A DNA stretch of 64,000 nucleotides, taken from NCBI GenBank assembly GCA_023251535.1, contig JAHEYP010000009.1:36009-100008 (forward strand), written 5' to 3'. Origin of the DNA: Bacteroidota bacterium. Lineage in GTDB: Bacteria; Bacteroidota; Bacteroidia; AKYH767-A; OLB10. This document shows positions 1 through 64,000 of the stretch, piece by piece; positions within the stretch are counted from its first letter, which is position 1; each line of letters opens with the position of its first letter. The notes beneath the pieces were generated by a model that did no database searches, was not told the origin of the DNA, and saw only the letters and a program-made list of their open reading frames with translations. A program made the translations under genes and the position numbers.

Positions 1-180
1 ATCGAGATGATAATCGAGCACAACCACATCTGGATTTTCGCTCAGATAATGTAAACAATCTTCTCCGTTGCTGAAGCTTGTTACGTGGTGGTTAAAGGAT
101 TTCAATTTATCCTCCATCATTTGACGTACCATTTGATCATCGTCAACAATAAAAACTTTCTTTGGTTTAGTGAATTGCAT
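1..180 (-). CDS. Response regulator receiver domain, N-terminal fragment
   Basis: The 60 visible residues begin MQFTKPKKVFIVDDDQMVRQ and match the first half of a CheY-like receiver domain. The acidic pocket is D13-D15 and the likely phospho-acceptor is D56 in the strand VVVLDYHLD. The gene runs off the left edge, so its output domain (DNA-binding, AAA+ or none) cannot be seen. It should take phosphate from a histidine kinase in the cytoplasm. The ATG at 178-180 is the first in frame and follows an AT-rich leader. The receiver call is seen directly; the partner and output are unknown. Confidence 0.85.
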   Translation of the reverse strand, partial: MQFTKPKKVFIVDDDQMVRQMMEDKLKSFNHHVTSFSNGEDCLHYLSENPDVVVLDYHLD

Positions 181-224
181 ATTGCAAAAATATTAAATTA
201 AAACAAGGTTACTTTTAAATTCGA

Positions 225-1289
225 TTAATGAGATATCACAAATCGACCGGTGTAGTTCTGATCAGATCCTATGATGGAATAAAAGTACAAACCATTTTCC
301 ATAGTTGATGTTCCGAATCCATATCCACTTAATCCTTCGATTAAAGTTTCACGTACTAATTTTCCTTCGGCATTATACACTTTTATAAAAGTGTTCGCTT
401 TTGTTGTTTCGGGAAGGATAAAGTTTATTTGGGCTGCGGCCGGATTCGGATAAACGGCTACTGTATTTGCCGATCCTGTTTGTTGTTCAATTCCGGTTGA
501 CGTTCCATTTAACAAGTATTCGGAAGTGTTCATTACATTTCCTAAGCTATCACCATCTAAGCCCAAAAGATAAGCGGGTTGGGTATTTCGGAACCATCGG
601 TAATTTGACGATTGAGTAACAGAAGAATTTAGAAGTGTATAAAAACCGATTCCCAATAAGTCAACAAAAAGTGAATCATAAACGGTAGAAATAGTTTTAA
701 TGCGAAGAGTATTCGGATAAGTACCATTAGGAAGAATTAACGATCCGTAGCCATCTGCTTCTAACGCCGATTCCGTTCTATGAACCAAACGTAAGTGTTG
801 GCTTAAAGTATCGATATCAATTCTGAAACGAGAAACATCGTTGCGTGTATTTCCGAAAGTGAAAGGTACTGGCGCAAAAATTTGAGAAGGATTATACACC
901 AATGCCATGTTACTTACACCTGCAATTCCGTTCGTTCCGTATGGATATGCTCCATTAACATAAAACCCAGAAGAGTTATTAATGAAGAATGTCCAGATGC
1001 TATCTTTTACACTATTTGCAGCTAGGTTCGCTAAAGGAAAACTGCTTGCGTAAGGTGACGATGATATGGCCACAAACCCCATTGTATCTTGTGATGCATT
1101 CACTAATGAAGAATAGTCCCAGTTTTGGCTTGCTCCGCCCGGTGTGATGTTTGCCGAATAGGTTGTATCACCACCTAAAATAAAGGCCGATCCTGCTACT
1201 GGCAAGTCGCTTTGGGTAAGTGTTATTTGAGCGTTTACTGTAACGCTAGCCAACATAAGAATTGGTAAGAGTCGTAAAATTTTATTCAT
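225..1289 (-). CDS. Secreted T9SS-sorted protein of unknown function
   Basis: The start is taken at the internal ATG (1287-1289), because the protein then opens with a clean signal peptide, MNKILRLLPILMLASVTVNA, cut before QITL. An upstream ATG would add ten residues that spoil it. The body of about 250 residues is rich in Ser, Asn, Tyr and Gly and matches no family I recognise. The last 75 residues form a T9SS type A sorting domain: YPNPAAAQINF, a central KVYNAEGKLV strand, then NGLYFYSI and a basic end. It is probably exported through the Sec system and then the type IX system to the cell surface or medium. The role is unknown. 354 residues. Confidence 0.75.
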   Translation of the reverse strand: MNKILRLLPILMLASVTVNAQITLTQSDLPVAGSAFILGGDTTYSANITPGGASQNWDYSSLVNASQDTMGFVAISSSPYASSFPLANLAANSVKDSIWTFFINNSSGFYVNGAYPYGTNGIAGVSNMALVYNPSQIFAPVPFTFGNTRNDVSRFRIDIDTLSQHLRLVHRTESALEADGYGSLILPNGTYPNTLRIKTISTVYDSLFVDLLGIGFYTLLNSSVTQSSNYRWFRNTQPAYLLGLDGDSLGNVMNTSEYLLNGTSTGIEQQTGSANTVAVYPNPAAAQINFILPETTKANTFIKVYNAEGKLVRETLIEGLSGYGFGTSTMENGLYFYSIIGSDQNYTGRFVISH

Positions 1290-1379
1290 GGTTGATATTG
1301 GTTGATGATTATCGAACAAAGGTATTTGTAATTTCAGGCTAAAATATGAAGGTGGAATATGATTTCACTCAACTAAATT

Positions 1380-2279
1380 TTACTTCGCCTCCGACTTTTT
1401 GAACACATAAATGATGCTTGAATGCTTCTCAATATTTGTTTTGCCGAGACTATTTGTTTTTAATCCTACGAAGAATGCTTTAATCGGATTAGTATATCCT
1501 CCTTTGTATTTGGTACTTAATAGGGAGATATAAAACGGATCGAAAAACATTCCTTGCGTCTTCACTAACGACATTCCATGGCGCTCCATAAGGGTAACCA
1601 TACTTGCTTTATTGAAGTGATAGATATGGCGTGGAACATCATAAGCCGCCCAGTATTCACCGAACACTTCAGCATCATGCGACTGATGATTGGGTACTGC
1701 AATGATTAAAACACCTTCTGAACTTAAACATCTTTTGAACTGTTCAATGGTATCGTTTAGGGTATGTACATGTTCTAAAACATGCCATAAAGTAATCACT
1801 CCAAACTGTCCTGAAGGTAATCCTGATAATGCTTTTGGGTGATCAACATTCAGCTGATGATTGTCTTTTGCCAGCTTACGAGCATCATCATCAAGCTCTA
1901 ATCCGGCGCTTGTCCACCCACAACTTTTAGCATATGAAAGAAACTCTCCTGTACCACATCCATAGTCTAAAATCGACTTCGGACGAGGAGAAAAAGATTC
2001 TACCAAGTCCATTTTAGACTTAATTGCTCTATTACGAACAAACTGATAAACCTTATTAAGGATTCCTTTTGAGCTATTTGTATGTGAGATATAATCTTCC
2101 GATTTATAATAACGTCCGCTGTTTTCCATGGAAGGACGCGGATTAGTAAACACAAAACTACAAGAGGCACATTTTACTAAAGTAAATTGCTCGTGAGAAA
2201 CAGTATAATCGGTACAAGTTAAGTAAGGTTGTAATATCGTTTGTTGGCAAACCGGGCATTCATTAAGTACTTCAGGCAT
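1380..2279 (-). CDS. Class I SAM methyltransferase with N-terminal zinc ribbon
   Basis: The start is set at MPEVLNECPVC (ATG 2277-2279); the longer frame adds sixteen unsupported residues. Near the N-terminus CPVC and, about 30 residues on, CASC form a four-cysteine zinc ribbon. A Rossmann methyltransferase follows, with motif I ILDYGCGTGEFL, an acidic residue after the second strand (GLELDDD) and the post-I region ITLWHVLEHV. This layout matches the Methyltransf_23 type found with polysaccharide, ubiquinone-like and small-molecule methylation genes, but the substrate cannot be read. About 299 residues. It stands alone between a T9SS gene and the long non-coding parS region, on the same strand as both. 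Confidence 0.8.
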   Translation of the reverse strand: MPEVLNECPVCQQTILQPYLTCTDYTVSHEQFTLVKCASCSFVFTNPRPSMENSGRYYKSEDYISHTNSSKGILNKVYQFVRNRAIKSKMDLVESFSPRPKSILDYGCGTGEFLSYAKSCGWTSAGLELDDDARKLAKDNHQLNVDHPKALSGLPSGQFGVITLWHVLEHVHTLNDTIEQFKRCLSSEGVLIIAVPNHQSHDAEVFGEYWAAYDVPRHIYHFNKASMVTLMERHGMSLVKTQGMFFDPFYISLLSTKYKGGYTNPIKAFFVGLKTNSLGKTNIEKHSSIIYVFKKSEAK

Positions 2280-2679
2280 GATATTAAATCGCTTTTCAGA
2301 GACAAATTTACCTACAAAACAATACAATGGGTCAATAACAGATCAAATATTGATCACACTATATCAAGTGAGAGCTGAATTTTGCTAGTATCCTTATGGG
2401 TATTGAATGAACTTTAGAAAGGAAAATAAGCGGTTCTAGAGGCTGATATCTACAACAAAACTCCTACGAACCGCAACAATTTACTAGCCTGTTAATTCAC
2501 TCTATAAGGGCTATAAAAGGTCGCTACGGCACTCATTACTGAAAAGAGGTAATAGCTCAAATCACTAGAAAAGAGTCCTGCAGAAGGCTAAAAATGCGCC
2601 TAATTTATCCTCATAAATAACCTTGAAGAGCGTTAGAAATCAACTTTTATTATCACCGATTGTCTATTTCTAGAAGGCA

Positions 2680-3388
2680 GCTTCCACGTGAAAAATCAAT
2701 ACGACAAGTGCTATTAACCCATTTTGGTATTCCTTTAAAAATATTCATTTATATTCAGTTTACTGTTTTTAGCCTAAAATGGGAGTTAATTAGGTTTATT
2801 TATGGTCTGCGAGATAAATATTGTCATAAATCAACGTACAGCACGTGGCACAAGCATACTAGATTATCGAGACTTGCGATTTCCGGACAATTACATCTCA
2901 TTAAAGCTGATCAATAGCGTTTGCAATGGGAAATTCAGCGTCCAGGATAAATATTCATTTAAATTCATTTCACTTTTTTAATAGGCTTATTGATCATTGC
3001 TCTCGGTACTGAAATAACTAAAAACTGATCAATAATTAGCTTTAAAAATGAACCGTGGAACCCATTTTTGGGTAAGGGGTACGACTTATATAGCCACCAG
3101 TTATAGAAAACAGAGGCTTATATGAGGTATCAAATGATCAGCTCGAAAGTATAATTGAATGTTTCACGGGGCAAATTATCGTAGTAGCAGTGCTATGGTT
3201 TAGTGTGGTACTCGCTAGTTAAAATTAAAAACGTGGAACAAACAAAGAGCTCTGCCACGTGAAAAAGTGATAACAGAAAACCAATTGTGTGGCACGTGGC
3301 AAACAAGAAAAAATGGACCATGGCGAATAGTATTTCCTATGTTCTTAGGCTTTTCAGATAGTTTATAGAAAGGGTTTCACGTTAAAAA
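2680..3388. repeat. Field of degenerate parS-like palindromes
   Basis: Relative to TGTTNCACGTGNAACA, sites with three mismatches occur at 2680-2695, 3251-3266 and 3288-3303, all keeping the CACGTG core, and at 3160-3175 and 3373-3388 with a one-base change in the core. A weaker one is at 2837-2852, and a right half-site with GGAACA is at 3230-3240. They sit beside the better sites at 3441, 3501, 5389 and 5618. They may be weak ParB sites, worn-out copies, or partly chance. I saw only a few other CACGTG hexamers scattered in the remaining 60 kb. Confidence 0.5.
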
Positions 3389-3404
3389 AAGTAAAGACAA
3401 AAAG

Positions 3405-3433
3405 AAAGGGCGACTGAATCAGTCGCCCTTTTT
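3405..3433. terminator. Strong bidirectional terminator downstream of mnmG
   Basis: A 12-bp perfect stem, AAAGGGCGACTG paired with CAGTCGCCCTTT around the loop AAT, is followed by T5 on the plus strand and by a T-rich run on the minus strand. It would stop mnmG transcripts, which end at 3515 on the minus strand. It would equally stop any transcript coming rightward out of 2.3-3.4 kb. Confidence 0.85.
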
Positions 3434-3440
3434 AATGAAA

Positions 3441-3456
3441 TGTTCCACGTGGATCA
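3441..3456. promoter_or_regulatory. parS-like ParB site, one mismatch
   Basis: TGTTCCACGTGGATCA matches the consensus TGTTNCACGTGNAACA except for one base in the right arm. It lies between the mnmG terminator and the mnmG stop codon. Confidence 0.7.
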
Positions 3457-3500
3457 TTTCGGATAATTATTCATTTATATTCATTTATGGAGCCTAAATA

Positions 3501-3516
3501 TGTTTCACGTGAAACT
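3501..3516. promoter_or_regulatory. parS-like ParB site at the 3' end of mnmG, one mismatch
   Basis: TGTTTCACGTGAAACT differs from the consensus only at the last base. It overlaps the first two bases of the mnmG stop codon in window coordinates (3515-3516). Confidence 0.78.
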
Positions 3517-5386
3517 ATCTACCCATATGGACAAGTAATACAGAGATATCTGAAGGTGTTACTCCACTTATACGAGCTGCTTGACCTAGCGTAGAAGGCC
3601 TAATAGCACTTAATTTCTGCCTAGCTTCAGTAGAAAGACTAGAAACTTGACTAAAATCGAAGCCTTCTTTTAGTTTTACGTACTCCAAACGACTCATTTT
3701 ATCTACTAATTCTTGTTCTCGACCGATATAACCTTCGTATTTGAAGTTAATTTCAGCTGATTCGATCACTAATCTATCAACTTGTAATGACTCAATAGCT
3801 GATTTTAGCGTGGCAGATGCATTAATGAAATCCACGATACCAACTTGAGGTCGTAATAATATAGATTTTGCTTTTACACGCTGATTCAGTTCACCCGTGG
3901 CAAGAGTATTTAACCATGGATTCACTTCAGATGGATCAATAGATAAATTGGCTATTAAATCCATAACACGTTGAATATCAACTACTTTTGATTTTACACG
4001 GTTGTAACTTTCTTCCGTGGCAAGCCCAATTTCGTGTCCAAGAGGAGTTAAACGTATATCTGCATTATCTTGTCGCAAAAGCGTTCTAAACTCCGCACGG
4101 CTCGTGAACATTCTGTATGGTTCTTCTGTACCTTTCGTAATAAGATCATCGATTAGAACGCCTATATAGGCTTCTGAACGACTCAATACAACTGGAGTTA
4201 AATCATTAATCTTCCGGTGCGCATTTATTCCAGCCATCAATCCTTGACAAGCCGCTTCTTCATAACCAGTCGTTCCATTAATCTGTCCAGCGAAATAAAG
4301 ACCAGATATTAACTTAGTTTCTAAAGTACTCGAAAGTTGAGTAGGTGGGAAATAATCGTACTCAATTGCATAACCAGGTCTGAACATTTTTACGTTTTCA
4401 AACCCTTCAATCTTCCTCATTGCTCGGTACTGAATATCCTCCGGTAAGCTACTTGAGAAGCCGTTAACGTAGATTTCGCAAGTATCCCAGCCTTCGGGTT
4501 CAACAAACAATTGGTGTCGCTCACGGTCACTAAAACGGTTAATCTTGTCTTCAATACTCGGGCAATATCTTGGTCCTAATCCTTGAATTCGACCGGTAAA
4601 CATTGGGGACTTTTCAAAACCCTCCTGCAGGATATCATGCACCGCTTGGTTCGTATAAGTAATCCAGCAGCTGCGTTGTTTGGTAAGATAGGGGGTATCA
4701 GAATAGCTAAACTTATCAGGATTCTCATCTCCGAATTGCTCCTCCATCTTGGAATAATTTAGAGATCTTCCGTCGATACGAGCTGGTGTTCCAGTCTTCA
4801 TACGACCACTTTCGAAACCTAAACCAACCAGTTGCTCTGTAATTCCTGTAGCTGCTTTCTCTCCGGTTCTACCTCCACCAAACTGCTTCTCTCCGATATG
4901 AATTATGCCATTCAGGAAGGTACCATTAGTTAAGATTACACTCTTAGAACGGAAAGAAATTCCCATCCCTGTAGTCACTCCAACAGCTCTACCGTCCTCT
5001 ACGATAATACCATTAGCCATATCTTGCCAGAAGTCGATATTAGTCGTTTCTTCTAGCTTCTTTCTCCACTCTGCAGCGAAGAGCATTCTATCATTTTGTG
5101 TCCTGGGAGACCACATAGCAGGTCCTTTAGACCTGTTCAGCATCCTAAATTGAATAGCAGATTTATCACTCACTATTCCGGAATACCCTCCTAAGGCATC
5201 TATCTCTCTCACTATTTGACCCTTTGCAATACCTCCCATAGCCGGATTACAGCTCATTTGGGCGATAGTTTGCATGTTCATAGTGATTAACAGCACCTTA
5301 GAACCCATATTGGCAGCGGAAGCAGCGGCTTCACAACCCGCATGTCCGGCTCCAACAACAATTACATCATAATTTGGGTAAATCAT
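3515..5386 (-). CDS. mnmG: tRNA uridine-5-carboxymethylaminomethyl modification enzyme MnmG (GidA)
   Basis: MnmG is the FAD-dependent partner of MnmE. Together they build the cmnm5 group on wobble uridine-34 of certain tRNAs in the cytoplasm. The 623 residues equal the family's usual length. The FAD-binding GAGHAG motif is at residues 12-17, and the family signatures GGIAKGQIVREIDALGG, NGTFLNG and GPRYCPSIEDKINRF are present. The C-terminal MnmE/tRNA-binding region follows a long helical linker. The start ATG at 5384-5386 is fixed by the domain start at MIYPNYDVIVVGAG. The gene is bracketed by parS-like sites: one touches its stop, one sits two bases before its start where a ribosome-binding site would lie. 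In many bacteria gidA is near the chromosome origin, and the sites here agree with that. Confidence 0.97.
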   Translation of the reverse strand: MIYPNYDVIVVGAGHAGCEAAASAANMGSKVLLITMNMQTIAQMSCNPAMGGIAKGQIVREIDALGGYSGIVSDKSAIQFRMLNRSKGPAMWSPRTQNDRMLFAAEWRKKLEETTNIDFWQDMANGIIVEDGRAVGVTTGMGISFRSKSVILTNGTFLNGIIHIGEKQFGGGRTGEKAATGITEQLVGLGFESGRMKTGTPARIDGRSLNYSKMEEQFGDENPDKFSYSDTPYLTKQRSCWITYTNQAVHDILQEGFEKSPMFTGRIQGLGPRYCPSIEDKINRFSDRERHQLFVEPEGWDTCEIYVNGFSSSLPEDIQYRAMRKIEGFENVKMFRPGYAIEYDYFPPTQLSSTLETKLISGLYFAGQINGTTGYEEAACQGLMAGINAHRKINDLTPVVLSRSEAYIGVLIDDLITKGTEEPYRMFTSRAEFRTLLRQDNADIRLTPLGHEIGLATEESYNRVKSKVVDIQRVMDLIANLSIDPSEVNPWLNTLATGELNQRVKAKSILLRPQVGIVDFINASATLKSAIESLQVDRLVIESAEINFKYEGYIGREQELVDKMSRLEYVKLKEGFDFSQVSSLSTEARQKLSAIRPSTLGQAARISGVTPSDISVLLVHMGR

Positions 5387-5388
5387 CG

Positions 5389-5404
5389 TGTTTCACGTGG
5401 AACT
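5389..5404. promoter_or_regulatory. parS-like ParB site immediately upstream of the mnmG start, one mismatch
   Basis: TGTTTCACGTGGAACT differs from the consensus only at the last base. On the minus strand it ends two bases before the mnmG ATG, so ParB bound here could affect mnmG expression. Confidence 0.78.
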
Positions 5405-5617
5405 ATTAACAAATATTTGATGTTCTAGAATATAACCTATTGAAAATCAATAATTTATAATTAAAACATTCAGTTAATAAAGGTAAGCAGACTGATTCAT
5501 ATCATCAAAGGAAATCTGTAAAAAATAAAATCATGGAACAAAACAGCCAAAAAGGGGTAAATTTTTAGCTGAATAATAAATGAATAATATTGAAGCGATA
5601 GGTAAATTGCTCCAAAT

Positions 5618-5633
5618 GCTTCCACGTGAAACA
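5618..5633. promoter_or_regulatory. parS-like ParB site, two mismatches
   Basis: GCTTCCACGTGAAACA has a perfect core and right arm and two mismatches at the left end. It is the leftmost-reading member of the cluster upstream of mnmG. Confidence 0.6.
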
Positions 5634-6103
5634 TATTGCACTCTGAAGATAACTGATGAGTTAAATTGGTTAAGTATAAAAAATACATGGAGGGAGGGAG
5701 GATTAATCAAAGTGCTCTTATAACTTCCCATTTTAACTTATGATAATCTATCAAAAAAGGGAAGAGCATTACTCAGAGAGAAAATGTTCCATTTAGAGAG
5801 ATTTACTATAATAAATAGATAGCGTTTTAGCTGAATAATGAGAGAATAAAAGACTTTCACCAATGAATTATATGAAAGAGAAGTAACGAATACTCTACAC
5901 ATTCAAACAAAACCATTAGAGAGGTAAGAATGCACATTAATTATTAAAATGCTGGGGAATTATTCAAGCCTTTTTCAGAGTGAAAACAACCTAAAATTCG
6001 GAGTGAAATTAGTCTACCAAAATCATCATAAAAAGTGCCAATAATAGCTTACAAAACCCAATTTTTACCTCTGAAATAGCTTAAAAAACAAGAGCGTAAC
6101 TAA

Positions 6104-6532
6104 TTAGAAATGCTTCTTTCTTTTCTTAAGAAAAAGATCTTCTTTTTCTCTCATAATAGCTTTCTTTTTGGGTGACTTATCTCCATAGCCACAGAGGTGT
6201 AAAACACCATGAACCATCACTCGATGTAATTCATCAATTAAGTCTATCGAAAGCTTCGCAGCATTATCTTTTACTCTGTCAATACTGATATAAAGTTCAC
6301 CTTCTATCTGAGAAGGAACAACAGTATTCTCGAAAGTAATAATATCAGTTAACGTATCATGGCTCAGAAAATCGACATTCATCTTGTGAAGATGATCATC
6401 AGAAACCAGGATAATATTTAAATCAACAAGCTCATGACCTTCTGACTTAACTACGTCAGCGAGCCATGAGCTTATTTTACGTTTATCTTTTAAAAGATAG
6501 TTGGTGTCTTCAGAAAAGAAGCGAACTGCCAT
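6104..6532 (-). CDS. ybeY: Endoribonuclease YbeY (rRNA maturation factor)
   Basis: YbeY is a metal-dependent single-strand RNase for 16S rRNA 3'-end maturation and ribosome quality control. The 142 residues fit the family. The metal-site motif is H108-G-V-L-H112-L-C-G-Y-G-D118. The third histidine of the textbook HGxLHLxGYDH motif is an aspartate here. As I recall, Bacteroidota YbeY proteins commonly read HGxLHLCGYxD, so this is probably normal for the phylum. The N-terminal half contains NVDFLSHDTLTDIITF, the usual substrate-side signature. It lies 5 bp after the ATP-binding protein gene in a probable operon with the DUF4175 gene. Confidence 0.93.
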   Translation of the reverse strand: MAVRFFSEDTNYLLKDKRKISSWLADVVKSEGHELVDLNIILVSDDHLHKMNVDFLSHDTLTDIITFENTVVPSQIEGELYISIDRVKDNAAKLSIDLIDELHRVMVHGVLHLCGYGDKSPKKKAIMREKEDLFLKKRKKHF

Positions 6533-6537
6533 AACTA

Positions 6538-6969
6538 CTAGTTATTGATATGTCCGCCGGTCTTGAAATACAACTCAACAACTCTTCCATTCTCAGAAAA
6601 AATGATCTGATCGGCTAAATGTTTCATAAGAAACACCCCACGGCCTGTAGGCTTTTCGAGGTTCTCCGGATCAGTAGGATCGGGGAGGTTTAGGTAATCG
6701 AAGCCATGTCCTTCATCAGAAATGGTAAATGCTATTTGTTCTGAATCGACCTCATAAGCGATATTTACTTTCTTATCAGGGTCGTATTTATTACCATGTT
6801 GCATGGCATTATTGACTGCTTCAGTAACCGCTACCAGCATATTTCCATAGCATTCTTCGTGAATACTGTGTTCCGTTTTGATTTCATCAATTAGCTTTTC
6901 TACTAAATTGATGCTTTCTGGTTGTGAAATAATCTGCATGGTATTGGTGTATTTCTCGGTGTTCATCAT
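6538..6969 (-). CDS. Anti-sigma-factor-like ATP-binding protein (HATPase_c_2)
   Basis: A small GHKL-fold protein of the RsbW/SpoIIAB type: N-box EAVNNAMQHG, G1 box ISDEGHGFDY, G2 box PTGRGVFLMKHLAD. It has no phospho-accepting histidine domain. Such proteins bind ATP and sequester a sigma factor or phosphorylate an anti-anti-sigma partner, but no partner gene is seen here. The start is placed at the ATG at 6967-6969, five bases after the stop of the upstream DUF4175 gene, whose last codons supply a GAGG ribosome-binding sequence. A second ATG follows directly. The nearly overlapping arrangement suggests translational coupling, then ybeY follows. Confidence 0.85.
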   Translation of the reverse strand: MMNTEKYTNTMQIISQPESINLVEKLIDEIKTEHSIHEECYGNMLVAVTEAVNNAMQHGNKYDPDKKVNIAYEVDSEQIAFTISDEGHGFDYLNLPDPTDPENLEKPTGRGVFLMKHLADQIIFSENGRVVELYFKTGGHINN

Positions 6970-6973
6970 TCTA

Positions 6974-9900
6974 TCAGTCCTCAATACTTTGGAAGTACGA
7001 ATTAACTAAGTTTTTGTAAAAGGTTGTGAAATTTGGCGGGATGGTTTTCAACAATTCCGTTTCTTTTAATTTCAAGCGTTTGTATTCCTCAAATTGAGGA
7101 GGAACACGGGTAATATTGCGACCTTGATTTGACTCTCTTTTCTCTTCCATCTCTCTTTCTTTCTCTGCTTTTTCAGATTCTAAAAGTCGAGTAAGGATCT
7201 CTTGCTGACGCATCATTGTCATCTCATTGATGCGCTTATTAACAATATCTTTCTCGGTTTCTTCCATTTGCTGAGCAATTTTCTGCAAATCTCCGAGTTT
7301 TCCTTTGCCGTCTTTGTTACTTTCTTTGTCTAACTGCTGTATGGCATTTCGTAAAGCTTCCTGTTGCGCAGCCATTCTAGCTAACTCTTCACTCATTCCG
7401 CCTTGACCACCTTGGCTTCCTTTTTCACCGGGTTTCTTACCCTTTTCCAACTTACCCTTCATATCCTGAAGTTGCTTGGCTAACTTCTCCTGCATCTTTT
7501 TTACATCTCCGGCCGATGGTCCCGGTTTCGGTTGACCTTGTCCGGGTTTCTTGCAAGCAGAATTACTTGGCATCTGCTGCATCATTTGCTGCTGCTGTTG
7601 ATCGAGCGACTCACTTAGGAGCAAAGCTAAATTATTTACGGCAGTCATGATGTACTGCTGATTAGCTCTAGCTACTTGGACTTGTCTTTCCTGTAAATTA
7701 GCAATTGCTTTTTCTGTATTCGCATGAATATCAGTTATTTGCTCATTTACGGTAGAAGAAATCTTCATTACACGCTTACTCAAAGCTAGTAAAGAATCTT
7801 CAAGAACCTTAGCATCATCCTTTAGTTTTCTTTGCTGCTGCGACATTTTCAAGAACTTAGGATTATTGACATCCACTGTTTTAAGGTCTTCCATCAACGC
7901 TTCCTGATCGAAAGAGAAGCGTAAAAGGTTCTCGAGTAATGCACGCATAGCGTTCATATCCTCTTCGGCTTGTTCCTGCTGTTCTTCTTTCTGATTCTGA
8001 TTGATCTTATCGGCAAGATCTTTCATCTTCTTTGCAGCGCTCTTTTGGCTTTTCGATGCTTTTGAATTTTGCTTCTGCGAAAGTTGTTGTTCGCTATTCT
8101 GCATATCCTCATCAATCGACTGCTGCTCTTTATCGAAATCCTTCAGATCTTGACTGTATTCCAGTTCTTCGTTTTTCTTTTCAATATCGTCTAAACTCTT
8201 CTTCAGATCTTCGAACTCCTTATTAAGTTCTTTTTGATCTTCCTTCATTTTATCGGAGTCGGCATTCTTATCGTCTGTTTTCTCCGCCAGCTTTTCCTGG
8301 TCTTTCGATAACTGCTCTAATTGATCGGCAGTTTCTTTCATCTTCTCTTCCAGCTCTAGTTGCTTATAAAGTTCAAGTGTACGTTCCAGTTGTTTCTCGA
8401 GATCTTTATTATCGAGTTTCATCTGATCCATTTTCTCTTGCAATTTCTCCTTATTGACTTCGGCCATTAGTTTTTCTAATTCCTCCATCATCTTCTTCAT
8501 CTCCGGCGACATTAACTTTTCGAAGAGATCTTGCAGCTGCTGTTGTTTTTCGGCAAGGGTAGGGTCGTCTTTCTTCAGCTCGTTTTGCTGTTGATTATTT
8601 TTTGCATTGCGATCCTTCAGCTCTTCCATTTTCTTCTCGAGCTCTTTCTGTTGCTTCAGGACATCATTGATTTTTTTCTTGTCTTCGAAATCAAGACTTT
8701 TCTTATTCAACAAATCGCGTTGAATAGCATCAAGATTTTTTTGAAGGTCTTTCGCTTTTTTAATCGACGCTTCCATATCATCTTTCAATGCCTTATTTTT
8801 TTGCTCGGCATCTTTAGCTAATTCGCCAAGAGAAGGAGCTTTAAAAACATTTGATTGAGAGCGGGCACTCTTCGGACCTTTCACTCCATCGTTATCCCAT
8901 ACTTCGAAATAGTATTCTAGTTCATCGCCAGCTTTTAATCCTATCTGACTTAAATCCCAATAATGAAAAAACTGTTCTTGTGTAGAATGATTAATTGGAA
9001 TATTAAGTGTGATTGGGTTTTCATTTGCAGGTTCACCTTCACGTTTTATGAAACGATATTTAAACTGCAATTTACTTAAGCCATAATCATCGCGTGATAA
9101 TCCTCGGAAATAAACACGTTGATAAGAAGCCGAATCACGTTGTTCATCCACTTGAATAGAAGGAACCTGATCAGAGATTACCGTAATTGAATATTGCATG
9201 GAATCTTTTCCTTGCATAAAACTATTACTACTTCTTATGGTATATTGAGTACTTTGTAAGAAACGATGATTGAAGCTATATTTATTTTCTTCTTGTTGAG
9301 CTAAGGTATAAGCAGTATCAGAAAAACGAATATTTAAGCTAGAAGTATTTTGAGTTCCGAAATCCCATGTTACACGTGTCCCTGCAGGAATCAAAAGATC
9401 TCCAGTATTTTTAACTGTTTCATTTTTCTTTCCAAGGTAAGCGGGATAATCGAGTGCGATTCCGAAATTTACGATTACTGGATTAGGCACAGCTTTTAAA
9501 ACAAAATCATTTGAATTAAAACCGTCGGCTAATAAACGAAAAGGAACATCACCTTGAATATTTCTGAACGTATAGTTAAACGTCAATTTACTTTGTTTCT
9601 CGAGACGGAAAGTATTTCCACTTACTTCCACATATACTTCCTGCGGAATTTCCTTTCCCGTCATTTTTACCTCTACAGTAAAATCATCGAACTGTGTTGC
9701 CTGTAAAGATTTGTTAAGGATATTAAATTCGAACGGTGCCGGTTTTTTAAACGAAGTATTATGTTGAAGTAAACGCTTTGTTGAATCGGTTAATAAACTA
9801 GGAGCCGTAAACAACATCGCAATAAAAATCACAAAAGGAATTGCGGCATAGCGCAAGTATTTTTTATTCGTACCAAGATCGATTGCATTTGTAAATGCTA

Positions 9901-10339
9901 CGGGACGAAGTTCTGAACTCTTTTGTTGAATGGATGCATAAACTAAATCAAGGTTTACCGATTGCTCAGACTTTTGCGTTTGATCGTGTAACTGTAAAGT
10001 GTTTATGAGTTTATCTTTGATATCAACGAAATGTTCACCAACAATTTTTGCTGCCTCCTCGTGACTGATAATTTTTCCGATGCGATTTAAATGGAAGAGA
10101 GGAGTGAGCACCAATTTCCACAATACGAAAGCGGTAGATAAAACATAACACCAAAAGAGAAGAGATCGTACTGTTGTACTGAACCAAGCAAATGATTCTA
10201 ATAAAGTAACAGCTAGATAAAAACCGAGTAACAACGTAAAGGCATAGATCGCCCCACGTATTAATTGGTTCTTATAATACTTCTTGATGAAAGCGTCTAG
10301 CTTCCCTATCAACTCACGATAATTCGATTCAACCTGCAT
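6974..10339 (-). CDS. DUF4175-type large membrane-anchored coiled-coil protein
   Basis: 1121 residues. Hydrophobic segments near residues 25-50, 55-78 and 165-185 anchor the N-terminus in the inner membrane. A beta-rich region follows (about 190-500) with the motif YYFEVWDNDGVKGPKSARS. Residues about 510-1000 are a very long Lys/Glu/Gln-rich coiled coil with poly-Gln stretches (DQQQQQMMQQMP) and then a Gly/Lys-rich hinge. This layout and the downstream ATP-binding protein, ybeY and mnmG are the usual setting of the Bacteroidota DUF4175 family. Its function is not established; a structural or envelope role is only an inference. It heads the minus-strand operon with 80 bp upstream. The charged repeats generate many false open frames on the other strand. 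Confidence 0.85.
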   Translation of the reverse strand: MQVESNYRELIGKLDAFIKKYYKNQLIRGAIYAFTLLLGFYLAVTLLESFAWFSTTVRSLLFWCYVLSTAFVLWKLVLTPLFHLNRIGKIISHEEAAKIVGEHFVDIKDKLINTLQLHDQTQKSEQSVNLDLVYASIQQKSSELRPVAFTNAIDLGTNKKYLRYAAIPFVIFIAMLFTAPSLLTDSTKRLLQHNTSFKKPAPFEFNILNKSLQATQFDDFTVEVKMTGKEIPQEVYVEVSGNTFRLEKQSKLTFNYTFRNIQGDVPFRLLADGFNSNDFVLKAVPNPVIVNFGIALDYPAYLGKKNETVKNTGDLLIPAGTRVTWDFGTQNTSSLNIRFSDTAYTLAQQEENKYSFNHRFLQSTQYTIRSSNSFMQGKDSMQYSITVISDQVPSIQVDEQRDSASYQRVYFRGLSRDDYGLSKLQFKYRFIKREGEPANENPITLNIPINHSTQEQFFHYWDLSQIGLKAGDELEYYFEVWDNDGVKGPKSARSQSNVFKAPSLGELAKDAEQKNKALKDDMEASIKKAKDLQKNLDAIQRDLLNKKSLDFEDKKKINDVLKQQKELEKKMEELKDRNAKNNQQQNELKKDDPTLAEKQQQLQDLFEKLMSPEMKKMMEELEKLMAEVNKEKLQEKMDQMKLDNKDLEKQLERTLELYKQLELEEKMKETADQLEQLSKDQEKLAEKTDDKNADSDKMKEDQKELNKEFEDLKKSLDDIEKKNEELEYSQDLKDFDKEQQSIDEDMQNSEQQLSQKQNSKASKSQKSAAKKMKDLADKINQNQKEEQQEQAEEDMNAMRALLENLLRFSFDQEALMEDLKTVDVNNPKFLKMSQQQRKLKDDAKVLEDSLLALSKRVMKISSTVNEQITDIHANTEKAIANLQERQVQVARANQQYIMTAVNNLALLLSESLDQQQQQMMQQMPSNSACKKPGQGQPKPGPSAGDVKKMQEKLAKQLQDMKGKLEKGKKPGEKGSQGGQGGMSEELARMAAQQEALRNAIQQLDKESNKDGKGKLGDLQKIAQQMEETEKDIVNKRINEMTMMRQQEILTRLLESEKAEKEREMEEKRESNQGRNITRVPPQFEEYKRLKLKETELLKTIPPNFTTFYKNLVNSYFQSIED

Positions 10340-10419
10340 CTATACAAAATTAACAATAACGTTTGTTTAAATAACAACGTCTTATGTTCTTAATTCGTAC
10401 GTTATAAACAAGTAAAAGT

Positions 10420-11301
10420 TTACACTCCCAGACGACCAAATACCCCTAAAGGTAAATTTACTCCTGAAGTAGCTGGTAAAAATATCTCACCCCATTGAGC
10501 AGAATCGGCTCTTTTACCAAAGGCTTCTTGTACTAAATTCTGAATTATAAGTGCTGAAAATCCGAGTGAATAGGTGTTTAATACAAGGAAAGAGTCCTGA
10601 GGTTCAAGTATTTGAGCTACTCCATGAATCATTTCATTGATCATTTCCTCAAGTTTCCAGTTCTCACCGTTGGGTCCGTGGCCATAAGCCGGAGGATCGA
10701 GAATAATACCATTGTATTTTTTTCCACGTTTTACCTCTCTACGAACAAAAGTCATGGCATCTTCCACTAACCAGCGGATATTATCGAGATTACTCAACTC
10801 CATATTCTCTTTCGACCAAGAAACCACCTGTTTAATAGAATCGAGGTGAATAACATCGGCACCAGCAGCTTTAGCAGCCAAAGAAGCCCCACCTGTATAA
10901 GCGAAGAGGTTCAATACTTTAGGTTGATCTACCGTTTTTTTAATCTTAGTAACCTGGTTATAGATAAAGTCCCAGTTTACCGACTGCTCAGGGAAGATCC
11001 CTACATGTTTAAAAGAAGTTAATCCCAAACGGAAGACAATGTCGTGATTCCCGACATGATACTTCACCTTCCATTGATCGGGCATTTCCTTGAATTTCTT
11101 CCAAGTTCCTGCTGAACTCGATTTAGAGATAAACTTAACATGAGCACGTTTTTCCCATTCTTTATAATCCATGCGTCGTCTCCAAACTGCTTGAGGTTCA
11201 GGACGAATAGTGATATATTTACCGAAACGTTCCAGCTTTTCGAACTCACCGCAATCGATTAATTCGTAGTCAGGAAAGTGAGTAGGGGATAATAGTTGCA
11301 T
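10420..11301 (-). CDS. Class I SAM methyltransferase, RlmI-like (COG1092 type)
   Basis: Cytoplasmic methyltransferase of the group that includes 23S rRNA m5C methyltransferases. Motif I is VLNLFAYTGGAS (residues 129-140), followed by an acidic residue after strand two (HLDSIKQVV). The catalytic-type motif LDPPAYGHGPNGE lies at about 201-213. No PUA domain is seen at the N-terminus, so it is shorter (293 residues) than E. coli RlmI, and the RNA target is uncertain. The ATG at 11299-11301 is the first in frame. It is the last minus-strand gene before the candidate replication origin and is transcribed away from it. Confidence 0.85.
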   Translation of the reverse strand: MQLLSPTHFPDYELIDCGEFEKLERFGKYITIRPEPQAVWRRRMDYKEWEKRAHVKFISKSSSAGTWKKFKEMPDQWKVKYHVGNHDIVFRLGLTSFKHVGIFPEQSVNWDFIYNQVTKIKKTVDQPKVLNLFAYTGGASLAAKAAGADVIHLDSIKQVVSWSKENMELSNLDNIRWLVEDAMTFVRREVKRGKKYNGIILDPPAYGHGPNGENWKLEEMINEMIHGVAQILEPQDSFLVLNTYSLGFSALIIQNLVQEAFGKRADSAQWGEIFLPATSGVNLPLGVFGRLGV

Positions 11302-11436
11302 GCTGCAAAATTAGAATAAAAGACACAATGTGAATGATTTAACCCATGAATTGTAAAAATCAATGATTACTAATAACTAGATTATATAGATAATTAATAA
11401 TCAAAAAAGTTATTCTTAACATTCATTTTTAATGAG

Positions 11437-11445
11437 TTATGCACA
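11437..11445 (+). promoter_or_regulatory. DnaA box, exact TTATNCACA match
   Basis: TTATGCACA in the left, most AT-rich part of the candidate oriC. Confidence 0.65.
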
Positions 11446-11645
11446 TAAATAATCAAAGAAAGTCATATATTTGAGAGTGAAAAAGGGATAAAACAGTCAC
11501 CGGTAACAACATTGTTCATATGCATGTTAATATCTCCGAAATCTGTTAGGAATTATATGAAAAGAATATTTGGAATTCCGAATTGAGCTGTGCTTATATT
11601 TCCACATCGGACTACCAAATATAACGGGGGTTGATTTACCAAAGG

Positions 11646-11666
11646 TTATCCACGTTATAATCCACA
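11646..11666 (+). promoter_or_regulatory. Pair of tandem DnaA-like boxes
   Basis: TTATCCACG (11646-11654) and TAATCCACA (11658-11666) lie in the same direction, 12 bp apart start to start, each with one mismatch to TTATCCACA. Close tandem spacing is typical of cooperative DnaA binding at origins. Confidence 0.62.
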
Positions 11667-11771
11667 AAAAAAGAAGGATTTCGACAAAAACTAATGAACG
11701 TCAAGAGTAATTAACAACTGTTAATATCCTAAACGCTTTCTTCATTATCAATCATTTAAGCAGATGATAAC

Positions 11772-11780
11772 TGTGTATAG
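11772..11780 (-). promoter_or_regulatory. DnaA-like box, one mismatch
   Basis: Reads CTATACACA on the minus strand; E. coli oriC contains a TTATACACA box. Confidence 0.45.
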
Positions 11781-11954
11781 ACCGTTAATAACCTTTCATA
11801 ACGATTCGAATCAAGTAAAAGGGAATAATAATATCAACCGAACTAACACCCTATTATAAACAAAACATCTTTTTAAAATTAAAATAATATTTAATGGTAA
11901 TGTGTGTTAAGAAAAAGAAACGGGCATTTTTTAAATTTTGACCGCCTGACGGGG

Positions 11955-11962
11955 TATCTTTG
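11955..11962 (+). promoter_or_regulatory. Bacteroidota-type -7 element TATCTTTG
   Basis: Matches TAnnTTTG exactly. A TTTG at 11937-11940 could be the -33 element but the gap of 14 bp is short. It would start transcripts just before a 36-codon open frame and read on towards nadA. Confidence 0.4.
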
Positions 11963-11967
11963 TCAAC

Positions 11968-12078
11968 ATGACGGCTTTAAACAACAAAAAATCTCTTGCG
12001 GGTCTTCCGGCCGAAGTCAGAAGGCCTAATTTTTTAAAATTTTTCGGGGCTGACGCCCTATTTTCGTGGGTTCAATAA
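11968..12078 (+). CDS. Possible 36-residue leader peptide or chance open frame
   Basis: The frame begins MTALNNKKSLAGLPAEVRRP and ends in SWVQ. It starts with ATG six bases after the TATCTTTG element, so a transcript from there would be nearly leaderless. The local base composition is richer in GC than the rest of the origin gap. I do not recognise the peptide. It may be a short leader of the nadA transcript or mean nothing. Confidence 0.2.
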   Translation: MTALNNKKSLAGLPAEVRRPNFLKFFGADALFSWVQ

Positions 12079-12085
12079 ACCTACG

Positions 12086-12093
12086 TAGTTTTG
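12086..12093 (+). promoter_or_regulatory. Probable nadA promoter (-7 element TAGTTTTG)
   Basis: Exact TAnnTTTG match 77 bp before the nadA ATG, with a TTTTCG at 12061-12066 placed 19 bp upstream as a weak -33 element. The exact DnaA box at 12139 would lie in the resulting untranslated leader. Confidence 0.5.
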
Positions 12094-12138
12094 CAATTAC
12101 AAAAAGAAATTTTCCGCCGGGATTTCCGTTTTAATTTC

Positions 12139-12147
12139 TGTGGATAA
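12139..12147 (-). promoter_or_regulatory. DnaA box, exact TTATCCACA match
   Basis: The perfect consensus box on the minus strand, 24 bp before the nadA start codon. It could belong to the origin, or make nadA respond to DnaA, or both. Confidence 0.65.
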
Positions 12148-12170
12148 CAACTGAAGAAATACATACCCCA

Positions 12171-13163
12171 ATGATTACCCAAAACGAATTAGAGCGCGTA
12201 GGATACGTTAAAGAGCAGGTGAGCGCGCGTCTAGATCTTTTCGAAGAGATAAAACGGCTTAAAGCCGAAAAAAACGCCATTATCTTGGCGCATTACTACC
12301 AGGATGGCGATATTCAAGATATTGCCGACTATATTGGCGACAGTTTAGGATTGGCACAACAGGCCGAAAAAACGAAAGCCGACATTATTGTTTTCGCTGG
12401 TGTTCACTTTATGGCAGAAACGGCGAAACTGCTAAATCCCAATAAAAAGGTGGTTATGCCAGATTTTAGAGCTGGCTGTTCATTAGCCGATTCTTGTCCC
12501 CCGGCCGACTTCAAAAAGTTCAAAGACGCCCACCCCGACCATATTGTAATCAGCTACATCAACTGTACGGCTGCCATTAAAGCATTAAGTGATATTATAT
12601 GTACATCGAGCAATGCGGTGCAGATCGTTGAAAGTTTACCGAAAGATCAAAAGATCATTTTTGCTCCCGATAAAAACCTTGGCGCTTACGTAGCGAAAAA
12701 AACAGGCCGGGATTTAGTATTGTGGGATGGAGCATGCATGGTGCACGAAATTTTCTCGCTGCAAAAAATCGCGAAGCTAAAAGTGGAACATCCTGATGCA
12801 TTATTGTTAGCACATCCAGAATGTGAAGAGCCAATTTTAAAAATCGCCGACTTCGTCGGATCAACAACAGGCATTTTAAAATTTGCGAAAGAGAATAGCG
12901 CAAAAACATTTATTGTAGCCACCGAGAGCGGAATATTGCACCAAATGCAAAAAAATTGTCCTGAGAAAACATTTATTCCGGCGCCACCAGACAACAATTG
13001 TGCATGCAACGATTGTCCACATATGAAACTAAATACTTTAGAAAAAGTATATTTATGCATGAAACACGAGTTGCCCGAAGTAAATATTGATCCGCAACTT
13101 CAAGCTCCTGCATTAAAATCGCTGAAGCGCATGCTGGAAATTTCAGCATCACTCGGACTTTAA
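12171..13163 (+). CDS. nadA: Quinolinate synthase NadA
   Basis: NadA condenses iminoaspartate with dihydroxyacetone phosphate to give quinolinate, the first ring in de novo NAD synthesis, using a 4Fe-4S cluster. The 330 residues and signatures [38 protein letters not shown] and [15 protein letters not shown] are typical. Likely cluster ligands are C103, C189 (DGACMVHE) and one cysteine of the CACNDCPHM motif at 277-282. Start ATG at 12171. It is the first rightward gene after the candidate oriC. nadB and nadC are not in the window. The repeat protein gene follows 11 bp downstream, so the two may be co-transcribed. Confidence 0.96.
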
Positions 13164-13174
13164 TAACATCCTTT

Positions 13175-14707
13175 ATGGTTAACGGTATAAGAAAAATCAA
13201 AAATTATCATTGGGCAGTAATATTGTTATTGCTTCCAGCTTTTGCATTTGCACAACCCGGCAATACGATTACCGACGGACCACAAAAATTTTATTATCCC
13301 GGAGGAAAAGTAAGCTCAGAAGGAAATTTTGTGAACGGACTACCCGAAGGCGTTTGGAAATCATATTATACTGATGGTATATTAAAATCGGAAGGAAACA
13401 GAGTTAACGGAAAGCTTGATGGTACGTGGAGTTTCTATGCCGAAAATGGAGTAAAGGCGAGTGAATATAATTACATCAACGGCATTGAAAACGGATGGGA
13501 AAAACAATTTTATCCCGACGGAAAATTGGCGAGCGAGCGATGGAAAAAAAACGGAGTAGCCGATAGTATTTCAAAAATTTATAGCGACAAAGGATTTCTT
13601 CAAAAAATAATTCTGTTGAAAGATGGCGCCGAAAATGGACTTGCGCGAGAATTTGCGGAAGACGGCAGAGTTATAACGGTAACGACTTACCGAAATGGGT
13701 TTTTTGTAAAAGAAGAAAAGATCAATCGTGTAGATAAATTCGGATTCAAGCAAGGAACATGGAAATCGTTTTACGACGACGGAAGCACCAAGGAAGATGG
13801 CACCTATAAAGACGACAAGAAAAATGGAGTTTTCAGATGGTACACAATAGAAGGAATTCTAAATAGAATGGAAATTTGGAAGAACGATGAATTAGTTCCA
13901 GATGAAGCTGTGAATGTAAAACTCGATATAAAGCGCGACTACTATAACAATGGTCGTCCGAAGTCGAGCGTGAATTTAATCAACGGAGTAAAAGAAGGAG
14001 TATATCGCGACTACGATAATTTAGGAACCATAACGGGATCGAAATTATACGACAAAGACAGAGTAATAGCAGAAGGAGGAATTGTTGACGCCAACGGGCA
14101 GCAGCAAGGAGAGTGGAAATATTTTTACGCTGATGGAAAAGTAAAATCGAAAGGATTTTTTAAAGACGGCAAGCGCGACGGACAGTGGACGTTTTATTAT
14201 CCGAATCAGAAAGTACAACAAACCGGAAGCTACAAAGACAATCAGCCGATCGGAAATTGGAAATGGTATTATGCCAACGAACAGTTATTGAGAGAAGAGA
14301 ATTACAAGAACGGGAAAGAAGACGGAGCCTCTGCGGAATACGACGAAGGCGGAAATGAAATTGCGAAGGGAAGTTATGCCGACGGCAAGAAAGAAGGCGC
14401 CTGGAAGCTTAAAAACGGCGAATACATAGCAGAAGGAAACTACGTAGAAGGCAATATGGATGGAATGTGGAAACAATTTTATCAAAGCGGAAAGATTGCC
14501 TTTGAAGGAGAATATTTCGAAGGACAAGAAAACGGCCTTCATAAATACTATTTTGACAACGGCAAGGTAAAAGAAGAAAGGACCTATCGCTTAGGACTAA
14601 AAGAAGGTATTTGGAAAGCCTACGACAGCACAGGCGAACTTTTACTATCAACCACCTATCGTGGAGGAGTGATGCAGAAGTTGGATGGAGTGAAGGTGGG
14701 GGAGTAG
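13175..14707 (+). CDS. Exported MORN-variant repeat protein (YwqK-like)
   Basis: 510 residues. A basic N-terminus and hydrophobic run (WAVILLLLPAFAFA, then QPG) form a signal peptide. The rest is about twenty repeats of roughly 22 residues of the form G-x-W-x-x-Y-Y-x-D-G-K-x-x-x-E-G-x-Y-x-x-G, the MORN_2 pattern annotated as YwqK-family antitoxin-like in many genomes. No toxin gene is nearby, so the antitoxin label should not be taken literally. Similar proteins in Bacteroidota sit in the envelope. There is no T9SS sorting domain. The stop codon touches the left arm of a palindromic element. Confidence 0.8.
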   Translation: MVNGIRKIKNYHWAVILLLLPAFAFAQPGNTITDGPQKFYYPGGKVSSEGNFVNGLPEGVWKSYYTDGILKSEGNRVNGKLDGTWSFYAENGVKASEYNYINGIENGWEKQFYPDGKLASERWKKNGVADSISKIYSDKGFLQKIILLKDGAENGLAREFAEDGRVITVTTYRNGFFVKEEKINRVDKFGFKQGTWKSFYDDGSTKEDGTYKDDKKNGVFRWYTIEGILNRMEIWKNDELVPDEAVNVKLDIKRDYYNNGRPKSSVNLINGVKEGVYRDYDNLGTITGSKLYDKDRVIAEGGIVDANGQQQGEWKYFYADGKVKSKGFFKDGKRDGQWTFYYPNQKVQQTGSYKDNQPIGNWKWYYANEQLLREENYKNGKEDGASAEYDEGGNEIAKGSYADGKKEGAWKLKNGEYIAEGNYVEGNMDGMWKQFYQSGKIAFEGEYFEGQENGLHKYYFDNGKVKEERTYRLGLKEGIWKAYDSTGELLLSTTYRGGVMQKLDGVKVGE

Positions 14708-14832
14708 CCTTCGAGAACCTCAGGGACTGAAGGTCACTTATGAAATTTTTATAAAGCAGGAGTCTTATTCGCTCTAGATACTACTGGTGTTTTAGTTTCT
14801 CCATACGGCCGGTGCCTGAGGTTCTCGAAGGC
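14707..14832. repeat. Palindromic intergenic element with 18-bp perfect inverted ends
   Basis: The left end GCCTTCGAGAACCTCAGG (14707-14724) and the right end CCTGAGGTTCTCGAAGGC (14815-14832) are perfect inverted repeats around a 90-bp AT-rich centre with no coding capacity. The left arm begins at the last base of the repeat-protein stop codon. The form fits a REP-like or MITE-like dispersed element. No second copy was noticed in the window. It could also act as a transcription barrier. Confidence 0.65.
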
Positions 14833-14885
14833 ACGTATTTCGCTTAAATAATCACACCAATAAAAAAAAGCTACAAGTTTTTTCT

Positions 14886-15020
14886 TTACTTGAAAATTAC
14901 CCATTCAAGCAACAACATTAAAATAGCAAAGACAATCAAAACGAATCTCATCACCCACGGATGTCGCCGATGCCATTGCATTTTTTCGTCCAGCGACATT
15001 TGGTCCCATTTTTTGTCCAT
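14886..15020 (-). CDS. Small single-pass membrane protein, 44 residues
   Basis: The frame reads MDKKWDQMSLDEKMQWHRRH at the start and then one hydrophobic helix, VMRFVLIVFAILMLLLEWVIF, ending in Lys. The charged amphipathic head followed by a single membrane helix is what small inner-membrane proteins look like, and a random frame is unlikely to give it. ATG at 15018-15020, stop at 14886-14888. It lies between the palindromic element and the GEVED protein gene, on the same strand as the latter and 53 bp downstream of its stop. Function unknown. Confidence 0.6.
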   Translation of the reverse strand: MDKKWDQMSLDEKMQWHRRHPWVMRFVLIVFAILMLLLEWVIFK

Positions 15021-15073
15021 TCTCTAAAAAGATTAAATACTGGCTTAATTTCGAATAGCCTCAAACGATTGTA

Positions 15074-15862
15074 TTATTCTACCGTCACTTTTTTCACAAT
15101 CTCTTTTCCGGAAATTGTTAATTTCAACAAATAAACGCCACTTGCAACTCCATTAAAAAACAGTTTCTTTTCGGCTACATCGAAAAGAGGTGAGCGTAAT
15201 CGTTTTCCGTCGAGTGTGTATAGAATAGCGTTTTCGATTGGCGAATTATTCTTAATTTGAATAAATCGTTTTGCGGGAATTGGAAACAGTTTTATATCAT
15301 CGGCCTGCACATTTTCTAATCCCGTGGTGCTTGCTTGAGTTGATACTAAATAGTCTTCTACTTCGCCCCACATATATTGCGACGAGCAAGCATCAATTAA
15401 TAATGGGCCTCCGTTTTGAACAATACTGCTATCGTCGGCTACAATAACACGTAAACCGGTATTGCCTGTGAAACCGATTGTCCATACAGGGAATACATCA
15501 GCGAATAAGGTGTCGCCGGGAGCTACTAGTCCGCTAGCGATATATTCAAAAGCCCCAAAGCTTCCATCATGGTTATAATCGATATAAGCCGTTACATAAC
15601 GATAGCGCGACGAAGGCGAAACACTAATTTCGATTGGATAAGTCACGCCAAAGGCGAAAGCTCCCAAGCTCCCATATTGGATATAATGCGGAAAAGGAAC
15701 CTGCGTATTTCCTGTATAATTCGAGTAGTTTCCTAATCGGACATTCGTTATACAATGCGGATATTGAGAAGTAGAATCGGTAAAGGTATAAGGGCAATAC
15801 GGACCTTGTGCATTCACAGAAAAGCCTACGCATAAAAACAAGAGAAGTAAATACTGTTTCAT
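15074..15862 (-). CDS. Secreted GEVED-domain protein with T9SS sorting domain
   Basis: 262 residues. Signal peptide MKQYLLLLFLCVGFSVNA, then QGPYCPY. The central part carries the GEVED domain signature: AYIDYNHDGSFGAFEYIASG and, about 80 residues later, WGEVEDYLV. GEVED domains are common in secreted Bacteroidota proteases and adhesin-like proteins and are thought to be beta-sandwich accessory domains. The last 80 residues (IKLFPIPAKRFIQI, LDGKRLRS, ASGVYLLKLT, ending KKVTVE) form a T9SS type A sorting domain. It has no catalytic domain of its own. It runs against the general rightward direction of this arm. Confidence 0.8.
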   Translation of the reverse strand: MKQYLLLLFLCVGFSVNAQGPYCPYTFTDSTSQYPHCITNVRLGNYSNYTGNTQVPFPHYIQYGSLGAFAFGVTYPIEISVSPSSRYRYVTAYIDYNHDGSFGAFEYIASGLVAPGDTLFADVFPVWTIGFTGNTGLRVIVADDSSIVQNGGPLLIDACSSQYMWGEVEDYLVSTQASTTGLENVQADDIKLFPIPAKRFIQIKNNSPIENAILYTLDGKRLRSPLFDVAEKKLFFNGVASGVYLLKLTISGKEIVKKVTVE

Positions 15863-16171
15863 AATATGATGTTTGGGAGAATAAAGGTAGGAATTTAATG
15901 GAAAAGGTAAAATTCTTCCAACGAAAGAAAACTAGTTTTAATCGAATTCCTTATACAATGAATGACCCAATGTTATATCGATCTAAAAAAATTCATAAAA
16001 TAAGATAATAGAAAATTGATAATGCATTTTATGATTTCGATTTGCACAATAATATCAACGCATGACCAATCTATCATCAGATTTAAAATCCCAGTTCGAC
16101 TAACCCAAACAAAGGAGAAATAGGTTTAATCCTAACCACTATCTTTGTCCTCTCATAAAATCAGTGAAACA
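15863..16171. other. Intergenic region between divergent genes
   Basis: About 0.3 kb of AT-rich DNA between the GEVED protein gene (minus) and gltX (plus). It must hold both promoters. Only the gltX -7 element at 16140-16147 is clear. Confidence 0.5.
16140..16147 (+). promoter_or_regulatory. gltX -7 promoter element TATCTTTG
   Basis: Exact TAnnTTTG match ending 24 bp before the ATG at 16172. It overlaps the possible TTG start at 16145, which rules out that longer reading frame. Confidence 0.6.
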
Positions 16172-17713
16172 ATGACTTCCGTAAGGACCCGATTTGCCCC
16201 AAGCCCTACAGGCCCGCTCCATATGGGCGGAGTAAGAACAGCTTTATATGCCTATCTGTTTGCTAAACAGCATAATGGACAATTTATTCTGCGTATCGAA
16301 GATACCGACCAAAACCGTTATGTGCCCGGTGCCGAGGAGTATATCATTGAAGCACTTACTTGGTGCGGAATCATTCCCGATGAAGGTGTTGGGTTCGGTG
16401 GCCCTCATATGCCTTACCGTCAAAGTGAACGAAAGGAGAAAGGGTTCTATCGTCAATATGCCGACCAGATGATCAATGCAGGTCACGCTTACATCGCATT
16501 CGATACTCCTTCAGAATTAGAAGCAAAACGAAAAGAAGCAGAGGCTGCAGGAAACCACACGTGGCAATACGATAACCATTCGCGTTTATCGATGACGAAT
16601 TCTTTAACGCTTTCTGCTGAAGAAACAGCGAAGAGAATGGCTAACGGTGACGCCTATGTGATTCGCTTAAAAGTTGAACCAGGAACAACAGTAACGTTTA
16701 CCGATATGGTGCGCGGAGAAGTGTCGTTCGATAGTAACCTCGTAGATGATAAAGTGATGATTAAAGCAGACGGTATGCCTACTTACCACCTTGCGCATAT
16801 CGTTGATGACATCATGATGGAAATTACACATGCTATCAGAGGGGAAGAATGGTTGCCATCAGCTCCTGCGCATATTTTAATTTATCAATATCTCGGCATT
16901 GCCGATAAAATGCCTCAATATGCACACTTACCCTTACTGCTTAAGCCGGAAGGCAATGGTAAGCTAAGTAAGCGTGATGGAGATCGTTTAGGATTTCCGG
17001 TATTCCCATTAGAATGGAAAGACCCTGTATCAGGAGAAATTTCTTCAGGTTACAGAGAGAAAGGATATTATCACGAAGCATTTGTAAACATGTTGGCGTT
17101 CCTTGGATGGAATCCCGGTACAGAGCAAGAAGTCTTCTCAATGGAAGAGCTAATTAAAGCCTTTTCTTTTGAACGCGTTCATAAAGCGGGAGCACGATTC
17201 GATCCGGAAAAAGCAAAGTGGTTTAACGAACAATATCTTCGTCAACAATCCGATGAATCGCTAGCGGCTCATTTTGTTGATCAGCTAAAAGAAAAATTAG
17301 GCGCCGAAGACGCTCGTGCCAATATGCAGTTTGCAACAGCAGCAGTTCGTCTCGTAAAAGACCGTATCCATTTCGAACATGAGATGATTGGTATGAGCAC
17401 TTGTTTGTTTGAATCGCCAACCACATACGACGAAAAAGTAGTGGCTAAAAGATGGAATGATAAAGCAAAAACATTCTTTGCAGCATTGCCCGCACAATTA
17501 AATACGGTGAGTGATTTCACGGCAGAGAATACCAAGTTAGCTTTCGAACAATTAGCTGCGCAGCAGGAATTAAAGCCAGGCGATGTATTACAAATGTTCC
17601 GAGTTTTAGTAAGCGGACAAGGTAGTGGTCTCGATTTATTTGGAATGGTAGCATTACTCGGAAAAGAAGAAGTAAACAAAAGAATAGAAGCCGGCAGAGC
17701 AGCGTTAAATTAA
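16172..17713 (+). CDS. gltX: Glutamate--tRNA ligase
   Basis: GltX charges tRNA-Glu with glutamate in the cytoplasm. Class I signatures: RTRFAPSPTGPLHMGGVRTA with the HIGH-type motif (LHMG), and KLSKRDGD as the KMSKS-type loop. From the ATG at 16172 it has 513 residues, normal for the family. The frame extends back to a TTG at 16145, but that codon lies in the promoter. The middle sequence HAIRGEEWLPSAPAHILIY is the usual GluRS region before the KMSKS loop. Transcribed alone, followed by a T9SS gene with its own promoter. Confidence 0.97.
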   Translation: MTSVRTRFAPSPTGPLHMGGVRTALYAYLFAKQHNGQFILRIEDTDQNRYVPGAEEYIIEALTWCGIIPDEGVGFGGPHMPYRQSERKEKGFYRQYADQMINAGHAYIAFDTPSELEAKRKEAEAAGNHTWQYDNHSRLSMTNSLTLSAEETAKRMANGDAYVIRLKVEPGTTVTFTDMVRGEVSFDSNLVDDKVMIKADGMPTYHLAHIVDDIMMEITHAIRGEEWLPSAPAHILIYQYLGIADKMPQYAHLPLLLKPEGNGKLSKRDGDRLGFPVFPLEWKDPVSGEISSGYREKGYYHEAFVNMLAFLGWNPGTEQEVFSMEELIKAFSFERVHKAGARFDPEKAKWFNEQYLRQQSDESLAAHFVDQLKEKLGAEDARANMQFATAAVRLVKDRIHFEHEMIGMSTCLFESPTTYDEKVVAKRWNDKAKTFFAALPAQLNTVSDFTAENTKLAFEQLAAQQELKPGDVLQMFRVLVSGQGSGLDLFGMVALLGKEEVNKRIEAGRAALN

Positions 17714-17750
17714 TTCTGCAAACAAATTATAGGCGCTCAGTAAAAGTTTT

Positions 17751-17781
17751 TTTGGTGGTTTAGAAATATTATCTATATTTT
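17751..17781 (+). promoter_or_regulatory. Bacteroidota promoter of the BNR-repeat T9SS gene
   Basis: TTTG (17751-17754), a 19-bp spacer, and TATATTTT (17774-17781, one mismatch to TAnnTTTG), 24 bp before the ATG at 17806. The spacing is the canonical one. Confidence 0.6.
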
Positions 17782-17805
17782 TAGTTTACCAAAACATCTT
17801 TACCT

Positions 17806-19926
17806 ATGAAAAAACTTTTACTGATTGCACTTTTTGTGCTTCCTAAAATGCTCCATGCTCAATGGCAAGAGTGTCCAGCGCCCAATCAAGGATCAATTAT
17901 ACAGCTTGCTACTTTTGGAAATTATATCTGGGCGGGCACAACTTACGGTGGCGTTTATCGCACCAATAATCAACAATCAAACTGGGAGGTTCAGAATGAT
18001 GGCCTTTCCGGAGGGCAAGATAAGTTGATTAATTGCATGAAAGTAATCAATGGATCATTGTATGTTGGTTGTAGAGGAGGCTTGTATAAAAAATCTTCGG
18101 CCAATGTGAGTTGGGTTCAGCTGCTTAATTATTATTATCCGACAAGCGATGTTTGTAGCGGAGGCGGAAATGTTTTACTAGCCGGCATGTACGGAACGAT
18201 CCGTAGAAGTGTTGATGGAGGATTAACCTGGCAAGATTCAAATGCGGGATTACCAACCACAGGTAGCTTTAGCGTAAATAATTTAGAATATGACCCGGCA
18301 ACAGGAGAAATAATAGCTAACTTAATGGGAACGGGTTTATACCATTCTACCAATCAAGGACAGACTTGGTCGCCGATAAATTATCCGGGAAATTTTTCTC
18401 CTACAGCTGCATTTGTAACCATGTTAAAAATGGAGAACAATGTGATGTATGCAGGAGTAGAGCCACAAGGACTTTTTTCATGGAATACAATTACTGGTAG
18501 TTGGCAATTGGTAGCGCAAGCATCAGGAAGAATTACTGATATGATAATCGTTAACAATAAATATCTTACTACCACTTCGTACGGAATACAAATGTTTCCA
18601 ATGTTAGGAAGTGGAATGTTTACAACTGTTGTTGCGAATGCATCCGGTTTTTTAACGGGGTCATTAAGTCTTGAACAAAGCGGAAATCAAATTTATATTG
18701 GAGGAATGAACGAATGCGCACTCATGATTGATACCGCACTTCAAGCCTATAGTTATAAAAAGGAAGGAATGAAATCTTCGCCTACCGAATGGATCAGTGG
18801 AGATGGAACTCACTTATTTACTCATGCCGACCAAGAACACTTTTATTATACCAGCACTGATGAATTTACATCAACAAGTATTTTTCAAGACCTCGAGCCC
18901 TATTATTTAGGAGAGAATCTCGTCGATATAAATATCACCCCACAAAAATGGTATCTCGTAAGAAATTCTAGAGGTGTTGATTTGTCGTATGATCATGGAC
19001 AGACAGCAATAAAAGCAAATAACGGATTGCCTCCTACAACTTTTCAAACATACTTTTTATCTGCGATAAGTCGAACAAATGCGGGATACATGATATTAGG
19101 AACAAGAGACGGAAAATTTTATAAAACAATTAATGATTCCACATGGTCTTTGGTGTGCGATTTATTTTCTTCCACCGAAAAAATCGATAAAATTATTCAG
19201 GCAGGAAATTATCTTTTTGCAGGAACACAAAACGTTTTATTGCCATCAGCAGCTCATGTTTATCGTTCGTCCGATAACGGACAAACTTGGCAAGTGATGC
19301 CGGGACCATTTCAAAATGGAATGTCGGTTTATGGATTAACATACGACGGAAACAGAGTAATAGCAGCGGGTAGCGGATATGGAACATGGGCAAGTACAGA
19401 CTTTGGAAATACATGGACGCCCATTAATGATGGATTACCACAATACAATGTGTTTAGGACAATAAAATCCTTTAATGGTGATGCATATGGGATAACAGAA
19501 ATTTCAAAACAGCTTTATCGTTTAGCTGCAGGAGATACCACATGGAATTGTGTCAATTGTACAACCGGAAGTCCGTTGGCGAATGAAGTTTTTATTCAAA
19601 ACGGAACACTGTTTATTGGTACGCCCGATTATGGAATTTATAAGTGGCCAAACTATATTACTGGCATAGAAGAGCCACAAAATATTTCAAGTGTTTTATA
19701 TCCGAATCCCTCTAAAAACTGTCAAATAGAACTTACTAACGAATACGCCTTACCGTTAACAATTAAAGTTTACGATTTGCAGGGAAAAACCGTTTACGGT
19801 GAAACCATTAATGATTACCGAAAAACCATTTATTTAAATGCAGGAGCATTTAAAACGGGAGTATATTCGGTAAAATTAACTGACAATTCCGGTAAGTCAA
19901 GTCTTAAAAAGTGGTTGGTAGATTAA
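17806..19926 (+). CDS. Secreted BNR/Asp-box repeat protein with T9SS sorting domain
   Basis: 706 residues. Signal peptide MKKLLLIALFVLPKMLHA, then QWQE. The body carries repeated Asp-box motifs of the S-x-D-x-G-x-T-W form (RRSVDGGLTWQDS, YHSTNQGQTWSPI, YRSSDNGQTWQVM, ASTDFGNTWTPI), the hallmark of sialidase-like or VPS10-like beta-propellers. No sialidase catalytic residues could be identified, so it is probably a binding or structural propeller. The end (VLYPNPSKNCQIEL, KVYDLQGKTVYG, KTGVYSVKLT, ending KKWLVD) is a T9SS type A sorting domain. Likely surface-exposed or released. Confidence 0.8.
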   Translation: MKKLLLIALFVLPKMLHAQWQECPAPNQGSIIQLATFGNYIWAGTTYGGVYRTNNQQSNWEVQNDGLSGGQDKLINCMKVINGSLYVGCRGGLYKKSSANVSWVQLLNYYYPTSDVCSGGGNVLLAGMYGTIRRSVDGGLTWQDSNAGLPTTGSFSVNNLEYDPATGEIIANLMGTGLYHSTNQGQTWSPINYPGNFSPTAAFVTMLKMENNVMYAGVEPQGLFSWNTITGSWQLVAQASGRITDMIIVNNKYLTTTSYGIQMFPMLGSGMFTTVVANASGFLTGSLSLEQSGNQIYIGGMNECALMIDTALQAYSYKKEGMKSSPTEWISGDGTHLFTHADQEHFYYTSTDEFTSTSIFQDLEPYYLGENLVDINITPQKWYLVRNSRGVDLSYDHGQTAIKANNGLPPTTFQTYFLSAISRTNAGYMILGTRDGKFYKTINDSTWSLVCDLFSSTEKIDKIIQAGNYLFAGTQNVLLPSAAHVYRSSDNGQTWQVMPGPFQNGMSVYGLTYDGNRVIAAGSGYGTWASTDFGNTWTPINDGLPQYNVFRTIKSFNGDAYGITEISKQLYRLAAGDTTWNCVNCTTGSPLANEVFIQNGTLFIGTPDYGIYKWPNYITGIEEPQNISSVLYPNPSKNCQIELTNEYALPLTIKVYDLQGKTVYGETINDYRKTIYLNAGAFKTGVYSVKLTDNSGKSSLKKWLVD

Positions 19927-20075
19927 AAATTAACTATCGCGAATAGGTGAATTGTAGCCGTTCGCAATTCCCTAAATTCGTCCTTTCTTCTTCGCAGGAC
20001 CGAGGTTGGATGCTTCAAAATCCAAAATCAAGCCTGAAATCCCTCCTTTTTCGGCTCGATGACCGAAACATGTTG

Positions 20076-20083
20076 TATTTTTG
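20076..20083 (+). promoter_or_regulatory. glnS -7 promoter element TATTTTTG
   Basis: Exact TAnnTTTG match 32 bp before the ATG at 20116. It lies inside the longer open frame that begins at 20059 and so supports the later start. Confidence 0.55.
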
Positions 20084-20115
20084 CAGAGAAATCAGATTAT
20101 CTCAGTAAAAGAGTT

Positions 20116-21786
20116 ATGAGCACAGAAAAAGGCCCGAATTTCCTAGAGGAAATTATCGAGGAAGATGTAAAGAACGGAAAGCACGGAGGAAGAGTATTAA
20201 CGCGATTCCCACCGGAGCCGAATGGATATCTCCATATCGGACATGCTAAGTCAATTTGCGTGAACTTCGGACTTGCTCAGCAGTTTAACGGAAAAACAAA
20301 CCTTCGTTTCGACGATACTAATCCTGAAAAGGAAGAAACCGAATATGTAGATAGCATTCAAGCCGACGTAAAATGGTTGGGCTTTGAATGGGCGAATGTT
20401 TTTTATGCTTCCGATTATTTTGATCAGATTTATGATTTTGCTGTTAAGCTCATCAACAATGGACTAGCTTATGTTGACGATAGTACGGCTGAACAAATTG
20501 CTGCATTAAAAGGAACTCCAACAGAAGCAGGGAAACCAAGTCCGTTTAGAGATCGTAGCATTGCCGAAAACCTTGATCTTTTTACTCGCATGAAAAATGG
20601 TGAGTTTAAAGATGGAGAAAAAGTGCTTCGTGCAAAAATCGATATGTCTTCGCCTAACATGCATATGCGCGATCCGATCATCTATCGTATTAAGCATGCA
20701 CATCATCACCGCACAGGCGATAAATGGTGCATCTATCCGATGTATGATTTTGCGCACGGCCAAAGTGATTCTATCGAGAAAATAACGCATTCAATATGTA
20801 CACTCGAATTCGAAGTGCACAAGCCTTTATACGAATGGTTCATCGAGCAATTAGAAATTTTCCCGAGTAAGCAATACGAGTTTGCGCGACTAAACTTAAC
20901 CTATACGGTTATGAGTAAGCGTAAGCTTTTACAGTTAGTAAACGAAAAACATGTAAGCGGATGGGACGATCCTCGTATGCCTACAATCAGTGCATATCGT
21001 AGAAGAGGATTTACTCCTGAGAGTATTCGCAACTTCGCTACGCGCGTAGGTGTTGCCCGCAGAGAGAATATCATCGATGTTGGATTCTTAGAATTCTGTG
21101 TACGTGAAGATTTAAATAAACGTGCCAATCGTGTGATGGCAGTACTTGATCCCGTGAAGTTGATCATTACCAATTATCCCGAAGGACAAACAGAAATCCT
21201 TACAGGAGAAAATAATCCGGAGGCAGAAGATCATGGAGGAACGCGCGAATTACCTTTCAGCAGAGAGCTGTGGATAGAGCGCGAAGATTTTATGGAAAAT
21301 GCTCCGAAGAAATTCTTCCGTTTAGGTCCAGGACTTTCTGTTCGTTTGAAGCATGCTTACATCATCAAGTGTGAAGACTTCAAAAAAGATGCGGACGGAA
21401 ATATTACGGAGATCCATTGTAGTTATATTCCTGAGAGTAAAAGCGGAAGTGATACTAGCGGAATCAATGTTAAAGGAACAATTCACTGGGTAAGTGTTCC
21501 ACATGCGATTACTGCAGAAGTTCGTTTATACGATCGATTATTCAAAGTGGAAGATCCTTCATCAGAAGAAGGAGACTTCAAAGAATACATCAATGCAGAT
21601 AGCTTACAAGTAATCAACAATGCATTTGTAGAACCGTCGTTGAAATCGGCGAAGCCAGGAGATTTATTCCAGTTTATTCGCAAAGGATATTTCTGTCCCG
21701 ATACCGATTCAACAAGCGACCACTTAGTTTTCAACCGTACAGTTACGTTGAAAGATACTTGGGCGAAAGAACAGAAGAAAGACTAA
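20116..21786 (+). CDS. glnS: Glutamine--tRNA ligase
   Basis: GlnS charges tRNA-Gln. Motifs: [23 protein letters not shown] (HIGH motif), [31 protein letters not shown] as the KMSKS motif, and [25 protein letters not shown]. The two-barrel anticodon-binding domain follows. From the ATG at 20116 the length is 556 residues, typical of GlnRS. Having both gltX and glnS implies direct glutaminylation. The stop codon is followed 11 bases later by the probable GTG start of folB, so the two form an operon. Confidence 0.97.
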
Positions 21787-21797
21787 TCGAAGTTCAA

Positions 21798-22145
21798 GTG
21801 AAAATACTCATCAACGATATCGAATGTCATGCGTATCATGGTTGCATTGACGAAGAAGGAAAAATCGGACAGCGATTCTCTGTTGATCTTGAATTAGAAA
21901 TGGACTTCACCAAGGCATTAAATAGTGATGAGTTGGGAGATACTGCCGATTATGTTGTGTTGCATGATCTTGTAAGAGAAGAGATGGCAATTCGAAGTAA
22001 ACTGATAGAACATGTTGCGGGAAGGATTATGAAGAGAGTAAAAGCGGCATATCCAGAGGTGAAGAAGTGTAAGGTGGCTGTCACCAAATACAATCCTCCA
22101 GTAAACGGTCAGTTAGGAAAAGCAGTAGTAATCATAGAAGAATAA
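21798..22145 (+). CDS. folB: Dihydroneopterin aldolase FolB
   Basis: FolB converts 7,8-dihydroneopterin to 6-hydroxymethyl-dihydropterin and glycolaldehyde in folate synthesis. Signatures: IECHAYHGCIDEEGKIGQRF, DTADYVVLHDLV, LIEHVAGRI and the active-site region TKYNPPVNGQLGKAVV. No ATG is in a suitable place. The GTG at 21798-21800 gives 115 residues and lies 11 bp after the glnS stop. The only earlier option, a TTG at 21759, would overlap glnS by 28 bp. A terminator follows directly. Confidence 0.9.
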   Translation: MKILINDIECHAYHGCIDEEGKIGQRFSVDLELEMDFTKALNSDELGDTADYVVLHDLVREEMAIRSKLIEHVAGRIMKRVKAAYPEVKKCKVAVTKYNPPVNGQLGKAVVIIEE

Positions 22146-22148
22146 TAG

Positions 22149-22180
22149 AAGGCGGATCTAGATGGTTCGCCTTTATTTTT
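22149..22180 (+). terminator. Terminator of the glnS-folB operon
   Basis: Stem AAGGCG (22149-22154) with CGCCTT (22168-22173), then TATTTTTT. It starts three bases after the folB stop. Confidence 0.7.
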
Positions 22181-22308
22181 TCAGAAACATTTGTTAACAT
22201 TTAACCGATGATTTCTTTACAAACACATAGAACAAAACGGAGTAAATTACCGTTACATTCGTAGTACCCTTTTCAAAAAGTAAAAAACAATCAATAATCA
22301 ATTTTAAC

Positions 22309-24612
22309 ATGGCGAAGAAAAAGCCCTCAGTAACAGATTTCCGTCCTTTGATCAGACAGGCGATGCTTACTGTTTTTAAAGAACACCCGAGTAAGTGGTT
22401 TAACTATAAACAAGTACTCAAGAAAGTAACACAGGATCCATTTAATGAATCCGCATCACTTTTTATCGACGATATTTCGGAAGATGAATTAAAAGTTATT
22501 GTGATGGAAGAGCTGGAAGCGATGTCGTTTTCAGGAGATCTCGAAGACGGTTCACGCGGTAAATACCGATTATTTCCTGTCGAGAATTTCGTTACCGGAA
22601 AAATCGATGTCACTTCAAGCGGGAATGCATATGTCATTAACGAAAATTTTGAAGAAGATATTTTCATCGCAAAAGGAAGCTCACTTAATGCGCTCAAAGG
22701 CGATATTGTAAAAGTGAGTCTCTATGCAAAAAAGAAAGGCCAACGCAACGAAGGCGAAGTAGTGGAGGTGGTCGAAAGAGCTAGAAACGAATTCGCAGGT
22801 GTAGTGCAAGTAAGCGAGCGATTCGCATTTTTAAGCAGTGAAAATTATAAAGGTGGAGGAGTAGATATTTTTATTCCGCTTTCGAAATTAAATGGAGCCG
22901 TTAACGGACAAAAAGCGGTTGCTAAAATTATCGAGTGGTTACCCGATGCGAAAAATCCTCAAGGAGAAATTGTAAAAGTTTTAGGTAAGCCGGGAGATAA
23001 CGATACCGAGATGGATGCCATTTTGGTAGAGTTTGGTTTCCCGCTTCACTTCCCGACTGAAGTAGAAAAAGAAGCAGAAGAAATTCCGTTTGAAATTCCA
23101 GCTAAAGAAATTAAAAAGCGTCGTGATTTCAGAAAGATCACCACATTCACCATTGATCCTGCCGATGCAAAAGATTTCGATGATGCATTGTCGATTCAAT
23201 GGTTACCAAATGGAAATATGGAAATAGGTGTTCATATCGCCGATGTTTCCTATTATGTTCGTCCGGGTTCACACCTCGATGAAGAAGGATACGATAGAGC
23301 GACTTCAATTTATTTGGTAGATCGCGTGATTCCTATGCTTCCTGAAAAGTTAAGTAACAACGTTTGTTCACTACGTCCGGGAGAAGATAAACTAACATAC
23401 TCTGCAGTTTTCGAAATCAACGATGAAGCGCAAGTTATAAGTGAATGGTTCGGAAGAACAATCATTCACTCGCAAAAAAGATTCACCTACGAAGAAGCTC
23501 AAGCCGTTATTGAAACAGGAAAGGGCCCGCTGCAAGATGAAATTCTTGCTATGCAAGCCCTCGCTGTGAAAATGCGTAAAGAGCGATTCAAGAATGGAGC
23601 GATCACATTTGAAAAGGTAGAAGTGAAATTCCGCCTCGACGAAAAAGGAATGCCTATCGATGTTTACTTGAAAGAAAACAAAGACAGCAATAAATTGATT
23701 GAAGAATTTATGTTGTTAGCGAATCGTAAAGTAGCCGAGTTTGTCGGAAAAAAATTACTCGAGAAAACAGGTAAAGAACATCCTTTCGTTTATCGTATAC
23801 ATGATACTCCTTCGGGAGAAAAACTCGATAAGTTTGCGTTGTTTGCAGCGCGCTTCGGACATAAAATTAATACCCGCACCGATAGAGAAGTAGCTCATTC
23901 GTTGAATAAGCTCATGAAAGATATCAAGGGTTCTAGAGAGCAAAATGTTTTAGAGCAATTAGCTATTCGTACAATGGCGAAAGCGATTTATACAACTGAT
24001 AATATCGGTCACTACGGATTAGCATTCGATTACTATACACACTTTACTTCACCGATCAGACGATATCCAGATGTGATGGTACATCGCTTACTCGATTATT
24101 ATTTAAAAGATGGAAAGCCTGCCGATGCAGAACAAATTGAAGAGCAATGCAAGCATAGCACGGAGATGGAAATTAAAGCATCAGAAGCAGAACGCGCATC
24201 GATTAAGTTTAAGCAAGCCCAATATTTAATGGGACGAGAAGGAGAAATTTTCGATGGAATGATTTCCGGTGTTACTGAATGGGGAATTTATGTTGAGTTG
24301 ATCGATAGTAAATGCGAAGGATTAATTCGCGTGAGAGATCTGAAGGATGATTTTTACGAACTCGACGAAGTAGCATATTGCCTCGTAGGACATCGTTACA
24401 AAAAGCGATATCAACTTGGAGATACACTTCGTGTGAAATTAAAATCGGCCGACTTACTGAAAAAGCAAATCGACTTTGTATTAGAAGATGATATCGGAAT
24501 TCGTTTCGATAAAGGTTCGCGTCCCCAAGGCAATCCGAAGAAAAGTAATTCGGAAAAAAAATCTAAGCCACGTGGATTTGCGAAAGAAGTGAAGAAGAAA
24601 AAGCGCAGATAG
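22309..24612 (+). CDS. rnr: Ribonuclease R
   Basis: RNase R is a 3'-to-5' exoribonuclease of the RNB family, able to degrade structured RNA and active in rRNA and mRNA quality control. The 767 residues show an N-terminal winged-helix region, cold-shock-type OB domains (about 95-240), the RNB catalytic motif DPADAKDFDDALS (283-295) with its metal-binding aspartates, and YTHFTSPIRRYPDVMVHR. A C-terminal S1 domain (GMISGVTEWGIYVEL) and a Lys/Arg/Ser-rich tail complete it. The ATG at 22309 is followed by a basic start. Transcribed alone; its promoter is not clear (a TACATTCG near 22253 is one base off). Confidence 0.95.
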   Translation: MAKKKPSVTDFRPLIRQAMLTVFKEHPSKWFNYKQVLKKVTQDPFNESASLFIDDISEDELKVIVMEELEAMSFSGDLEDGSRGKYRLFPVENFVTGKIDVTSSGNAYVINENFEEDIFIAKGSSLNALKGDIVKVSLYAKKKGQRNEGEVVEVVERARNEFAGVVQVSERFAFLSSENYKGGGVDIFIPLSKLNGAVNGQKAVAKIIEWLPDAKNPQGEIVKVLGKPGDNDTEMDAILVEFGFPLHFPTEVEKEAEEIPFEIPAKEIKKRRDFRKITTFTIDPADAKDFDDALSIQWLPNGNMEIGVHIADVSYYVRPGSHLDEEGYDRATSIYLVDRVIPMLPEKLSNNVCSLRPGEDKLTYSAVFEINDEAQVISEWFGRTIIHSQKRFTYEEAQAVIETGKGPLQDEILAMQALAVKMRKERFKNGAITFEKVEVKFRLDEKGMPIDVYLKENKDSNKLIEEFMLLANRKVAEFVGKKLLEKTGKEHPFVYRIHDTPSGEKLDKFALFAARFGHKINTRTDREVAHSLNKLMKDIKGSREQNVLEQLAIRTMAKAIYTTDNIGHYGLAFDYYTHFTSPIRRYPDVMVHRLLDYYLKDGKPADAEQIEEQCKHSTEMEIKASEAERASIKFKQAQYLMGREGEIFDGMISGVTEWGIYVELIDSKCEGLIRVRDLKDDFYELDEVAYCLVGHRYKKRYQLGDTLRVKLKSADLLKKQIDFVLEDDIGIRFDKGSRPQGNPKKSNSEKKSKPRGFAKEVKKKKRR

Positions 24613-24699
24613 CTAGATAATTTAGAATTTTCTAGAAAAGAAGTTGGAGATGTTTCAAAAATTTCTACTTTTAAACTTCCAACCTAAAACCTTTAAATT

Positions 24700-25179
24700 A
24701 TGAAAATTCTAGTAACATTTATCGCGGCCCTTGTTCCGATGGTCGTAGGATTCATCTGGTATAACCCCAAAGTATTTGGCACCATTTGGATGAACGAAAC
24801 AGGAATGACTCCTGAAAAAGGCAAAAGTGCTAACATGGCAAAAACATTTGGCTTAACGTTTCTTTTAAGCCTAATGATGGCATTCATTCTCCAGACAATT
24901 GTAATTCATCAATCAGCATTACAATCGTTGGTTATGAATGATACTTCTGAAGCCACAAAGAAATGGTTAGCAGACGCAATGAGTGCTTACGGTAATAACT
25001 TCAGAACATTCAAACACGGTATGTTGCATGGATTTATTGCAGGCTTATTCATCGTACTTCCTGCAATCGGAGTTGGAAGCTTATTTGAACAAAGAAGCGG
25101 AAAATATATTTGGATTGCGAGCGGATTTTGGATGGTGAGTATGATGATTATGGGTGGAATTATCTGCCAATGGGGGTAA
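24700..25179 (+). CDS. DUF1761-type integral membrane protein
   Basis: 159 residues with four predicted membrane helices: ILVTFIAALVPMVVGFIWY, a second near residues 50-70 (FGLTFLLSLMMAFILQTIV), a third near 108-125 (FIAGLFIVLPAIGVGSLF) and a fourth near 135-157. The opening, with WYNPKVFGTIWMNETGM, is the DUF1761 signature. Function unknown; inner membrane. Its stop codon overlaps the first arm of the 122-bp palindromic repeat array. Confidence 0.8.
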   Translation: MKILVTFIAALVPMVVGFIWYNPKVFGTIWMNETGMTPEKGKSANMAKTFGLTFLLSLMMAFILQTIVIHQSALQSLVMNDTSEATKKWLADAMSAYGNNFRTFKHGMLHGFIAGLFIVLPAIGVGSLFEQRSGKYIWIASGFWMVSMMIMGGIICQWG

Positions 25180-26120
25180 GGAGCTGATTTGGACGGCGCA
25201 TACTTCGTTGTGAGAAAAATTTAAAATCCTCATTTACCTTTAGTAGACTCCGGTTTTAAATTTTTCTCCCGCCTCGTCTTCACCGCCCAAATCAACTCCT
25301 GCGGAAACCTAGAAGAACGACGCATACAACGATGTGAAATACAAAAACCCTCTATTACGTTAGGTTAACAGAGGGTTTTTAAATTTTCTCCCGCCTCGTC
25401 TTCAGCGCCCAAATCAACTCCTACAGAAACTTTAGATAACGGCGCATACTTCGTTGTGAGAAAAATTTAAAATCCTCATTTACCTCTAGTAGACTCCGGT
25501 TTTAAATTTTTCTCCCGCCTCGTCTTCAGCGCCCAAATCAACTCCTTAGTAAACCTAGAAGATCGACGCATACAACGAAGTGAAATACAAAAAACCTCTA
25601 TTACGTTTAGTTAATAGAGGTTTTTAAATTTTTCTCCCGCCTCGTCTTCGCCGCCCAGATCAACTCCTTAGTAAACCCAGAAGAACGACACATACAACGA
25701 TGTGAAATACAAAAACCCTCTATTACGCTATGTTAACAGAGGGTTTTTAAATTTTCTCCCGCCTCGTCTTCAGCGCCCAAATCAACTCCTTAGTAAACCT
25801 AGAAGATCGACGCATACAACGAAGTGAAATACAAAAACCCTCTATTACGCTATGTTAACAGAGGGTTTTTAAATTTTCTCCAGCCTCGTCTTCTCCACCC
25901 AAATCAACTCCTACGGAAACGTTAGATAACGGCGCATACTTCGTTGTGAGAAAAAGTTAATCTGAAAGATTAACCCTGACAATCTATTCGTCAGCCGAAA
26001 GTGCAAATTTAGCGTTAGCAAAATTTGGGTTAAAATCCTCGTCCCGTCGAGATGACGGCACTCCGGTTAAAAAAATGCAGGCCTCGTCTTCACCGCCCAA
26101 ATCAATAAGCTATAACATTT
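25179..26120. repeat. Tandem array of about 122-bp imperfect palindromic repeats
   Basis: Units begin with CTCCCGCCTCGTCTTC-like sequence at 25266, 25388, 25512, 25634, 25756 and 25878 (periods 122, 124, 122, 122, 122), with a partial start near 26088. The array opens with an inverted copy: 25179-25226 pairs with 25254-25300 to give a roughly 120-bp imperfect palindrome. Units 1, 3, 4 and 5 carry a terminator-like hairpin (AAAAACCCTCT with AGAGGGTTTTT). Unit 2 and the flanking segments instead carry a CTTCGTTG/TTTACC form. No open frames, integrase or attC features. It is a REP/BIME-like chromosomal repeat with no known function, and may also end transcription in both directions. Confidence 0.85.
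25974..26036. repeat. Hairpin-rich segment nested inside the last repeat unit
   Basis: In the last unit the conserved run after GTGAGAAAAA is interrupted by about 60 bp before AAAATCCTC resumes. The segment is bordered by GTTAA on both sides and holds several small palindromes: TTAATCT-gaa-AGATTAA, CTGAC with GTCAG, and CAAATTT with AAATTTG. It looks like a second small palindromic element inserted in the first. Confidence 0.45.
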
Positions 26121-26154
26121 AAAAGCCCGATCAATTTGATTTGATCGGGCTTTT
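26121..26154. terminator. Bidirectional terminator between the repeat array and thrC
   Basis: A 14-bp perfect stem, AAAAGCCCGATCAA paired with TTGATCGGGCTTTT, around a six-base loop. It has A and T tracts on both sides, so it works for thrABC from the right and for transcripts from the left. Confidence 0.85.
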
Positions 26155-26214
26155 CTTATTTAGTTATTTGATAGTAAAAATTTAACTTCCAATTCGAATC
26201 TAATTCTCTTAGGA

Positions 26215-27516
26215 TTATCTACTCATTAAAAATGCTTTCAATCCTTCGTAATCTGGTCCCATCACAATACTTTTCTTTTCGAGGTTGATTAAATCCGCAA
26301 GCGCTTTCGGAATTTCAGGTTCAATGCCCAACGTTTCTTTTACTACGTCAATGAATTTAGTTGGATGCGCCGTTTCTAGTACAATTCCTTGTGAATTAGA
26401 AGGAGCTGATTTTTTAAATTCTTTCCACCCTAATAATCCTACTGCCCCGTGCGGATCGAGGATATAACGGTTATGGCTATACGTATTTACCATTTCTGCT
26501 CTTGTAGCGTCGTCATCAAAGAAATATCCCGTAATATCGTTACGCATTTCATTTACCGATTCGTGATACAGATGATTCATTCGCGCAAAGTTACTCGGAG
26601 CTCCAACATCCATTGCATTCGAAATCGTTGCAATAGTATTCGTAGGTTGATATTCTCCTGATGTCAAATAGCGAGGAACACTATTGTTAACATTGGTAGA
26701 AGCAATGAATCCACTGACAGGAAGTCCCATGCGTTTTGCTAATAAACCGGCAGTTAAATTTCCGAAATTTCCACTAGGAATAGAGAAGTAAAAAGGAGAG
26801 GTTTTATCTTTTAATTGACGATAAGCATCGATATAATAAAAACTTTGCGGAATTAATCGCGCAATGTTAATGCTGTTAGCAGAGCTTAACCTGTATTTCT
26901 CGCGAAGTGTTGTGTCAAGGAAGGCTTGCTTCACCATTCGTTGACAATCGTCGAATGTTCCGTTAATTTCGAGGGCGGTGATGTTTTCTCCAAGTGTAGT
27001 CAATTGTTTTTCTTGCAACGGACTAACTTTCCCTGAAGGGTAAAGAATAATAACTTCAATTCCATCTACTTTATAAAATCCATTAGCAACAGCACTTCCT
27101 GTGTCACCCGAAGTAGCAACTAGGATGGTTAATTTCTTCGATTGATTTTTATTTAACAATGCCATTGTCCTCGACATAAACCTTGCGCCTACATCTTTAA
27201 ATGCAAGTGTTGGTCCATGAAATAACTCGAGCATAAATGTTCCTTCTTCTAATTCTACTAAAGGCACAGGAAAGTTAATGGCGTCGTCAGTAATTTTTCT
27301 AATGTCTTCTAATGATAAATCAGGCGACAAATATTGTTTGGCTACTTCAAAGGCAATTTCTGAAAACGTAGAGCGTTCAATGTTCTTAAAGAATTCAGGA
27401 GATAAAGCAGGAATTGTTTCAGGCATGAATAGTCCGTTATCTTCAGGAAGACTTTTCATTATTGCTTCTCCTAAAGAAGTAAATGTAGAAGGACTATTAG
27501 TGGAATAAAATCGCAT
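26215..27516 (-). CDS. thrC: Threonine synthase
   Basis: ThrC is a PLP enzyme that converts O-phosphohomoserine to threonine, the last step of the pathway. The PLP lysine is K107 in HGPTLAFKDVGARF. The phosphate-binding part and VATSGDTGSAVANGFY, ILYPSGKVSPLQEKQL and SGNFGNLTAGL are typical. 433 residues, usual length. It is third in the thrA-thrB-thrC operon, starting 3 bp after thrB, and is followed by a strong terminator. Confidence 0.96.
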   Translation of the reverse strand: MRFYSTNSPSTFTSLGEAIMKSLPEDNGLFMPETIPALSPEFFKNIERSTFSEIAFEVAKQYLSPDLSLEDIRKITDDAINFPVPLVELEEGTFMLELFHGPTLAFKDVGARFMSRTMALLNKNQSKKLTILVATSGDTGSAVANGFYKVDGIEVIILYPSGKVSPLQEKQLTTLGENITALEINGTFDDCQRMVKQAFLDTTLREKYRLSSANSINIARLIPQSFYYIDAYRQLKDKTSPFYFSIPSGNFGNLTAGLLAKRMGLPVSGFIASTNVNNSVPRYLTSGEYQPTNTIATISNAMDVGAPSNFARMNHLYHESVNEMRNDITGYFFDDDATRAEMVNTYSHNRYILDPHGAVGLLGWKEFKKSAPSNSQGIVLETAHPTKFIDVVKETLGIEPEIPKALADLINLEKKSIVMGPDYEGLKAFLMSR

Positions 27517-27519
27517 AAA

Positions 27520-28461
27520 CTATTTGATAATTTTAACACCTTTGTTGTTTATCTTAGAGATATAAACATCGGCACCCATTTTTGATTTTTTGTAAACTGA
27601 CTTCATCGCTTCCGCGATTTTCTTAGCATTCGTTGCGCCTTTTGCTAAAGCAAAAATCGATGGCCCCGATCCGCTGATGCTACACGCCAATGCTCCGGCT
27701 TCCAATGCTGCGCTCTTTGCTGCATCGAAATGAGGAATTAATTTACTTCGGAAAGGTTCTGCGACATGATCTGTTACGCATCTTCCTAATAAGGCATAAT
27801 CTTGTGAATGCAACGCATGCACTACTCCTGCAGTATTCGCCCATTGATGCGATGCGATTTTAATGCTAATCTTTTTCGGTAATGCTTTACGTGAGTCGCT
27901 AGTCTTTAACTCGTAATGAGGATGAATCACTACAGCATACAATTGAGTAGGAACAGGTAAGGAGATTACTTCAACATGTTGTACATTTCTGCACAGTATA
28001 ATTCCTCCCATCAATGAAGGAGCAACATTATCGGCATGCGCAGTTCCACATGCAATGCGTTCGCCTTCCATCGCAAACGGAACTAATTCCGCTCGGGTGA
28101 ATGGTTTTCCGAAGAATTCATTCGCAGCAAATAATCCCGCAACCGAACTGGCCGCGCTTGAGCCTAATCCGCTGCTTAAAGGCATTTTCTTCTTTAGATA
28201 GATATCGAAGCCCTGATTACTTTTCAGTGCGTCTAATAAAGCCTGAATCGATATCGCAACAATATTTTCATTGACATCCTTCGTCAGTTTTTTATTATCA
28301 CCAGAGATCGATTTTATTTGTAAAATATTTTTGTCATTGGGGATGATGGTAACTTCATCGCCAATATGATCTATCGCCATGCCGAATACATCGAACCCGC
28401 AAGCAATATTGGCTACTGTTGCGGGAGCGAAAACGGTTATTGATTTCTTTTTGTTTGTCAT
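27520..28461 (-). CDS. thrB: Homoserine kinase
   Basis: ThrB phosphorylates homoserine with ATP. It is a GHMP kinase with the signature PLSSGLGSSAASVAGLFAAN and a C-terminal GALACSISGSGPSIFALA motif. 313 residues, normal length. The start ATG at 28459-28461 follows the thrA stop by one base, implying coupled translation. The substrate assignment rests on both the sequence and the position between thrA and thrC. Confidence 0.95.
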   Translation of the reverse strand: MTNKKKSITVFAPATVANIACGFDVFGMAIDHIGDEVTIIPNDKNILQIKSISGDNKKLTKDVNENIVAISIQALLDALKSNQGFDIYLKKKMPLSSGLGSSAASSVAGLFAANEFFGKPFTRAELVPFAMEGERIACGTAHADNVAPSLMGGIILCRNVQHVEVISLPVPTQLYAVVIHPHYELKTSDSRKALPKKISIKIASHQWANTAGVVHALHSQDYALLGRCVTDHVAEPFRSKLIPHFDAAKSAALEAGALACSISGSGPSIFALAKGATNAKKIAEAMKSVYKKSKMGADVYISKINNKGVKIIK

Positions 28462-28462
28462 T

Positions 28463-30910
28463 TTATTCGAAATAACGACTTAAACTGATGATCTCGGCAA
28501 ATACTCCAGCAGCTGTAACTTCTGCACCCGCCCCGGGACCTTTTACTACCAACGGACGATCATGATATCGTTCTGTGGTAAAGGAGATAATATTATCACT
28601 TCCTGATAGATTATAGAACGGATGTGAACTATCAACTTCTTGTAAACTGATTGATGCTTTTCCGTTTTCTAGTTGTGCTATAAATCGTAGTTTTTTGTCT
28701 TTTGAATTTGCATTAATTGCACGTTTCGTAAACACATCATTGTTTGCCTTCAATGCAGTGAAGAATTCAGCAACTGTTTTTGCTTTTACACATGCAGGAG
28801 GAAGAATTTGTTCGATCTTAATATCTTTTAACTCGATTTCCATTCCTGTTTCGCGAGCTAGTATTAACAATTTACGTGCAACATCTAATCCGCTTAAATC
28901 TACTCGTGGATCAGGTTCCGTATAACCTCTTGTTTGTGCTTCTTTAACTATTTCACTAAACGGAACTTTTCCGTCGAAGGTGTTAAAGATAAATGATAAT
29001 GTTCCCGATAAAACAGCTTCAATTCGAAGTATTCGATCGCCACTTGTTAACAAGTCTTTAAGTGTGTTAATAACAGGCAATCCTGCACCAACATTCGTCT
29101 CATAAAGGAAACTAACATTACGCTTTTTAACAATTTCGTGGAGCTTTTTATAGTTCGCCATCTTACCCGAATTCGCAATTTTATTCGGCGTAACAATAGA
29201 GATACTACTATCAAGAATTTTTGCATACGATGATGCAACTACATCTCCTCCGGTGCAATCTACCAATACACTTTGAGGTAAATTCATCGAGCGAATTTTT
29301 TCTATGAATGCCGGGATATCAGAGGTTTCGCCATTCATCAATTGGTCTTTCCATTTTTTAACGGAAACACCTTCTGTATTGAACAACATTTTTTTACTGT
29401 TGCAAATTCCTGCAACGCATATTTCTAATGATCGTGATGTTTTTAAGTATTCACGATGCGATTCTATTTGTTTCAACAATGTACTTCCAATAAGTCCTGC
29501 ACCAACTAAAAATACATTCAACGTTTTTACGTCAGAAAGGAAGAATCCTTGATGTAAAGAGTTAAGTGCCTTCGGTAAATCTTTCTTCGGAATAACAACA
29601 GAGATGTTTAACTCGCTAGATCCTTGTGCCGTAGCAACTACGCTGATACCGTTTTTCCCTAGCGATTGAAACATTCGTCCTGAAACACCAGGTTGGTTAC
29701 GCATGTTTTCACCTATAACAGCAACAATCGAAAGCCCGTTTTCTACTCGAACTTTTTCTATCATCTTCGCTTTGATTTCTAGTGCGAAAACTTCTTCTAT
29801 TGCATTAGCAGCAACAATGGCATCGTCAGGCTTTACAGCAAAGCTGATGGTATGTTCCGACGACCCTTGTGTGATTAATATCACATTCACTTTCGATTGA
29901 TAAAGCGCACCAAACAATCTAGCAGAAATTCCTGCTACTCCAACCATTCCACTTCCTTGCATTGTTAAAAGGCTAACATCATCAATCGATGAAATTCCTT
30001 TGATGATGTAATTCGTATCACCCGGCTTTACAGAAATAAATGTTCCGGGTACGTGAGGGCGGAATGTATTTTTAATGCGTAAGGGAATGCCTTTGTCGAG
30101 CGCAGGTTGAATAGTAGGCGGATGAATAACTTTCGCACCGAAATGACTTAATTCCATTGCTTCAGTGTATGTCATCGAAGGAACACTAAATGCCTTTTTC
30201 ACTTTGCGAGGATCAGCAGTCATTACGCCGTCAACATCTGTCCAGATTTGAATTTCTTCCGCTTTTAACGCAGCACCAAAAATGGAAGCAGAATAATCAG
30301 ATCCACCACGACCTAAAGTGGTCATTTCTCCTTTGTGCGTTGCACCGATAAATCCTGTGATAACGCCAATGCCTTTCATCTTTCTAAAATGATCTGCTAT
30401 ACGACGATTGGTGGTATTGAAGTCAACGCGAGCAGATCCGAATCGTTCGTCGGTGCAGACTAACTGTCGCGCATCTACGAAACTCGATCCGATTCCCACA
30501 CTGTTGAAATAGTGACTAATGATCTTTGCCGATAAAACTTCACCATGTCCGCTAACGAAATCTAGCGTTCGTGCTGACAATTCCTTTACCAAATAAACTC
30601 CATGCAATAAATCATGGAGCTCACTGAAAGTAGACTCCAGAAAATCATGAAGCGCTTTGTCTTTTCGCAATCCTAGTTCTTCCGCAGCATTCACATGACG
30701 AGCACGAATTTTATGAAACAAGTCGATGTAATCGTCTTTTCTACGAGAAGCTAACAGCGACATCTGAATGAGATCGTCCGTTACTCCGCCGAAGGCACTA
30801 AAAACGACGGCAGCTTTATTTTTGGTTTTTAACGAGCGAATAATGTTGGCTACTTCTGTAACACGCTGAGGCGTCGATACCGAGCTGCCTCCGAATTTTA
30901 AGATAATCAT
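28463..30910 (-). CDS. thrA: Bifunctional aspartate kinase / homoserine dehydrogenase
   Basis: A fusion of the first and third enzymes of the aspartate pathway. The N-terminal kinase opens with MIILKFGGSSVSTPQRV and includes TTLGRGGSDYSASIFGAAL. Two ACT-type regulatory segments follow (about residues 305-455), one with SEHTISFAV and one with GSSELNISVVI, the likely site of threonine feedback. The dehydrogenase starts with VFLVGAGLIGSTLLKQI (about 465) and has TPNKIANSG and the VLSGTLSFIFNTF region. 815 residues. First gene of the thr operon, divergent from dgt across 172 bp. I found no leader peptide rich in threonine or other sign of attenuation. Confidence 0.96.
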   Translation of the reverse strand: MIILKFGGSSVSTPQRVTEVANIIRSLKTKNKAAVVFSAFGGVTDDLIQMSLLASRRKDDYIDLFHKIRARHVNAAEELGLRKDKALHDFLESTFSELHDLLHGVYLVKELSARTLDFVSGHGEVLSAKIISHYFNSVGIGSSFVDARQLVCTDERFGSARVDFNTTNRRIADHFRKMKGIGVITGFIGATHKGEMTTLGRGGSDYSASIFGAALKAEEIQIWTDVDGVMTADPRKVKKAFSVPSMTYTEAMELSHFGAKVIHPPTIQPALDKGIPLRIKNTFRPHVPGTFISVKPGDTNYIIKGISSIDDVSLLTMQGSGMVGVAGISARLFGALYQSKVNVILITQGSSEHTISFAVKPDDAIVAANAIEEVFALEIKAKMIEKVRVENGLSIVAVIGENMRNQPGVSGRMFQSLGKNGISVVATAQGSSELNISVVIPKKDLPKALNSLHQGFFLSDVKTLNVFLVGAGLIGSTLLKQIESHREYLKTSRSLEICVAGICNSKKMLFNTEGVSVKKWKDQLMNGETSDIPAFIEKIRSMNLPQSVLVDCTGGDVVASSYAKILDSSISIVTPNKIANSGKMANYKKLHEIVKKRNVSFLYETNVGAGLPVINTLKDLLTSGDRILRIEAVLSGTLSFIFNTFDGKVPFSEIVKEAQTRGYTEPDPRVDLSGLDVARKLLILARETGMEIELKDIKIEQILPPACVKAKTVAEFFTALKANNDVFTKRAINANSKDKKLRFIAQLENGKASISLQEVDSSHPFYNLSGSDNIISFTTERYHDRPLVVKGPGAGAEVTAAGVFAEIISLSRYFE

Positions 30911-31082
30911 AAGTGCAATTGTGAATCAGCGTATACGTTAAATCACACCGAAGGTTGCACCCGTTTTCAGAGAGAAATAGCACCAATTTCTGAATTAAAT
31001 GCTTCCCTCTCAACGATCAATGTCGGAACAAGCATTTGCATCGCTTAAAACGGTATTTTCGCAGTGAATTACTTAGTGCCTT

Positions 31083-32453
31083 ATGATGGACCTCAACCAA
31101 CTTTATACCACGCGCCGAACTGGAAAGAATAGCTCGAACCCCGATATTCGTACCGAGTATCAACGCGATTTCGACCGCTTGATTTTCTCTTCTCCTTTTC
31201 GTCGTTTGCAAAACAAAACGCAGGTGTTTCCTCTTCCAGGAAGCACGTTGGTACATAACCGATTAACACATTCGTTAGAGGTAGCGTCGGTTGGAAGATC
31301 ACTTGGTAAAGTCGTGGGTGCTATGATTGTTAAAGAACGAAAGGACGCATTGACCCCTGAGGCTCGAGAGTTTTATAACTACCATCTTTCGGAGGTAATT
31401 GCAGCAGGTTGCTTGGCCCACGATATCGGAAATCCTGCTTTCGGACATAGCGGTGAGAAGGCGATCAGTCATTATTTTTTAAGTGGAGCTATCGATAAGA
31501 ATTTATTCAGCGAAGAAGAGTGGCAAGACATTACGCACTTCGAAGGGAATGCAAATGCATTGCGAATTTTAACGAATCAATTCAATGGGCGACTGCCGGG
31601 AGGATATCGTTTAACATTAACTACCCTTGCAACCATTCTTAAATATCCTTGTGAATCGACCGGGACTGAAAAAGCGAAAAAACATCTCAAGAAATACGGA
31701 TTCTTCCAGACTGAAAGAGCGGTTTTTGATGCCATCGTAAATGAATTCGGATTGATCAAAGAAAATGATTCGCCTCTTCAATATTGTCGCCACCCATTTG
31801 TGTATTTGTTAGAAGCTGCCGACGATATTTCTTATCGCATTATCGATTTTGAAGATGCTGCTCGTCTTGGAATCATTACTCGTGAGTTAATGATCGAAAG
31901 TATTATTGCTATGATTTCAGAAATAGGTCGTGATTCAGATGATCTGAATGAAATCAACGAAGTAGTAAACGCCATTCATGATGAGAATGAAAAACTCAGC
32001 TATTTACGTAGTAGAGCAATCAATACTTTAATCATGAAAGCAGCGGATATCTATCTCTTGCACTTAGATGAAATGCTTGCCGGAAAGTACAACAATACGT
32101 TAGTAGATGAAATACAAAGTAATTGCGAAGCTTTAAAAAAGATTGAGAAAATTTCACTAGATAAAATCTATAACCATCCTACCGTAATTGAAATCGAGTT
32201 AGCTGGATTTAATGTGATGAGCGAATTACTTAGCACATGGGTTCCTGCAGTAGTAAAGAAGAAGAAAGATCGCACTGCTCCCGAAGGTAAAGTGATGCAG
32301 TTAATACCTGATCAATATGGTCCTTTTAATGAAGAAGATTCAGCCTACAGCAAAGTGATAAAAGTGTTGGATGTTGTCTCGGGAATGACAGATTTATACG
32401 CGACTGAATTGTACAGAAAGATCAAAGGGATTGATATTGGTAAGCATAAGTAG
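31083..32453 (+). CDS. dgt: Deoxyguanosinetriphosphate triphosphohydrolase (dGTPase)
   Basis: Dgt hydrolyses dGTP to deoxyguanosine and triphosphate. It is an HD-domain enzyme: the metal ligands are H63 (NRLTHSLEV), H113-D114 (CLAHDIGNPAFGHSGE) and a later aspartate in EAADDISYRIIDFEDA. The N-terminal RRLQNKTQVFPL motif is characteristic of the family. 456 residues, within the usual range for the longer type. The first codons are ATG ATG at 31083. A near-match to the -7 element, TATTTTCG, lies about 30 bp upstream. Confidence 0.94.
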   Translation: MMDLNQLYTTRRTGKNSSNPDIRTEYQRDFDRLIFSSPFRRLQNKTQVFPLPGSTLVHNRLTHSLEVASVGRSLGKVVGAMIVKERKDALTPEAREFYNYHLSEVIAAGCLAHDIGNPAFGHSGEKAISHYFLSGAIDKNLFSEEEWQDITHFEGNANALRILTNQFNGRLPGGYRLTLTTLATILKYPCESTGTEKAKKHLKKYGFFQTERAVFDAIVNEFGLIKENDSPLQYCRHPFVYLLEAADDISYRIIDFEDAARLGIITRELMIESIIAMISEIGRDSDDLNEINEVVNAIHDENEKLSYLRSRAINTLIMKAADIYLLHLDEMLAGKYNNTLVDEIQSNCEALKKIEKISLDKIYNHPTVIEIELAGFNVMSELLSTWVPAVVKKKKDRTAPEGKVMQLIPDQYGPFNEEDSAYSKVIKVLDVVSGMTDLYATELYRKIKGIDIGKHK

Positions 32454-32607
32454 TCTTTATTCCGCTTTAAGGGGGATTTTCACCATTTTTTTCTTGTAGG
32501 GTTGTAAAACTAGCTGTAACTTGCACCTCCACGCTTTGAAAAGCCTTAATCGGTATTGGGATCACCGTTTTTATTAAGGAAATAGAAGAAATCCGTTTAG
32601 ACAAAAA

Positions 32608-35184
32608 ATGACTGTGAAGAGAAAGCCATTTACTGGGCTTATGCTGATTATGTTGATGTTGACATTTGTGAATAGCTATTCACAATCGTCGATAAAACTA
32701 ATGGCCTATAATCTGTTGAATTATCCAAGCGGTTCAAATTTTGTTACAGATACCACAACCAGAAATCCTGCTTATAGAACAATTATTGCGGCGGCCCAAC
32801 CCGATATTCTTGTTACTGAAGAGATGAACAATCAAGCCGGGGTTAATATTTTTTTAAATAGTGTAATGAATGTTAACAACGTCTCGTATTCGGCAGGGGT
32901 TTTTAATGATGGTCCGGATACCGACAATTCAATCTTTTTTAAAACATCATTGTTTTCATTTATTTCGAATACACCTATTCATACTGCATTAAGAGATATT
33001 ACCGAATTCAAGTTAATATATCTTGCTACAGGAGATACACTTCGGATTTATGCAGTGCATTTAAAAGCGAGCTCAGGTTCTCCTAACGATACACAAAGAG
33101 CATCAGAGGTTGATAGCCTAAGAAAAGTTACGAATGCTTTACCTGCAGGATCGAAGTTTTTCGTTGTGGGCGACTTCAATTTTTATTCCAGTGCTGAACC
33201 AGCATATGTAAAACTATTACAAGTGACTGCGGGCAAAGAGGGACAATTTTATGATCCTATTGTTGGCATGACCGGTGTTTGGAATAGCAGTACTTATTCT
33301 CAATACCATACTCAATCTCCCCGAGTTAGAGCCTTTGGCGGAGGATCAACAGGAGGGATGGACGATCGATTCGATTTGATACTATATTCGAAAGCAGTAA
33401 ACGACGGCACAGGAATAGCCTATTTATCGAATTCAATGACAGCCTTCGGGAATGATGGGAACCATTATAACGATTCCATTAATCATATGCCGAATGCGGC
33501 AGTGAGCCAGGCTGTTGCCGAAGCTTTGCATGCTGGTTCTGATCACTTACCCGTTTTCGCAACGTTTACATTCCCTAATACGTCAACCGATTTAGGAGCA
33601 ACGGCCTTCATTGCACCAACGGTTTCTCCATGCTCCACAACAAATAAAACACTTACCGTGCGAATAAAGAATTATGCTGTAGCATCGCATAATTTCTCTG
33701 GTAATCCTGCTACAGTTACGCTGAATGTGTCTGCTCCTTCAGGAAGTATTCAAGCAATTTCTCAAACTGTTAATAGCGGAATATTAACTCAAAATGCAAC
33801 GATAGATGTAGTGATGACTTCTACATTTAATTTTAATCAGTCGGGAACCTATACTTTCAATGCGTTCACTACAGTGGCAGGTGATATTAATAATTCCAAT
33901 AATGCCATGTCTTCGGCTACGCTTGCCGTTAGTCAAGGATTTGTGGCAAGTATTTCTCCTTCGGGATCAGTGGCTCTTTGCAGTGGCTCTACTCAGCAAT
34001 TAACAGCAACTGCAGGAGCATCATACTTATGGTCTCAAGGAAGCACAACACAATCGATTACCGTGAATACAGCAGGAGGTTATTCAGTTACCGTAACCGA
34101 TGCTAACGGATGTAGTTCAACTGCAGGGCCTGTGGTAGTGACAATAATAAATTCAACATCCTCCGGAATTGTATTCCAAGAAAATATGGGTAGTGTCGCT
34201 GGAACAACCGCTATCGCTTTGCATGAAACGAACAACGGATTTCAAAATACTTCGCTGACGATGTCTGGAACTGGTGACGTTAGAATTACCAACGTATCGT
34301 CAGGGTACAGCGGGGCCAGTGCAAATGCCAATGTGTTTTTAACAAATACAGTTGGCAGGAATTTTATTATTTCAGGAATCAATACTGTTGGTAAAAATAG
34401 CCTTCAATTATCTTTCGGATTATTTAGAAGTGATATCACAAATAACGGGTCAGGATTACAAGTGCAGTACAGTACCGACGGAATTAATTATACCAATTTA
34501 ACAATGCCGGTGATTAATAACTCGTCGGCATGGAATTACATCACTGTTAGCGGAACAATACCGGCAACCACAAATTTGCGACTACAGTGGAAACAAAACG
34601 CTACCGTTTGTCAATATAGGATAGACGATATTGTATTGAATTATTCTACTGTACCAACTATTACGGCAAGCGGCGCTACAACTTTTTGCACGGGGGATTC
34701 GGTAACACTAACGGCGAGCAGCGGAACCAACTATCTATGGAGCAACGGAGCAACAACACAAAGTATCGTTGTAAAAACATCAGGAAGTTATTCGGTATTG
34801 GTAGATTGTACTCCAAGTGCAGCACAAACGGTTGTGGTTAATAATTGTGGTTTTATAGCACTGAATCTTAAATTATACATTCAAGGATTTTATCTTGGAA
34901 GCGGAATGATGCAACCGGTGGCATATAATAACGGATTAACTACCGACCCAACTGTATGTGATTATATCACCGTAGAATTACATCAATCGGTAAGTCCATA
35001 TACTTTAGTAACAAGTGTGTCGGCCACGTTAAAAACTAACGGAGATGCAATAGCAAATATTCCGACAACGGTACCGGCGGGAAATTACTATATCGTCATC
35101 AAACACAGGAATTCTATAGAGGTGTGGAGCAAACTTCCGGTTACATTTGGCTCATCAACAGTCAACTATGACTTTTCTCAATGA
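32608..35184 (+). CDS. Secreted endonuclease/exonuclease/phosphatase-like multidomain protein
   Basis: 858 residues with a signal peptide (GLMLIMLMLTFVNSYS, then QSSIKLMAYN). The first 320 residues are an EEP-fold domain: LMAYNLLNYPS, EEMNNQ with the metal-binding glutamate, YAVHLKASSG, FFVVGDFNFY and GSDHLPVFATF with the catalytic aspartate-histidine pair. Nuclease, sphingomyelinase or phosphatase activity is possible. A CARDB-like beta domain follows (about 325-445), then two short CxGSxxxLTAxxGxxYLWSxGxTTQSI modules (about 450-515 and 690-750) around another beta domain. The last 100 residues (LNLKLYIQGFYLGSG to FDFSQ) are a domain I have seen at the ends of secreted Bacteroidota proteins, not the standard T9SS type A domain. 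Confidence 0.78.
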   Translation: MTVKRKPFTGLMLIMLMLTFVNSYSQSSIKLMAYNLLNYPSGSNFVTDTTTRNPAYRTIIAAAQPDILVTEEMNNQAGVNIFLNSVMNVNNVSYSAGVFNDGPDTDNSIFFKTSLFSFISNTPIHTALRDITEFKLIYLATGDTLRIYAVHLKASSGSPNDTQRASEVDSLRKVTNALPAGSKFFVVGDFNFYSSAEPAYVKLLQVTAGKEGQFYDPIVGMTGVWNSSTYSQYHTQSPRVRAFGGGSTGGMDDRFDLILYSKAVNDGTGIAYLSNSMTAFGNDGNHYNDSINHMPNAAVSQAVAEALHAGSDHLPVFATFTFPNTSTDLGATAFIAPTVSPCSTTNKTLTVRIKNYAVASHNFSGNPATVTLNVSAPSGSIQAISQTVNSGILTQNATIDVVMTSTFNFNQSGTYTFNAFTTVAGDINNSNNAMSSATLAVSQGFVASISPSGSVALCSGSTQQLTATAGASYLWSQGSTTQSITVNTAGGYSVTVTDANGCSSTAGPVVVTIINSTSSGIVFQENMGSVAGTTAIALHETNNGFQNTSLTMSGTGDVRITNVSSGYSGASANANVFLTNTVGRNFIISGINTVGKNSLQLSFGLFRSDITNNGSGLQVQYSTDGINYTNLTMPVINNSSAWNYITVSGTIPATTNLRLQWKQNATVCQYRIDDIVLNYSTVPTITASGATTFCTGDSVTLTASSGTNYLWSNGATTQSIVVKTSGSYSVLVDCTPSAAQTVVVNNCGFIALNLKLYIQGFYLGSGMMQPVAYNNGLTTDPTVCDYITVELHQSVSPYTLVTSVSATLKTNGDAIANIPTTVPAGNYYIVIKHRNSIEVWSKLPVTFGSSTVNYDFSQ

Positions 35185-35310
35185 TATAACGGGTAAAATC
35201 GATCGAAAAACACAATAGAAACAGGCGAAGTAGTTGGCAAAAGCATAAAAACTAAATAATTTCACCAATTCAAATAGGGGAAACCAATAACCAATATTAA
35301 AAACAGTACT

Positions 35311-35697
35311 ATGCAAATTATCAATCGCGATTTATTAGTCATTACACCAAAGCAAGCGTGTGTAGACTGGGCCAACGCATTAGGGGAGGAATTCGAATTA
35401 CAAATGGAAGATATGAGCGGACACGATGCTGCATCAACATTTTTAATTCCGGAATTTGAAGATGAAGAAGAAGCGCTTGAGTGGATGGAAGAGGGTGCAG
35501 AAGGCTGGTTCTCATTATTATTGATGGAATGGACCGACGATAGAACAAAGTGGCCGGAAGATTTGGGCTGGGAAAACCTGAATAACTTCTTCCATGTAAA
35601 TTACCAATCAATGGTAATGGATTTAGTGAACGAACCAATCGAAAAGGACTCAGATGAGGATTACGACGATGATAGTATCGACCCTGAATTAAACTAA
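35311..35697 (+). CDS. Small acidic protein of unknown function
   Basis: 128 residues, very rich in Asp and Glu, ending in a run of aspartates (EDYDDDSIDPELN). It opens MQIINRDLLVITPKQACVDW and contains EFEDEEEALEWMEEGAEGWF. There is no signal peptide or membrane segment, so it is cytoplasmic. The regular sequence, its own start ATG and the strong terminator right after it support a real gene. I do not recognise a named family; proteins with this opening occur in Bacteroidota as conserved hypotheticals, as far as I recall. Confidence 0.75.
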   Translation: MQIINRDLLVITPKQACVDWANALGEEFELQMEDMSGHDAASTFLIPEFEDEEEALEWMEEGAEGWFSLLLMEWTDDRTKWPEDLGWENLNNFFHVNYQSMVMDLVNEPIEKDSDEDYDDDSIDPELN

Positions 35698-35707
35698 TGG
35701 AAAATAA

Positions 35708-35737
35708 AAATCCCCGAATAACATCGGGGATTTTTTT
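35708..35737 (+). terminator. Terminator of the acidic protein gene
   Basis: Stem AAATCCCCGA with TCGGGGATTT around ATAACA, then T7. Eleven bases after the stop codon. Confidence 0.9.
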
Positions 35738-35901
35738 ATGAAAAGTATAGTTGGTACGAACTTATACAGTAGAAAAAAAGAAAAGGGGGGTTAGAAAATT
35801 GGTTTGTACGGTAACGAACAGTGCTTTTTAGCAATTAAAGAGGGAATTGGGGTGAATTCGCCCTTTAGAATACAAAGGACACACAAATTTTTGAGAAAAA
35901 A

Positions 35902-36008
35902 ACGGGTATTTTTCCCGGTATAAGGGGGGTATTTTCCCCGGTATGCAAAAGGGGGTGTTTTTCCCGGTATTAGGGGGGTGTTTTTCACGGGGCTAAAAAT
36001 ACGGGTTG
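35902..36008 (+). repeat. G-rich tandem repeats, probable operator array
   Basis: Four copies of a unit close to GGGGGGTnTTTTTCCCGGTA, plus a weak fifth, with the T after the G run at 35907, 35930, 35956, 35979 and 36006 (spacings 23, 26, 23, 27). Each unit has a G run, a T run and a CCCGG, so it is partly self-complementary. The array ends where the promoter of the next gene begins, so it looks like repeated binding sites for a regulator. Two runs of six Gs could also favour unusual DNA structure. Confidence 0.65.
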
Positions 36009-36036
36009 ATTTTTGCAGAGGAATACATTTACTTTG
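36006..36036 (+). promoter_or_regulatory. Possible promoter of the signalling cluster
   Basis: TTG (36006-36008), 21 bp, then TACTTTG (36030-36036), one base short of TAnnTTTG. An overlapping TACATTTA at 36024 is a second choice. The ATG follows at 36070. Confidence 0.4.
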
Positions 36037-36069
36037 ACCCAGGCAAAAAGTCCTCAATCATAAACATTT

Positions 36070-36801
36070 ATGGCATATCCAATACCACAAGTAGACATTG
36101 ATCTAATGTTAGCTGATCGTGAAATTCATATGAGTATCCCCGATCCCGATACAAACGCAAACATAATATTGTTTAACTCGACTAGAATCAGAGTTGAAGA
36201 ACTGGTAAGCTACTTCTATTTGAATAATGATAACAGATTGACAGGAATTCGCTTTTGGCCAGGGATTATGGATTATTCCCTTGTTTTCCCAATCATTTCA
36301 GTTTCTACTTCTGCGGCAAACGCTACTGGCTTTTGCCTTTTAGAAGAGAATTCTTATGTGGATCCAAGTAAGGATTTCTCAAAAGTGGTTTCCCGACCAC
36401 TAGCCATGAGATGTTTCGGGGAATACAAGTCAAATGTTCTTATTGACGGACAATCACAAGGAACCATGGTAGCAATCGATTCAAGATTCTTCGATTGGCA
36501 AGACTTTATTGACCTTTTCGTGGCGAATATCCCGGGATTTGATGAAAAGAACCCTACAACTTTTAGTGGCTATACTCTAAAAATTGAACAAGGTTATATC
36601 GGCGCAGGACTTTGTGAAAAGTTCTTCAGCCAATATGGTATTGGAACTAATAATACCGATTATATTGGGTATTCGGTAATGCTTAGCTTGTTTGATCCTG
36701 CAGGAGTTCAATTGGTTAATCCTAATCTGTTGTTCGAATCAGGTGTTTATACAGAGAGATATTTAGAGGGAGCAAAACCTTGTCCGACTTTGTGTAATTA
36801 A
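36070..36801 (+). CDS. Protein of unknown function heading a signalling cluster
   Basis: 243 residues, no signal peptide or membrane helix, opening MAYPIPQVDIDLMLADREIH. Mixed alpha/beta composition, with several cysteines near the end (GAKPCPTLCN). I do not recognise the family. The sequence is not repetitive. It is preceded by the G-rich repeat array and followed by a membrane protein, a NarL-type kinase and a response regulator, all in the same direction. It may therefore be the regulated output or a sensor partner of that system, which is inference from position only. Confidence 0.7.
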   Translation: MAYPIPQVDIDLMLADREIHMSIPDPDTNANIILFNSTRIRVEELVSYFYLNNDNRLTGIRFWPGIMDYSLVFPIISVSTSAANATGFCLLEENSYVDPSKDFSKVVSRPLAMRCFGEYKSNVLIDGQSQGTMVAIDSRFFDWQDFIDLFVANIPGFDEKNPTTFSGYTLKIEQGYIGAGLCEKFFSQYGIGTNNTDYIGYSVMLSLFDPAGVQLVNPNLLFESGVYTERYLEGAKPCPTLCN

Positions 36802-36823
36802 ATACTGCAAGTGGGTATATTTG
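36789..36823 (+). promoter_or_regulatory. Bacteroidota promoter of the membrane protein-kinase-regulator genes
   Basis: TTTG (36789-36792), 23-bp spacer, TATATTTG (36816-36823, exact TAnnTTTG), then the ATG at 36844. The -33 element lies within the end of the previous gene. It also covers the GTG at 36811, excluding that start. Confidence 0.65.
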
Positions 36824-36843
36824 CCGCGCACGTACCGGCCAAC

Positions 36844-37500
36844 ATGACACTTACAGATATTTATTTCAACTATTCAGGATATATTGAGGTCGGCCTAGTT
36901 TCATCATTGATTCTTCTTTATAGAAGGAAATTTAACAGGCAAGAATGGGATTTGATTATTTGGTTTACTATAAGTGCAATTACCATGATTGTAGCTTATA
37001 CGCTCCAAGCAAATCACATGTACAATGGTTGGTGGTATAATATTGCCAATTTCTTCCAATATGGGTTTCCAGGATATTTTTATTATAAGAACATAATTGA
37101 TTTAAGCGTTAAAAAAAGAATTGTACTATCATTCAGCGCAGCTGCTGTCTTTTCCATTATTCGTTTATCAATAGTTGGATTGACGTTACCTGATAAATAT
37201 TGCATTATTATTTGGGTGTTCTTAGATAGCATGTTTGCATTTATCTATTTAAAACAATTGTTCGAAAACATCGAAGTGAATCCGTTTCATATTCTTCCGT
37301 TTTGGTTTTGTGCACCGGCTATGCTCGATGCTATGTGCATGATTCCGAGCTATGCAATATTTAACGTATCAAAATCATACACTCTGTTAACTACTCTCGA
37401 TTCAATCCTTCAATTTACCTTTTCATTATGGCATTTTCTCTTTGCTTATGGTATCATTTATACACAATGGCATAAAAGAAAGGCTTTAAAAACCATTTAA
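36844..37500 (+). CDS. Multi-pass membrane protein of unknown function
   Basis: From the ATG at 36844 it has 218 residues and about six or seven hydrophobic helices (for example VGLVSSLILLYRR, LIIWFTISAITMIVAYTL, IVLSFSAAAVFSIIRLSIV, WVFLDSMFAFIYL and a final helix near FSLWHFLFAYGIIY). No known transporter motif. The 15-bp gap to the kinase gene suggests it may be the membrane sensing part of the two-component system. That role is inference. Confidence 0.7.
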   Translation: MTLTDIYFNYSGYIEVGLVSSLILLYRRKFNRQEWDLIIWFTISAITMIVAYTLQANHMYNGWWYNIANFFQYGFPGYFYYKNIIDLSVKKRIVLSFSAAAVFSIIRLSIVGLTLPDKYCIIIWVFLDSMFAFIYLKQLFENIEVNPFHILPFWFCAPAMLDAMCMIPSYAIFNVSKSYTLLTTLDSILQFTFSLWHFLFAYGIIYTQWHKRKALKTI

Positions 37501-37515
37501 TAATTATACGAAAAA

Positions 37516-38298
37516 ATGGATTTTGATTTAGAATTATCGCTCATAGTTATCGCTATATTCATCCTTATAGTTGTGCTACTTATGCTCAACTTGATGCTCA
37601 CTGGTCGTAACCGGAAAATAAGGCATGACAGTGAAATCTTGCAGTTAAATGCTCGTCTTGATAGCGAGGTTTCTATTGCAAAAATGGAAGTAGCCGAAAG
37701 CACCATGAACGAACTCGGCCGCGATTTGCACGATGATGTTGGCCAGCAATTGGTCTTTACGATTATGCAAATGAACGCGCTCGACAAGAAACTAAACGAG
37801 AACGAAAAAGGCGCATTGTTGGAAGCACGAAACTCTGTGCAAGCGGCGTTGAATTCAATTAGAAATCTTTCGAAGAACCTCAATAAAGAGTATATTTCTT
37901 TAACTGGGTTTAAAGAGGGCGCTACCCGCTTATTCGAAAAGCTTTCTATGACCGGAACAATGGCTCTTCGTATAGATATTCCTGAGCAATTGAAATTCAA
38001 GTCGCCATCAAATGAAATATTCTTATATCGTATAATTCAGGAGTGCGTAAGCAATACCATAAAGTACGCTGGAGCTTCAACTATATTTCTAACTGTTAAG
38101 GTAATTGACGATATTGTAACAGTGATATATGAGGACGATGGGCAAGGAATATCTAATTTGGATTCTTCTGGCAATGCCATTTCCGGCATTGGGATAAATA
38201 ATATGAAAAAGAGGGCCGAATTAATGAAAGGGGATATTTCTATTGGAAATCGTGAACCTCACGGAATAAAAGTATCTTTGACTTTTCCAGATAAATAG
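37516..38298 (+). CDS. NarL-system histidine kinase (HisKA_3 type)
   Basis: 260 residues. A single N-terminal membrane helix (LSLIVIAIFILIVVLLMLNLML) is followed by a short coiled coil. Next comes the dimerisation and phospho-acceptor motif ELGRDLHDDVGQQLVFTIMQ with H72. The ATP-binding domain has N-box ECVSNTIKYAGAS, G1 DDGQGISNL and G2 GIGINNMKKRAELMKGD. It has no periplasmic sensor domain, so the signal probably comes through a partner, plausibly the membrane protein gene just upstream. Its regulator follows 5 bp downstream. Confidence 0.9.
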   Translation: MDFDLELSLIVIAIFILIVVLLMLNLMLTGRNRKIRHDSEILQLNARLDSEVSIAKMEVAESTMNELGRDLHDDVGQQLVFTIMQMNALDKKLNENEKGALLEARNSVQAALNSIRNLSKNLNKEYISLTGFKEGATRLFEKLSMTGTMALRIDIPEQLKFKSPSNEIFLYRIIQECVSNTIKYAGASTIFLTVKVIDDIVTVIYEDDGQGISNLDSSGNAISGIGINNMKKRAELMKGDISIGNREPHGIKVSLTFPDK

Positions 38299-38303
38299 GA
38301 GTT

Positions 38304-38990
38304 ATGAAGATAAAAGTAGCGATTGTTGACGATCATCACTTGGTGCGGAAGGGATTAAGGTTATTACTGGATAACCTTAACGATTTTGAAATTTTATTCG
38401 AAGCCTCAAATGGAGAGGAGTTTTTCAGTATACTTAATAAGCAAGAAGTACTTCCCGAGATTGTTTTAATCGACGTAAATATGCCCGTAATGAACGGAGT
38501 GCAAACTACTCGATTGTTAGAGGAAAAGGATTGTAGAATTCGAAAAGTAGCTTTGTCGGTTAATACCGATCTAGAAACGGTTAGAAATATGATTAAAGCT
38601 GGAGCTTGCGCTTATTTATTTAAAGATGCCAGCCCCGAGATCTTTCACCAGGTATTATTGAAAGTATACGAAGAAGGATTCTTTTATGACAAACACGTAA
38701 TTCAAAGCCTCGTGCCTGAACTGGGAGATCAAGCAAAATACAATAGCACGTATTCTCCGGAAGAGAAAAGCGAAGACTTGGAGTTGCTGAAACATCTGTC
38801 AGCACGTGAACTTACCTTTTTAAATTATTGTTGTTCCGAAATGACTTATAAGGAAATAGCCGACGAGATGGAAATAACGTCTCGCACAGTTGACGGTTAT
38901 CGCGAGTCATTATTTGCAAAGCTGAATATTAAATCGCGAATCGGTTTAGTGATTTTTGCAATTAAAACCGGAGTGTATAAAATTCAATAG
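38304..38990 (+). CDS. NarL/FixJ-type response regulator
   Basis: 228 residues. The receiver domain shows D9-D10 in VAIVDDHHLVRKGL, the phospho-acceptor D57 in VLIDVNMPVMNG and K107-type lysine in YLFKDASPE. The C-terminal LuxR-type helix-turn-helix is LSARELTFLNYCCSEMTYKEIADEMEITSRTVDGYRESLFAKL. It is the partner of the kinase 5 bp upstream and should bind DNA as a dimer. The G-rich direct repeats in front of the cluster are a possible target, but this is untested. Confidence 0.93.
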   Translation: MKIKVAIVDDHHLVRKGLRLLLDNLNDFEILFEASNGEEFFSILNKQEVLPEIVLIDVNMPVMNGVQTTRLLEEKDCRIRKVALSVNTDLETVRNMIKAGACAYLFKDASPEIFHQVLLKVYEEGFFYDKHVIQSLVPELGDQAKYNSTYSPEEKSEDLELLKHLSARELTFLNYCCSEMTYKEIADEMEITSRTVDGYRESLFAKLNIKSRIGLVIFAIKTGVYKIQ

Positions 38991-39014
38991 CATTTACTTT
39001 TTTCCGACTAACTA

Positions 39015-40424
39015 TCATTGAAGTACGGCTTCCATTTTCGGCTGTGCTAAAACGTTAGTCGCACTAAAATATTTAGCCGGAAGTTCAATCGTAAAGGATG
39101 ATCCTTCTCCAGCGGAGCTATTAAGCCGAATAATACCTCCCATATCGGAGATTATTTTTTTAGCAACAGCTAACCCTATTCCCATCGTTTCTTTTTCATC
39201 TCGCCGTTGCAACGTTTGAAAAATTTCAAATACTTTTCTGTGATACCTTTCGTCAATTCCCGGACCGTTATCTCGAATGTTTAAACAGCAAGATTCATTA
39301 TTCGACGAAAAAGAAATGTCAATTCGTTTGTCGTCTTTATCGTTGTGCAAAATAGCATTGCTGATAATCTGATATAAAACTTTTTGAAGTTTATTGCTAC
39401 AAGCAATAGCATCAGGCATTCCTTTTTCAATATTGATAGTAACATCATCTTCAGGATGAATGTGCGATATTACTTGATGCAAAATCATCTCTAATGAATG
39501 CGATTCAACAATCTCATGAATCGTCTCCATTTTGGTGTAATTCAAGAGAGCATCCAATAAGTTATCCATTCGCGTTAGTCGACCTTTAATGGTTTCGAAA
39601 TAGGGCATTAATTCAGGATGACTTTCTTCTGTTTCTTCTTTGATTATACCCGACAAACTACCAACTGCTCGCAGCGGTGATCGTAAATCGTGAGAGGCAA
39701 TGGAAATAAATTTCTCGAGATCACGATTCTTGTTTTCTAATCGAACAGAGTATTCACGTAATGTAATATTCTTCTCTTCTAATTCGCGATTCTTTTTCTC
39801 TAATTCTAATTGATCATGCTCTAACTTTTGAGTAACAACATTTTTTCTGCTCTGTAAATATTTACTCAAGTTTGCTACAAGAAATACGGTAAGAGAAATG
39901 TTTACTATATAGTCTTCGTTGATTAACGCATCATCATTATTAAACATCTTGAAGGATGTCCAGTCAGTGTATTGTGAAATCAAAAACAAGTATGTCAGCT
40001 GACAAAGTATACCAATAGTGAAGTATCCACCTAAGCGCTTTCCTAACAACATATATGCATATATCACAATGGCTGTGTAATACATCGAGCCGCCGGTTCT
40101 GATTCCGCCGCAGTCGTATGCTACAGTATGTAACAATAAACAGGCGCTCACCAACATGATCACATAGGCACGTCGCAACTTCTCTACATTTCTGGCAGCA
40201 TAGAAGTTGGTTAGCATAATAGCAGCCAACGATAAAATGATATAGGGTAATATACCAGGGTTCTCAATGGTGATCATCATTTTCGAGAAAACGCCCATAC
40301 ATACTATAGAACCCGAAAAAGAGAAGATCTTAAATAAGGAATATTGTTGTTTGGATATTACATCAGTCGAGGGAATGCGTTCATAAACATTTTCTCCCGT
40401 TAATATCTTTAAATAGTTGTTCAT
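39015..40424 (-). CDS. Membrane-bound sensor histidine kinase
   Basis: From the ATG at 40422-40424 it has 469 residues. The frame extends to a GTG at 40535, but an AGAGAG sequence just before this ATG favours the shorter form. About six membrane helices come first, then a coiled coil of about 45 residues (KLEHDQLELEKKNRELEEKN). The HisKA motif is ASHDLRSPLRAVGSLSG with the phospho-accepting histidine. The ATPase domain has N-box LQKVLYQIISNAILHN, G1 IRDNGPGIDERYH, F-box and G2 TMGIGLAVAKKII. It has no receiver domain. It converges on the NarL-type system and its own partner is not next to it. Confidence 0.85.
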   Translation of the reverse strand: MNNYLKILTGENVYERIPSTDVISKQQYSLFKIFSFSGSIVCMGVFSKMMITIENPGILPYIILSLAAIMLTNFYAARNVEKLRRAYVIMLVSACLLLHTVAYDCGGIRTGGSMYYTAIVIYAYMLLGKRLGGYFTIGILCQLTYLFLISQYTDWTSFKMFNNDDALINEDYIVNISLTVFLVANLSKYLQSRKNVVTQKLEHDQLELEKKNRELEEKNITLREYSVRLENKNRDLEKFISIASHDLRSPLRAVGSLSGIIKEETEESHPELMPYFETIKGRLTRMDNLLDALLNYTKMETIHEIVESHSLEMILHQVISHIHPEDDVTINIEKGMPDAIACSNKLQKVLYQIISNAILHNDKDDKRIDISFSSNNESCCLNIRDNGPGIDERYHRKVFEIFQTLQRRDEKETMGIGLAVAKKIISDMGGIIRLNSSAGEGSSFTIELPAKYFSATNVLAQPKMEAVLQ

Positions 40425-40812
40425 ATACAGATTACTCTCTGCTGAACGAAGCACAACGTTTATATGTTCCTCGTTATATTGCCGAGGTGCGTAAAATGAA
40501 AGGCAATCTTCGAATAGGTCAAGTGCCAAGGTCACTCAGCAAAGGCCGACTTTCTAGCATTGGCCAAAGAGGATTGATGCAATAGAAATGCCAATGCCCT
40601 CCAAATAATCCCTTCCCGTTCATAATCACAGCGTTATAAATTGGATAATTTCATTAAAACACCTTCCTTTTCTAATAGGAACTCCATTTTTCAAACATTT
40701 GATTTTTCGTTTGAGCCAAAAAATGATACGTTTCGGTAAAATTTCAAGGCCTCATTCCCGAGTTCGTTGCAATTTTGATCCACTTTCTAAAATATTTTAA
40801 CCAACATTTTAA
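40425..40812. other. Intergenic region between divergent genes
   Basis: About 0.39 kb separating the sensor kinase (minus) from the cytochrome gene (plus). A short inverted repeat TCAAAC (40691-40696) with GTTTGA (40709-40714) and a TACGTTTC (40727-40734, one base from TAnnTTTG) precede the cytochrome gene. Nothing else recognised. Confidence 0.4.
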
Positions 40813-41775
40813 ATGAAAACAGTTCTGAAATGGACAGGAATTCTCCTGTTGTTACTCATTTTTGGCTTTAGCGCTTCTGTTGCAGTGCTAAAGAATCGTA
40901 CGTTCGACGCCCCATATCCTCAATTAAAAGCATCAACCGATTCTGCAATAATTGAACGAGGCAAAGCGATTGTATATGGACCGGCCCATTGCGCCCATTG
41001 CCATACCCCAGCATCGGAAATTGACCGAATTGATAAAGGAGACATCGTTCCTTTAGCCGGCGGACATATATTCGATATTCCTCCTGGAAAATTTTATACC
41101 CAAAATATTACCTCCGATAAAGAAACTGGAATCGGTAATCTACCCGATAGTACAATCGCTCGCTCTCTTCGATATGGCGTTGGTCACGATGGAAGAGCAC
41201 TGTTCGATTTCATGCCTTTCCATAATTTATCTGACGAGGATATGGTCGCCGTCCTTAGTTATTTAAGAAGTACTACTCCTGTTAAGAATAAAGTTCCCGA
41301 AACCGAAATTTCAACGTTGGGCTTAGTGTTAAAGGCCTTTCTTTTAAAACCAGTTGGTCCCGAAGGGGAAATCCCATCAAGTGTTAAGCCCGACTCAAGC
41401 ATCGCCTATGGAAAATACCTAGCAGAGTCGGTTGCAAACTGCAAAGGATGCCATACTAACCGCGATCTTAAGACAGGCGCCTATATAGGTCCTTTTTATG
41501 GTGGAGGATTTGTAATGCCATGCGAAAACACACCCGGCAAAGCAGTAGTAACTCGTAATATTACCGTTGATCCAGAACATGGTATGCTAGCATATATGAA
41601 TGAAGACGCGTTTATTAAGCGTTTCCGCGATGGAAAAAGAGTGCACGAATCAACAATGCCATGGGGGCCTTTCAGTAGAATGAGCGAAATGGAGTTGAAA
41701 GCCATTTACAGGTTCTTAAAAACAATTCCTCCAGTAAAAAATGACCCAGGTCCTGTTCTCGTTGATTTGAAATAA
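40813..41775 (+). CDS. Membrane-anchored di-haem cytochrome c
   Basis: 320 residues. One N-terminal hydrophobic helix (TGILLLLLIFGFSASVAVL) anchors or exports it. Two c-type haem sites are present: C60-A-H-C-H64 and C210-K-G-C-H214, each opening a cytochrome c domain. Candidate sixth ligands are M134 (DFMPFH) and a methionine in STMPWGPF. The paired-domain form resembles the cytochrome subunits of alcohol or gluconate dehydrogenases and related electron carriers. No dehydrogenase gene lies beside it, so its electron donor is unknown. A weak terminator follows. Confidence 0.88.
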   Translation: MKTVLKWTGILLLLLIFGFSASVAVLKNRTFDAPYPQLKASTDSAIIERGKAIVYGPAHCAHCHTPASEIDRIDKGDIVPLAGGHIFDIPPGKFYTQNITSDKETGIGNLPDSTIARSLRYGVGHDGRALFDFMPFHNLSDEDMVAVLSYLRSTTPVKNKVPETEISTLGLVLKAFLLKPVGPEGEIPSSVKPDSSIAYGKYLAESVANCKGCHTNRDLKTGAYIGPFYGGGFVMPCENTPGKAVVTRNITVDPEHGMLAYMNEDAFIKRFRDGKRVHESTMPWGPFSRMSEMELKAIYRFLKTIPPVKNDPGPVLVDLK

Positions 41776-41824
41776 TGAAGAATAGATAATCAACCACTTT
41801 TTAAAGAATCAATTGTTAGCAAAG

Positions 41825-41848
41825 GAGCAGAGGTAAGTACTTCTGCTC
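41825..41848 (+). terminator. Probable terminator of the cytochrome c gene
   Basis: GAGCAGA (41825-41831) pairs with TCTGCTC (41842-41848), followed by TTCTTGTTTT. Confidence 0.5.
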
Positions 41849-41886
41849 TTCTTGTTTTACCTATCATTGCAATCTACTTTTATTAT

Positions 41887-43116
41887 ATGGCAGAGAAGAA
41901 AAATCCCGCACTCGGATTTATATTTATTACCTTGTTAATCGATATTACCGGCTTAGGAATTATCATCCCTGTTTTTCCGAAATTAATACAGGAAATGATA
42001 GGAGGGAATTTAAGCATGGCCTCTCAATACGGAGGTTGGCTGATGTTCGCGTATTCTGTTACTCAATTTCTTTTTGCTCCTATCCTTGGAAACTTAAGTG
42101 ATCAGTATGGTCGTCGCCCCATAATTCTTGGCTCGCTATTCGGCTTCTCTATCGATTATTTATTCCTTGCCTTAGCACCTTCAATTGGTTGGTTGTTTGT
42201 TGGTCGAATTATCGCAGGTATTACAGGAGCTAGCTTCACTACAGCTACCGCTTATATCGCCGATATTAGCGCTCCTGAAAACAGAGCCAAGAACTTCGGA
42301 ATGGTGGGAGCGGCATTTGGACTAGGGTTTATTATCGGTCCGGTAGTAGGTGGAGTACTTGGGCAATATGGAGCCCGCGTTCCGTTTTATGCTGCTGCAG
42401 TACTTACGATGATCAATTTCCTTTATGGATATTTTATTCTTCCTGAATCGTTGGCAAAAGAAAACAGACGAAAATTCGATTGGAAGAGAGCAAATCCCGT
42501 TGGAGCATTTAAGCATCTGAAAAAACATCCTGTGTTAGTAGGGATGGCTTTATCGTTTATGTTAATCTATATCGCCGGACATGCACTTCAAAGTACATGG
42601 ACTTACTATACCATGGAGAAGTTTAAGTGGAATGAAGCATGGGTGGGTTATTCGCTTGGCTTTGTAGGATTGATGGTAGCAATCGTTCAAGGGGGATTAA
42701 TTAGAGTGATTAATCCTAAATTAGGAGTGAAACGCTCTGTTTATGTTGGACTATCTTTGTATATCATCGGCTTTATCCTCTTCGCTTTTGCTACTAAGGG
42801 ATGGATGATCTTCGCTATTCTCGTTCCGTATTGTTTAGGAGGAATAGCAGGACCATCGTTGCAAGGAATTATTTCTAATCAAGTTCCGCCAAACGAACAA
42901 GGAGAGCTACAAGGAACGCTTACTAGTATGATTAGTATTACATCGATCATCGGTCCGCCGCTAATGACCAATCTCTTCGCTCACTATACCAATCCCGCAA
43001 GTAAAATTTATTTTCCGGGAGCGCCTTTTTTATTGGGAGCCTTATTAACATCATTAAGTTTATTTTTCGGTTATCGCACATTGCGAAAAATCGAAATCAA
43101 CAAAGTTGCTTCTTAA
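41887..43116 (+). CDS. MFS transporter, TetA-like drug:proton antiporter group
   Basis: 409 residues with about twelve membrane helices. Motif A after helix two reads [16 protein letters not shown], and the motif C-like glycine pattern [19 protein letters not shown] is in helix five, both typical of the DHA1 exporters close to tetracycline efflux proteins. The second half contains [26 protein letters not shown], another hallmark of that group. Inner membrane; substrate unknown. Do not infer resistance from sequence alone. The S8 peptidase gene follows after about 20 bp. Confidence 0.9.
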
Positions 43117-43137
43117 ATTTAATCTGAATAAATGATT

Positions 43138-44703
43138 ATGAAAAAGAATATTCTTCTGTTAACCATCTTGGTTTTATCAGGATTGTTTTCCTCTGCACAA
43201 CAACTGCCTAAAAATTGGTATAATCTCGATTTGCAGAAAGATTCGGTTTACGGAGTAAGCACCAATAAAGCATATGAAACGATCCTGAAAGGGAAAAAGG
43301 CGACGACTATTATCGTTGCAGTTATAGATGATGGAACAGACGTAGATCATCCCGATTTAGCTGGGCAGATTTGGACTAACACTAAAGAAATTCCGGGTAA
43401 TAAAATCGACGATGATAACAACGGTTATCCTGATGATATTCACGGTTGGAATTATTTAGGTAATGCTGACGAAGATATTGTGTTGGAGAATATGGAAGTG
43501 ACACGCATCGTAAGAAAATATCAAAGCGTTTTTGCTGATTCAAACAACATTAAATCACAACCCGAAAAATACCAAGAGTACTTAAATGCGAAGTCGATTT
43601 ACGATAAGAAGCTGGCTGAGTATACTAAGACGGATGAACGCCTCAATAAAATGTTAAACTTTATTGAAGCAATGAATAAGAAATATGCCAAGGATTCTCT
43701 TTCTGTGCAAGAAGTATCAGGGTATTACGTTACCGACAGCGTTTTGATAAAAATGAAAGAGAGAATGGTAACATTAATGGATAAAGGAACAACCTATCCT
43801 TCATATGTTTCGGAGCTGAAAAGAGGATATAAAAACAATAAAGATCATCTCGATTATCACATGAATATTGCGTATGATGCGCGAAAGGTTATACACGATG
43901 ATTACGAAAATATTAACGACAAGAGTTACGGAAATAATCATGTGAAGTCGCCCGACGGAGATCATGGAACGCATGTAAGCGGAATTATTGGAGCCGTGCG
44001 AGGAAATGAAATGGGAACAGATGGTGTTGCATCGAATGTTCAATTAATGATTTTGCGCGTAGTGCCGAATGGCGATGAAAGAGATAAAGACATTGCATTG
44101 GCGATTCGTTATGCTGCCGATAATGGTGCAAGAATTATCAATATGAGTTTTGGTAAGCCGGTGCCGTATAATAAAAAGGCTGTTGATGATGCAGTGAAAT
44201 ATGCAGCATCTAAAAATGTATTACTAGTTCATGCCGCAGGAAATGAATCATTGAACCTTGATGTTGACAAAAGATATCCGAATCCGAATTATCTCGGCGA
44301 AAAACGAAATGCTAGAAAAAACTGGCTCGACGTAGGAGCAAATGCTGCCGATGGAAATCCGGGAGTCTTCTCGAATTACGGTAAGAAATATGTTGATTTA
44401 TTTGCTCCGGGAGTGAAGATAACATCAACATTACCCAACAATGGTTACGGAGCTAAAAACGGAACTAGTATGGCGTCGCCAGTAGCTGCAGGAGTTGCTG
44501 CATTAATTCTTTCATATTATCCTCAAATGACCGCCGAACAACTTAAAAAAGTATTGGTAAAATCAGTTGTTCGCCCCCAAATAAACGTTAAAAAACCAGG
44601 TACGAAAGATGTAATGGTAAAATACAAAGACCTTTGCATAACTGCCGGAATCATTAATGCGTACGAGGCGGCTAAACTAGCCGAACGGAAATACGGGAAG
44701 TAG
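43138..44703 (+). CDS. Exported S8 (subtilisin-family) serine peptidase
   Basis: From the second ATG (43138) the protein starts MKKNILLLTILVLSGLFSSAQ, a good signal peptide; the first ATG adds two residues. The catalytic triad is D64 (AVIDDGTDVDHPDL), H276 (PDGDHGTHVSGIIG) and S444 (NGTSMASPVAAGVAAL), with the oxyanion asparagine in HAAGNES. About 210 residues separate Asp and His, far more than in subtilisin, with a charged helical insertion; this is known for a Bacteroidota S8 subgroup. There is no T9SS sorting domain, so it probably stays in the periplasm or outer membrane. 521 residues. Confidence 0.92.
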   Translation: MKKNILLLTILVLSGLFSSAQQLPKNWYNLDLQKDSVYGVSTNKAYETILKGKKATTIIVAVIDDGTDVDHPDLAGQIWTNTKEIPGNKIDDDNNGYPDDIHGWNYLGNADEDIVLENMEVTRIVRKYQSVFADSNNIKSQPEKYQEYLNAKSIYDKKLAEYTKTDERLNKMLNFIEAMNKKYAKDSLSVQEVSGYYVTDSVLIKMKERMVTLMDKGTTYPSYVSELKRGYKNNKDHLDYHMNIAYDARKVIHDDYENINDKSYGNNHVKSPDGDHGTHVSGIIGAVRGNEMGTDGVASNVQLMILRVVPNGDERDKDIALAIRYAADNGARIINMSFGKPVPYNKKAVDDAVKYAASKNVLLVHAAGNESLNLDVDKRYPNPNYLGEKRNARKNWLDVGANAADGNPGVFSNYGKKYVDLFAPGVKITSTLPNNGYGAKNGTSMASPVAAGVAALILSYYPQMTAEQLKKVLVKSVVRPQINVKKPGTKDVMVKYKDLCITAGIINAYEAAKLAERKYGK

Positions 44704-44754
44704 ATAGGAGAGAATAAGTTGTTTTTTGGTAATTTTTATTACCTTCATCCTGTC

Positions 44755-46182
44755 ATGAAAAAGCTTCTATTCTTAATAGTCCTTGTATCAGCAGGACTTT
44801 CAGCATTCTCACAAGGAATCGATAAACCGCGCTATCAAATCCTAACAAAACGTGCAGGGAACTATCTCGGAACTTTCAATATTGAATTATTTCCGCTGGT
44901 TGCTCCTCTCCACGTAAATAATTTCGACAGTCTTACTCTGGCTCATGCCTTCGACAGTACTGCTTTTCACCGCGTGGTTCCAGGTTTTGTAATTCAAGGC
45001 GGCGACCCTAATTCGATTAACGGACCGATTTCTACGTGGGGACAAGGAAACCCCAACCAACCTACAGTGAATGCGGAATTCAGCCCTGTGCGCCACCTAA
45101 GAGGCATTATCGGAGCTGCACGTGATGCAGATACGAATAGTGCAAACTCTCAGTTTTATGTTTGTGTAGCGAACGCAACTTTCCTTGATGGTCAATATAC
45201 TGTTTTCGGTAGAGTGACAGAAGGAATGGAGGTTGTTGATACAATTGTTGCTTCGCCCCGCGATGTGAACGATGTTCCACTTCAAAAAATAGAAATGTTC
45301 GTGACGTATATCGGCGTAAATGATACCATCCCTAACGCGCCGTCAACTACACTACCGGCTAACAATGCAACAGGAATTCTTCCAACACAATCATATCAAT
45401 GGTCATCGGTGCCGGAAGCAATTTTATATACTGTTGAATTTAGTACAGATTCGTTGTTCAGTTCTATTTATTATTCTAAGAGAACAGCTATAACCTATAT
45501 CCAATCACCAACATTCGCAGGATATACCAAATACTATTGGAGAGTAAGATCAAATAACGGAGGACATGAAAGTGTGAATTCAACAGTATCGAATTTCACT
45601 ACTATTGCAGGAGCTCCCAATCTTGTTTTCCCACCAGACTCATCAATACAGATCACCGATCCTGTGAATTTTCAATGGGATGCAAGCAATGGAGCAGCAT
45701 CCTATCAATTTCAAGTAGCTACTGCAACATCTTTCAGTGGAGTTTATTTGATTCATAACTTATCGAATGTTACAGGAACATCTCAACTCATCAGTGGCCT
45801 AAATCCCAATACAAGATATTACTGGAGAATGCGCAGCACTGATGGAACCTCATTTGGTCCATGGAGCCCGAAATATACTTTTGTAACTATGCCGCTGGTT
45901 GGATTACAAGAGGTAAATGCAAACGCATACCAATTAGAATCTTTATATCCGAATCCGGCTTCAGATATCATCAATTTACGTTTTGTAACTGCATCTGCCG
46001 AAAAAATTGCCGTAACAATTATGGATGTTACTGGAAAAATTGTTTTTTCGGATATGCTTAACGTTAGTGCTGCTGGTAAACAAAATTGTTCTATAACGCT
46101 TAATTCAATTGCAAAGGGGAATTATATTTTAACATTAAGCAATAACGAAAAAGTAAGTAGTCAAAGTTTCAAGAAAGACTAG
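44755..46182 (+). CDS. Secreted cyclophilin-type peptidyl-prolyl isomerase with T9SS sorting domain
   Basis: From the ATG at 44755: signal peptide MKKLLFLIVLVSAGLSAFS, then a cyclophilin domain (about residues 25-190) with VNNFDSLTLAHAFDSTAFHRVVPGFVIQGGDP, an active-site arginine in FHR and NSQFYVCV. Two fibronectin-like modules follow, with repeated YQWSSVPEAILYTVEFS/FQWDASNGAASYQFQVA patterns. The end (LYPNPASDIINLRF, DVTGKIVFS, KGNYILTLS) is a T9SS type A domain. A proline isomerase sent to the cell surface is unusual and may help fold other secreted proteins there. 475 residues. Confidence 0.85.
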   Translation: MKKLLFLIVLVSAGLSAFSQGIDKPRYQILTKRAGNYLGTFNIELFPLVAPLHVNNFDSLTLAHAFDSTAFHRVVPGFVIQGGDPNSINGPISTWGQGNPNQPTVNAEFSPVRHLRGIIGAARDADTNSANSQFYVCVANATFLDGQYTVFGRVTEGMEVVDTIVASPRDVNDVPLQKIEMFVTYIGVNDTIPNAPSTTLPANNATGILPTQSYQWSSVPEAILYTVEFSTDSLFSSIYYSKRTAITYIQSPTFAGYTKYYWRVRSNNGGHESVNSTVSNFTTIAGAPNLVFPPDSSIQITDPVNFQWDASNGAASYQFQVATATSFSGVYLIHNLSNVTGTSQLISGLNPNTRYYWRMRSTDGTSFGPWSPKYTFVTMPLVGLQEVNANAYQLESLYPNPASDIINLRFVTASAEKIAVTIMDVTGKIVFSDMLNVSAAGKQNCSITLNSIAKGNYILTLSNNEKVSSQSFKKD

Positions 46183-46249
46183 TCCTGAATGCGTGGAGGA
46201 ATCTTTCTGTTGTACAATATAAATTACCGATCTCAATCACAACGTAATC

Positions 46250-48349
46250 ATGAAAGCCTTCTTTAGAGTCATTTCGTTCTGTTCTTTATTCCTTCCTGCA
46301 TTCTGTAGCGCACAAGCTACATTGCTGGCAGACATTAATCCAGGAACCGGATCCGGAATTACAAATAATACAGATTTTAGTGTTGTTGTAGGGGATACCA
46401 TGTTTTTTGTTGCAACAGAAAACGGCATTACGTACAATCTTTATCGTACTGAAGGAACTCCTCAAACAACAATTAAATTAACAACTATTGATGCCGGAAA
46501 TACCTACGTAGGACAATGGTCGCGTATTAATGGCAAGTACATTTTCTCAATGTATAATGCGGCAACAGTCGGAAGAGAATTATATGTTTCCGATGGCACT
46601 CCTGCAGGAACATCCTTATTGAAAGATATTTGTCCAGGTACAACAAGTGGAGTCTATAGTGCTTCTGATTTTAGTTATTCTGATGGTAATGCACTTTATT
46701 TTGTTGCTGCTGCCAATGGAGGTAATTTCGACTTATGGAAAACAGATGGAACAACAAATGGCACTATACAACTTTCAACAATAAATGCTACCAATACCGG
46801 ATTAGGTCATTGGACAAAATTGCCAAACGGAAAATTTGTTTTTTCACTATTTGATGGTGGTGCAATTTACGGTAGAGAATTATTTATAACCGACGGTACA
46901 CCTGTAGGAACAACAATTTTAAAAGATATAGATGCAGGTCCACTTACAGCGTTCACGGGAAGTGGTGATTTCATTAAACTGGAAGGGAATGAAATTTATT
47001 TTGCAGCTACCGACAACGATTATAATTATGAATTGTGGAAGAGTGACGGAACAACAGCCGGTACAATCAAATTATCGAACATTGGAGCTACTACACCGCA
47101 AATAGGACATTGGAATGCTATTAACGGAAAGTTTGTTTTTTCAGCGTTTGATAACTCGTTAATTTATGGAAGAGAATTATGGGTTACCGACGGAACTCCT
47201 TCAGGAACGGCATTATTAAAAGACATACGCAATGGTTTAGCCTCTTCATTAGATGGCGCGGCAGATTTTATTTATAATGATGGCAACAAACTTTATTTTA
47301 CTGCAAGCGATAATGGTGTTAACTATGAAGTTTGGAGCACCGATGGAACACAAGCAAATACGTTGAAAGTATCTAACACAGGAGCTATTGCGAATACTAT
47401 AGGGCATTGGACAAAGTTGAACAACCAGTTTATTTTCACTATGAATGACGGAGGCTCAACAAGAGGAAGAGAAATGTGGGTAACTGATGGAACCTTCGGA
47501 AACACTCATGTGCTGAAAGATATTCTGCCTGGCACCGCTTCTGCTTTTACGGGTTCAGGAGATTTTATTGTGAAAGATGGAAACATTGCATTCTTTGTTG
47601 CGACCGATGATGGAACTACTTATGAAATGTGGAGGACGGACGGAACAAGTGTGGGCACAGTAAAAATTTCGAATATAGCTGCGACAAATAATACAGTTGG
47701 TCAATGGACATCTCTTTTCGGAAGCTATATCTTTTCAATGTCGAACGCTGTATATGGCAGAGAACTCTACACGAGTACAGGGAATTTGGGAGGGACAACG
47801 CTACTAAAGGACATCTTCTCCGGAACAGGAACAGGAATAAACAGTGATAATTTTAGTATTTCTGCGAATAACACTATGTTCTTTGTTGGGTCCGCGGATG
47901 GTATCATCTATGAACTATGGAAAAGTGATGGAACCTCAAATGGTACAATGCGGTTAACAGTTGTAAATGCTACAAATCAATATTTAGGACAGTGGTCACA
48001 AATTAATGGAAAGCATACTTTTTCATTGTTTAACGCAACAGTTGGAAGAGAACTTTATACAATCAACACTATAACGGGAGTTGAACCAACTAAACAACCT
48101 GAACTAGTTGCCGCACTAAGCCCTAATCCAACAACACAATCACTAACGGTAAGCATATCCGAAAATGAAAGATTCGCAGAGGTTCTTGTTTTCGATCTTC
48201 AAGGGAAACGTATATTAGACGAGACTAAAAGCTTGAAAGGGTTAAATGAGGGAGTAATCAACATAGAATCACTTAACCCCGGATTATATTTATTAAAGAT
48301 GACGACACAATCAGGAAAGGTGGTAACAAAGAAAATCGAAAAGATCTAG
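46250..48349 (+). CDS. Secreted ELWxxDGT-repeat protein with T9SS sorting domain
   Basis: 699 residues. Signal peptide, then QATLLADINPGTGSG. About twelve repeats of roughly 46 residues with the core E-L-W-x-x-D-G-T-x-x-G-T. Two types alternate: one ends in LLKDI (ELWVTDGTPSGTALLKDI), the other in IKLSNI (ELWKSDGTTAGTIKLSNI), so the real unit is a pair of about 92 residues. This fits a beta-propeller-like fold. The end (ALSPNPTTQSLTVSI, FDLQGKRILDE, NPGLYLLKMT) is a T9SS type A domain. Function unknown; probable surface protein. Confidence 0.85.
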   Translation: MKAFFRVISFCSLFLPAFCSAQATLLADINPGTGSGITNNTDFSVVVGDTMFFVATENGITYNLYRTEGTPQTTIKLTTIDAGNTYVGQWSRINGKYIFSMYNAATVGRELYVSDGTPAGTSLLKDICPGTTSGVYSASDFSYSDGNALYFVAAANGGNFDLWKTDGTTNGTIQLSTINATNTGLGHWTKLPNGKFVFSLFDGGAIYGRELFITDGTPVGTTILKDIDAGPLTAFTGSGDFIKLEGNEIYFAATDNDYNYELWKSDGTTAGTIKLSNIGATTPQIGHWNAINGKFVFSAFDNSLIYGRELWVTDGTPSGTALLKDIRNGLASSLDGAADFIYNDGNKLYFTASDNGVNYEVWSTDGTQANTLKVSNTGAIANTIGHWTKLNNQFIFTMNDGGSTRGREMWVTDGTFGNTHVLKDILPGTASAFTGSGDFIVKDGNIAFFVATDDGTTYEMWRTDGTSVGTVKISNIAATNNTVGQWTSLFGSYIFSMSNAVYGRELYTSTGNLGGTTLLKDIFSGTGTGINSDNFSISANNTMFFVGSADGIIYELWKSDGTSNGTMRLTVVNATNQYLGQWSQINGKHTFSLFNATVGRELYTINTITGVEPTKQPELVAALSPNPTTQSLTVSISENERFAEVLVFDLQGKRILDETKSLKGLNEGVINIESLNPGLYLLKMTTQSGKVVTKKIEKI

Positions 48350-48387
48350 TTCTTTTTTATTACCTTTATTCTACCAAACCTACCACA

Positions 48388-49296
48388 ATGAAATACTTTT
48401 TTACATTTCTATTGTTCTTCAGTGTCTTTATTTCTAAGGGCCAAAGTGGAAATTACATTGATAGTACAAGTACGTGGTATGAGTTTTTCGGCGCTAGCGA
48501 CGGAATAAATATCTACAAAGACAATAATAGATACTTTATTGAGGGTGATACTACCATTTCAGGAACTGTTTACTATAAGTTATATTGGGATAAATTAGAT
48601 TCAATCTTCGACGCTTTTACAGACACGTTTCTCTTGGTTAATTTCTACCAACATGTTTATCAAGGTGGATTGAGAGAAGATTCGTTAAAGAGGTTTTATC
48701 TCTATTATCCGGGACAGTCTTCAGAAAGCTTACTTTTCGATTTCAATTTAAATGTTGGTTCTGCTCTACCCAACATGATCAGCAACTATGGATGTGTTAA
48801 TCCCCCGTATGTAATTCAAAGCATAGATACAATGTATTTAGGAAGTACAATTGTAAAGCATTATAATTTACCGCCTTCTATATTCAACAAATCGTTGTAC
48901 GAAGGAATAGGAGCCTCAGGAGGCTTTATCTGGCAAGGAAGCCTGTGCACGATGTTTGAGTCCGGAGCGTGCCTTATTGCGTACAAAAAGGGCAGCGATT
49001 CATTATTCATAAACAATTGCGGTCAAGCTATAACAGCACTGGCTGAAACGTCAAAGGAAGAAGAGGTGAAAATTTATCCGAACCCTACTCATGATGAAAT
49101 TAGGGTTCAAATTAGCCCAGAAGCCTTTAACGCCTATCGAGTTATAGATGATAAAGGAGTAGAGCAGTTAAGAGGGGAAATTGACGCCATTGGGTTAACC
49201 ATCATTTCTTTACGAGAACTAAAATCTGGTCACTATACCATTACCTTAAAAAACCTCAGCGGGAGAGAAAGCACAAGGAAAATTGTAAAAATGTGA
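48388..49296 (+). CDS. Secreted T9SS-sorted protein of unknown function
   Basis: 302 residues. Signal peptide MKYFFTFLLFFSVFISKG, then QSGNYID. The body is about 200 residues of mixed composition with no motif I know; four cysteines (SNYGCVNPP, GSLCTMFESGAC) may form disulfides. The end (VKIYPNPTHDEIRVQI, ELKSGHYTITL, KIVKM) is a T9SS type A sorting domain. It follows the ELWxxDGT protein after 38 bp, so the two may share a transcript. Confidence 0.75.
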   Translation: MKYFFTFLLFFSVFISKGQSGNYIDSTSTWYEFFGASDGINIYKDNNRYFIEGDTTISGTVYYKLYWDKLDSIFDAFTDTFLLVNFYQHVYQGGLREDSLKRFYLYYPGQSSESLLFDFNLNVGSALPNMISNYGCVNPPYVIQSIDTMYLGSTIVKHYNLPPSIFNKSLYEGIGASGGFIWQGSLCTMFESGACLIAYKKGSDSLFINNCGQAITALAETSKEEEVKIYPNPTHDEIRVQISPEAFNAYRVIDDKGVEQLRGEIDAIGLTIISLRELKSGHYTITLKNLSGRESTRKIVKM

Positions 49297-49423
49297 TTTC
49301 GTATTTAAAAAAAAAGTACTTTTAATCGTTGTAATAAGCATACATTCAGTGAAAAATCTTCGTTTTTTACGAAGTATTACAGTCAATAAATTTCGTACAG
49401 TGAAACCTTTAAAGAATTTCAAC

Positions 49424-49813
49424 ATGAACGAATATCTGTTACTCATTAAGAATGATATCCGCGAAAAGGATGCGCTTACAGGGGAAAACCACCTAAAATT
49501 TATACAAGAATGTGAGCAATATATTGCCGCATTGAAAAAGGAAAAACGACTAATCGCAGCGCAACCACTTCATGAATTGTCGGGAGTTATTACAGTAAAT
49601 GGAAAAGGAATGGTAGAGGAGGAAAAGAATAATAATCGCTATGTAGGTTATTATCATGTTTATGCCGATAATCACGAGGAGGCAATGGAAGTCGCTCAAC
49701 GCAATCCCGAATTTAAATATAAACCTTCTGCTACCATTGAAATAAGAGCAGTAAAGGTGAAAGAAAAATCTACAGGGTTTAAATATCCTACGGGAATAGG
49801 TACTTGTTTATGA
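49424..49813 (+). CDS. YCII-related (DGPF-type) protein
   Basis: From the ATG at 49424: MNEYLLLIKNDIREKDALTG, 129 residues. The frame could begin at a GTG at 49349, but that would put a TAAATTTC promoter-like element inside the gene. The opening YLLLI strand, GYYHVYADNHEEAMEVAQRNPEF and EIRAVKV match the ferredoxin-like YCII/DGPF fold, found in small cytoplasmic enzymes and in proteins tied to ECF sigma factors. No sigma factor is nearby. Its stop overlaps the start of the next gene as ATGA. Confidence 0.7.
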   Translation: MNEYLLLIKNDIREKDALTGENHLKFIQECEQYIAALKKEKRLIAAQPLHELSGVITVNGKGMVEEEKNNNRYVGYYHVYADNHEEAMEVAQRNPEFKYKPSATIEIRAVKVKEKSTGFKYPTGIGTCL

Positions 49814-50493
49814 TTCTTAAAATTCATCATTGCAATAAAGTAAAATGCTATTCATTTCGAATGCTTCTAACTTTTTGCCTTTGTGGCTTTTTATGCTTTG
49901 GACAGAGCAATGGTTTAGTCGAGAAGGACTCAACTAATACGCGTGCTGCACGTTTTCATATCATTAGCCAATTTTTAAAATTAAATCCTCAAGATAAAAT
50001 TGCAGATATTGGATCTGGTAAGGGCTCCGCCATTTTACGAATAGCTGAAGATTGTCCTGAATGTTTCTTTACTGTTGAAGATATCGATAGCAATTCATGT
50101 GCTAAAAGCGTGTATTCGAAAAAACTTAAAAACTCAAAAACAGATATTTCCCATTTTACATTTCATATCGGAAACGAAAAGTCAACAACTCTTCCCGAAA
50201 AAAATTACAATAAGGTGCTGATGTTTGATGTCATGCATGAACTTTCAAATAAAGCAGAAATGCTAAGTGACATCAAAAGAATTCTTCGACCAGATGGCTC
50301 ATTATTCATTGAAGAAATTCTTGTAAAACGAAAGGTTAAAAAAGATAAAGACTGTTCATTTCCATTCTTAAAAGAAGAGGAGTTTAAACAAATTCTCAAA
50401 GAAAACGGCTGGAATATTAATCGAGAGGAATATACCTATAATTCATCCCAAAATCGATACATTAAAATATTCGAATGTTCTGTTATTCATTAA
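49810..50493 (+). CDS. Methyltransferase-like protein with N-terminal export signal
   Basis: The start is taken at 49810, forming an ATGA overlap with the previous stop, which implies coupled translation. The protein begins with a basic stretch, then the hydrophobic run MLLTFCLCGFLCFG (a signal peptide or lipoprotein-like region; a cysteine sits at its end) and QSNG. A second start at 49861 is possible. The remainder is a Rossmann methyltransferase: motif I IADIGSGKGSAILRIA, then VEDIDSNSC, NKVLMFDVMHEL and RPDGSLFIEEILV. Methyltransferases need cytoplasmic SAM, so export is odd. 227 residues from 49810. Confidence 0.7.
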   Translation: MILKIHHCNKVKCYSFRMLLTFCLCGFLCFGQSNGLVEKDSTNTRAARFHIISQFLKLNPQDKIADIGSGKGSAILRIAEDCPECFFTVEDIDSNSCAKSVYSKKLKNSKTDISHFTFHIGNEKSTTLPEKNYNKVLMFDVMHELSNKAEMLSDIKRILRPDGSLFIEEILVKRKVKKDKDCSFPFLKEEEFKQILKENGWNINREEYTYNSSQNRYIKIFECSVIH

Positions 50494-50546
50494 CAATGTT
50501 TCGAACGATATGAACAATAAAAAACGTACTTGAATAATAAATAGCT

Positions 50547-51041
50547 ATGTCATTAAAGAATTTAATTTCCAACTACGCAGCCTTTAACGAATGGGCCAAT
50601 ACGGAGATAGTTACTTGGTTAAAAACGCTCGATAAAGAGCTTTTGTATAAAAAGACGGCATCCAGTTATCCTTCGATAGATTACACCTTACAACACATAC
50701 TAAGAGGACAAAAATTCTGGTTTTTATTCATTACCGGTCAGGATACCAGCAATTTTAATTGGTCAGTATATGAGGGAGAGGTTGAAAGGATTATGGAAGA
50801 CCTTTTGACATCCTCATCAGCAATGAAACAAACCTATTCTACCTTTTCGGAACAGGAACTTTTGGAGGTTTTGAATTTAGAAGTGCCTTGGGCAAAAAAT
50901 AGCCGAAGCAGATACGACTATATAGTTCATATTATCAACCATGGGAGCTTCCATCGAGGTCAAATCGTTACCATGGCTCGAAGTATCGGTGTCACTGAGG
51001 GGATAGTTAATACCGACTATAATATTTTTAATTGTTTATAG
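50547..51041 (+). CDS. DinB-family protein
   Basis: 164 residues, no signal peptide. The DinB four-helix bundle is indicated by YAAFNEWANTEIVTWL, the first metal-binding histidine in YTLQHILRGQKFWF and the pair HIINHGSFHRGQI near the C-terminus, giving the three-histidine metal site. Family members include metal-dependent thiol transferases and proteins of unknown role; the name DinB does not mean DNA polymerase IV. Transcribed alone. Confidence 0.88.
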   Translation: MSLKNLISNYAAFNEWANTEIVTWLKTLDKELLYKKTASSYPSIDYTLQHILRGQKFWFLFITGQDTSNFNWSVYEGEVERIMEDLLTSSSAMKQTYSTFSEQELLEVLNLEVPWAKNSRSRYDYIVHIINHGSFHRGQIVTMARSIGVTEGIVNTDYNIFNCL

Positions 51042-51402
51042 GCGACGGTTTCCAAGTCCTGTTTTGACTGTAAAACCCACCAATCACGGGGTTGCAAATA
51101 TTTTATCGGTTTCGAGGCGATCGAAGGGGAATATACGATCGGAATCTAATATTAATCATTAACTGTGATTTAAATCGATAATTATTTACCTTTGATATTA
51201 ATTCAGCACGATTTATGTACATTTATAACACCATGGGGATCCTGTGGCGGGTAAAAACGCTACACCTTACTAGCAGTGTTTTACGTTAAAGAAAAGCGAC
51301 TATGACTTCGAGATATGGTAAAGATTATTGCAATTCTCCTAGCGGTTAGAAAGAGATAAAGTACTTAACTGCTCCGTAAAACTCCCTTCTAATTGCCTAT
51401 TT
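51042..51402. other. 0.36-kb intergenic region with a promoter and long leader
   Basis: No gene. It contains the -7 element at 51187-51194, so the following T9SS gene would have an untranslated leader of about 200 bases. No riboswitch or terminator was recognised in that leader. Confidence 0.5.
51187..51194 (+). promoter_or_regulatory. Bacteroidota -7 element TACCTTTG
   Basis: Exact TAnnTTTG match, about 210 bp before the ATG at 51403. No good TTTG lies 17-23 bp upstream. Confidence 0.45.
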
Positions 51403-54363
51403 ATGAAATCAAAATTACTATTCACAATTATCTTTTCAACAGTACTTTTTTTTAATTGTTATTCCCAAACCGGACCGTCTATAATTTGTAATCCAAACAG
51501 TACATCACAAACAATAGATTGTGGCGATTCTGTTGTAATGAATTTCACCGTATATAACACCGGTACAAGTAATCTGGTTTATACTCCTTCAATAATTAAC
51601 AATGACACAGTGAAGGTGCTCGTGTTTATGTCAGGAGTAGATACCCTTCAAGAATATTTAAATACCATAAATATTATTCTTCAAAATAATCCTAGATTAA
51701 TCATTACTAAATTTTACGGGAATGATACTTCCTTGTTAGCAGCAACGATGGCATATCAAGACATACTTCTTTTTCCGGAAAATGAATCGCTCGGGAATGT
51801 CAATTATTCGCTGTTTTCAAATGTTATAAAGGATATTACTTCAAAAGGAAAAACAATTATAATATGCGGATCTTCAGGAACGTTGGCAGATCGTATTTTT
51901 GAAATGAACTTGTTCACCGGGAGTTTTGTAAGTAATTACAGCGGATTTTTGCAAGTTAACAGCACCTATCAGAATGATCCTATACTAAATCAAGTTCCCT
52001 CATCATTTTTCTCGGCCTCATCTACTTCTGCCTATTCAATTACGAATGCAGATGTTGTTCCTTTAGTCGTTAATGCCGCAGGGAATAATATCGTGTTTTA
52101 CCGAAATATTGGCCTGTCAAAAGCAATTTGTATTGGGTTTGATTATTTTTCTTCTAATCCTTCAACTTCTAAGTTGTTAGCGAATGCAATTAATTCCTCA
52201 AAGCACTATGAAAACACTCCTGAAATAACGAATTCCGGTAGTTTAAATATTTTACCAGGTGACTCAACTGTGATATCGGTGCTTTTTAACAGCCTAAACC
52301 TTGAAGCGGGATTACATCAATATAACCTATTGTTGAGTTCAAACGATACCGTTCAATCAGAACTATATGTACCGATAGAAATTAATCTGAATTTACGTCC
52401 TAGAATCCTTGTCCTGAGCGACTGTTCACATTTAGATACAGTCTATATCAACGAAACTTCAATTGAACCGCTTAATGTAATGAATTTAGGATGTGACTCG
52501 TTAAGGATTACGGGTATTCAATTTTCTGATCCTGGCTTCTCTTGCGTCGAATCTTCTTTTATAGTTCCTCCTTCATCTAGCTACAAATTAAATGTCATTA
52601 AGAACATCGCATCAGCGGGAATATTAAACGGCACTGTTACGTTTTATAGTAACGATATTGATACGACTGTTTGTTTAAGTACGATAGTCTTACAAAGACC
52701 ATCTCTAGAAATACTCCTTGACACTATTCATTTGGATTTTGATCTCTGCCAAGATTCCATCGTTTTTCCTATTTACATTCATAATACCGGGTTGGGTCAA
52801 CTGGATTATAGTTTTTTTCCAAGTATAGTAGATTCATCACGAATTCTTGCTTACTATGACGGCTCGGATTTGGGGACTTTTGGAGAATATAAAAACACTA
52901 TTAAAGCACTAAAACAGATCACTCCTAAAGTGTCAATTGATTCAACCAATACGGGCGACTCAACTCTATTGGCAACTAAACTGCAGGGGAAGAACGTATT
53001 ACTTTTTATCGAACAAGAAAATGCTAGCAATGTTAATTACTCATTATTAAAAAATACTATTAAGAATTATCTTGATACCGGTGGGGTGGTTATATTTTGT
53101 TCAGATGATTCGTATTCTCATAGACTAACAACATTAAATTTATTTACCGGATCATATTCTAATATAACGAATAATATGACATTTAATATTTTAAATTCAA
53201 GTGACCCAATAGTTCAACAGGTTTTGCCTCCATTTGTAGGAATTACAATCACTTTTCCGATAATATTTTCGAATCCAGATATTGTAAATATTGTTTCTCA
53301 AGCACAAGGATCTGCAATTGCTTATCGAAATATTGGATACGGAAAAGTAATTTACTTAGGTTTTGATTATTCCTCATATAATTTGAATATGGCCAAAGTA
53401 TTAGCAAATTCAGTAAAACTTTCCAATATAGATGAACTATCCGGGTTAATTCATGCTACTCCGCAATGGGGTTCTGTCTCTGCTCTCGACTCTCAGTTAA
53501 TAAACATTACAGTATTTAAAAGTGACTTAATGTTAGGAAATTTTTCAAGTTCAATTAAACTGTCTACAAATGACCCCAACCTCCCAGTTTTATTTTTACC
53601 GATCAATGTCACGGTCGATTCACTCATGTGTCCTGATTTCTCCGAAAATCGAGATAGTTGCAAGGGCTTGGTAGCTTTTACAAGTAACATTTCTGGCGTA
53701 AATTATACTTGTCATTGGGACTTCGGCGATGGCACAGTTTCAAATGCGATTAATCCAAGTCATGTTTATAACACAAGTGGAAATTATAATGTTGTCTTGC
53801 AAAGTACACTTAACTTTATTGTAGAAACAAAAACAAAAAACATTTATGTGAACCATTATAATCCAAATATAACCAGGAGCGGTTCCTTGTTAGTTGGACA
53901 ACCCATACAATTTACTGCAGGTGCCGCAGTAGTTAATAGTTGCAGTTGGGATTTTGGCGACGGTACAACAGCTAATACTAATCCCGTTTCACATACTTAT
54001 ACTTCAGGAGGCACATATGTTATCACGAATATTTCAACGGATAATACTTGCATTGATACATCAACAATGACGGTTGTTATAGGCGTCACTGGTATTGATC
54101 AAATTGACAATAATTTCGAACTTAATGTAAACCCAAATCCTTTTAAAGGGGAATTACAAGTAAAATATTCGTTAAAATCAAGCAATACAGTTTCAGTTAT
54201 TTTGAAGGACTTAACCGGTAGAATAGTTGAAATAGTAAAAGAAAATGAATCGACTACTCCCGGAGACCATACATCTAATATTAAATTCTCAACCCCAGGA
54301 CTGTATTTACTCGAGTTAACCGTCGGGAATAATACCATTATTAAACGAGTAGTTTCATTGTAA
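51403..54363 (+). CDS. Large secreted protein with two unnamed repeat modules, PKD domains and T9SS sorting domain
   Basis: 986 residues. Signal peptide MKSKLLFTIIFSTVLFFNCYS, then QTGPS. Two related modules of about 195 residues (about 70-265 and 480-672) run from a K/RxLxxY/F strand through a DILLF-like strand and a TIIICGSSG-like strand to YRNIGxxKxIxxGFDYxS. The pattern resembles a glutamine-amidotransferase-like (ThuA-type) flavodoxin fold without an obvious catalytic triad. Between them is a HYDIN/ASPM-like beta domain (about 335-430; NLGCDSLRITGI). Two PKD domains follow (WDFGDGTVSNAINPSHVY; WDFGDGTTANTNPVSHTY), then a T9SS type A end (VNPNPFKGELQV). The next gene has the same modules. 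Confidence 0.8.
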   Translation: MKSKLLFTIIFSTVLFFNCYSQTGPSIICNPNSTSQTIDCGDSVVMNFTVYNTGTSNLVYTPSIINNDTVKVLVFMSGVDTLQEYLNTINIILQNNPRLIITKFYGNDTSLLAATMAYQDILLFPENESLGNVNYSLFSNVIKDITSKGKTIIICGSSGTLADRIFEMNLFTGSFVSNYSGFLQVNSTYQNDPILNQVPSSFFSASSTSAYSITNADVVPLVVNAAGNNIVFYRNIGLSKAICIGFDYFSSNPSTSKLLANAINSSKHYENTPEITNSGSLNILPGDSTVISVLFNSLNLEAGLHQYNLLLSSNDTVQSELYVPIEINLNLRPRILVLSDCSHLDTVYINETSIEPLNVMNLGCDSLRITGIQFSDPGFSCVESSFIVPPSSSYKLNVIKNIASAGILNGTVTFYSNDIDTTVCLSTIVLQRPSLEILLDTIHLDFDLCQDSIVFPIYIHNTGLGQLDYSFFPSIVDSSRILAYYDGSDLGTFGEYKNTIKALKQITPKVSIDSTNTGDSTLLATKLQGKNVLLFIEQENASNVNYSLLKNTIKNYLDTGGVVIFCSDDSYSHRLTTLNLFTGSYSNITNNMTFNILNSSDPIVQQVLPPFVGITITFPIIFSNPDIVNIVSQAQGSAIAYRNIGYGKVIYLGFDYSSYNLNMAKVLANSVKLSNIDELSGLIHATPQWGSVSALDSQLINITVFKSDLMLGNFSSSIKLSTNDPNLPVLFLPINVTVDSLMCPDFSENRDSCKGLVAFTSNISGVNYTCHWDFGDGTVSNAINPSHVYNTSGNYNVVLQSTLNFIVETKTKNIYVNHYNPNITRSGSLLVGQPIQFTAGAAVVNSCSWDFGDGTTANTNPVSHTYTSGGTYVITNISTDNTCIDTSTMTVVIGVTGIDQIDNNFELNVNPNPFKGELQVKYSLKSSNTVSVILKDLTGRIVEIVKENESTTPGDHTSNIKFSTPGLYLLELTVGNNTIIKRVVSL

Positions 54364-54399
54364 TTAAAGTATCAGTAAATATAATTTGAAGTTGATCAT

Positions 54400-57300
54400 A
54401 TGAAAACAAGATATACTAGAACAAATTGGAATAGCGTGATTTTAGTGCTATCAACATACTTTTGTTTTATAGTTACTCCACTAATTTCAAGCGTACCCAA
54501 TAATTCCGGTTCACAGTTTGTTAATAGTTCGGGAACGGTTTTTCACTATAGTGGAACAGACAACACAATAGATTTTATTCGGGTAGCTCCATCCGAAAAA
54601 ATTTCGGAGCTGGAGCATTTAAAGTGGCTTGTAAATGACATTTTAAGATTACCTAAGACACAAAGCTTGTCATTAATAAAAACATCACAGGATCAATTAG
54701 GTTATACTCACTATAGATATCTGCAAACCAATTTCGGTATTCCTGTGGAAGGAGCAATGTATTTAGTTCATTGTAAAGAGGGGAAAGTTGTATCTGCAAA
54801 TGGGAAAGTTAAAAAGATTGAAACTAATCCACCGGCCCCATATTTATCCGCTAAAAAGGCATATAATGTTGCATGCAATTCTGTCCCTACAATTGAATCT
54901 GTTTCAATTGTAAAATCTGCGAATGTTCAAGATAAATTAGTTTGGATAGAAGACACCAACAATAATTTCAAATTAGCTTACCAATTCGAAATTAAAACAA
55001 CTGACATCCTAAATCATTCTATGGTTTTTGTTGATGCCGGAAATGGAGAGGTTTTAAATAAATTGGATCTCATTCAGTATTCTAATAAACCAACAGTTGC
55101 AAAATCGGCGTATTATGGAAATGTTACTATAAATGTAGACAGTATTTCTCCCAATAATTACCGATTGCTTTCAGATAAGCAAAGCTGTTTATTGGAAACA
55201 AAAACATACGAAAACAGATATTATTTACCGCTAAGAGAAATACAAGATAGTGATAATAGTTGGGATTCTACAACAATTCATCAATATGAAATAGATGCAC
55301 ATTATAGTTTGGAAGCAGTATACGATTACTTTTATACTACTTTCGGAAGAAATTCAATTGATAATGCTGGTTCGCCAGTAACAGTGGGAGTTCATTATGG
55401 CAATTGGACAAATACCGCCACTTATTCAACTGATGCAATTATGTGTGGAGATGGTGATCGTGTACTTTATCGCCCTTTTACATCAATTGAAATGATTGGA
55501 CATGAATTTGCGCACGGAATTATATCGAATGAATTGTCTAATGTTTATGTTAATACTCCTGAAACCAGAAGTTTAATTGAGGGTATCTCAGATTGTTTTG
55601 CAGTTGCGGTTGATGTTTTTAAATACCCGAACGGTGCCAACTTTTTAATTGGAGATAAAGAAAGTATTTCTCATAGACCAATAAGAAGCATTAGTAATCC
55701 GGAGTCTTTATCACTTCCAGAAACCTACAGAGGGGAAAATTGGGACGACTATGATTATACTTCAAATGGTACAGTAGTTGGCTATTGGTTCTTTATGCTT
55801 TCACGGGGTGGTAGTGGAATAAATAGTTTTCAAGAGGCATATGTTGTCGATTCAATTGGTATGGGTAAGGCAGCAAACATTTTGTATCGAACGGTCGTTA
55901 ATTATTTTACAAGTACTTCTCTTTACTCCGAATTTAGTTATGCAACTATTCAATCAGCTGTTGATTTATATGGAGTCTGTTCGCCCGAAGTTAAAAGCGT
56001 TATAGATGCTTGGAAAGCTGTCGGAGTAAAAAACGATTTTATTTTAAATAGAAAGGCAAGTTTCATAACTGACAAAAATTATTCTTGCAATGGTCCAACA
56101 ACATTATCGTTTACAAATACATCTATTAACGCAACAAATTATTTATGGTACTTTGGCGATGGCGATACAAGTACAGTGGTTAACCCCACACATACATATT
56201 CCGCAACGGGAAACTATGATGTTACACTAATAGCATACAATCAAATTGATTGTTCGGTTAATGATACGATCATAAAAGAAAATTGTATTTCGATATCGAA
56301 TTCTAGTCCTGTTATAGCAGCGAGCTGTAATGGTACAACTCCAAATGTACTTAATATAGGAATAAAAAATGTTCAACTAAATACAATAAACCATAGTTCC
56401 GATTATGCTTACAACGAGGGGAATCTGGATTTAACATGTACTGAAAGGACAGAAATCGTTAGCGGAAGTACGCCATTGCTTACAGTCACAACCTTTAACA
56501 CAAATGAGATTATAAAAGCTTGGATCGACTATAATAATGATGGAATATTTAATACCACTACTGAGGAAGTATTTTATAAAACAAGTGGATCAAATGTAAA
56601 TTCGGACTATATCTTAAACACGTCCAATGCTGTCCTTAATGTTCCTCTAAGAATGAGAATAGCAGGAGGAACCTCCAATATTCCTACGCCTTGTAACTTT
56701 TATCATGATCAAGCAGAAGATTATAGTATAGTATTTATTGACGATTCACTACCTCCTTCAGTTGATTTTGTTGCCAATAATCGCAAGGTATCTACGAATT
56801 CAAGTATAAAGTTTCAAGGAGTTTCGAAACAAAAAATTTCTAGCTGGCAATGGTCTTTTCCGGGAGGGAATCCTTCCTCTTCTACTATTGCAAATCCAGT
56901 AGTTTCTTATTCTTCGCCCGGCGTTTATTCAGTTACACTTATAGTAACTAATAGTTGGGGTACTGATAGCATTACAAAAACAAATTATGTGTATGTAGCT
57001 GAAAAATATAATTTATGTGCCACCACCACTCAATCTACTTTGCCATTCGGTGAATTATATGACAATGGAGGCCCTAATAGTAATTATTCAATGGATAGCC
57101 ATTGTGGATTCGTTATAGATGCCGGTTGTAATAAAAGATTAAAACTGCATTTGGAATATTTAACAATAGCCCCAACAACCACTAGATTAAAAATTTATGA
57201 GGGAACAGACTCAACAGGTAAACAGGTATGTAGTTATGATAGAAATCAAAAAAACATTGATTTTGTAATTAATTCAGGCTCAGTTTGTATTCGATTCAAT

Positions 57301-60300
57301 TCATATTACGGTGGTGTGTCGTCAGGTTTTAAATTAGTATGGGAGGCTGAAGATATTTTAAAACTTAAGCCGACAGCTTCATTCTCTTTATCAACTATAA
57401 ACCCGGCACTCTATAGTGATGTACAATTTACTGATTTGTCTACTGATTTGCCTACATCATGGCTTTGGGATTTTGGTGACGGAAGCTCTTCGACAAAACA
57501 TAACCCAAGTCATAAATATACTACCCCTGGCACGTTTCAAATAAAACTAATAGCTCGCAATTGTGTTGGAGTAGATTCCTCTTTTCAGACTATAGTAGTA
57601 CAAGGTCCTCCGATTTTTAACTATTCTCCTCAATACTATGAAGATACTTTAAGTTGCAATGATTCTTTAACATTCCCCATTACTATTAAAAATACCGGAT
57701 CCGGAAATTTAATATTTGAAAGCTATAGAATAGAAGCTGATTCTATGCGATTGCTCATCTTCGCACCAGGCAACAACATTGAAAATATTAGTGATTTGTT
57801 TCCGCAGTTTAAAAATTTAAATCTTTATTACCCGAATTATAAAACTAGTGTTCTAGATATTGGAGATCCTGATCTATTGGACTCTGCAATGAAAAATAAC
57901 GATATACTAGTCTTTAGTGGTTATATTTTGCATGATTTCAACTTTAGCGCATTTAAAGATGTAGTCAATGGAATACTTGCTGAGGGTAAAACGATTATTT
58001 TTTCCCAAGATTTCGATCAATCCGGAAATTTATTAAGAGAACTGGGATTATTAAAAGGTTCTTTAGATAATGTTTCGGGCAATCTTTCAATTACTAATTT
58101 GAGTGATGAATTGGCAGCCAATATGCCGGCACCAACAACAGGGAATGGCTTTGCATACAATACTTCAGATAATGACATAGTTCCAATCTTAATCTGTTCT
58201 GGAAAGCCAATAGCTTTTTATAAGAATATTGGAGGTGGTAGAATAGTGTACAGCGGAATTTATAGTTACCCAATTCCTGCTGTAACTTCTAGGTTTTTAG
58301 CAAATGTTCTTAAAACATCAAAGGGCGCATTGCCATCAATGATAGATTTAAATTGGCCATTTAGTGATACAATTGCACCAAACGATTCTGTAACGATTGA
58401 TGTAAAATTGAAGAGTGATAGATTATCAAATGGTGTTTACAATAAAGTCATCTCATTCAAAATTAACGACAACTCTAACCCAATTATTGACTTCCCTATA
58501 TTTTTGACTGTGACAGGAGAACCGCAAATAGGCTTGAATAAATCATGTATTAATTTTACTTCTAAATCTCCTTATGATTTAATCCAAGATTCTATTTTAA
58601 TTTCAAATTTAGGATGTGATACTTTACGAATTGATTCTATCACATTTTCAAGTAATGTATTTAGCACAAACAATACATCGTTTAAAATCAAGCCTCATAG
58701 CGCATTCAATTTGATTGTGAATAATGTGCAAGCTCAAGTTGGTGCCCTTAATGCAACTATGAATATTTATTCGAACGATATTGATACATCTATTTGTCTA
58801 AATTCAAATGTACTTGCTGGTCCTCATATCACCGCAATTCAACCATCACAAATTGCCGATACTACTGGCCTTTGTGTTGATACAATGTATGTAAATATAG
58901 TGGTAGCTAATACCGGATATTCTAATTTGCAAGTGCAAACTTCAGCCACTAGCACGAAAATCAAACGCGTGCTTATTTATTATGATGTTTCAGATTTTCC
59001 TTGGTCAACTTTGTATTCAAGTGCTAAGGCCGCGATGTTAAATAATAACCCCAATATATTGATCGATTCTACAAACACTTCTGATTCGATCGCTTTGCGA
59101 AATATGTTACTGAATACTGATATTTTAGCTATTACCCGAAATGCATTTAATATTGATTGGAACTTTACTGCTAATATATACCCAATAATGAATGAATTTA
59201 TTCTTAATGGAGGAACAATTATTGATTTAGCAAACCCATTGTATGAAATGAATTGGTTTACACCTTGCCCATTCATATCTTATTATAACTTAAATAATGG
59301 AACTAATGGTAATGTAATAACAGGAATAAATTCAGATAGTTGTCTAAATGGATTACCGCTTCAATTTAGCTCCGCCTATTATTCGGTTGAAATGAATTCT
59401 ATGATAGACTTTACACCTTTGATTATGGAAAGCAATACTAGTAACGTTACCGTTTTCAAAGAAAAATTTGGGTTAGGAGAGATTTATTACCTTGGGTTTT
59501 CAGGATATGCACCAAATTCTTCGGAAGCATTATTGCTTTCAAATTTGATTAAATTTAACCATGTTGACAACCCTGTAGTTCCTATTTATTCATCCACAAC
59601 GTATATTATTGCCCCGGGTGACACACAGAACATTTCTATACCAATTTCTGTCGACTCATTAAGTGATGGAATTAACTATTTAGATTTTACGTTGGTTTCA
59701 AATGATCCAATTGATTCTATTATACACGTAACTTCTGAAGTTTTTGTTAAGCACTCTTCTTGCGCAGAAATTTCATTTGTAGAAGATTCTTTATGTGGTG
59801 GAACTGTTTATTTTACCGGATCATCTAATCAGTATACTACTTCAAAATATTGGGATTTTGGCGACGGATCAACTGGTTCTGGTAATATAATCAACCATAC
59901 TTATGCAGCACCTGGAACGTATTTTGTTCAATACACAACTTGTGTAGGTAATCTTTGTGACAGCATTACTTACCCAATTGTAATTGATTCTGTTAACGGA
60001 CCTAGAAAAGCGTGTATTCCTCCAAATCTTCCAACATGTTGTAATGTAGGAATTATGAATGTAAGCATAGCGGATATTAATAACAGTACGCAAAATGCAA
60101 CAGAGGGATATAAGGATTTTGCTTGCTCAATAGGAACGAATCTTCTATTAGGGGAGTATTATCCTATAGTAATTACTACAGGATCTACCGGAAAAGAAAA
60201 TGTGGGCGTTTGGATTGATTATAATAATGATGCTGTTTTCCAAACCTCTGAGAAAGTGCTTAATTCAACCAATACAATTATTAATCACACCGGATCATTT

Positions 60301-61197
60301 ATAGTTCCTATGAATGCAGTTACCAATAAACAGCTTAGGATGAGAGTTGTTGATCAAGGAAGCACATATCCTTCAACGTATCCTTGTACCGGAACTGGAA
60401 ATGGTCAATCAGAAGACTACTACGTTTATATTTCACCTAGTACACAAGCCCCACAAGCGGCAATTATCTTTGGGTCTTATGATTCATGTAATATGACGGT
60501 CTCATTCATCGATTCTTCTAGAAATGTACCGGACACGTGGTACTGGGATTTTGGCGATGGTGATACATCTTCTTTACGAAATCCTATACATACTTTTGCT
60601 AATGCAGGATCGCATACTGTAACATTAATCGCAAGCAACGCTTTCGGATCCGATACTACGTTTATTACATTTAATTTATTCAAGTTTGTAACTAACCTCA
60701 ATATTTCCGGCGTGTTTACCCAATTGCAGCCAATAGTATTTACAGCAACAAGTAATCCTACCGCAATATCATGCCTTTGGGATTTTGCTGATGGCACAAC
60801 ATCTACATTAAATCCAGTTACTCATACTTTTATAGGAGGAGGAGTTTACCAAATTGTAAATACTACTTCTGATGGTACTTGTACTAATATAATCCATCAA
60901 ACGATCTATATTGGTGGCGTTGGACTAGAAGAAAACAACGGTTTGAATAATTTCGATATTTCTCCAAATCCTTTTATTGACCAATTAAATGTCGAATACA
61001 ATCTAAATTCACAAAGGAAAGTTTCGCTTAAACTACTTGATATAGCAGGTAGAGAAGTAAATTGTATCGTATTAGATCAACTTCAATCGGCAGGCCAATA
61101 TCATTACTCATTTGCAGATGTGAAAGCCGGTGTTTATATGATTGAACTTACAGTTGATAATCGAAAAGAAACCCGAAAAGCAGTAAAAATCAAATAA
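54400..61197 (+). CDS. Giant secreted M4-type metallopeptidase-like multidomain protein with T9SS sorting domain
   Basis: 2265 residues. After the N-terminal hydrophobic segment come an FTP-like propeptide (about 60-225) and an M4 thermolysin-like domain (about 230-545) with zinc ligands H368 and H372 in GHEFAHG and E394 in LIEGISD. The usual catalytic histidine near residue 454 looks replaced. Next: PKD (575-615), GEVED-like (650-780), PKD (785-865), CUB-like (875-985), PKD (990-1068), repeat module (1115-1305), HYDIN-like beta domain (1375-1475), repeat module (1522-1720), PKD (1790-1860), GEVED-like (1880-2012), two PKD (2015-2170) and a T9SS type A end (ISPNPFIDQLNVEY to AVKIK). It likely acts outside the cell. 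It shares modules with the gene 36 bp upstream. Confidence 0.85.
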   Translation: MKTRYTRTNWNSVILVLSTYFCFIVTPLISSVPNNSGSQFVNSSGTVFHYSGTDNTIDFIRVAPSEKISELEHLKWLVNDILRLPKTQSLSLIKTSQDQLGYTHYRYLQTNFGIPVEGAMYLVHCKEGKVVSANGKVKKIETNPPAPYLSAKKAYNVACNSVPTIESVSIVKSANVQDKLVWIEDTNNNFKLAYQFEIKTTDILNHSMVFVDAGNGEVLNKLDLIQYSNKPTVAKSAYYGNVTINVDSISPNNYRLLSDKQSCLLETKTYENRYYLPLREIQDSDNSWDSTTIHQYEIDAHYSLEAVYDYFYTTFGRNSIDNAGSPVTVGVHYGNWTNTATYSTDAIMCGDGDRVLYRPFTSIEMIGHEFAHGIISNELSNVYVNTPETRSLIEGISDCFAVAVDVFKYPNGANFLIGDKESISHRPIRSISNPESLSLPETYRGENWDDYDYTSNGTVVGYWFFMLSRGGSGINSFQEAYVVDSIGMGKAANILYRTVVNYFTSTSLYSEFSYATIQSAVDLYGVCSPEVKSVIDAWKAVGVKNDFILNRKASFITDKNYSCNGPTTLSFTNTSINATNYLWYFGDGDTSTVVNPTHTYSATGNYDVTLIAYNQIDCSVNDTIIKENCISISNSSPVIAASCNGTTPNVLNIGIKNVQLNTINHSSDYAYNEGNLDLTCTERTEIVSGSTPLLTVTTFNTNEIIKAWIDYNNDGIFNTTTEEVFYKTSGSNVNSDYILNTSNAVLNVPLRMRIAGGTSNIPTPCNFYHDQAEDYSIVFIDDSLPPSVDFVANNRKVSTNSSIKFQGVSKQKISSWQWSFPGGNPSSSTIANPVVSYSSPGVYSVTLIVTNSWGTDSITKTNYVYVAEKYNLCATTTQSTLPFGELYDNGGPNSNYSMDSHCGFVIDAGCNKRLKLHLEYLTIAPTTTRLKIYEGTDSTGKQVCSYDRNQKNIDFVINSGSVCIRFNSYYGGVSSGFKLVWEAEDILKLKPTASFSLSTINPALYSDVQFTDLSTDLPTSWLWDFGDGSSSTKHNPSHKYTTPGTFQIKLIARNCVGVDSSFQTIVVQGPPIFNYSPQYYEDTLSCNDSLTFPITIKNTGSGNLIFESYRIEADSMRLLIFAPGNNIENISDLFPQFKNLNLYYPNYKTSVLDIGDPDLLDSAMKNNDILVFSGYILHDFNFSAFKDVVNGILAEGKTIIFSQDFDQSGNLLRELGLLKGSLDNVSGNLSITNLSDELAANMPAPTTGNGFAYNTSDNDIVPILICSGKPIAFYKNIGGGRIVYSGIYSYPIPAVTSRFLANVLKTSKGALPSMIDLNWPFSDTIAPNDSVTIDVKLKSDRLSNGVYNKVISFKINDNSNPIIDFPIFLTVTGEPQIGLNKSCINFTSKSPYDLIQDSILISNLGCDTLRIDSITFSSNVFSTNNTSFKIKPHSAFNLIVNNVQAQVGALNATMNIYSNDIDTSICLNSNVLAGPHITAIQPSQIADTTGLCVDTMYVNIVVANTGYSNLQVQTSATSTKIKRVLIYYDVSDFPWSTLYSSAKAAMLNNNPNILIDSTNTSDSIALRNMLLNTDILAITRNAFNIDWNFTANIYPIMNEFILNGGTIIDLANPLYEMNWFTPCPFISYYNLNNGTNGNVITGINSDSCLNGLPLQFSSAYYSVEMNSMIDFTPLIMESNTSNVTVFKEKFGLGEIYYLGFSGYAPNSSEALLLSNLIKFNHVDNPVVPIYSSTTYIIAPGDTQNISIPISVDSLSDGINYLDFTLVSNDPIDSIIHVTSEVFVKHSSCAEISFVEDSLCGGTVYFTGSSNQYTTSKYWDFGDGSTGSGNIINHTYAAPGTYFVQYTTCVGNLCDSITYPIVIDSVNGPRKACIPPNLPTCCNVGIMNVSIADINNSTQNATEGYKDFACSIGTNLLLGEYYPIVITTGSTGKENVGVWIDYNNDAVFQTSEKVLNSTNTIINHTGSFIVPMNAVTNKQLRMRVVDQGSTYPSTYPCTGTGNGQSEDYYVYISPSTQAPQAAIIFGSYDSCNMTVSFIDSSRNVPDTWYWDFGDGDTSSLRNPIHTFANAGSHTVTLIASNAFGSDTTFITFNLFKFVTNLNISGVFTQLQPIVFTATSNPTAISCLWDFADGTTSTLNPVTHTFIGGGVYQIVNTTSDGTCTNIIHQTIYIGGVGLEENNGLNNFDISPNPFIDQLNVEYNLNSQRKVSLKLLDIAGREVNCIVLDQLQSAGQYHYSFADVKAGVYMIELTVDNRKETRKAVKIK

Positions 61198-61279
61198 AAA
61201 ATGCTGCTTTTTAGCGATTTCGATTGAAAATGGCTGTTATATTCAAAAGAAGTTATTATACTTGAACAATAGAATATTA

Positions 61280-61307
61280 AAGAGTCAACTTTATGTTGAC
61301 TCTTTTT
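61280..61307 (+). terminator. Terminator of the giant protein gene
   Basis: A 10-bp perfect stem, AAGAGTCAAC with GTTGACTCTT, loop TTTAT, then T-rich sequence. It covers a possible TTG start at 61293, so the next gene must begin later. Confidence 0.8.
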
Positions 61308-61343
61308 ATTTATGGGAATAGTATTTATTTAAAATCAGTTGAC

Positions 61344-63002
61344 ATGAAAAAAATTAAAATTCTGCTTGGACTACTTTTTATTGCTGTTTATTCCTTCGCC
61401 CAATCACCTACCTGCCAATGGGCCTACGCTCCCGTAGCAACCAACTCATTTAATGCTATAGTTTACGCTGCCGATGTCGATTCGCATGGCAATATTATTC
61501 AAGCAGGAAAGTTGTTTGGTGTGGCTGATATGAATCCCGCTACCGGTCCCGGAGATACTGTTTATAGTAACCCAGGAGGGAATTATTATCTTTCTAAAAC
61601 GACGAGTTCGGGAAATCTACTATGGATTAAATATTTCACAGGAGTTCCTTATATGTCAACATTTGAGATTAACGGAGTAAGGGTAAATTCAAACGATGAA
61701 ATTGTTGTTCTAGGAAATTATTTCGGGGTAATTGATGTAGATTTTTCAGCAGCAGGTGTTGATACATTAAGAAGCCATCAACCTACTTACCAAGATTATT
61801 TTTTGGCAAAGTATGATAGTAGCAGTAATTTACTTTGGGCTTTCACTATTGGTGATGCATCGCATTTAACACAAGTGAAAACAATGACGTTAAATGATAA
61901 TGATGATATTTTGGTAGCCACCAATACTAATGGAGCCGTTGATCTAGACCCAGGCGCTGGTGTGCACCCTTCCATCGGAGGTAATGCCAACCTTGTAGCG
62001 TATAATACCGATGGAAATTACCTCTGGCATAATAATATTGCCGTACAGTTTTCTTATGCCGAAAATAGTAATACGTTGGAGGCAGATGCATTTGGAAATT
62101 CTTATTTGTTAACGGTGGGATACTATGAAATGACAGTTAATAAATTTAGTAATATCGGCATTTGGCATTATGATAAAACCATCGGACAATTTTCTGCCGG
62201 TGCTCGTGTAGCTCCTCAATCCATGTGGATCGACCCTGCCACTCAAGATTATTATATCTGTGGGTCATTTCAAGGATCTGTAAACTTCGACCCTAATGGA
62301 GGATCAACTGTTTTAACATGTAGCTCCGCAAATTATCAAGATGGATTCATTGCTAAATATGATTCATCGATGAACATAATTTGGGTGAAACAATATACAG
62401 GTCAAGTAGCTTTTGGAAAGTTTTCTATAGCACCTTACGGAAATAATTTACTGCTGGTCGGACAAATAACAGGCACTGCAAATTTAGGTGGAGCAAATAA
62501 TTTTATATCTGCATCCGCGTCGCCATTTATGATGGAGATTGATCCATCAGGAAATACTCAGATGGCGTTTATGTTAAGTGGAGTCGGCAAGATGAATACC
62601 ATCGATATTACTCCCGATTTAAAAATTGTAACTACCGGATACATCGCGGGCACGATTGATATGGATCCTACCGGCGCCTCAATTCCTCTTAATGCAACAA
62701 CTACAACATCTTTCAATGCAGTATACGCTACTTCATTAACAGGAATTTCCCAAGTTCAGGATGAGGAAGAGGTATTAATTTATCCAAATCCCACAAACGA
62801 CATTATTCAAATTCAATTTACTAATTCTGTAAATGGAGATGTTTCGATTATTGATGGGTTAGGAAGGACGGTAGCGTCACATCAAATTCTTAATGAGCGC
62901 CACAATGTTTTTTCTGTTAAAGAGTTGAAAGCTGGAGTATACTTTGTAATGATGACAACAAACGGAAGTAAAAAAGCAATTAAAAAATTCATTATTCAGT
63001 AA
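61344..63002 (+). CDS. Secreted beta-propeller-like (SBBP-type) protein with T9SS sorting domain
   Basis: From the ATG at 61344 (the frame's first possible start lies in the terminator) the signal peptide is MKKIKILLGLLFIAVYSFA, then QSPTCQWAY. The body has repeats of the form D-x-x-G-N-I/L-x-x-A-G-x-x-x-G-x-x-D-x-D-P, for example VDSHGNIIQAGKLFG, GAVDLDPGAG, GSVNFDPNGG and GTIDMDPTGA, as in SBBP-type beta-propellers. There is no catalytic motif. The end (LIYPNPTNDIIQIQF, DGLGRTVAS, KAGVYFVMMT) is a T9SS type A domain. 552 residues. Confidence 0.82.
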   Translation: MKKIKILLGLLFIAVYSFAQSPTCQWAYAPVATNSFNAIVYAADVDSHGNIIQAGKLFGVADMNPATGPGDTVYSNPGGNYYLSKTTSSGNLLWIKYFTGVPYMSTFEINGVRVNSNDEIVVLGNYFGVIDVDFSAAGVDTLRSHQPTYQDYFLAKYDSSSNLLWAFTIGDASHLTQVKTMTLNDNDDILVATNTNGAVDLDPGAGVHPSIGGNANLVAYNTDGNYLWHNNIAVQFSYAENSNTLEADAFGNSYLLTVGYYEMTVNKFSNIGIWHYDKTIGQFSAGARVAPQSMWIDPATQDYYICGSFQGSVNFDPNGGSTVLTCSSANYQDGFIAKYDSSMNIIWVKQYTGQVAFGKFSIAPYGNNLLLVGQITGTANLGGANNFISASASPFMMEIDPSGNTQMAFMLSGVGKMNTIDITPDLKIVTTGYIAGTIDMDPTGASIPLNATTTTSFNAVYATSLTGISQVQDEEEVLIYPNPTNDIIQIQFTNSVNGDVSIIDGLGRTVASHQILNERHNVFSVKELKAGVYFVMMTTNGSKKAIKKFIIQ

Positions 63003-63031
63003 AAAATATTTGGAGAACGGATTTAAATCGA

Positions 63032-63063
63032 AAAATGGAGTAGGAATTTTCTTGCTCCATTTT
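63032..63063 (+). terminator. Terminator of the SBBP-type protein gene
   Basis: AAAATGGAG (63032-63040) pairs with CTCCATTTT (63055-63063), with further G-T-assisted pairing inside the loop. Confidence 0.7.
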
Positions 63064-63123
63064 CGTGTTTTGTTCTTCTTGAAAAATGCACCAAACAGCT
63101 TTCGCTGTTAATGGATACAATAG

Positions 63124-63131
63124 TAACTTTG
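63124..63131 (+). promoter_or_regulatory. Bacteroidota -7 element TAACTTTG
   Basis: Exact TAnnTTTG match 64 bp before the ATG of the TMEM175-like gene; the -33 element is weak. Confidence 0.5.
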
Positions 63132-63195
63132 TATAATTATCAAGCTTGCCGAATTAAAATTCCTTAAACACTCGAGAAAGCACTAAAAATTACCA

Positions 63196-63774
63196 ATGAA
63201 CAAGACACGTTTAGAAGCCTTTAGCGACGGAGTATTTGCTATTCTAATCACAATCATGGTGCTTGAAATAAAAGTGCCTCACGGAAGTGATTTCGGCGAT
63301 TTAAAGGGTTTAATACCTATTTTCTTGAGTTATGTTTTGAGTTTTATTTATTTGGGCATCTATTGGAATAACCATCACCATATGCTTCATACCATTAAAC
63401 ATGTTAGTGGTTCTATGCTTTGGGCAAATATGCATTTACTTTTCTGGTTATCGTTAGTGCCATTCGCTACGGCGTGGATTGGCGAAACGGGATTTGTATC
63501 AGCTCCAATGGTAGTTTATGGTTGTATACTATTGTTAGCCGCCATCGCTTATTTTATTCTTCAGTCTCAAATAATAAAACAAGAAGGCGATAACTCAGTG
63601 CTTAAAAAAGCAATTGGGAATGATGTTAAAGGAAAAATGTCGCCTATCATTTATTTGATCGCTATTATCTCCGGATTTTATAATCCGATCATTTCAGGAC
63701 TTTTATATGTGGTGGTTGCATTTATATGGCTTATCCCAGATAAGCGCATTGAACGAACACTTAAGCAAGATTAG
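63196..63774 (+). CDS. TMEM175-family membrane protein (putative potassium channel, DUF1211)
   Basis: 192 residues with six likely membrane helices. The family signature RLEAFSDGVFAI is at residues 5-16 in the first helix; it forms part of the pore in bacterial TMEM175 potassium channels, which work as tetramers. The following YWNNHHHMLH is also typical. Channel activity is known for some family members only. Inner membrane. The next gene begins 31 bp downstream and may be in the same operon. Confidence 0.9.
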   Translation: MNKTRLEAFSDGVFAILITIMVLEIKVPHGSDFGDLKGLIPIFLSYVLSFIYLGIYWNNHHHMLHTIKHVSGSMLWANMHLLFWLSLVPFATAWIGETGFVSAPMVVYGCILLLAAIAYFILQSQIIKQEGDNSVLKKAIGNDVKGKMSPIIYLIAIISGFYNPIISGLLYVVVAFIWLIPDKRIERTLKQD

Positions 63775-63805
63775 ACAATCAAATAGAGTGTTGAATACAT
63801 CAAGA

Positions 63806-64000
63806 ATGAAAACCTTACTTTTTAGCTGTTGTGTTGCTCTTTTTCTGGCTCTCGCACCATTGCCTTCATTATACTACCACTTACTAAGATTTCTTGTAAC
63901 CATTGCCGCACTGTTGGTTGCAAAACACGAGTGGGAAAAGGAATATGCTGTTGGAATATGGTTGATCATTTTCGCTGCCATTGCTGTACTTTTCAATCCT
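63806..64000 (+). CDS. Small membrane protein, cut by the window edge
   Basis: The visible 65 residues start MKTLLFSCCVALFLALAPLP and show three hydrophobic stretches, ending IWLIIFAAIAVLFNP. The pattern, including the FNP after the last helix, resembles small DUF6804-type membrane proteins, though I am not certain of that name. ATG at 63806. The 3' end is outside the window. Confidence 0.65.
   Translation, partial: MKTLLFSCCVALFLALAPLPSLYYHLLRFLVTIAALLVAKHEWEKEYAVGIWLIIFAAIAVLFNP

Follow-up and report, generated by a model that had tools for sequence, protein, structure and literature searches.

Results

The gap between the methyltransferase gene and nadA

The stretch of DNA analysed here, referred to as the window, is 64,000 nucleotides long and corresponds to bases 36009-100008 of the 100-kb contig C7 in a draft genome of 73 contigs. 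At positions 11302..12170 it holds an 869-bp non-coding gap between two divergent genes. An ORF scan of the gap found no reading frame of at least 80 aa, its GC content is 31.4% compared with 33-42% in 2-kb windows across the 64-kb window, and a search of 10400-13200 for structural RNAs found nothing in Rfam at E values up to 1. The position and the AT-rich, non-coding nature that an earlier note on this DNA had given for the gap both hold. The gap and its immediate surroundings are laid out as follows:

10420..11301, minus strand: gene of a SAM-dependent methyltransferase (RlmI-like), left neighbour; PF10672 above cut-off
11302..12170, no strand: non-coding gap, candidate oriC; absence of ORFs, 31% GC and DnaA-box count
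11938..11962, plus strand: promoter-like TTG...TAnnTTTG, rightward; putative, read by eye
12171..13163, plus strand: nadA, right neighbour; TIGR00550 at 403.1 bits, cut-off 262.9

The RlmI equivalog models scored far below their cut-offs on the methyltransferase, and the TTG...TAnnTTTG motif is what we take to be a promoter motif of the Bacteroidota type. Two segments upstream of nadA, 11925-11962 and 12028-12067, look alike by eye, both passing from an A/T run to CGCCTGACGGGG or GGGGCTGACGCCC and then to TATCTTTG or TATTTTCG, as if a duplication had taken place upon the arrival of nadA.

DnaA boxes in the gap

Seven DnaA boxes, two exact and five with one mismatch, were found in the gap. The earlier note had correctly reported the two exact boxes and the close tandem at 11646/11658, and its tally of three one-mismatch boxes has to be raised to five. 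The boxes are listed here with their state in L031, the corresponding locus of the nearest relative:

11329..11337, minus strand: one-mismatch box TCATTCACA from the motif scan; conserved in L031
11437..11445, plus strand: exact box TTATGCACA from the motif scan; conserved in L031
11646..11666, plus strand: tandem boxes TTATCCACG and TAATCCACA in a 12-bp register (11646-11654 and 11658-11666, one mismatch each); identical in L031
11772..11780, minus strand: one-mismatch box CTATACACA; in L031 GTATACACA, likewise a one-mismatch box
11854..11862: one-mismatch box inside the AT-rich block described below
12139..12147, minus strand: exact box TTATCCACA, adjoining the nadA start; absent in L031

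First-order Markov simulations with the composition of the gap, run twice with 1,000 replicates each, gave 1.49 and 1.37 expected boxes, compared with the seven observed (P 0.000 and 0.003). When 869-bp windows were moved in steps of 100 over 929,116 bp, or 25% of the genome, a count of seven was unique to the gap among 9,243 windows, the runners-up holding six, and the second-best window on the gap's own contig lay 36 kb away. Dense box clusters elsewhere had been named in the earlier note as grounds for abandoning an origin at this site; none with seven boxes was encountered in this quarter of the genome. The presence of two neighbouring exact boxes is in itself unremarkable, since about three pairs as close as this are expected and at least two others within 0.86 kb, on C12 and C14, occur among the 100 exact sites listed out of 117; the stepped scan passed over the pair on C14. 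The 64-kb window as a whole showed no enrichment of boxes (70 compared with 83.4 expected).

GC skew and gene direction

When GC skew is cumulated along the 100-kb contig, the lowest point falls at base 11256 of the window, which is 46 bp away from the gap. With 40-kb flanks, the V-shaped change of skew at the gap is the strongest in the sample (0.102, the next being 0.066), and the divergence of gene direction is also highest there, by a hair (0.53, the next being 0.52). With 20-kb flanks the gap (0.103) is surpassed by three places on other contigs and by C7:41250, which lies 6.5 kb to the left, at about 5.2 kb of the window, and has the best V at this scale; when the flanks are 10 kb, at least three sites outside C7 equal or exceed the gap. 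The sampled contig pieces mostly run one way in cumulative skew, C14 downwards and C42, C46 and C62 upwards.

Among ORFs of at least 100 aa, 24 of the 28 on the left side of the gap are minus-strand and 27 of the 32 on the right side plus-strand, and gene direction accounts for part of the local V. After correction for orientation, the skew is -0.037±0.014 on the left (contig 20-47 kb) and +0.018±0.014 on the right (48-74 kb), with +0.038 and -0.027 beyond these stretches to the left and right, respectively. With a corrected V of 0.028 the gap ranks sixth in the sample, and the sign change there is weak. At third codon positions, the plus-strand genes of the right arm have a skew of -0.053, compared with +0.067 to +0.160 for leading genes on C14, C46 and C62, and this lack of a leading-strand look among the right-arm genes is the main weakness of the evidence from the species itself. 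Within the sample, the orientation-corrected V is lowest, and inverted, at G000 C42 near 101 kb, a place that may lie near the terminus.

Strand signals and neighbouring genes in relatives

In three congeners (G001, G004 and G005) genes to the left and to the right of the gap both have a leading-like third-position skew, with left/right values of 0.214/0.217, 0.126/0.190 and 0.301/0.214, among which one value is just 0.126 and another comes from 369 sites. Calibration used 12 stretches of G004 and G005 with at least 400 sites on both strands, and none of these exceeded 0.12 on both; a further stretch left out for its few sites, L163, would exceed it on both (0.133 from 196 sites, and 0.149). 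Along the 27-kb right arm of G004 the third-position skew goes down to 0.093. In G020, which belongs to another genus of the same family, plus-strand genes change from -0.286 on the left (five genes, 1,243 sites) to +0.050 on the right (two genes, 905 sites), a switch that gene direction cannot explain because genes on the same strand are compared. The flanks of the gap in G007 show no clear switch.

The genes beside the gap change from genome to genome. Among 70 loci compared, many of them with short flanks, nadA stands beside the methyltransferase gene only in our genome, in its near twin G003 (locus L031) and in G007. The gap of the congeners G001, G002, G004 and G005 lies between the methyltransferase gene and a MORN-repeat gene, and no nadA was found there. 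In G012 the gap still adjoins nadA, and the methyltransferase block lies 10.7 kb off behind a ribonuclease R-like gene; in G020 it is nadA that lies 5.8 kb off, and the gap still adjoins the methyltransferase gene. On contig C159 of G012 (L082, L083), the block from the methyltransferase gene to mnmG follows, in the same direction, behind nadA, gltX, glnS and the ribonuclease R-like gene, an order such as might be left after a rearrangement around the origin.

A member of another family, G038, changes the sign of its third-position skew somewhere between about 320 and 420 kb. Its parS and mnmG are found at 389 kb, the skew minimum of the 180 kb examined at 324 kb and the densest box window, with four boxes, at 356 kb, and a pair of exact boxes lies about 25 kb from mnmG; because the positions given by skew, boxes and parS differ, the origin of G038 is not narrowed to one place. 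Its methyltransferase gene, at 872 kb, lies away from the skew switch. Thus the suggestion of the earlier note that the nadA/methyltransferase gap might serve as a marker for oriC in this lineage has to be given up, considering that the pair occurs in so few of the loci, that congeners have no nadA at the gap, that one or the other gene has moved in G012 and G020, and that the methyltransferase gene of G038 is off the switch.

Conserved elements of the gap

The box cluster, an AT-rich block and a bipartite element recur in nine genomes from three genera, two of these genomes, our own and G003, being near twins. The two further elements are:

11569..11596, plus strand: bipartite element TTTGGAA-N16-GCTTA, from the aligned gaps of relatives
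11840..11911, no strand: AT-rich block from GAACTAACA to GTTAAG, candidate unwinding element; holds the box at 11854-11862

A search of 24 genomes of the family with the DNA of the gap returned, beyond our own genome and G003, one homologous match (G005:C47) and five short matches that were taken as chance; one match of the latter type, G010:C24, has three boxes within 130 bp and no larger cluster. In G007 the gap holds nine boxes, compared with at most three elsewhere on its 73.6-kb contig and at most four in a further 63 kb. In four congeners it holds 9-15 sites within one mismatch of TTATNAACA, a DnaA box whose position 6 is A and not C, compared with at most five elsewhere on the same contigs and at most six in 294 kb of control DNA from two congeners; the gap of G020 has 10 such sites, compared with two elsewhere on its contig and at most six in 131 kb of control. 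The lead of G012 is small (four canonical boxes compared with three, and 10 TTATNAACA-type sites compared with seven), and canonical boxes by themselves are not exceptional in G004 (five, control six), G005 (six, control five) or G020 (four, control five). In simulations, exact TTATNAACA was enriched in the gaps of six relatives (P 0.014 or less) and not in our own gap (P 0.14) or in L031 (P 0.10), and sites within one mismatch of it were enriched in every one of the eight simulated gaps (P 0.007 or less).

An alignment of eight gaps from three genera places TTTGGA, 17 bases and GCTTA at one place with one spacing. The pattern WTTTGGA-N17-GCTTAW is present in all nine fully seen gaps including our own, G006 being left out as its gap is cut by a contig end; the pattern was derived from these same gaps, and the nine represent about four lineages, since the set includes the near twins G003 and our own genome as well as four congeners. 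A looser form occurred five times on both strands of 1.417 Mb of control DNA. Over 61 genomes the pattern gave 65 matches, nine of them at these gaps, compared with 45 for the reversed pattern, so that away from the gaps its frequency is near chance. To the right of the bipartite element, the AT-rich block begins with ACTAACA and continues for about 55 AT-rich bases, with a 64-bp core of 81% AT; it can be made out clearly in our genome, in G012, in G020 and in four congeners, and is blurred in G007. The AT-richest 60 bp of the gap (87%) lie elsewhere, within 11373-11440. The block at 11840-11911 may act as the DNA unwinding element, and the bipartite element is possibly a new origin element.

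parS-like sites around mnmG

Further left in the window, parS-like sites surround mnmG, which lies 5.9 kb from the gap with four genes in between, the methyltransferase gene included:

3373..6635, no strand: parS-like cluster around mnmG, six sites (3373, 3441, 3501, 5389, 5618, 6620) with up to three mismatches
3501..3516, no strand: parS-like site with one mismatch to TGTTTCACGTGAAACA, the only one in the genome with fewer than two
3515..5386, minus strand: mnmG (gidA); TIGR00136 at 824.5 bits, cut-off 524.85
5389..5404, no strand: parS-like site just upstream of mnmG, two mismatches, exact to the 14-bp core GTTYCACGTGRAAC

Six sites in 3.3 kb compare with 0.04 expected from the 46 sites with up to three mismatches in the whole genome (Poisson P 6e-12), and the cluster lies about 5-8 kb from the gap. 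C7 accounts for 2.7% of the genome and carries three of its six sites with at most two mismatches (P 4e-4), one of them located some 18 kb further to the left. In the class sample of 61 genomes (G000-G060), to which ours belongs, the strict core GTTYCACGTGRAAC was present in 52, including ours, and no genome had the reversed pattern that served as control. In all 41 genomes for which both places are listed, again including ours, a core lies inside mnmG or within 1 kb of it, and 69 of the 73 sites listed are at mnmG, the remaining four being on other contigs. Among the abstracts and excerpts surveyed, none presents parS on either side of mnmG as the rule for this class. As a lineage marker, mnmG with its parS sites is better than the nadA/methyltransferase pair. 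The spacer between mnmG and ybeY (5387-6103) measures 717 bp and carries two parS-like sites, and roughly 150 bp separate the corresponding matches in congeners. One mnmG match, G041 C53:28015-29937, contains a TGA stop.

dnaA and parB lie elsewhere in the genome

The genome has one match to dnaA, at C62:130604-131995 (534 bits, cut-off 343.9), and one to parB, at C46:150159-150662 (TIGR00180 at 186.8 bits, cut-off 58.45), the latter beside neither mnmG nor the gap. The dnaA product (L071) can be aligned with solved DnaA over residues 16-93 and 144-480. Its residues 449-456 read DHATVLHA compared with DHTTVIHA in 8btg, which we take to be the DnaA of Bacillus subtilis; this stretch presumably reads the box, and a link between the substitution and the altered, TTATNAACA-type sites is speculation. 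An origin linked to dnaA was considered and rejected: the gene is on C62, where the cumulative skew rises as far as dnaA, falls over about 6 kb and then rises once more, and no minimum coincides with the gene. The earlier note had pointed out that in Bacteroidota oriC is often not next to dnaA, and the place of the gene agrees with this and with PMC4755523, which is cited here, like the other papers below, from excerpts.

Discussion

The gap at 11302-12170 is very probably the chromosomal replication origin (oriC), as the earlier note had proposed from the sequence. This reading is well supported by features that were seen directly, namely the box motifs with their top rank in the sample, the skew minimum of the contig with the V at 40-kb flanks, and the divergence of gene direction, and further by the parS-like cluster, the recurrence of the module in relatives, the leading-like genes of the congeners, and the dnaA and parB matches, with dnaA lying elsewhere.

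It is improbable that the origin instead lies near mnmG and parS in another gap, such as the mnmG-ybeY spacer, and that the gap studied here is secondary, for instance a site of DnaA titration. Such an arrangement would be in line with the two Flavobacteriaceae in which, according to the excerpts, oriC is placed at mnmG (PMC11278836, PMC12843772), with the peak of the V at 20-kb flanks 6.5 kb to the left, at about 5.2 kb of the window, and with G038, in which the exact-box pair lies about 25 kb from mnmG, so that distances vary. Against it, no other window of the contig holds seven boxes, and the next best is 36 kb away from the gap; the cumulative minimum adjoins the gap, and leading-like genes diverge at the gap in three congeners.

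Still less likely is a purely regulatory role, in which the gap would be a long control region for the divergent nadA and methyltransferase genes and the boxes would be due to chance or mark promoters controlled by DnaA. The genes do diverge, a promoter-like motif is present on the nadA side, AT-rich DNA yields more chance matches, the exact box at 12139 adjoins nadA and is not conserved, and canonical boxes are unexceptional in two congeners. However, the box count exceeds that of composition-matched simulations, the cluster and the AT-rich block persist where nadA is absent or moved or where the methyltransferase gene has moved, and on the 12.7-kb contig of G020 the sole window with more than two matches is at the gap and not at nadA. 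Since the neighbours are swapped while the cluster stays, which would not be expected of a promoter of either gene, a reading as promoter alone was put aside. Hardly credible, finally, is an ancestral origin that has recently shifted in our species and left a decaying cluster, which would fit the leading-strand skew missing from our right arm and present in congeners and the one exact box that differs from the near twin, but not the two exact boxes of our gap, compared with at most one in those of congeners, nor the tandem boxes and bipartite element that are intact in both near-twin genomes.

For the gap as oriC, the motifs suggest a sequence of events. DnaA would bind the tandem boxes at 11646/11658 together with the spread boxes, and a DnaA filament could then open the AT-rich block, after which helicases would load and two forks would depart in opposite directions. 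ParB bound to the parS-like sites around mnmG would move the duplicated origin, and the bipartite element may bind a further origin protein. DnaA binding, opening and segregation are all read from motifs here. More tentatively, and with doubt prevailing, we consider that the locus might represent a new origin architecture, in which the bipartite element TTTGGA-N17-GCTTA, fixed in place and spacing, would be recognized by an undescribed protein, the DnaA box would be relaxed to TTATN[A/C]ACA in that position 6 may be A, and the whole module would remain intact amid changing neighbours, near a parS-flanked mnmG.

Parts of this picture were to be expected. In the excerpted accounts, the oriC of Bacteroidetes is usually far from dnaA (PMC4755523), origins of 476 bp in Prevotella intermedia (PMC4755523) and 649 bp in Elizabethkingia meningoseptica (PMC8994065) have been predicted, and oriC was placed at mnmG by Ori-Finder and skew in Mariniflexile (PMC11278836) and Algorimicrobium (PMC12843772), so that both an origin away from dnaA in Bacteroidota and an oriC at mnmG in two Flavobacteriaceae are known already. 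The gap resembles the Ori-Finder-type origins, as far as these are described in the excerpts (PMC4755523, PMC8994065), in its few hundred bases, its several DnaA boxes and its distance from dnaA, and it differs from them in the bipartite element of fixed spacing, in the prevalence of TTATNAACA-type sites in congeners, and in its neighbours, the methyltransferase gene with nadA or the MORN-repeat gene. With the two Flavobacteriaceae it shares mnmG as a mark of the origin region, although mnmG is here 5.9 kb away and flanked by parS, with the four genes intervening.

Location of parS near the origin is general knowledge (PMC7333895, in excerpt), and a parS cluster together with skew, with support from coverage, has placed origins in a set that includes two gut Bacteroidetes (PMC10197239, in excerpt). 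The sites around mnmG are like a ParABS centromere in their TGTTTCACGTGAAACA consensus, which also served to place the origins of PMC10197239, in their clustering near the origin and in the single parB match; as a difference, parB is on C46, away from mnmG and the gap. The likeness to the basal unwinding system excerpted from PMC8287927 covers boxes beside an AT-rich block; the search rule given there for DnaA-trios, which asks for at least three NAN triplets no more than 16 bp from a box, is a loose one.

When uncultured Bacteroidota are represented by draft genomes, placing the origin is difficult, and dnaA is misleading. Here an origin was placed in the absence of a complete genome, by means of boxes, parS and neighbours that change around a constant core. 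The tie between parS and mnmG, which held in 41 of 41 genomes with both listed, suggests a simple marker of the origin region that could be useful, for example, in growth-rate estimates based on coverage, and the bipartite element raises the concrete question of which protein binds to it.
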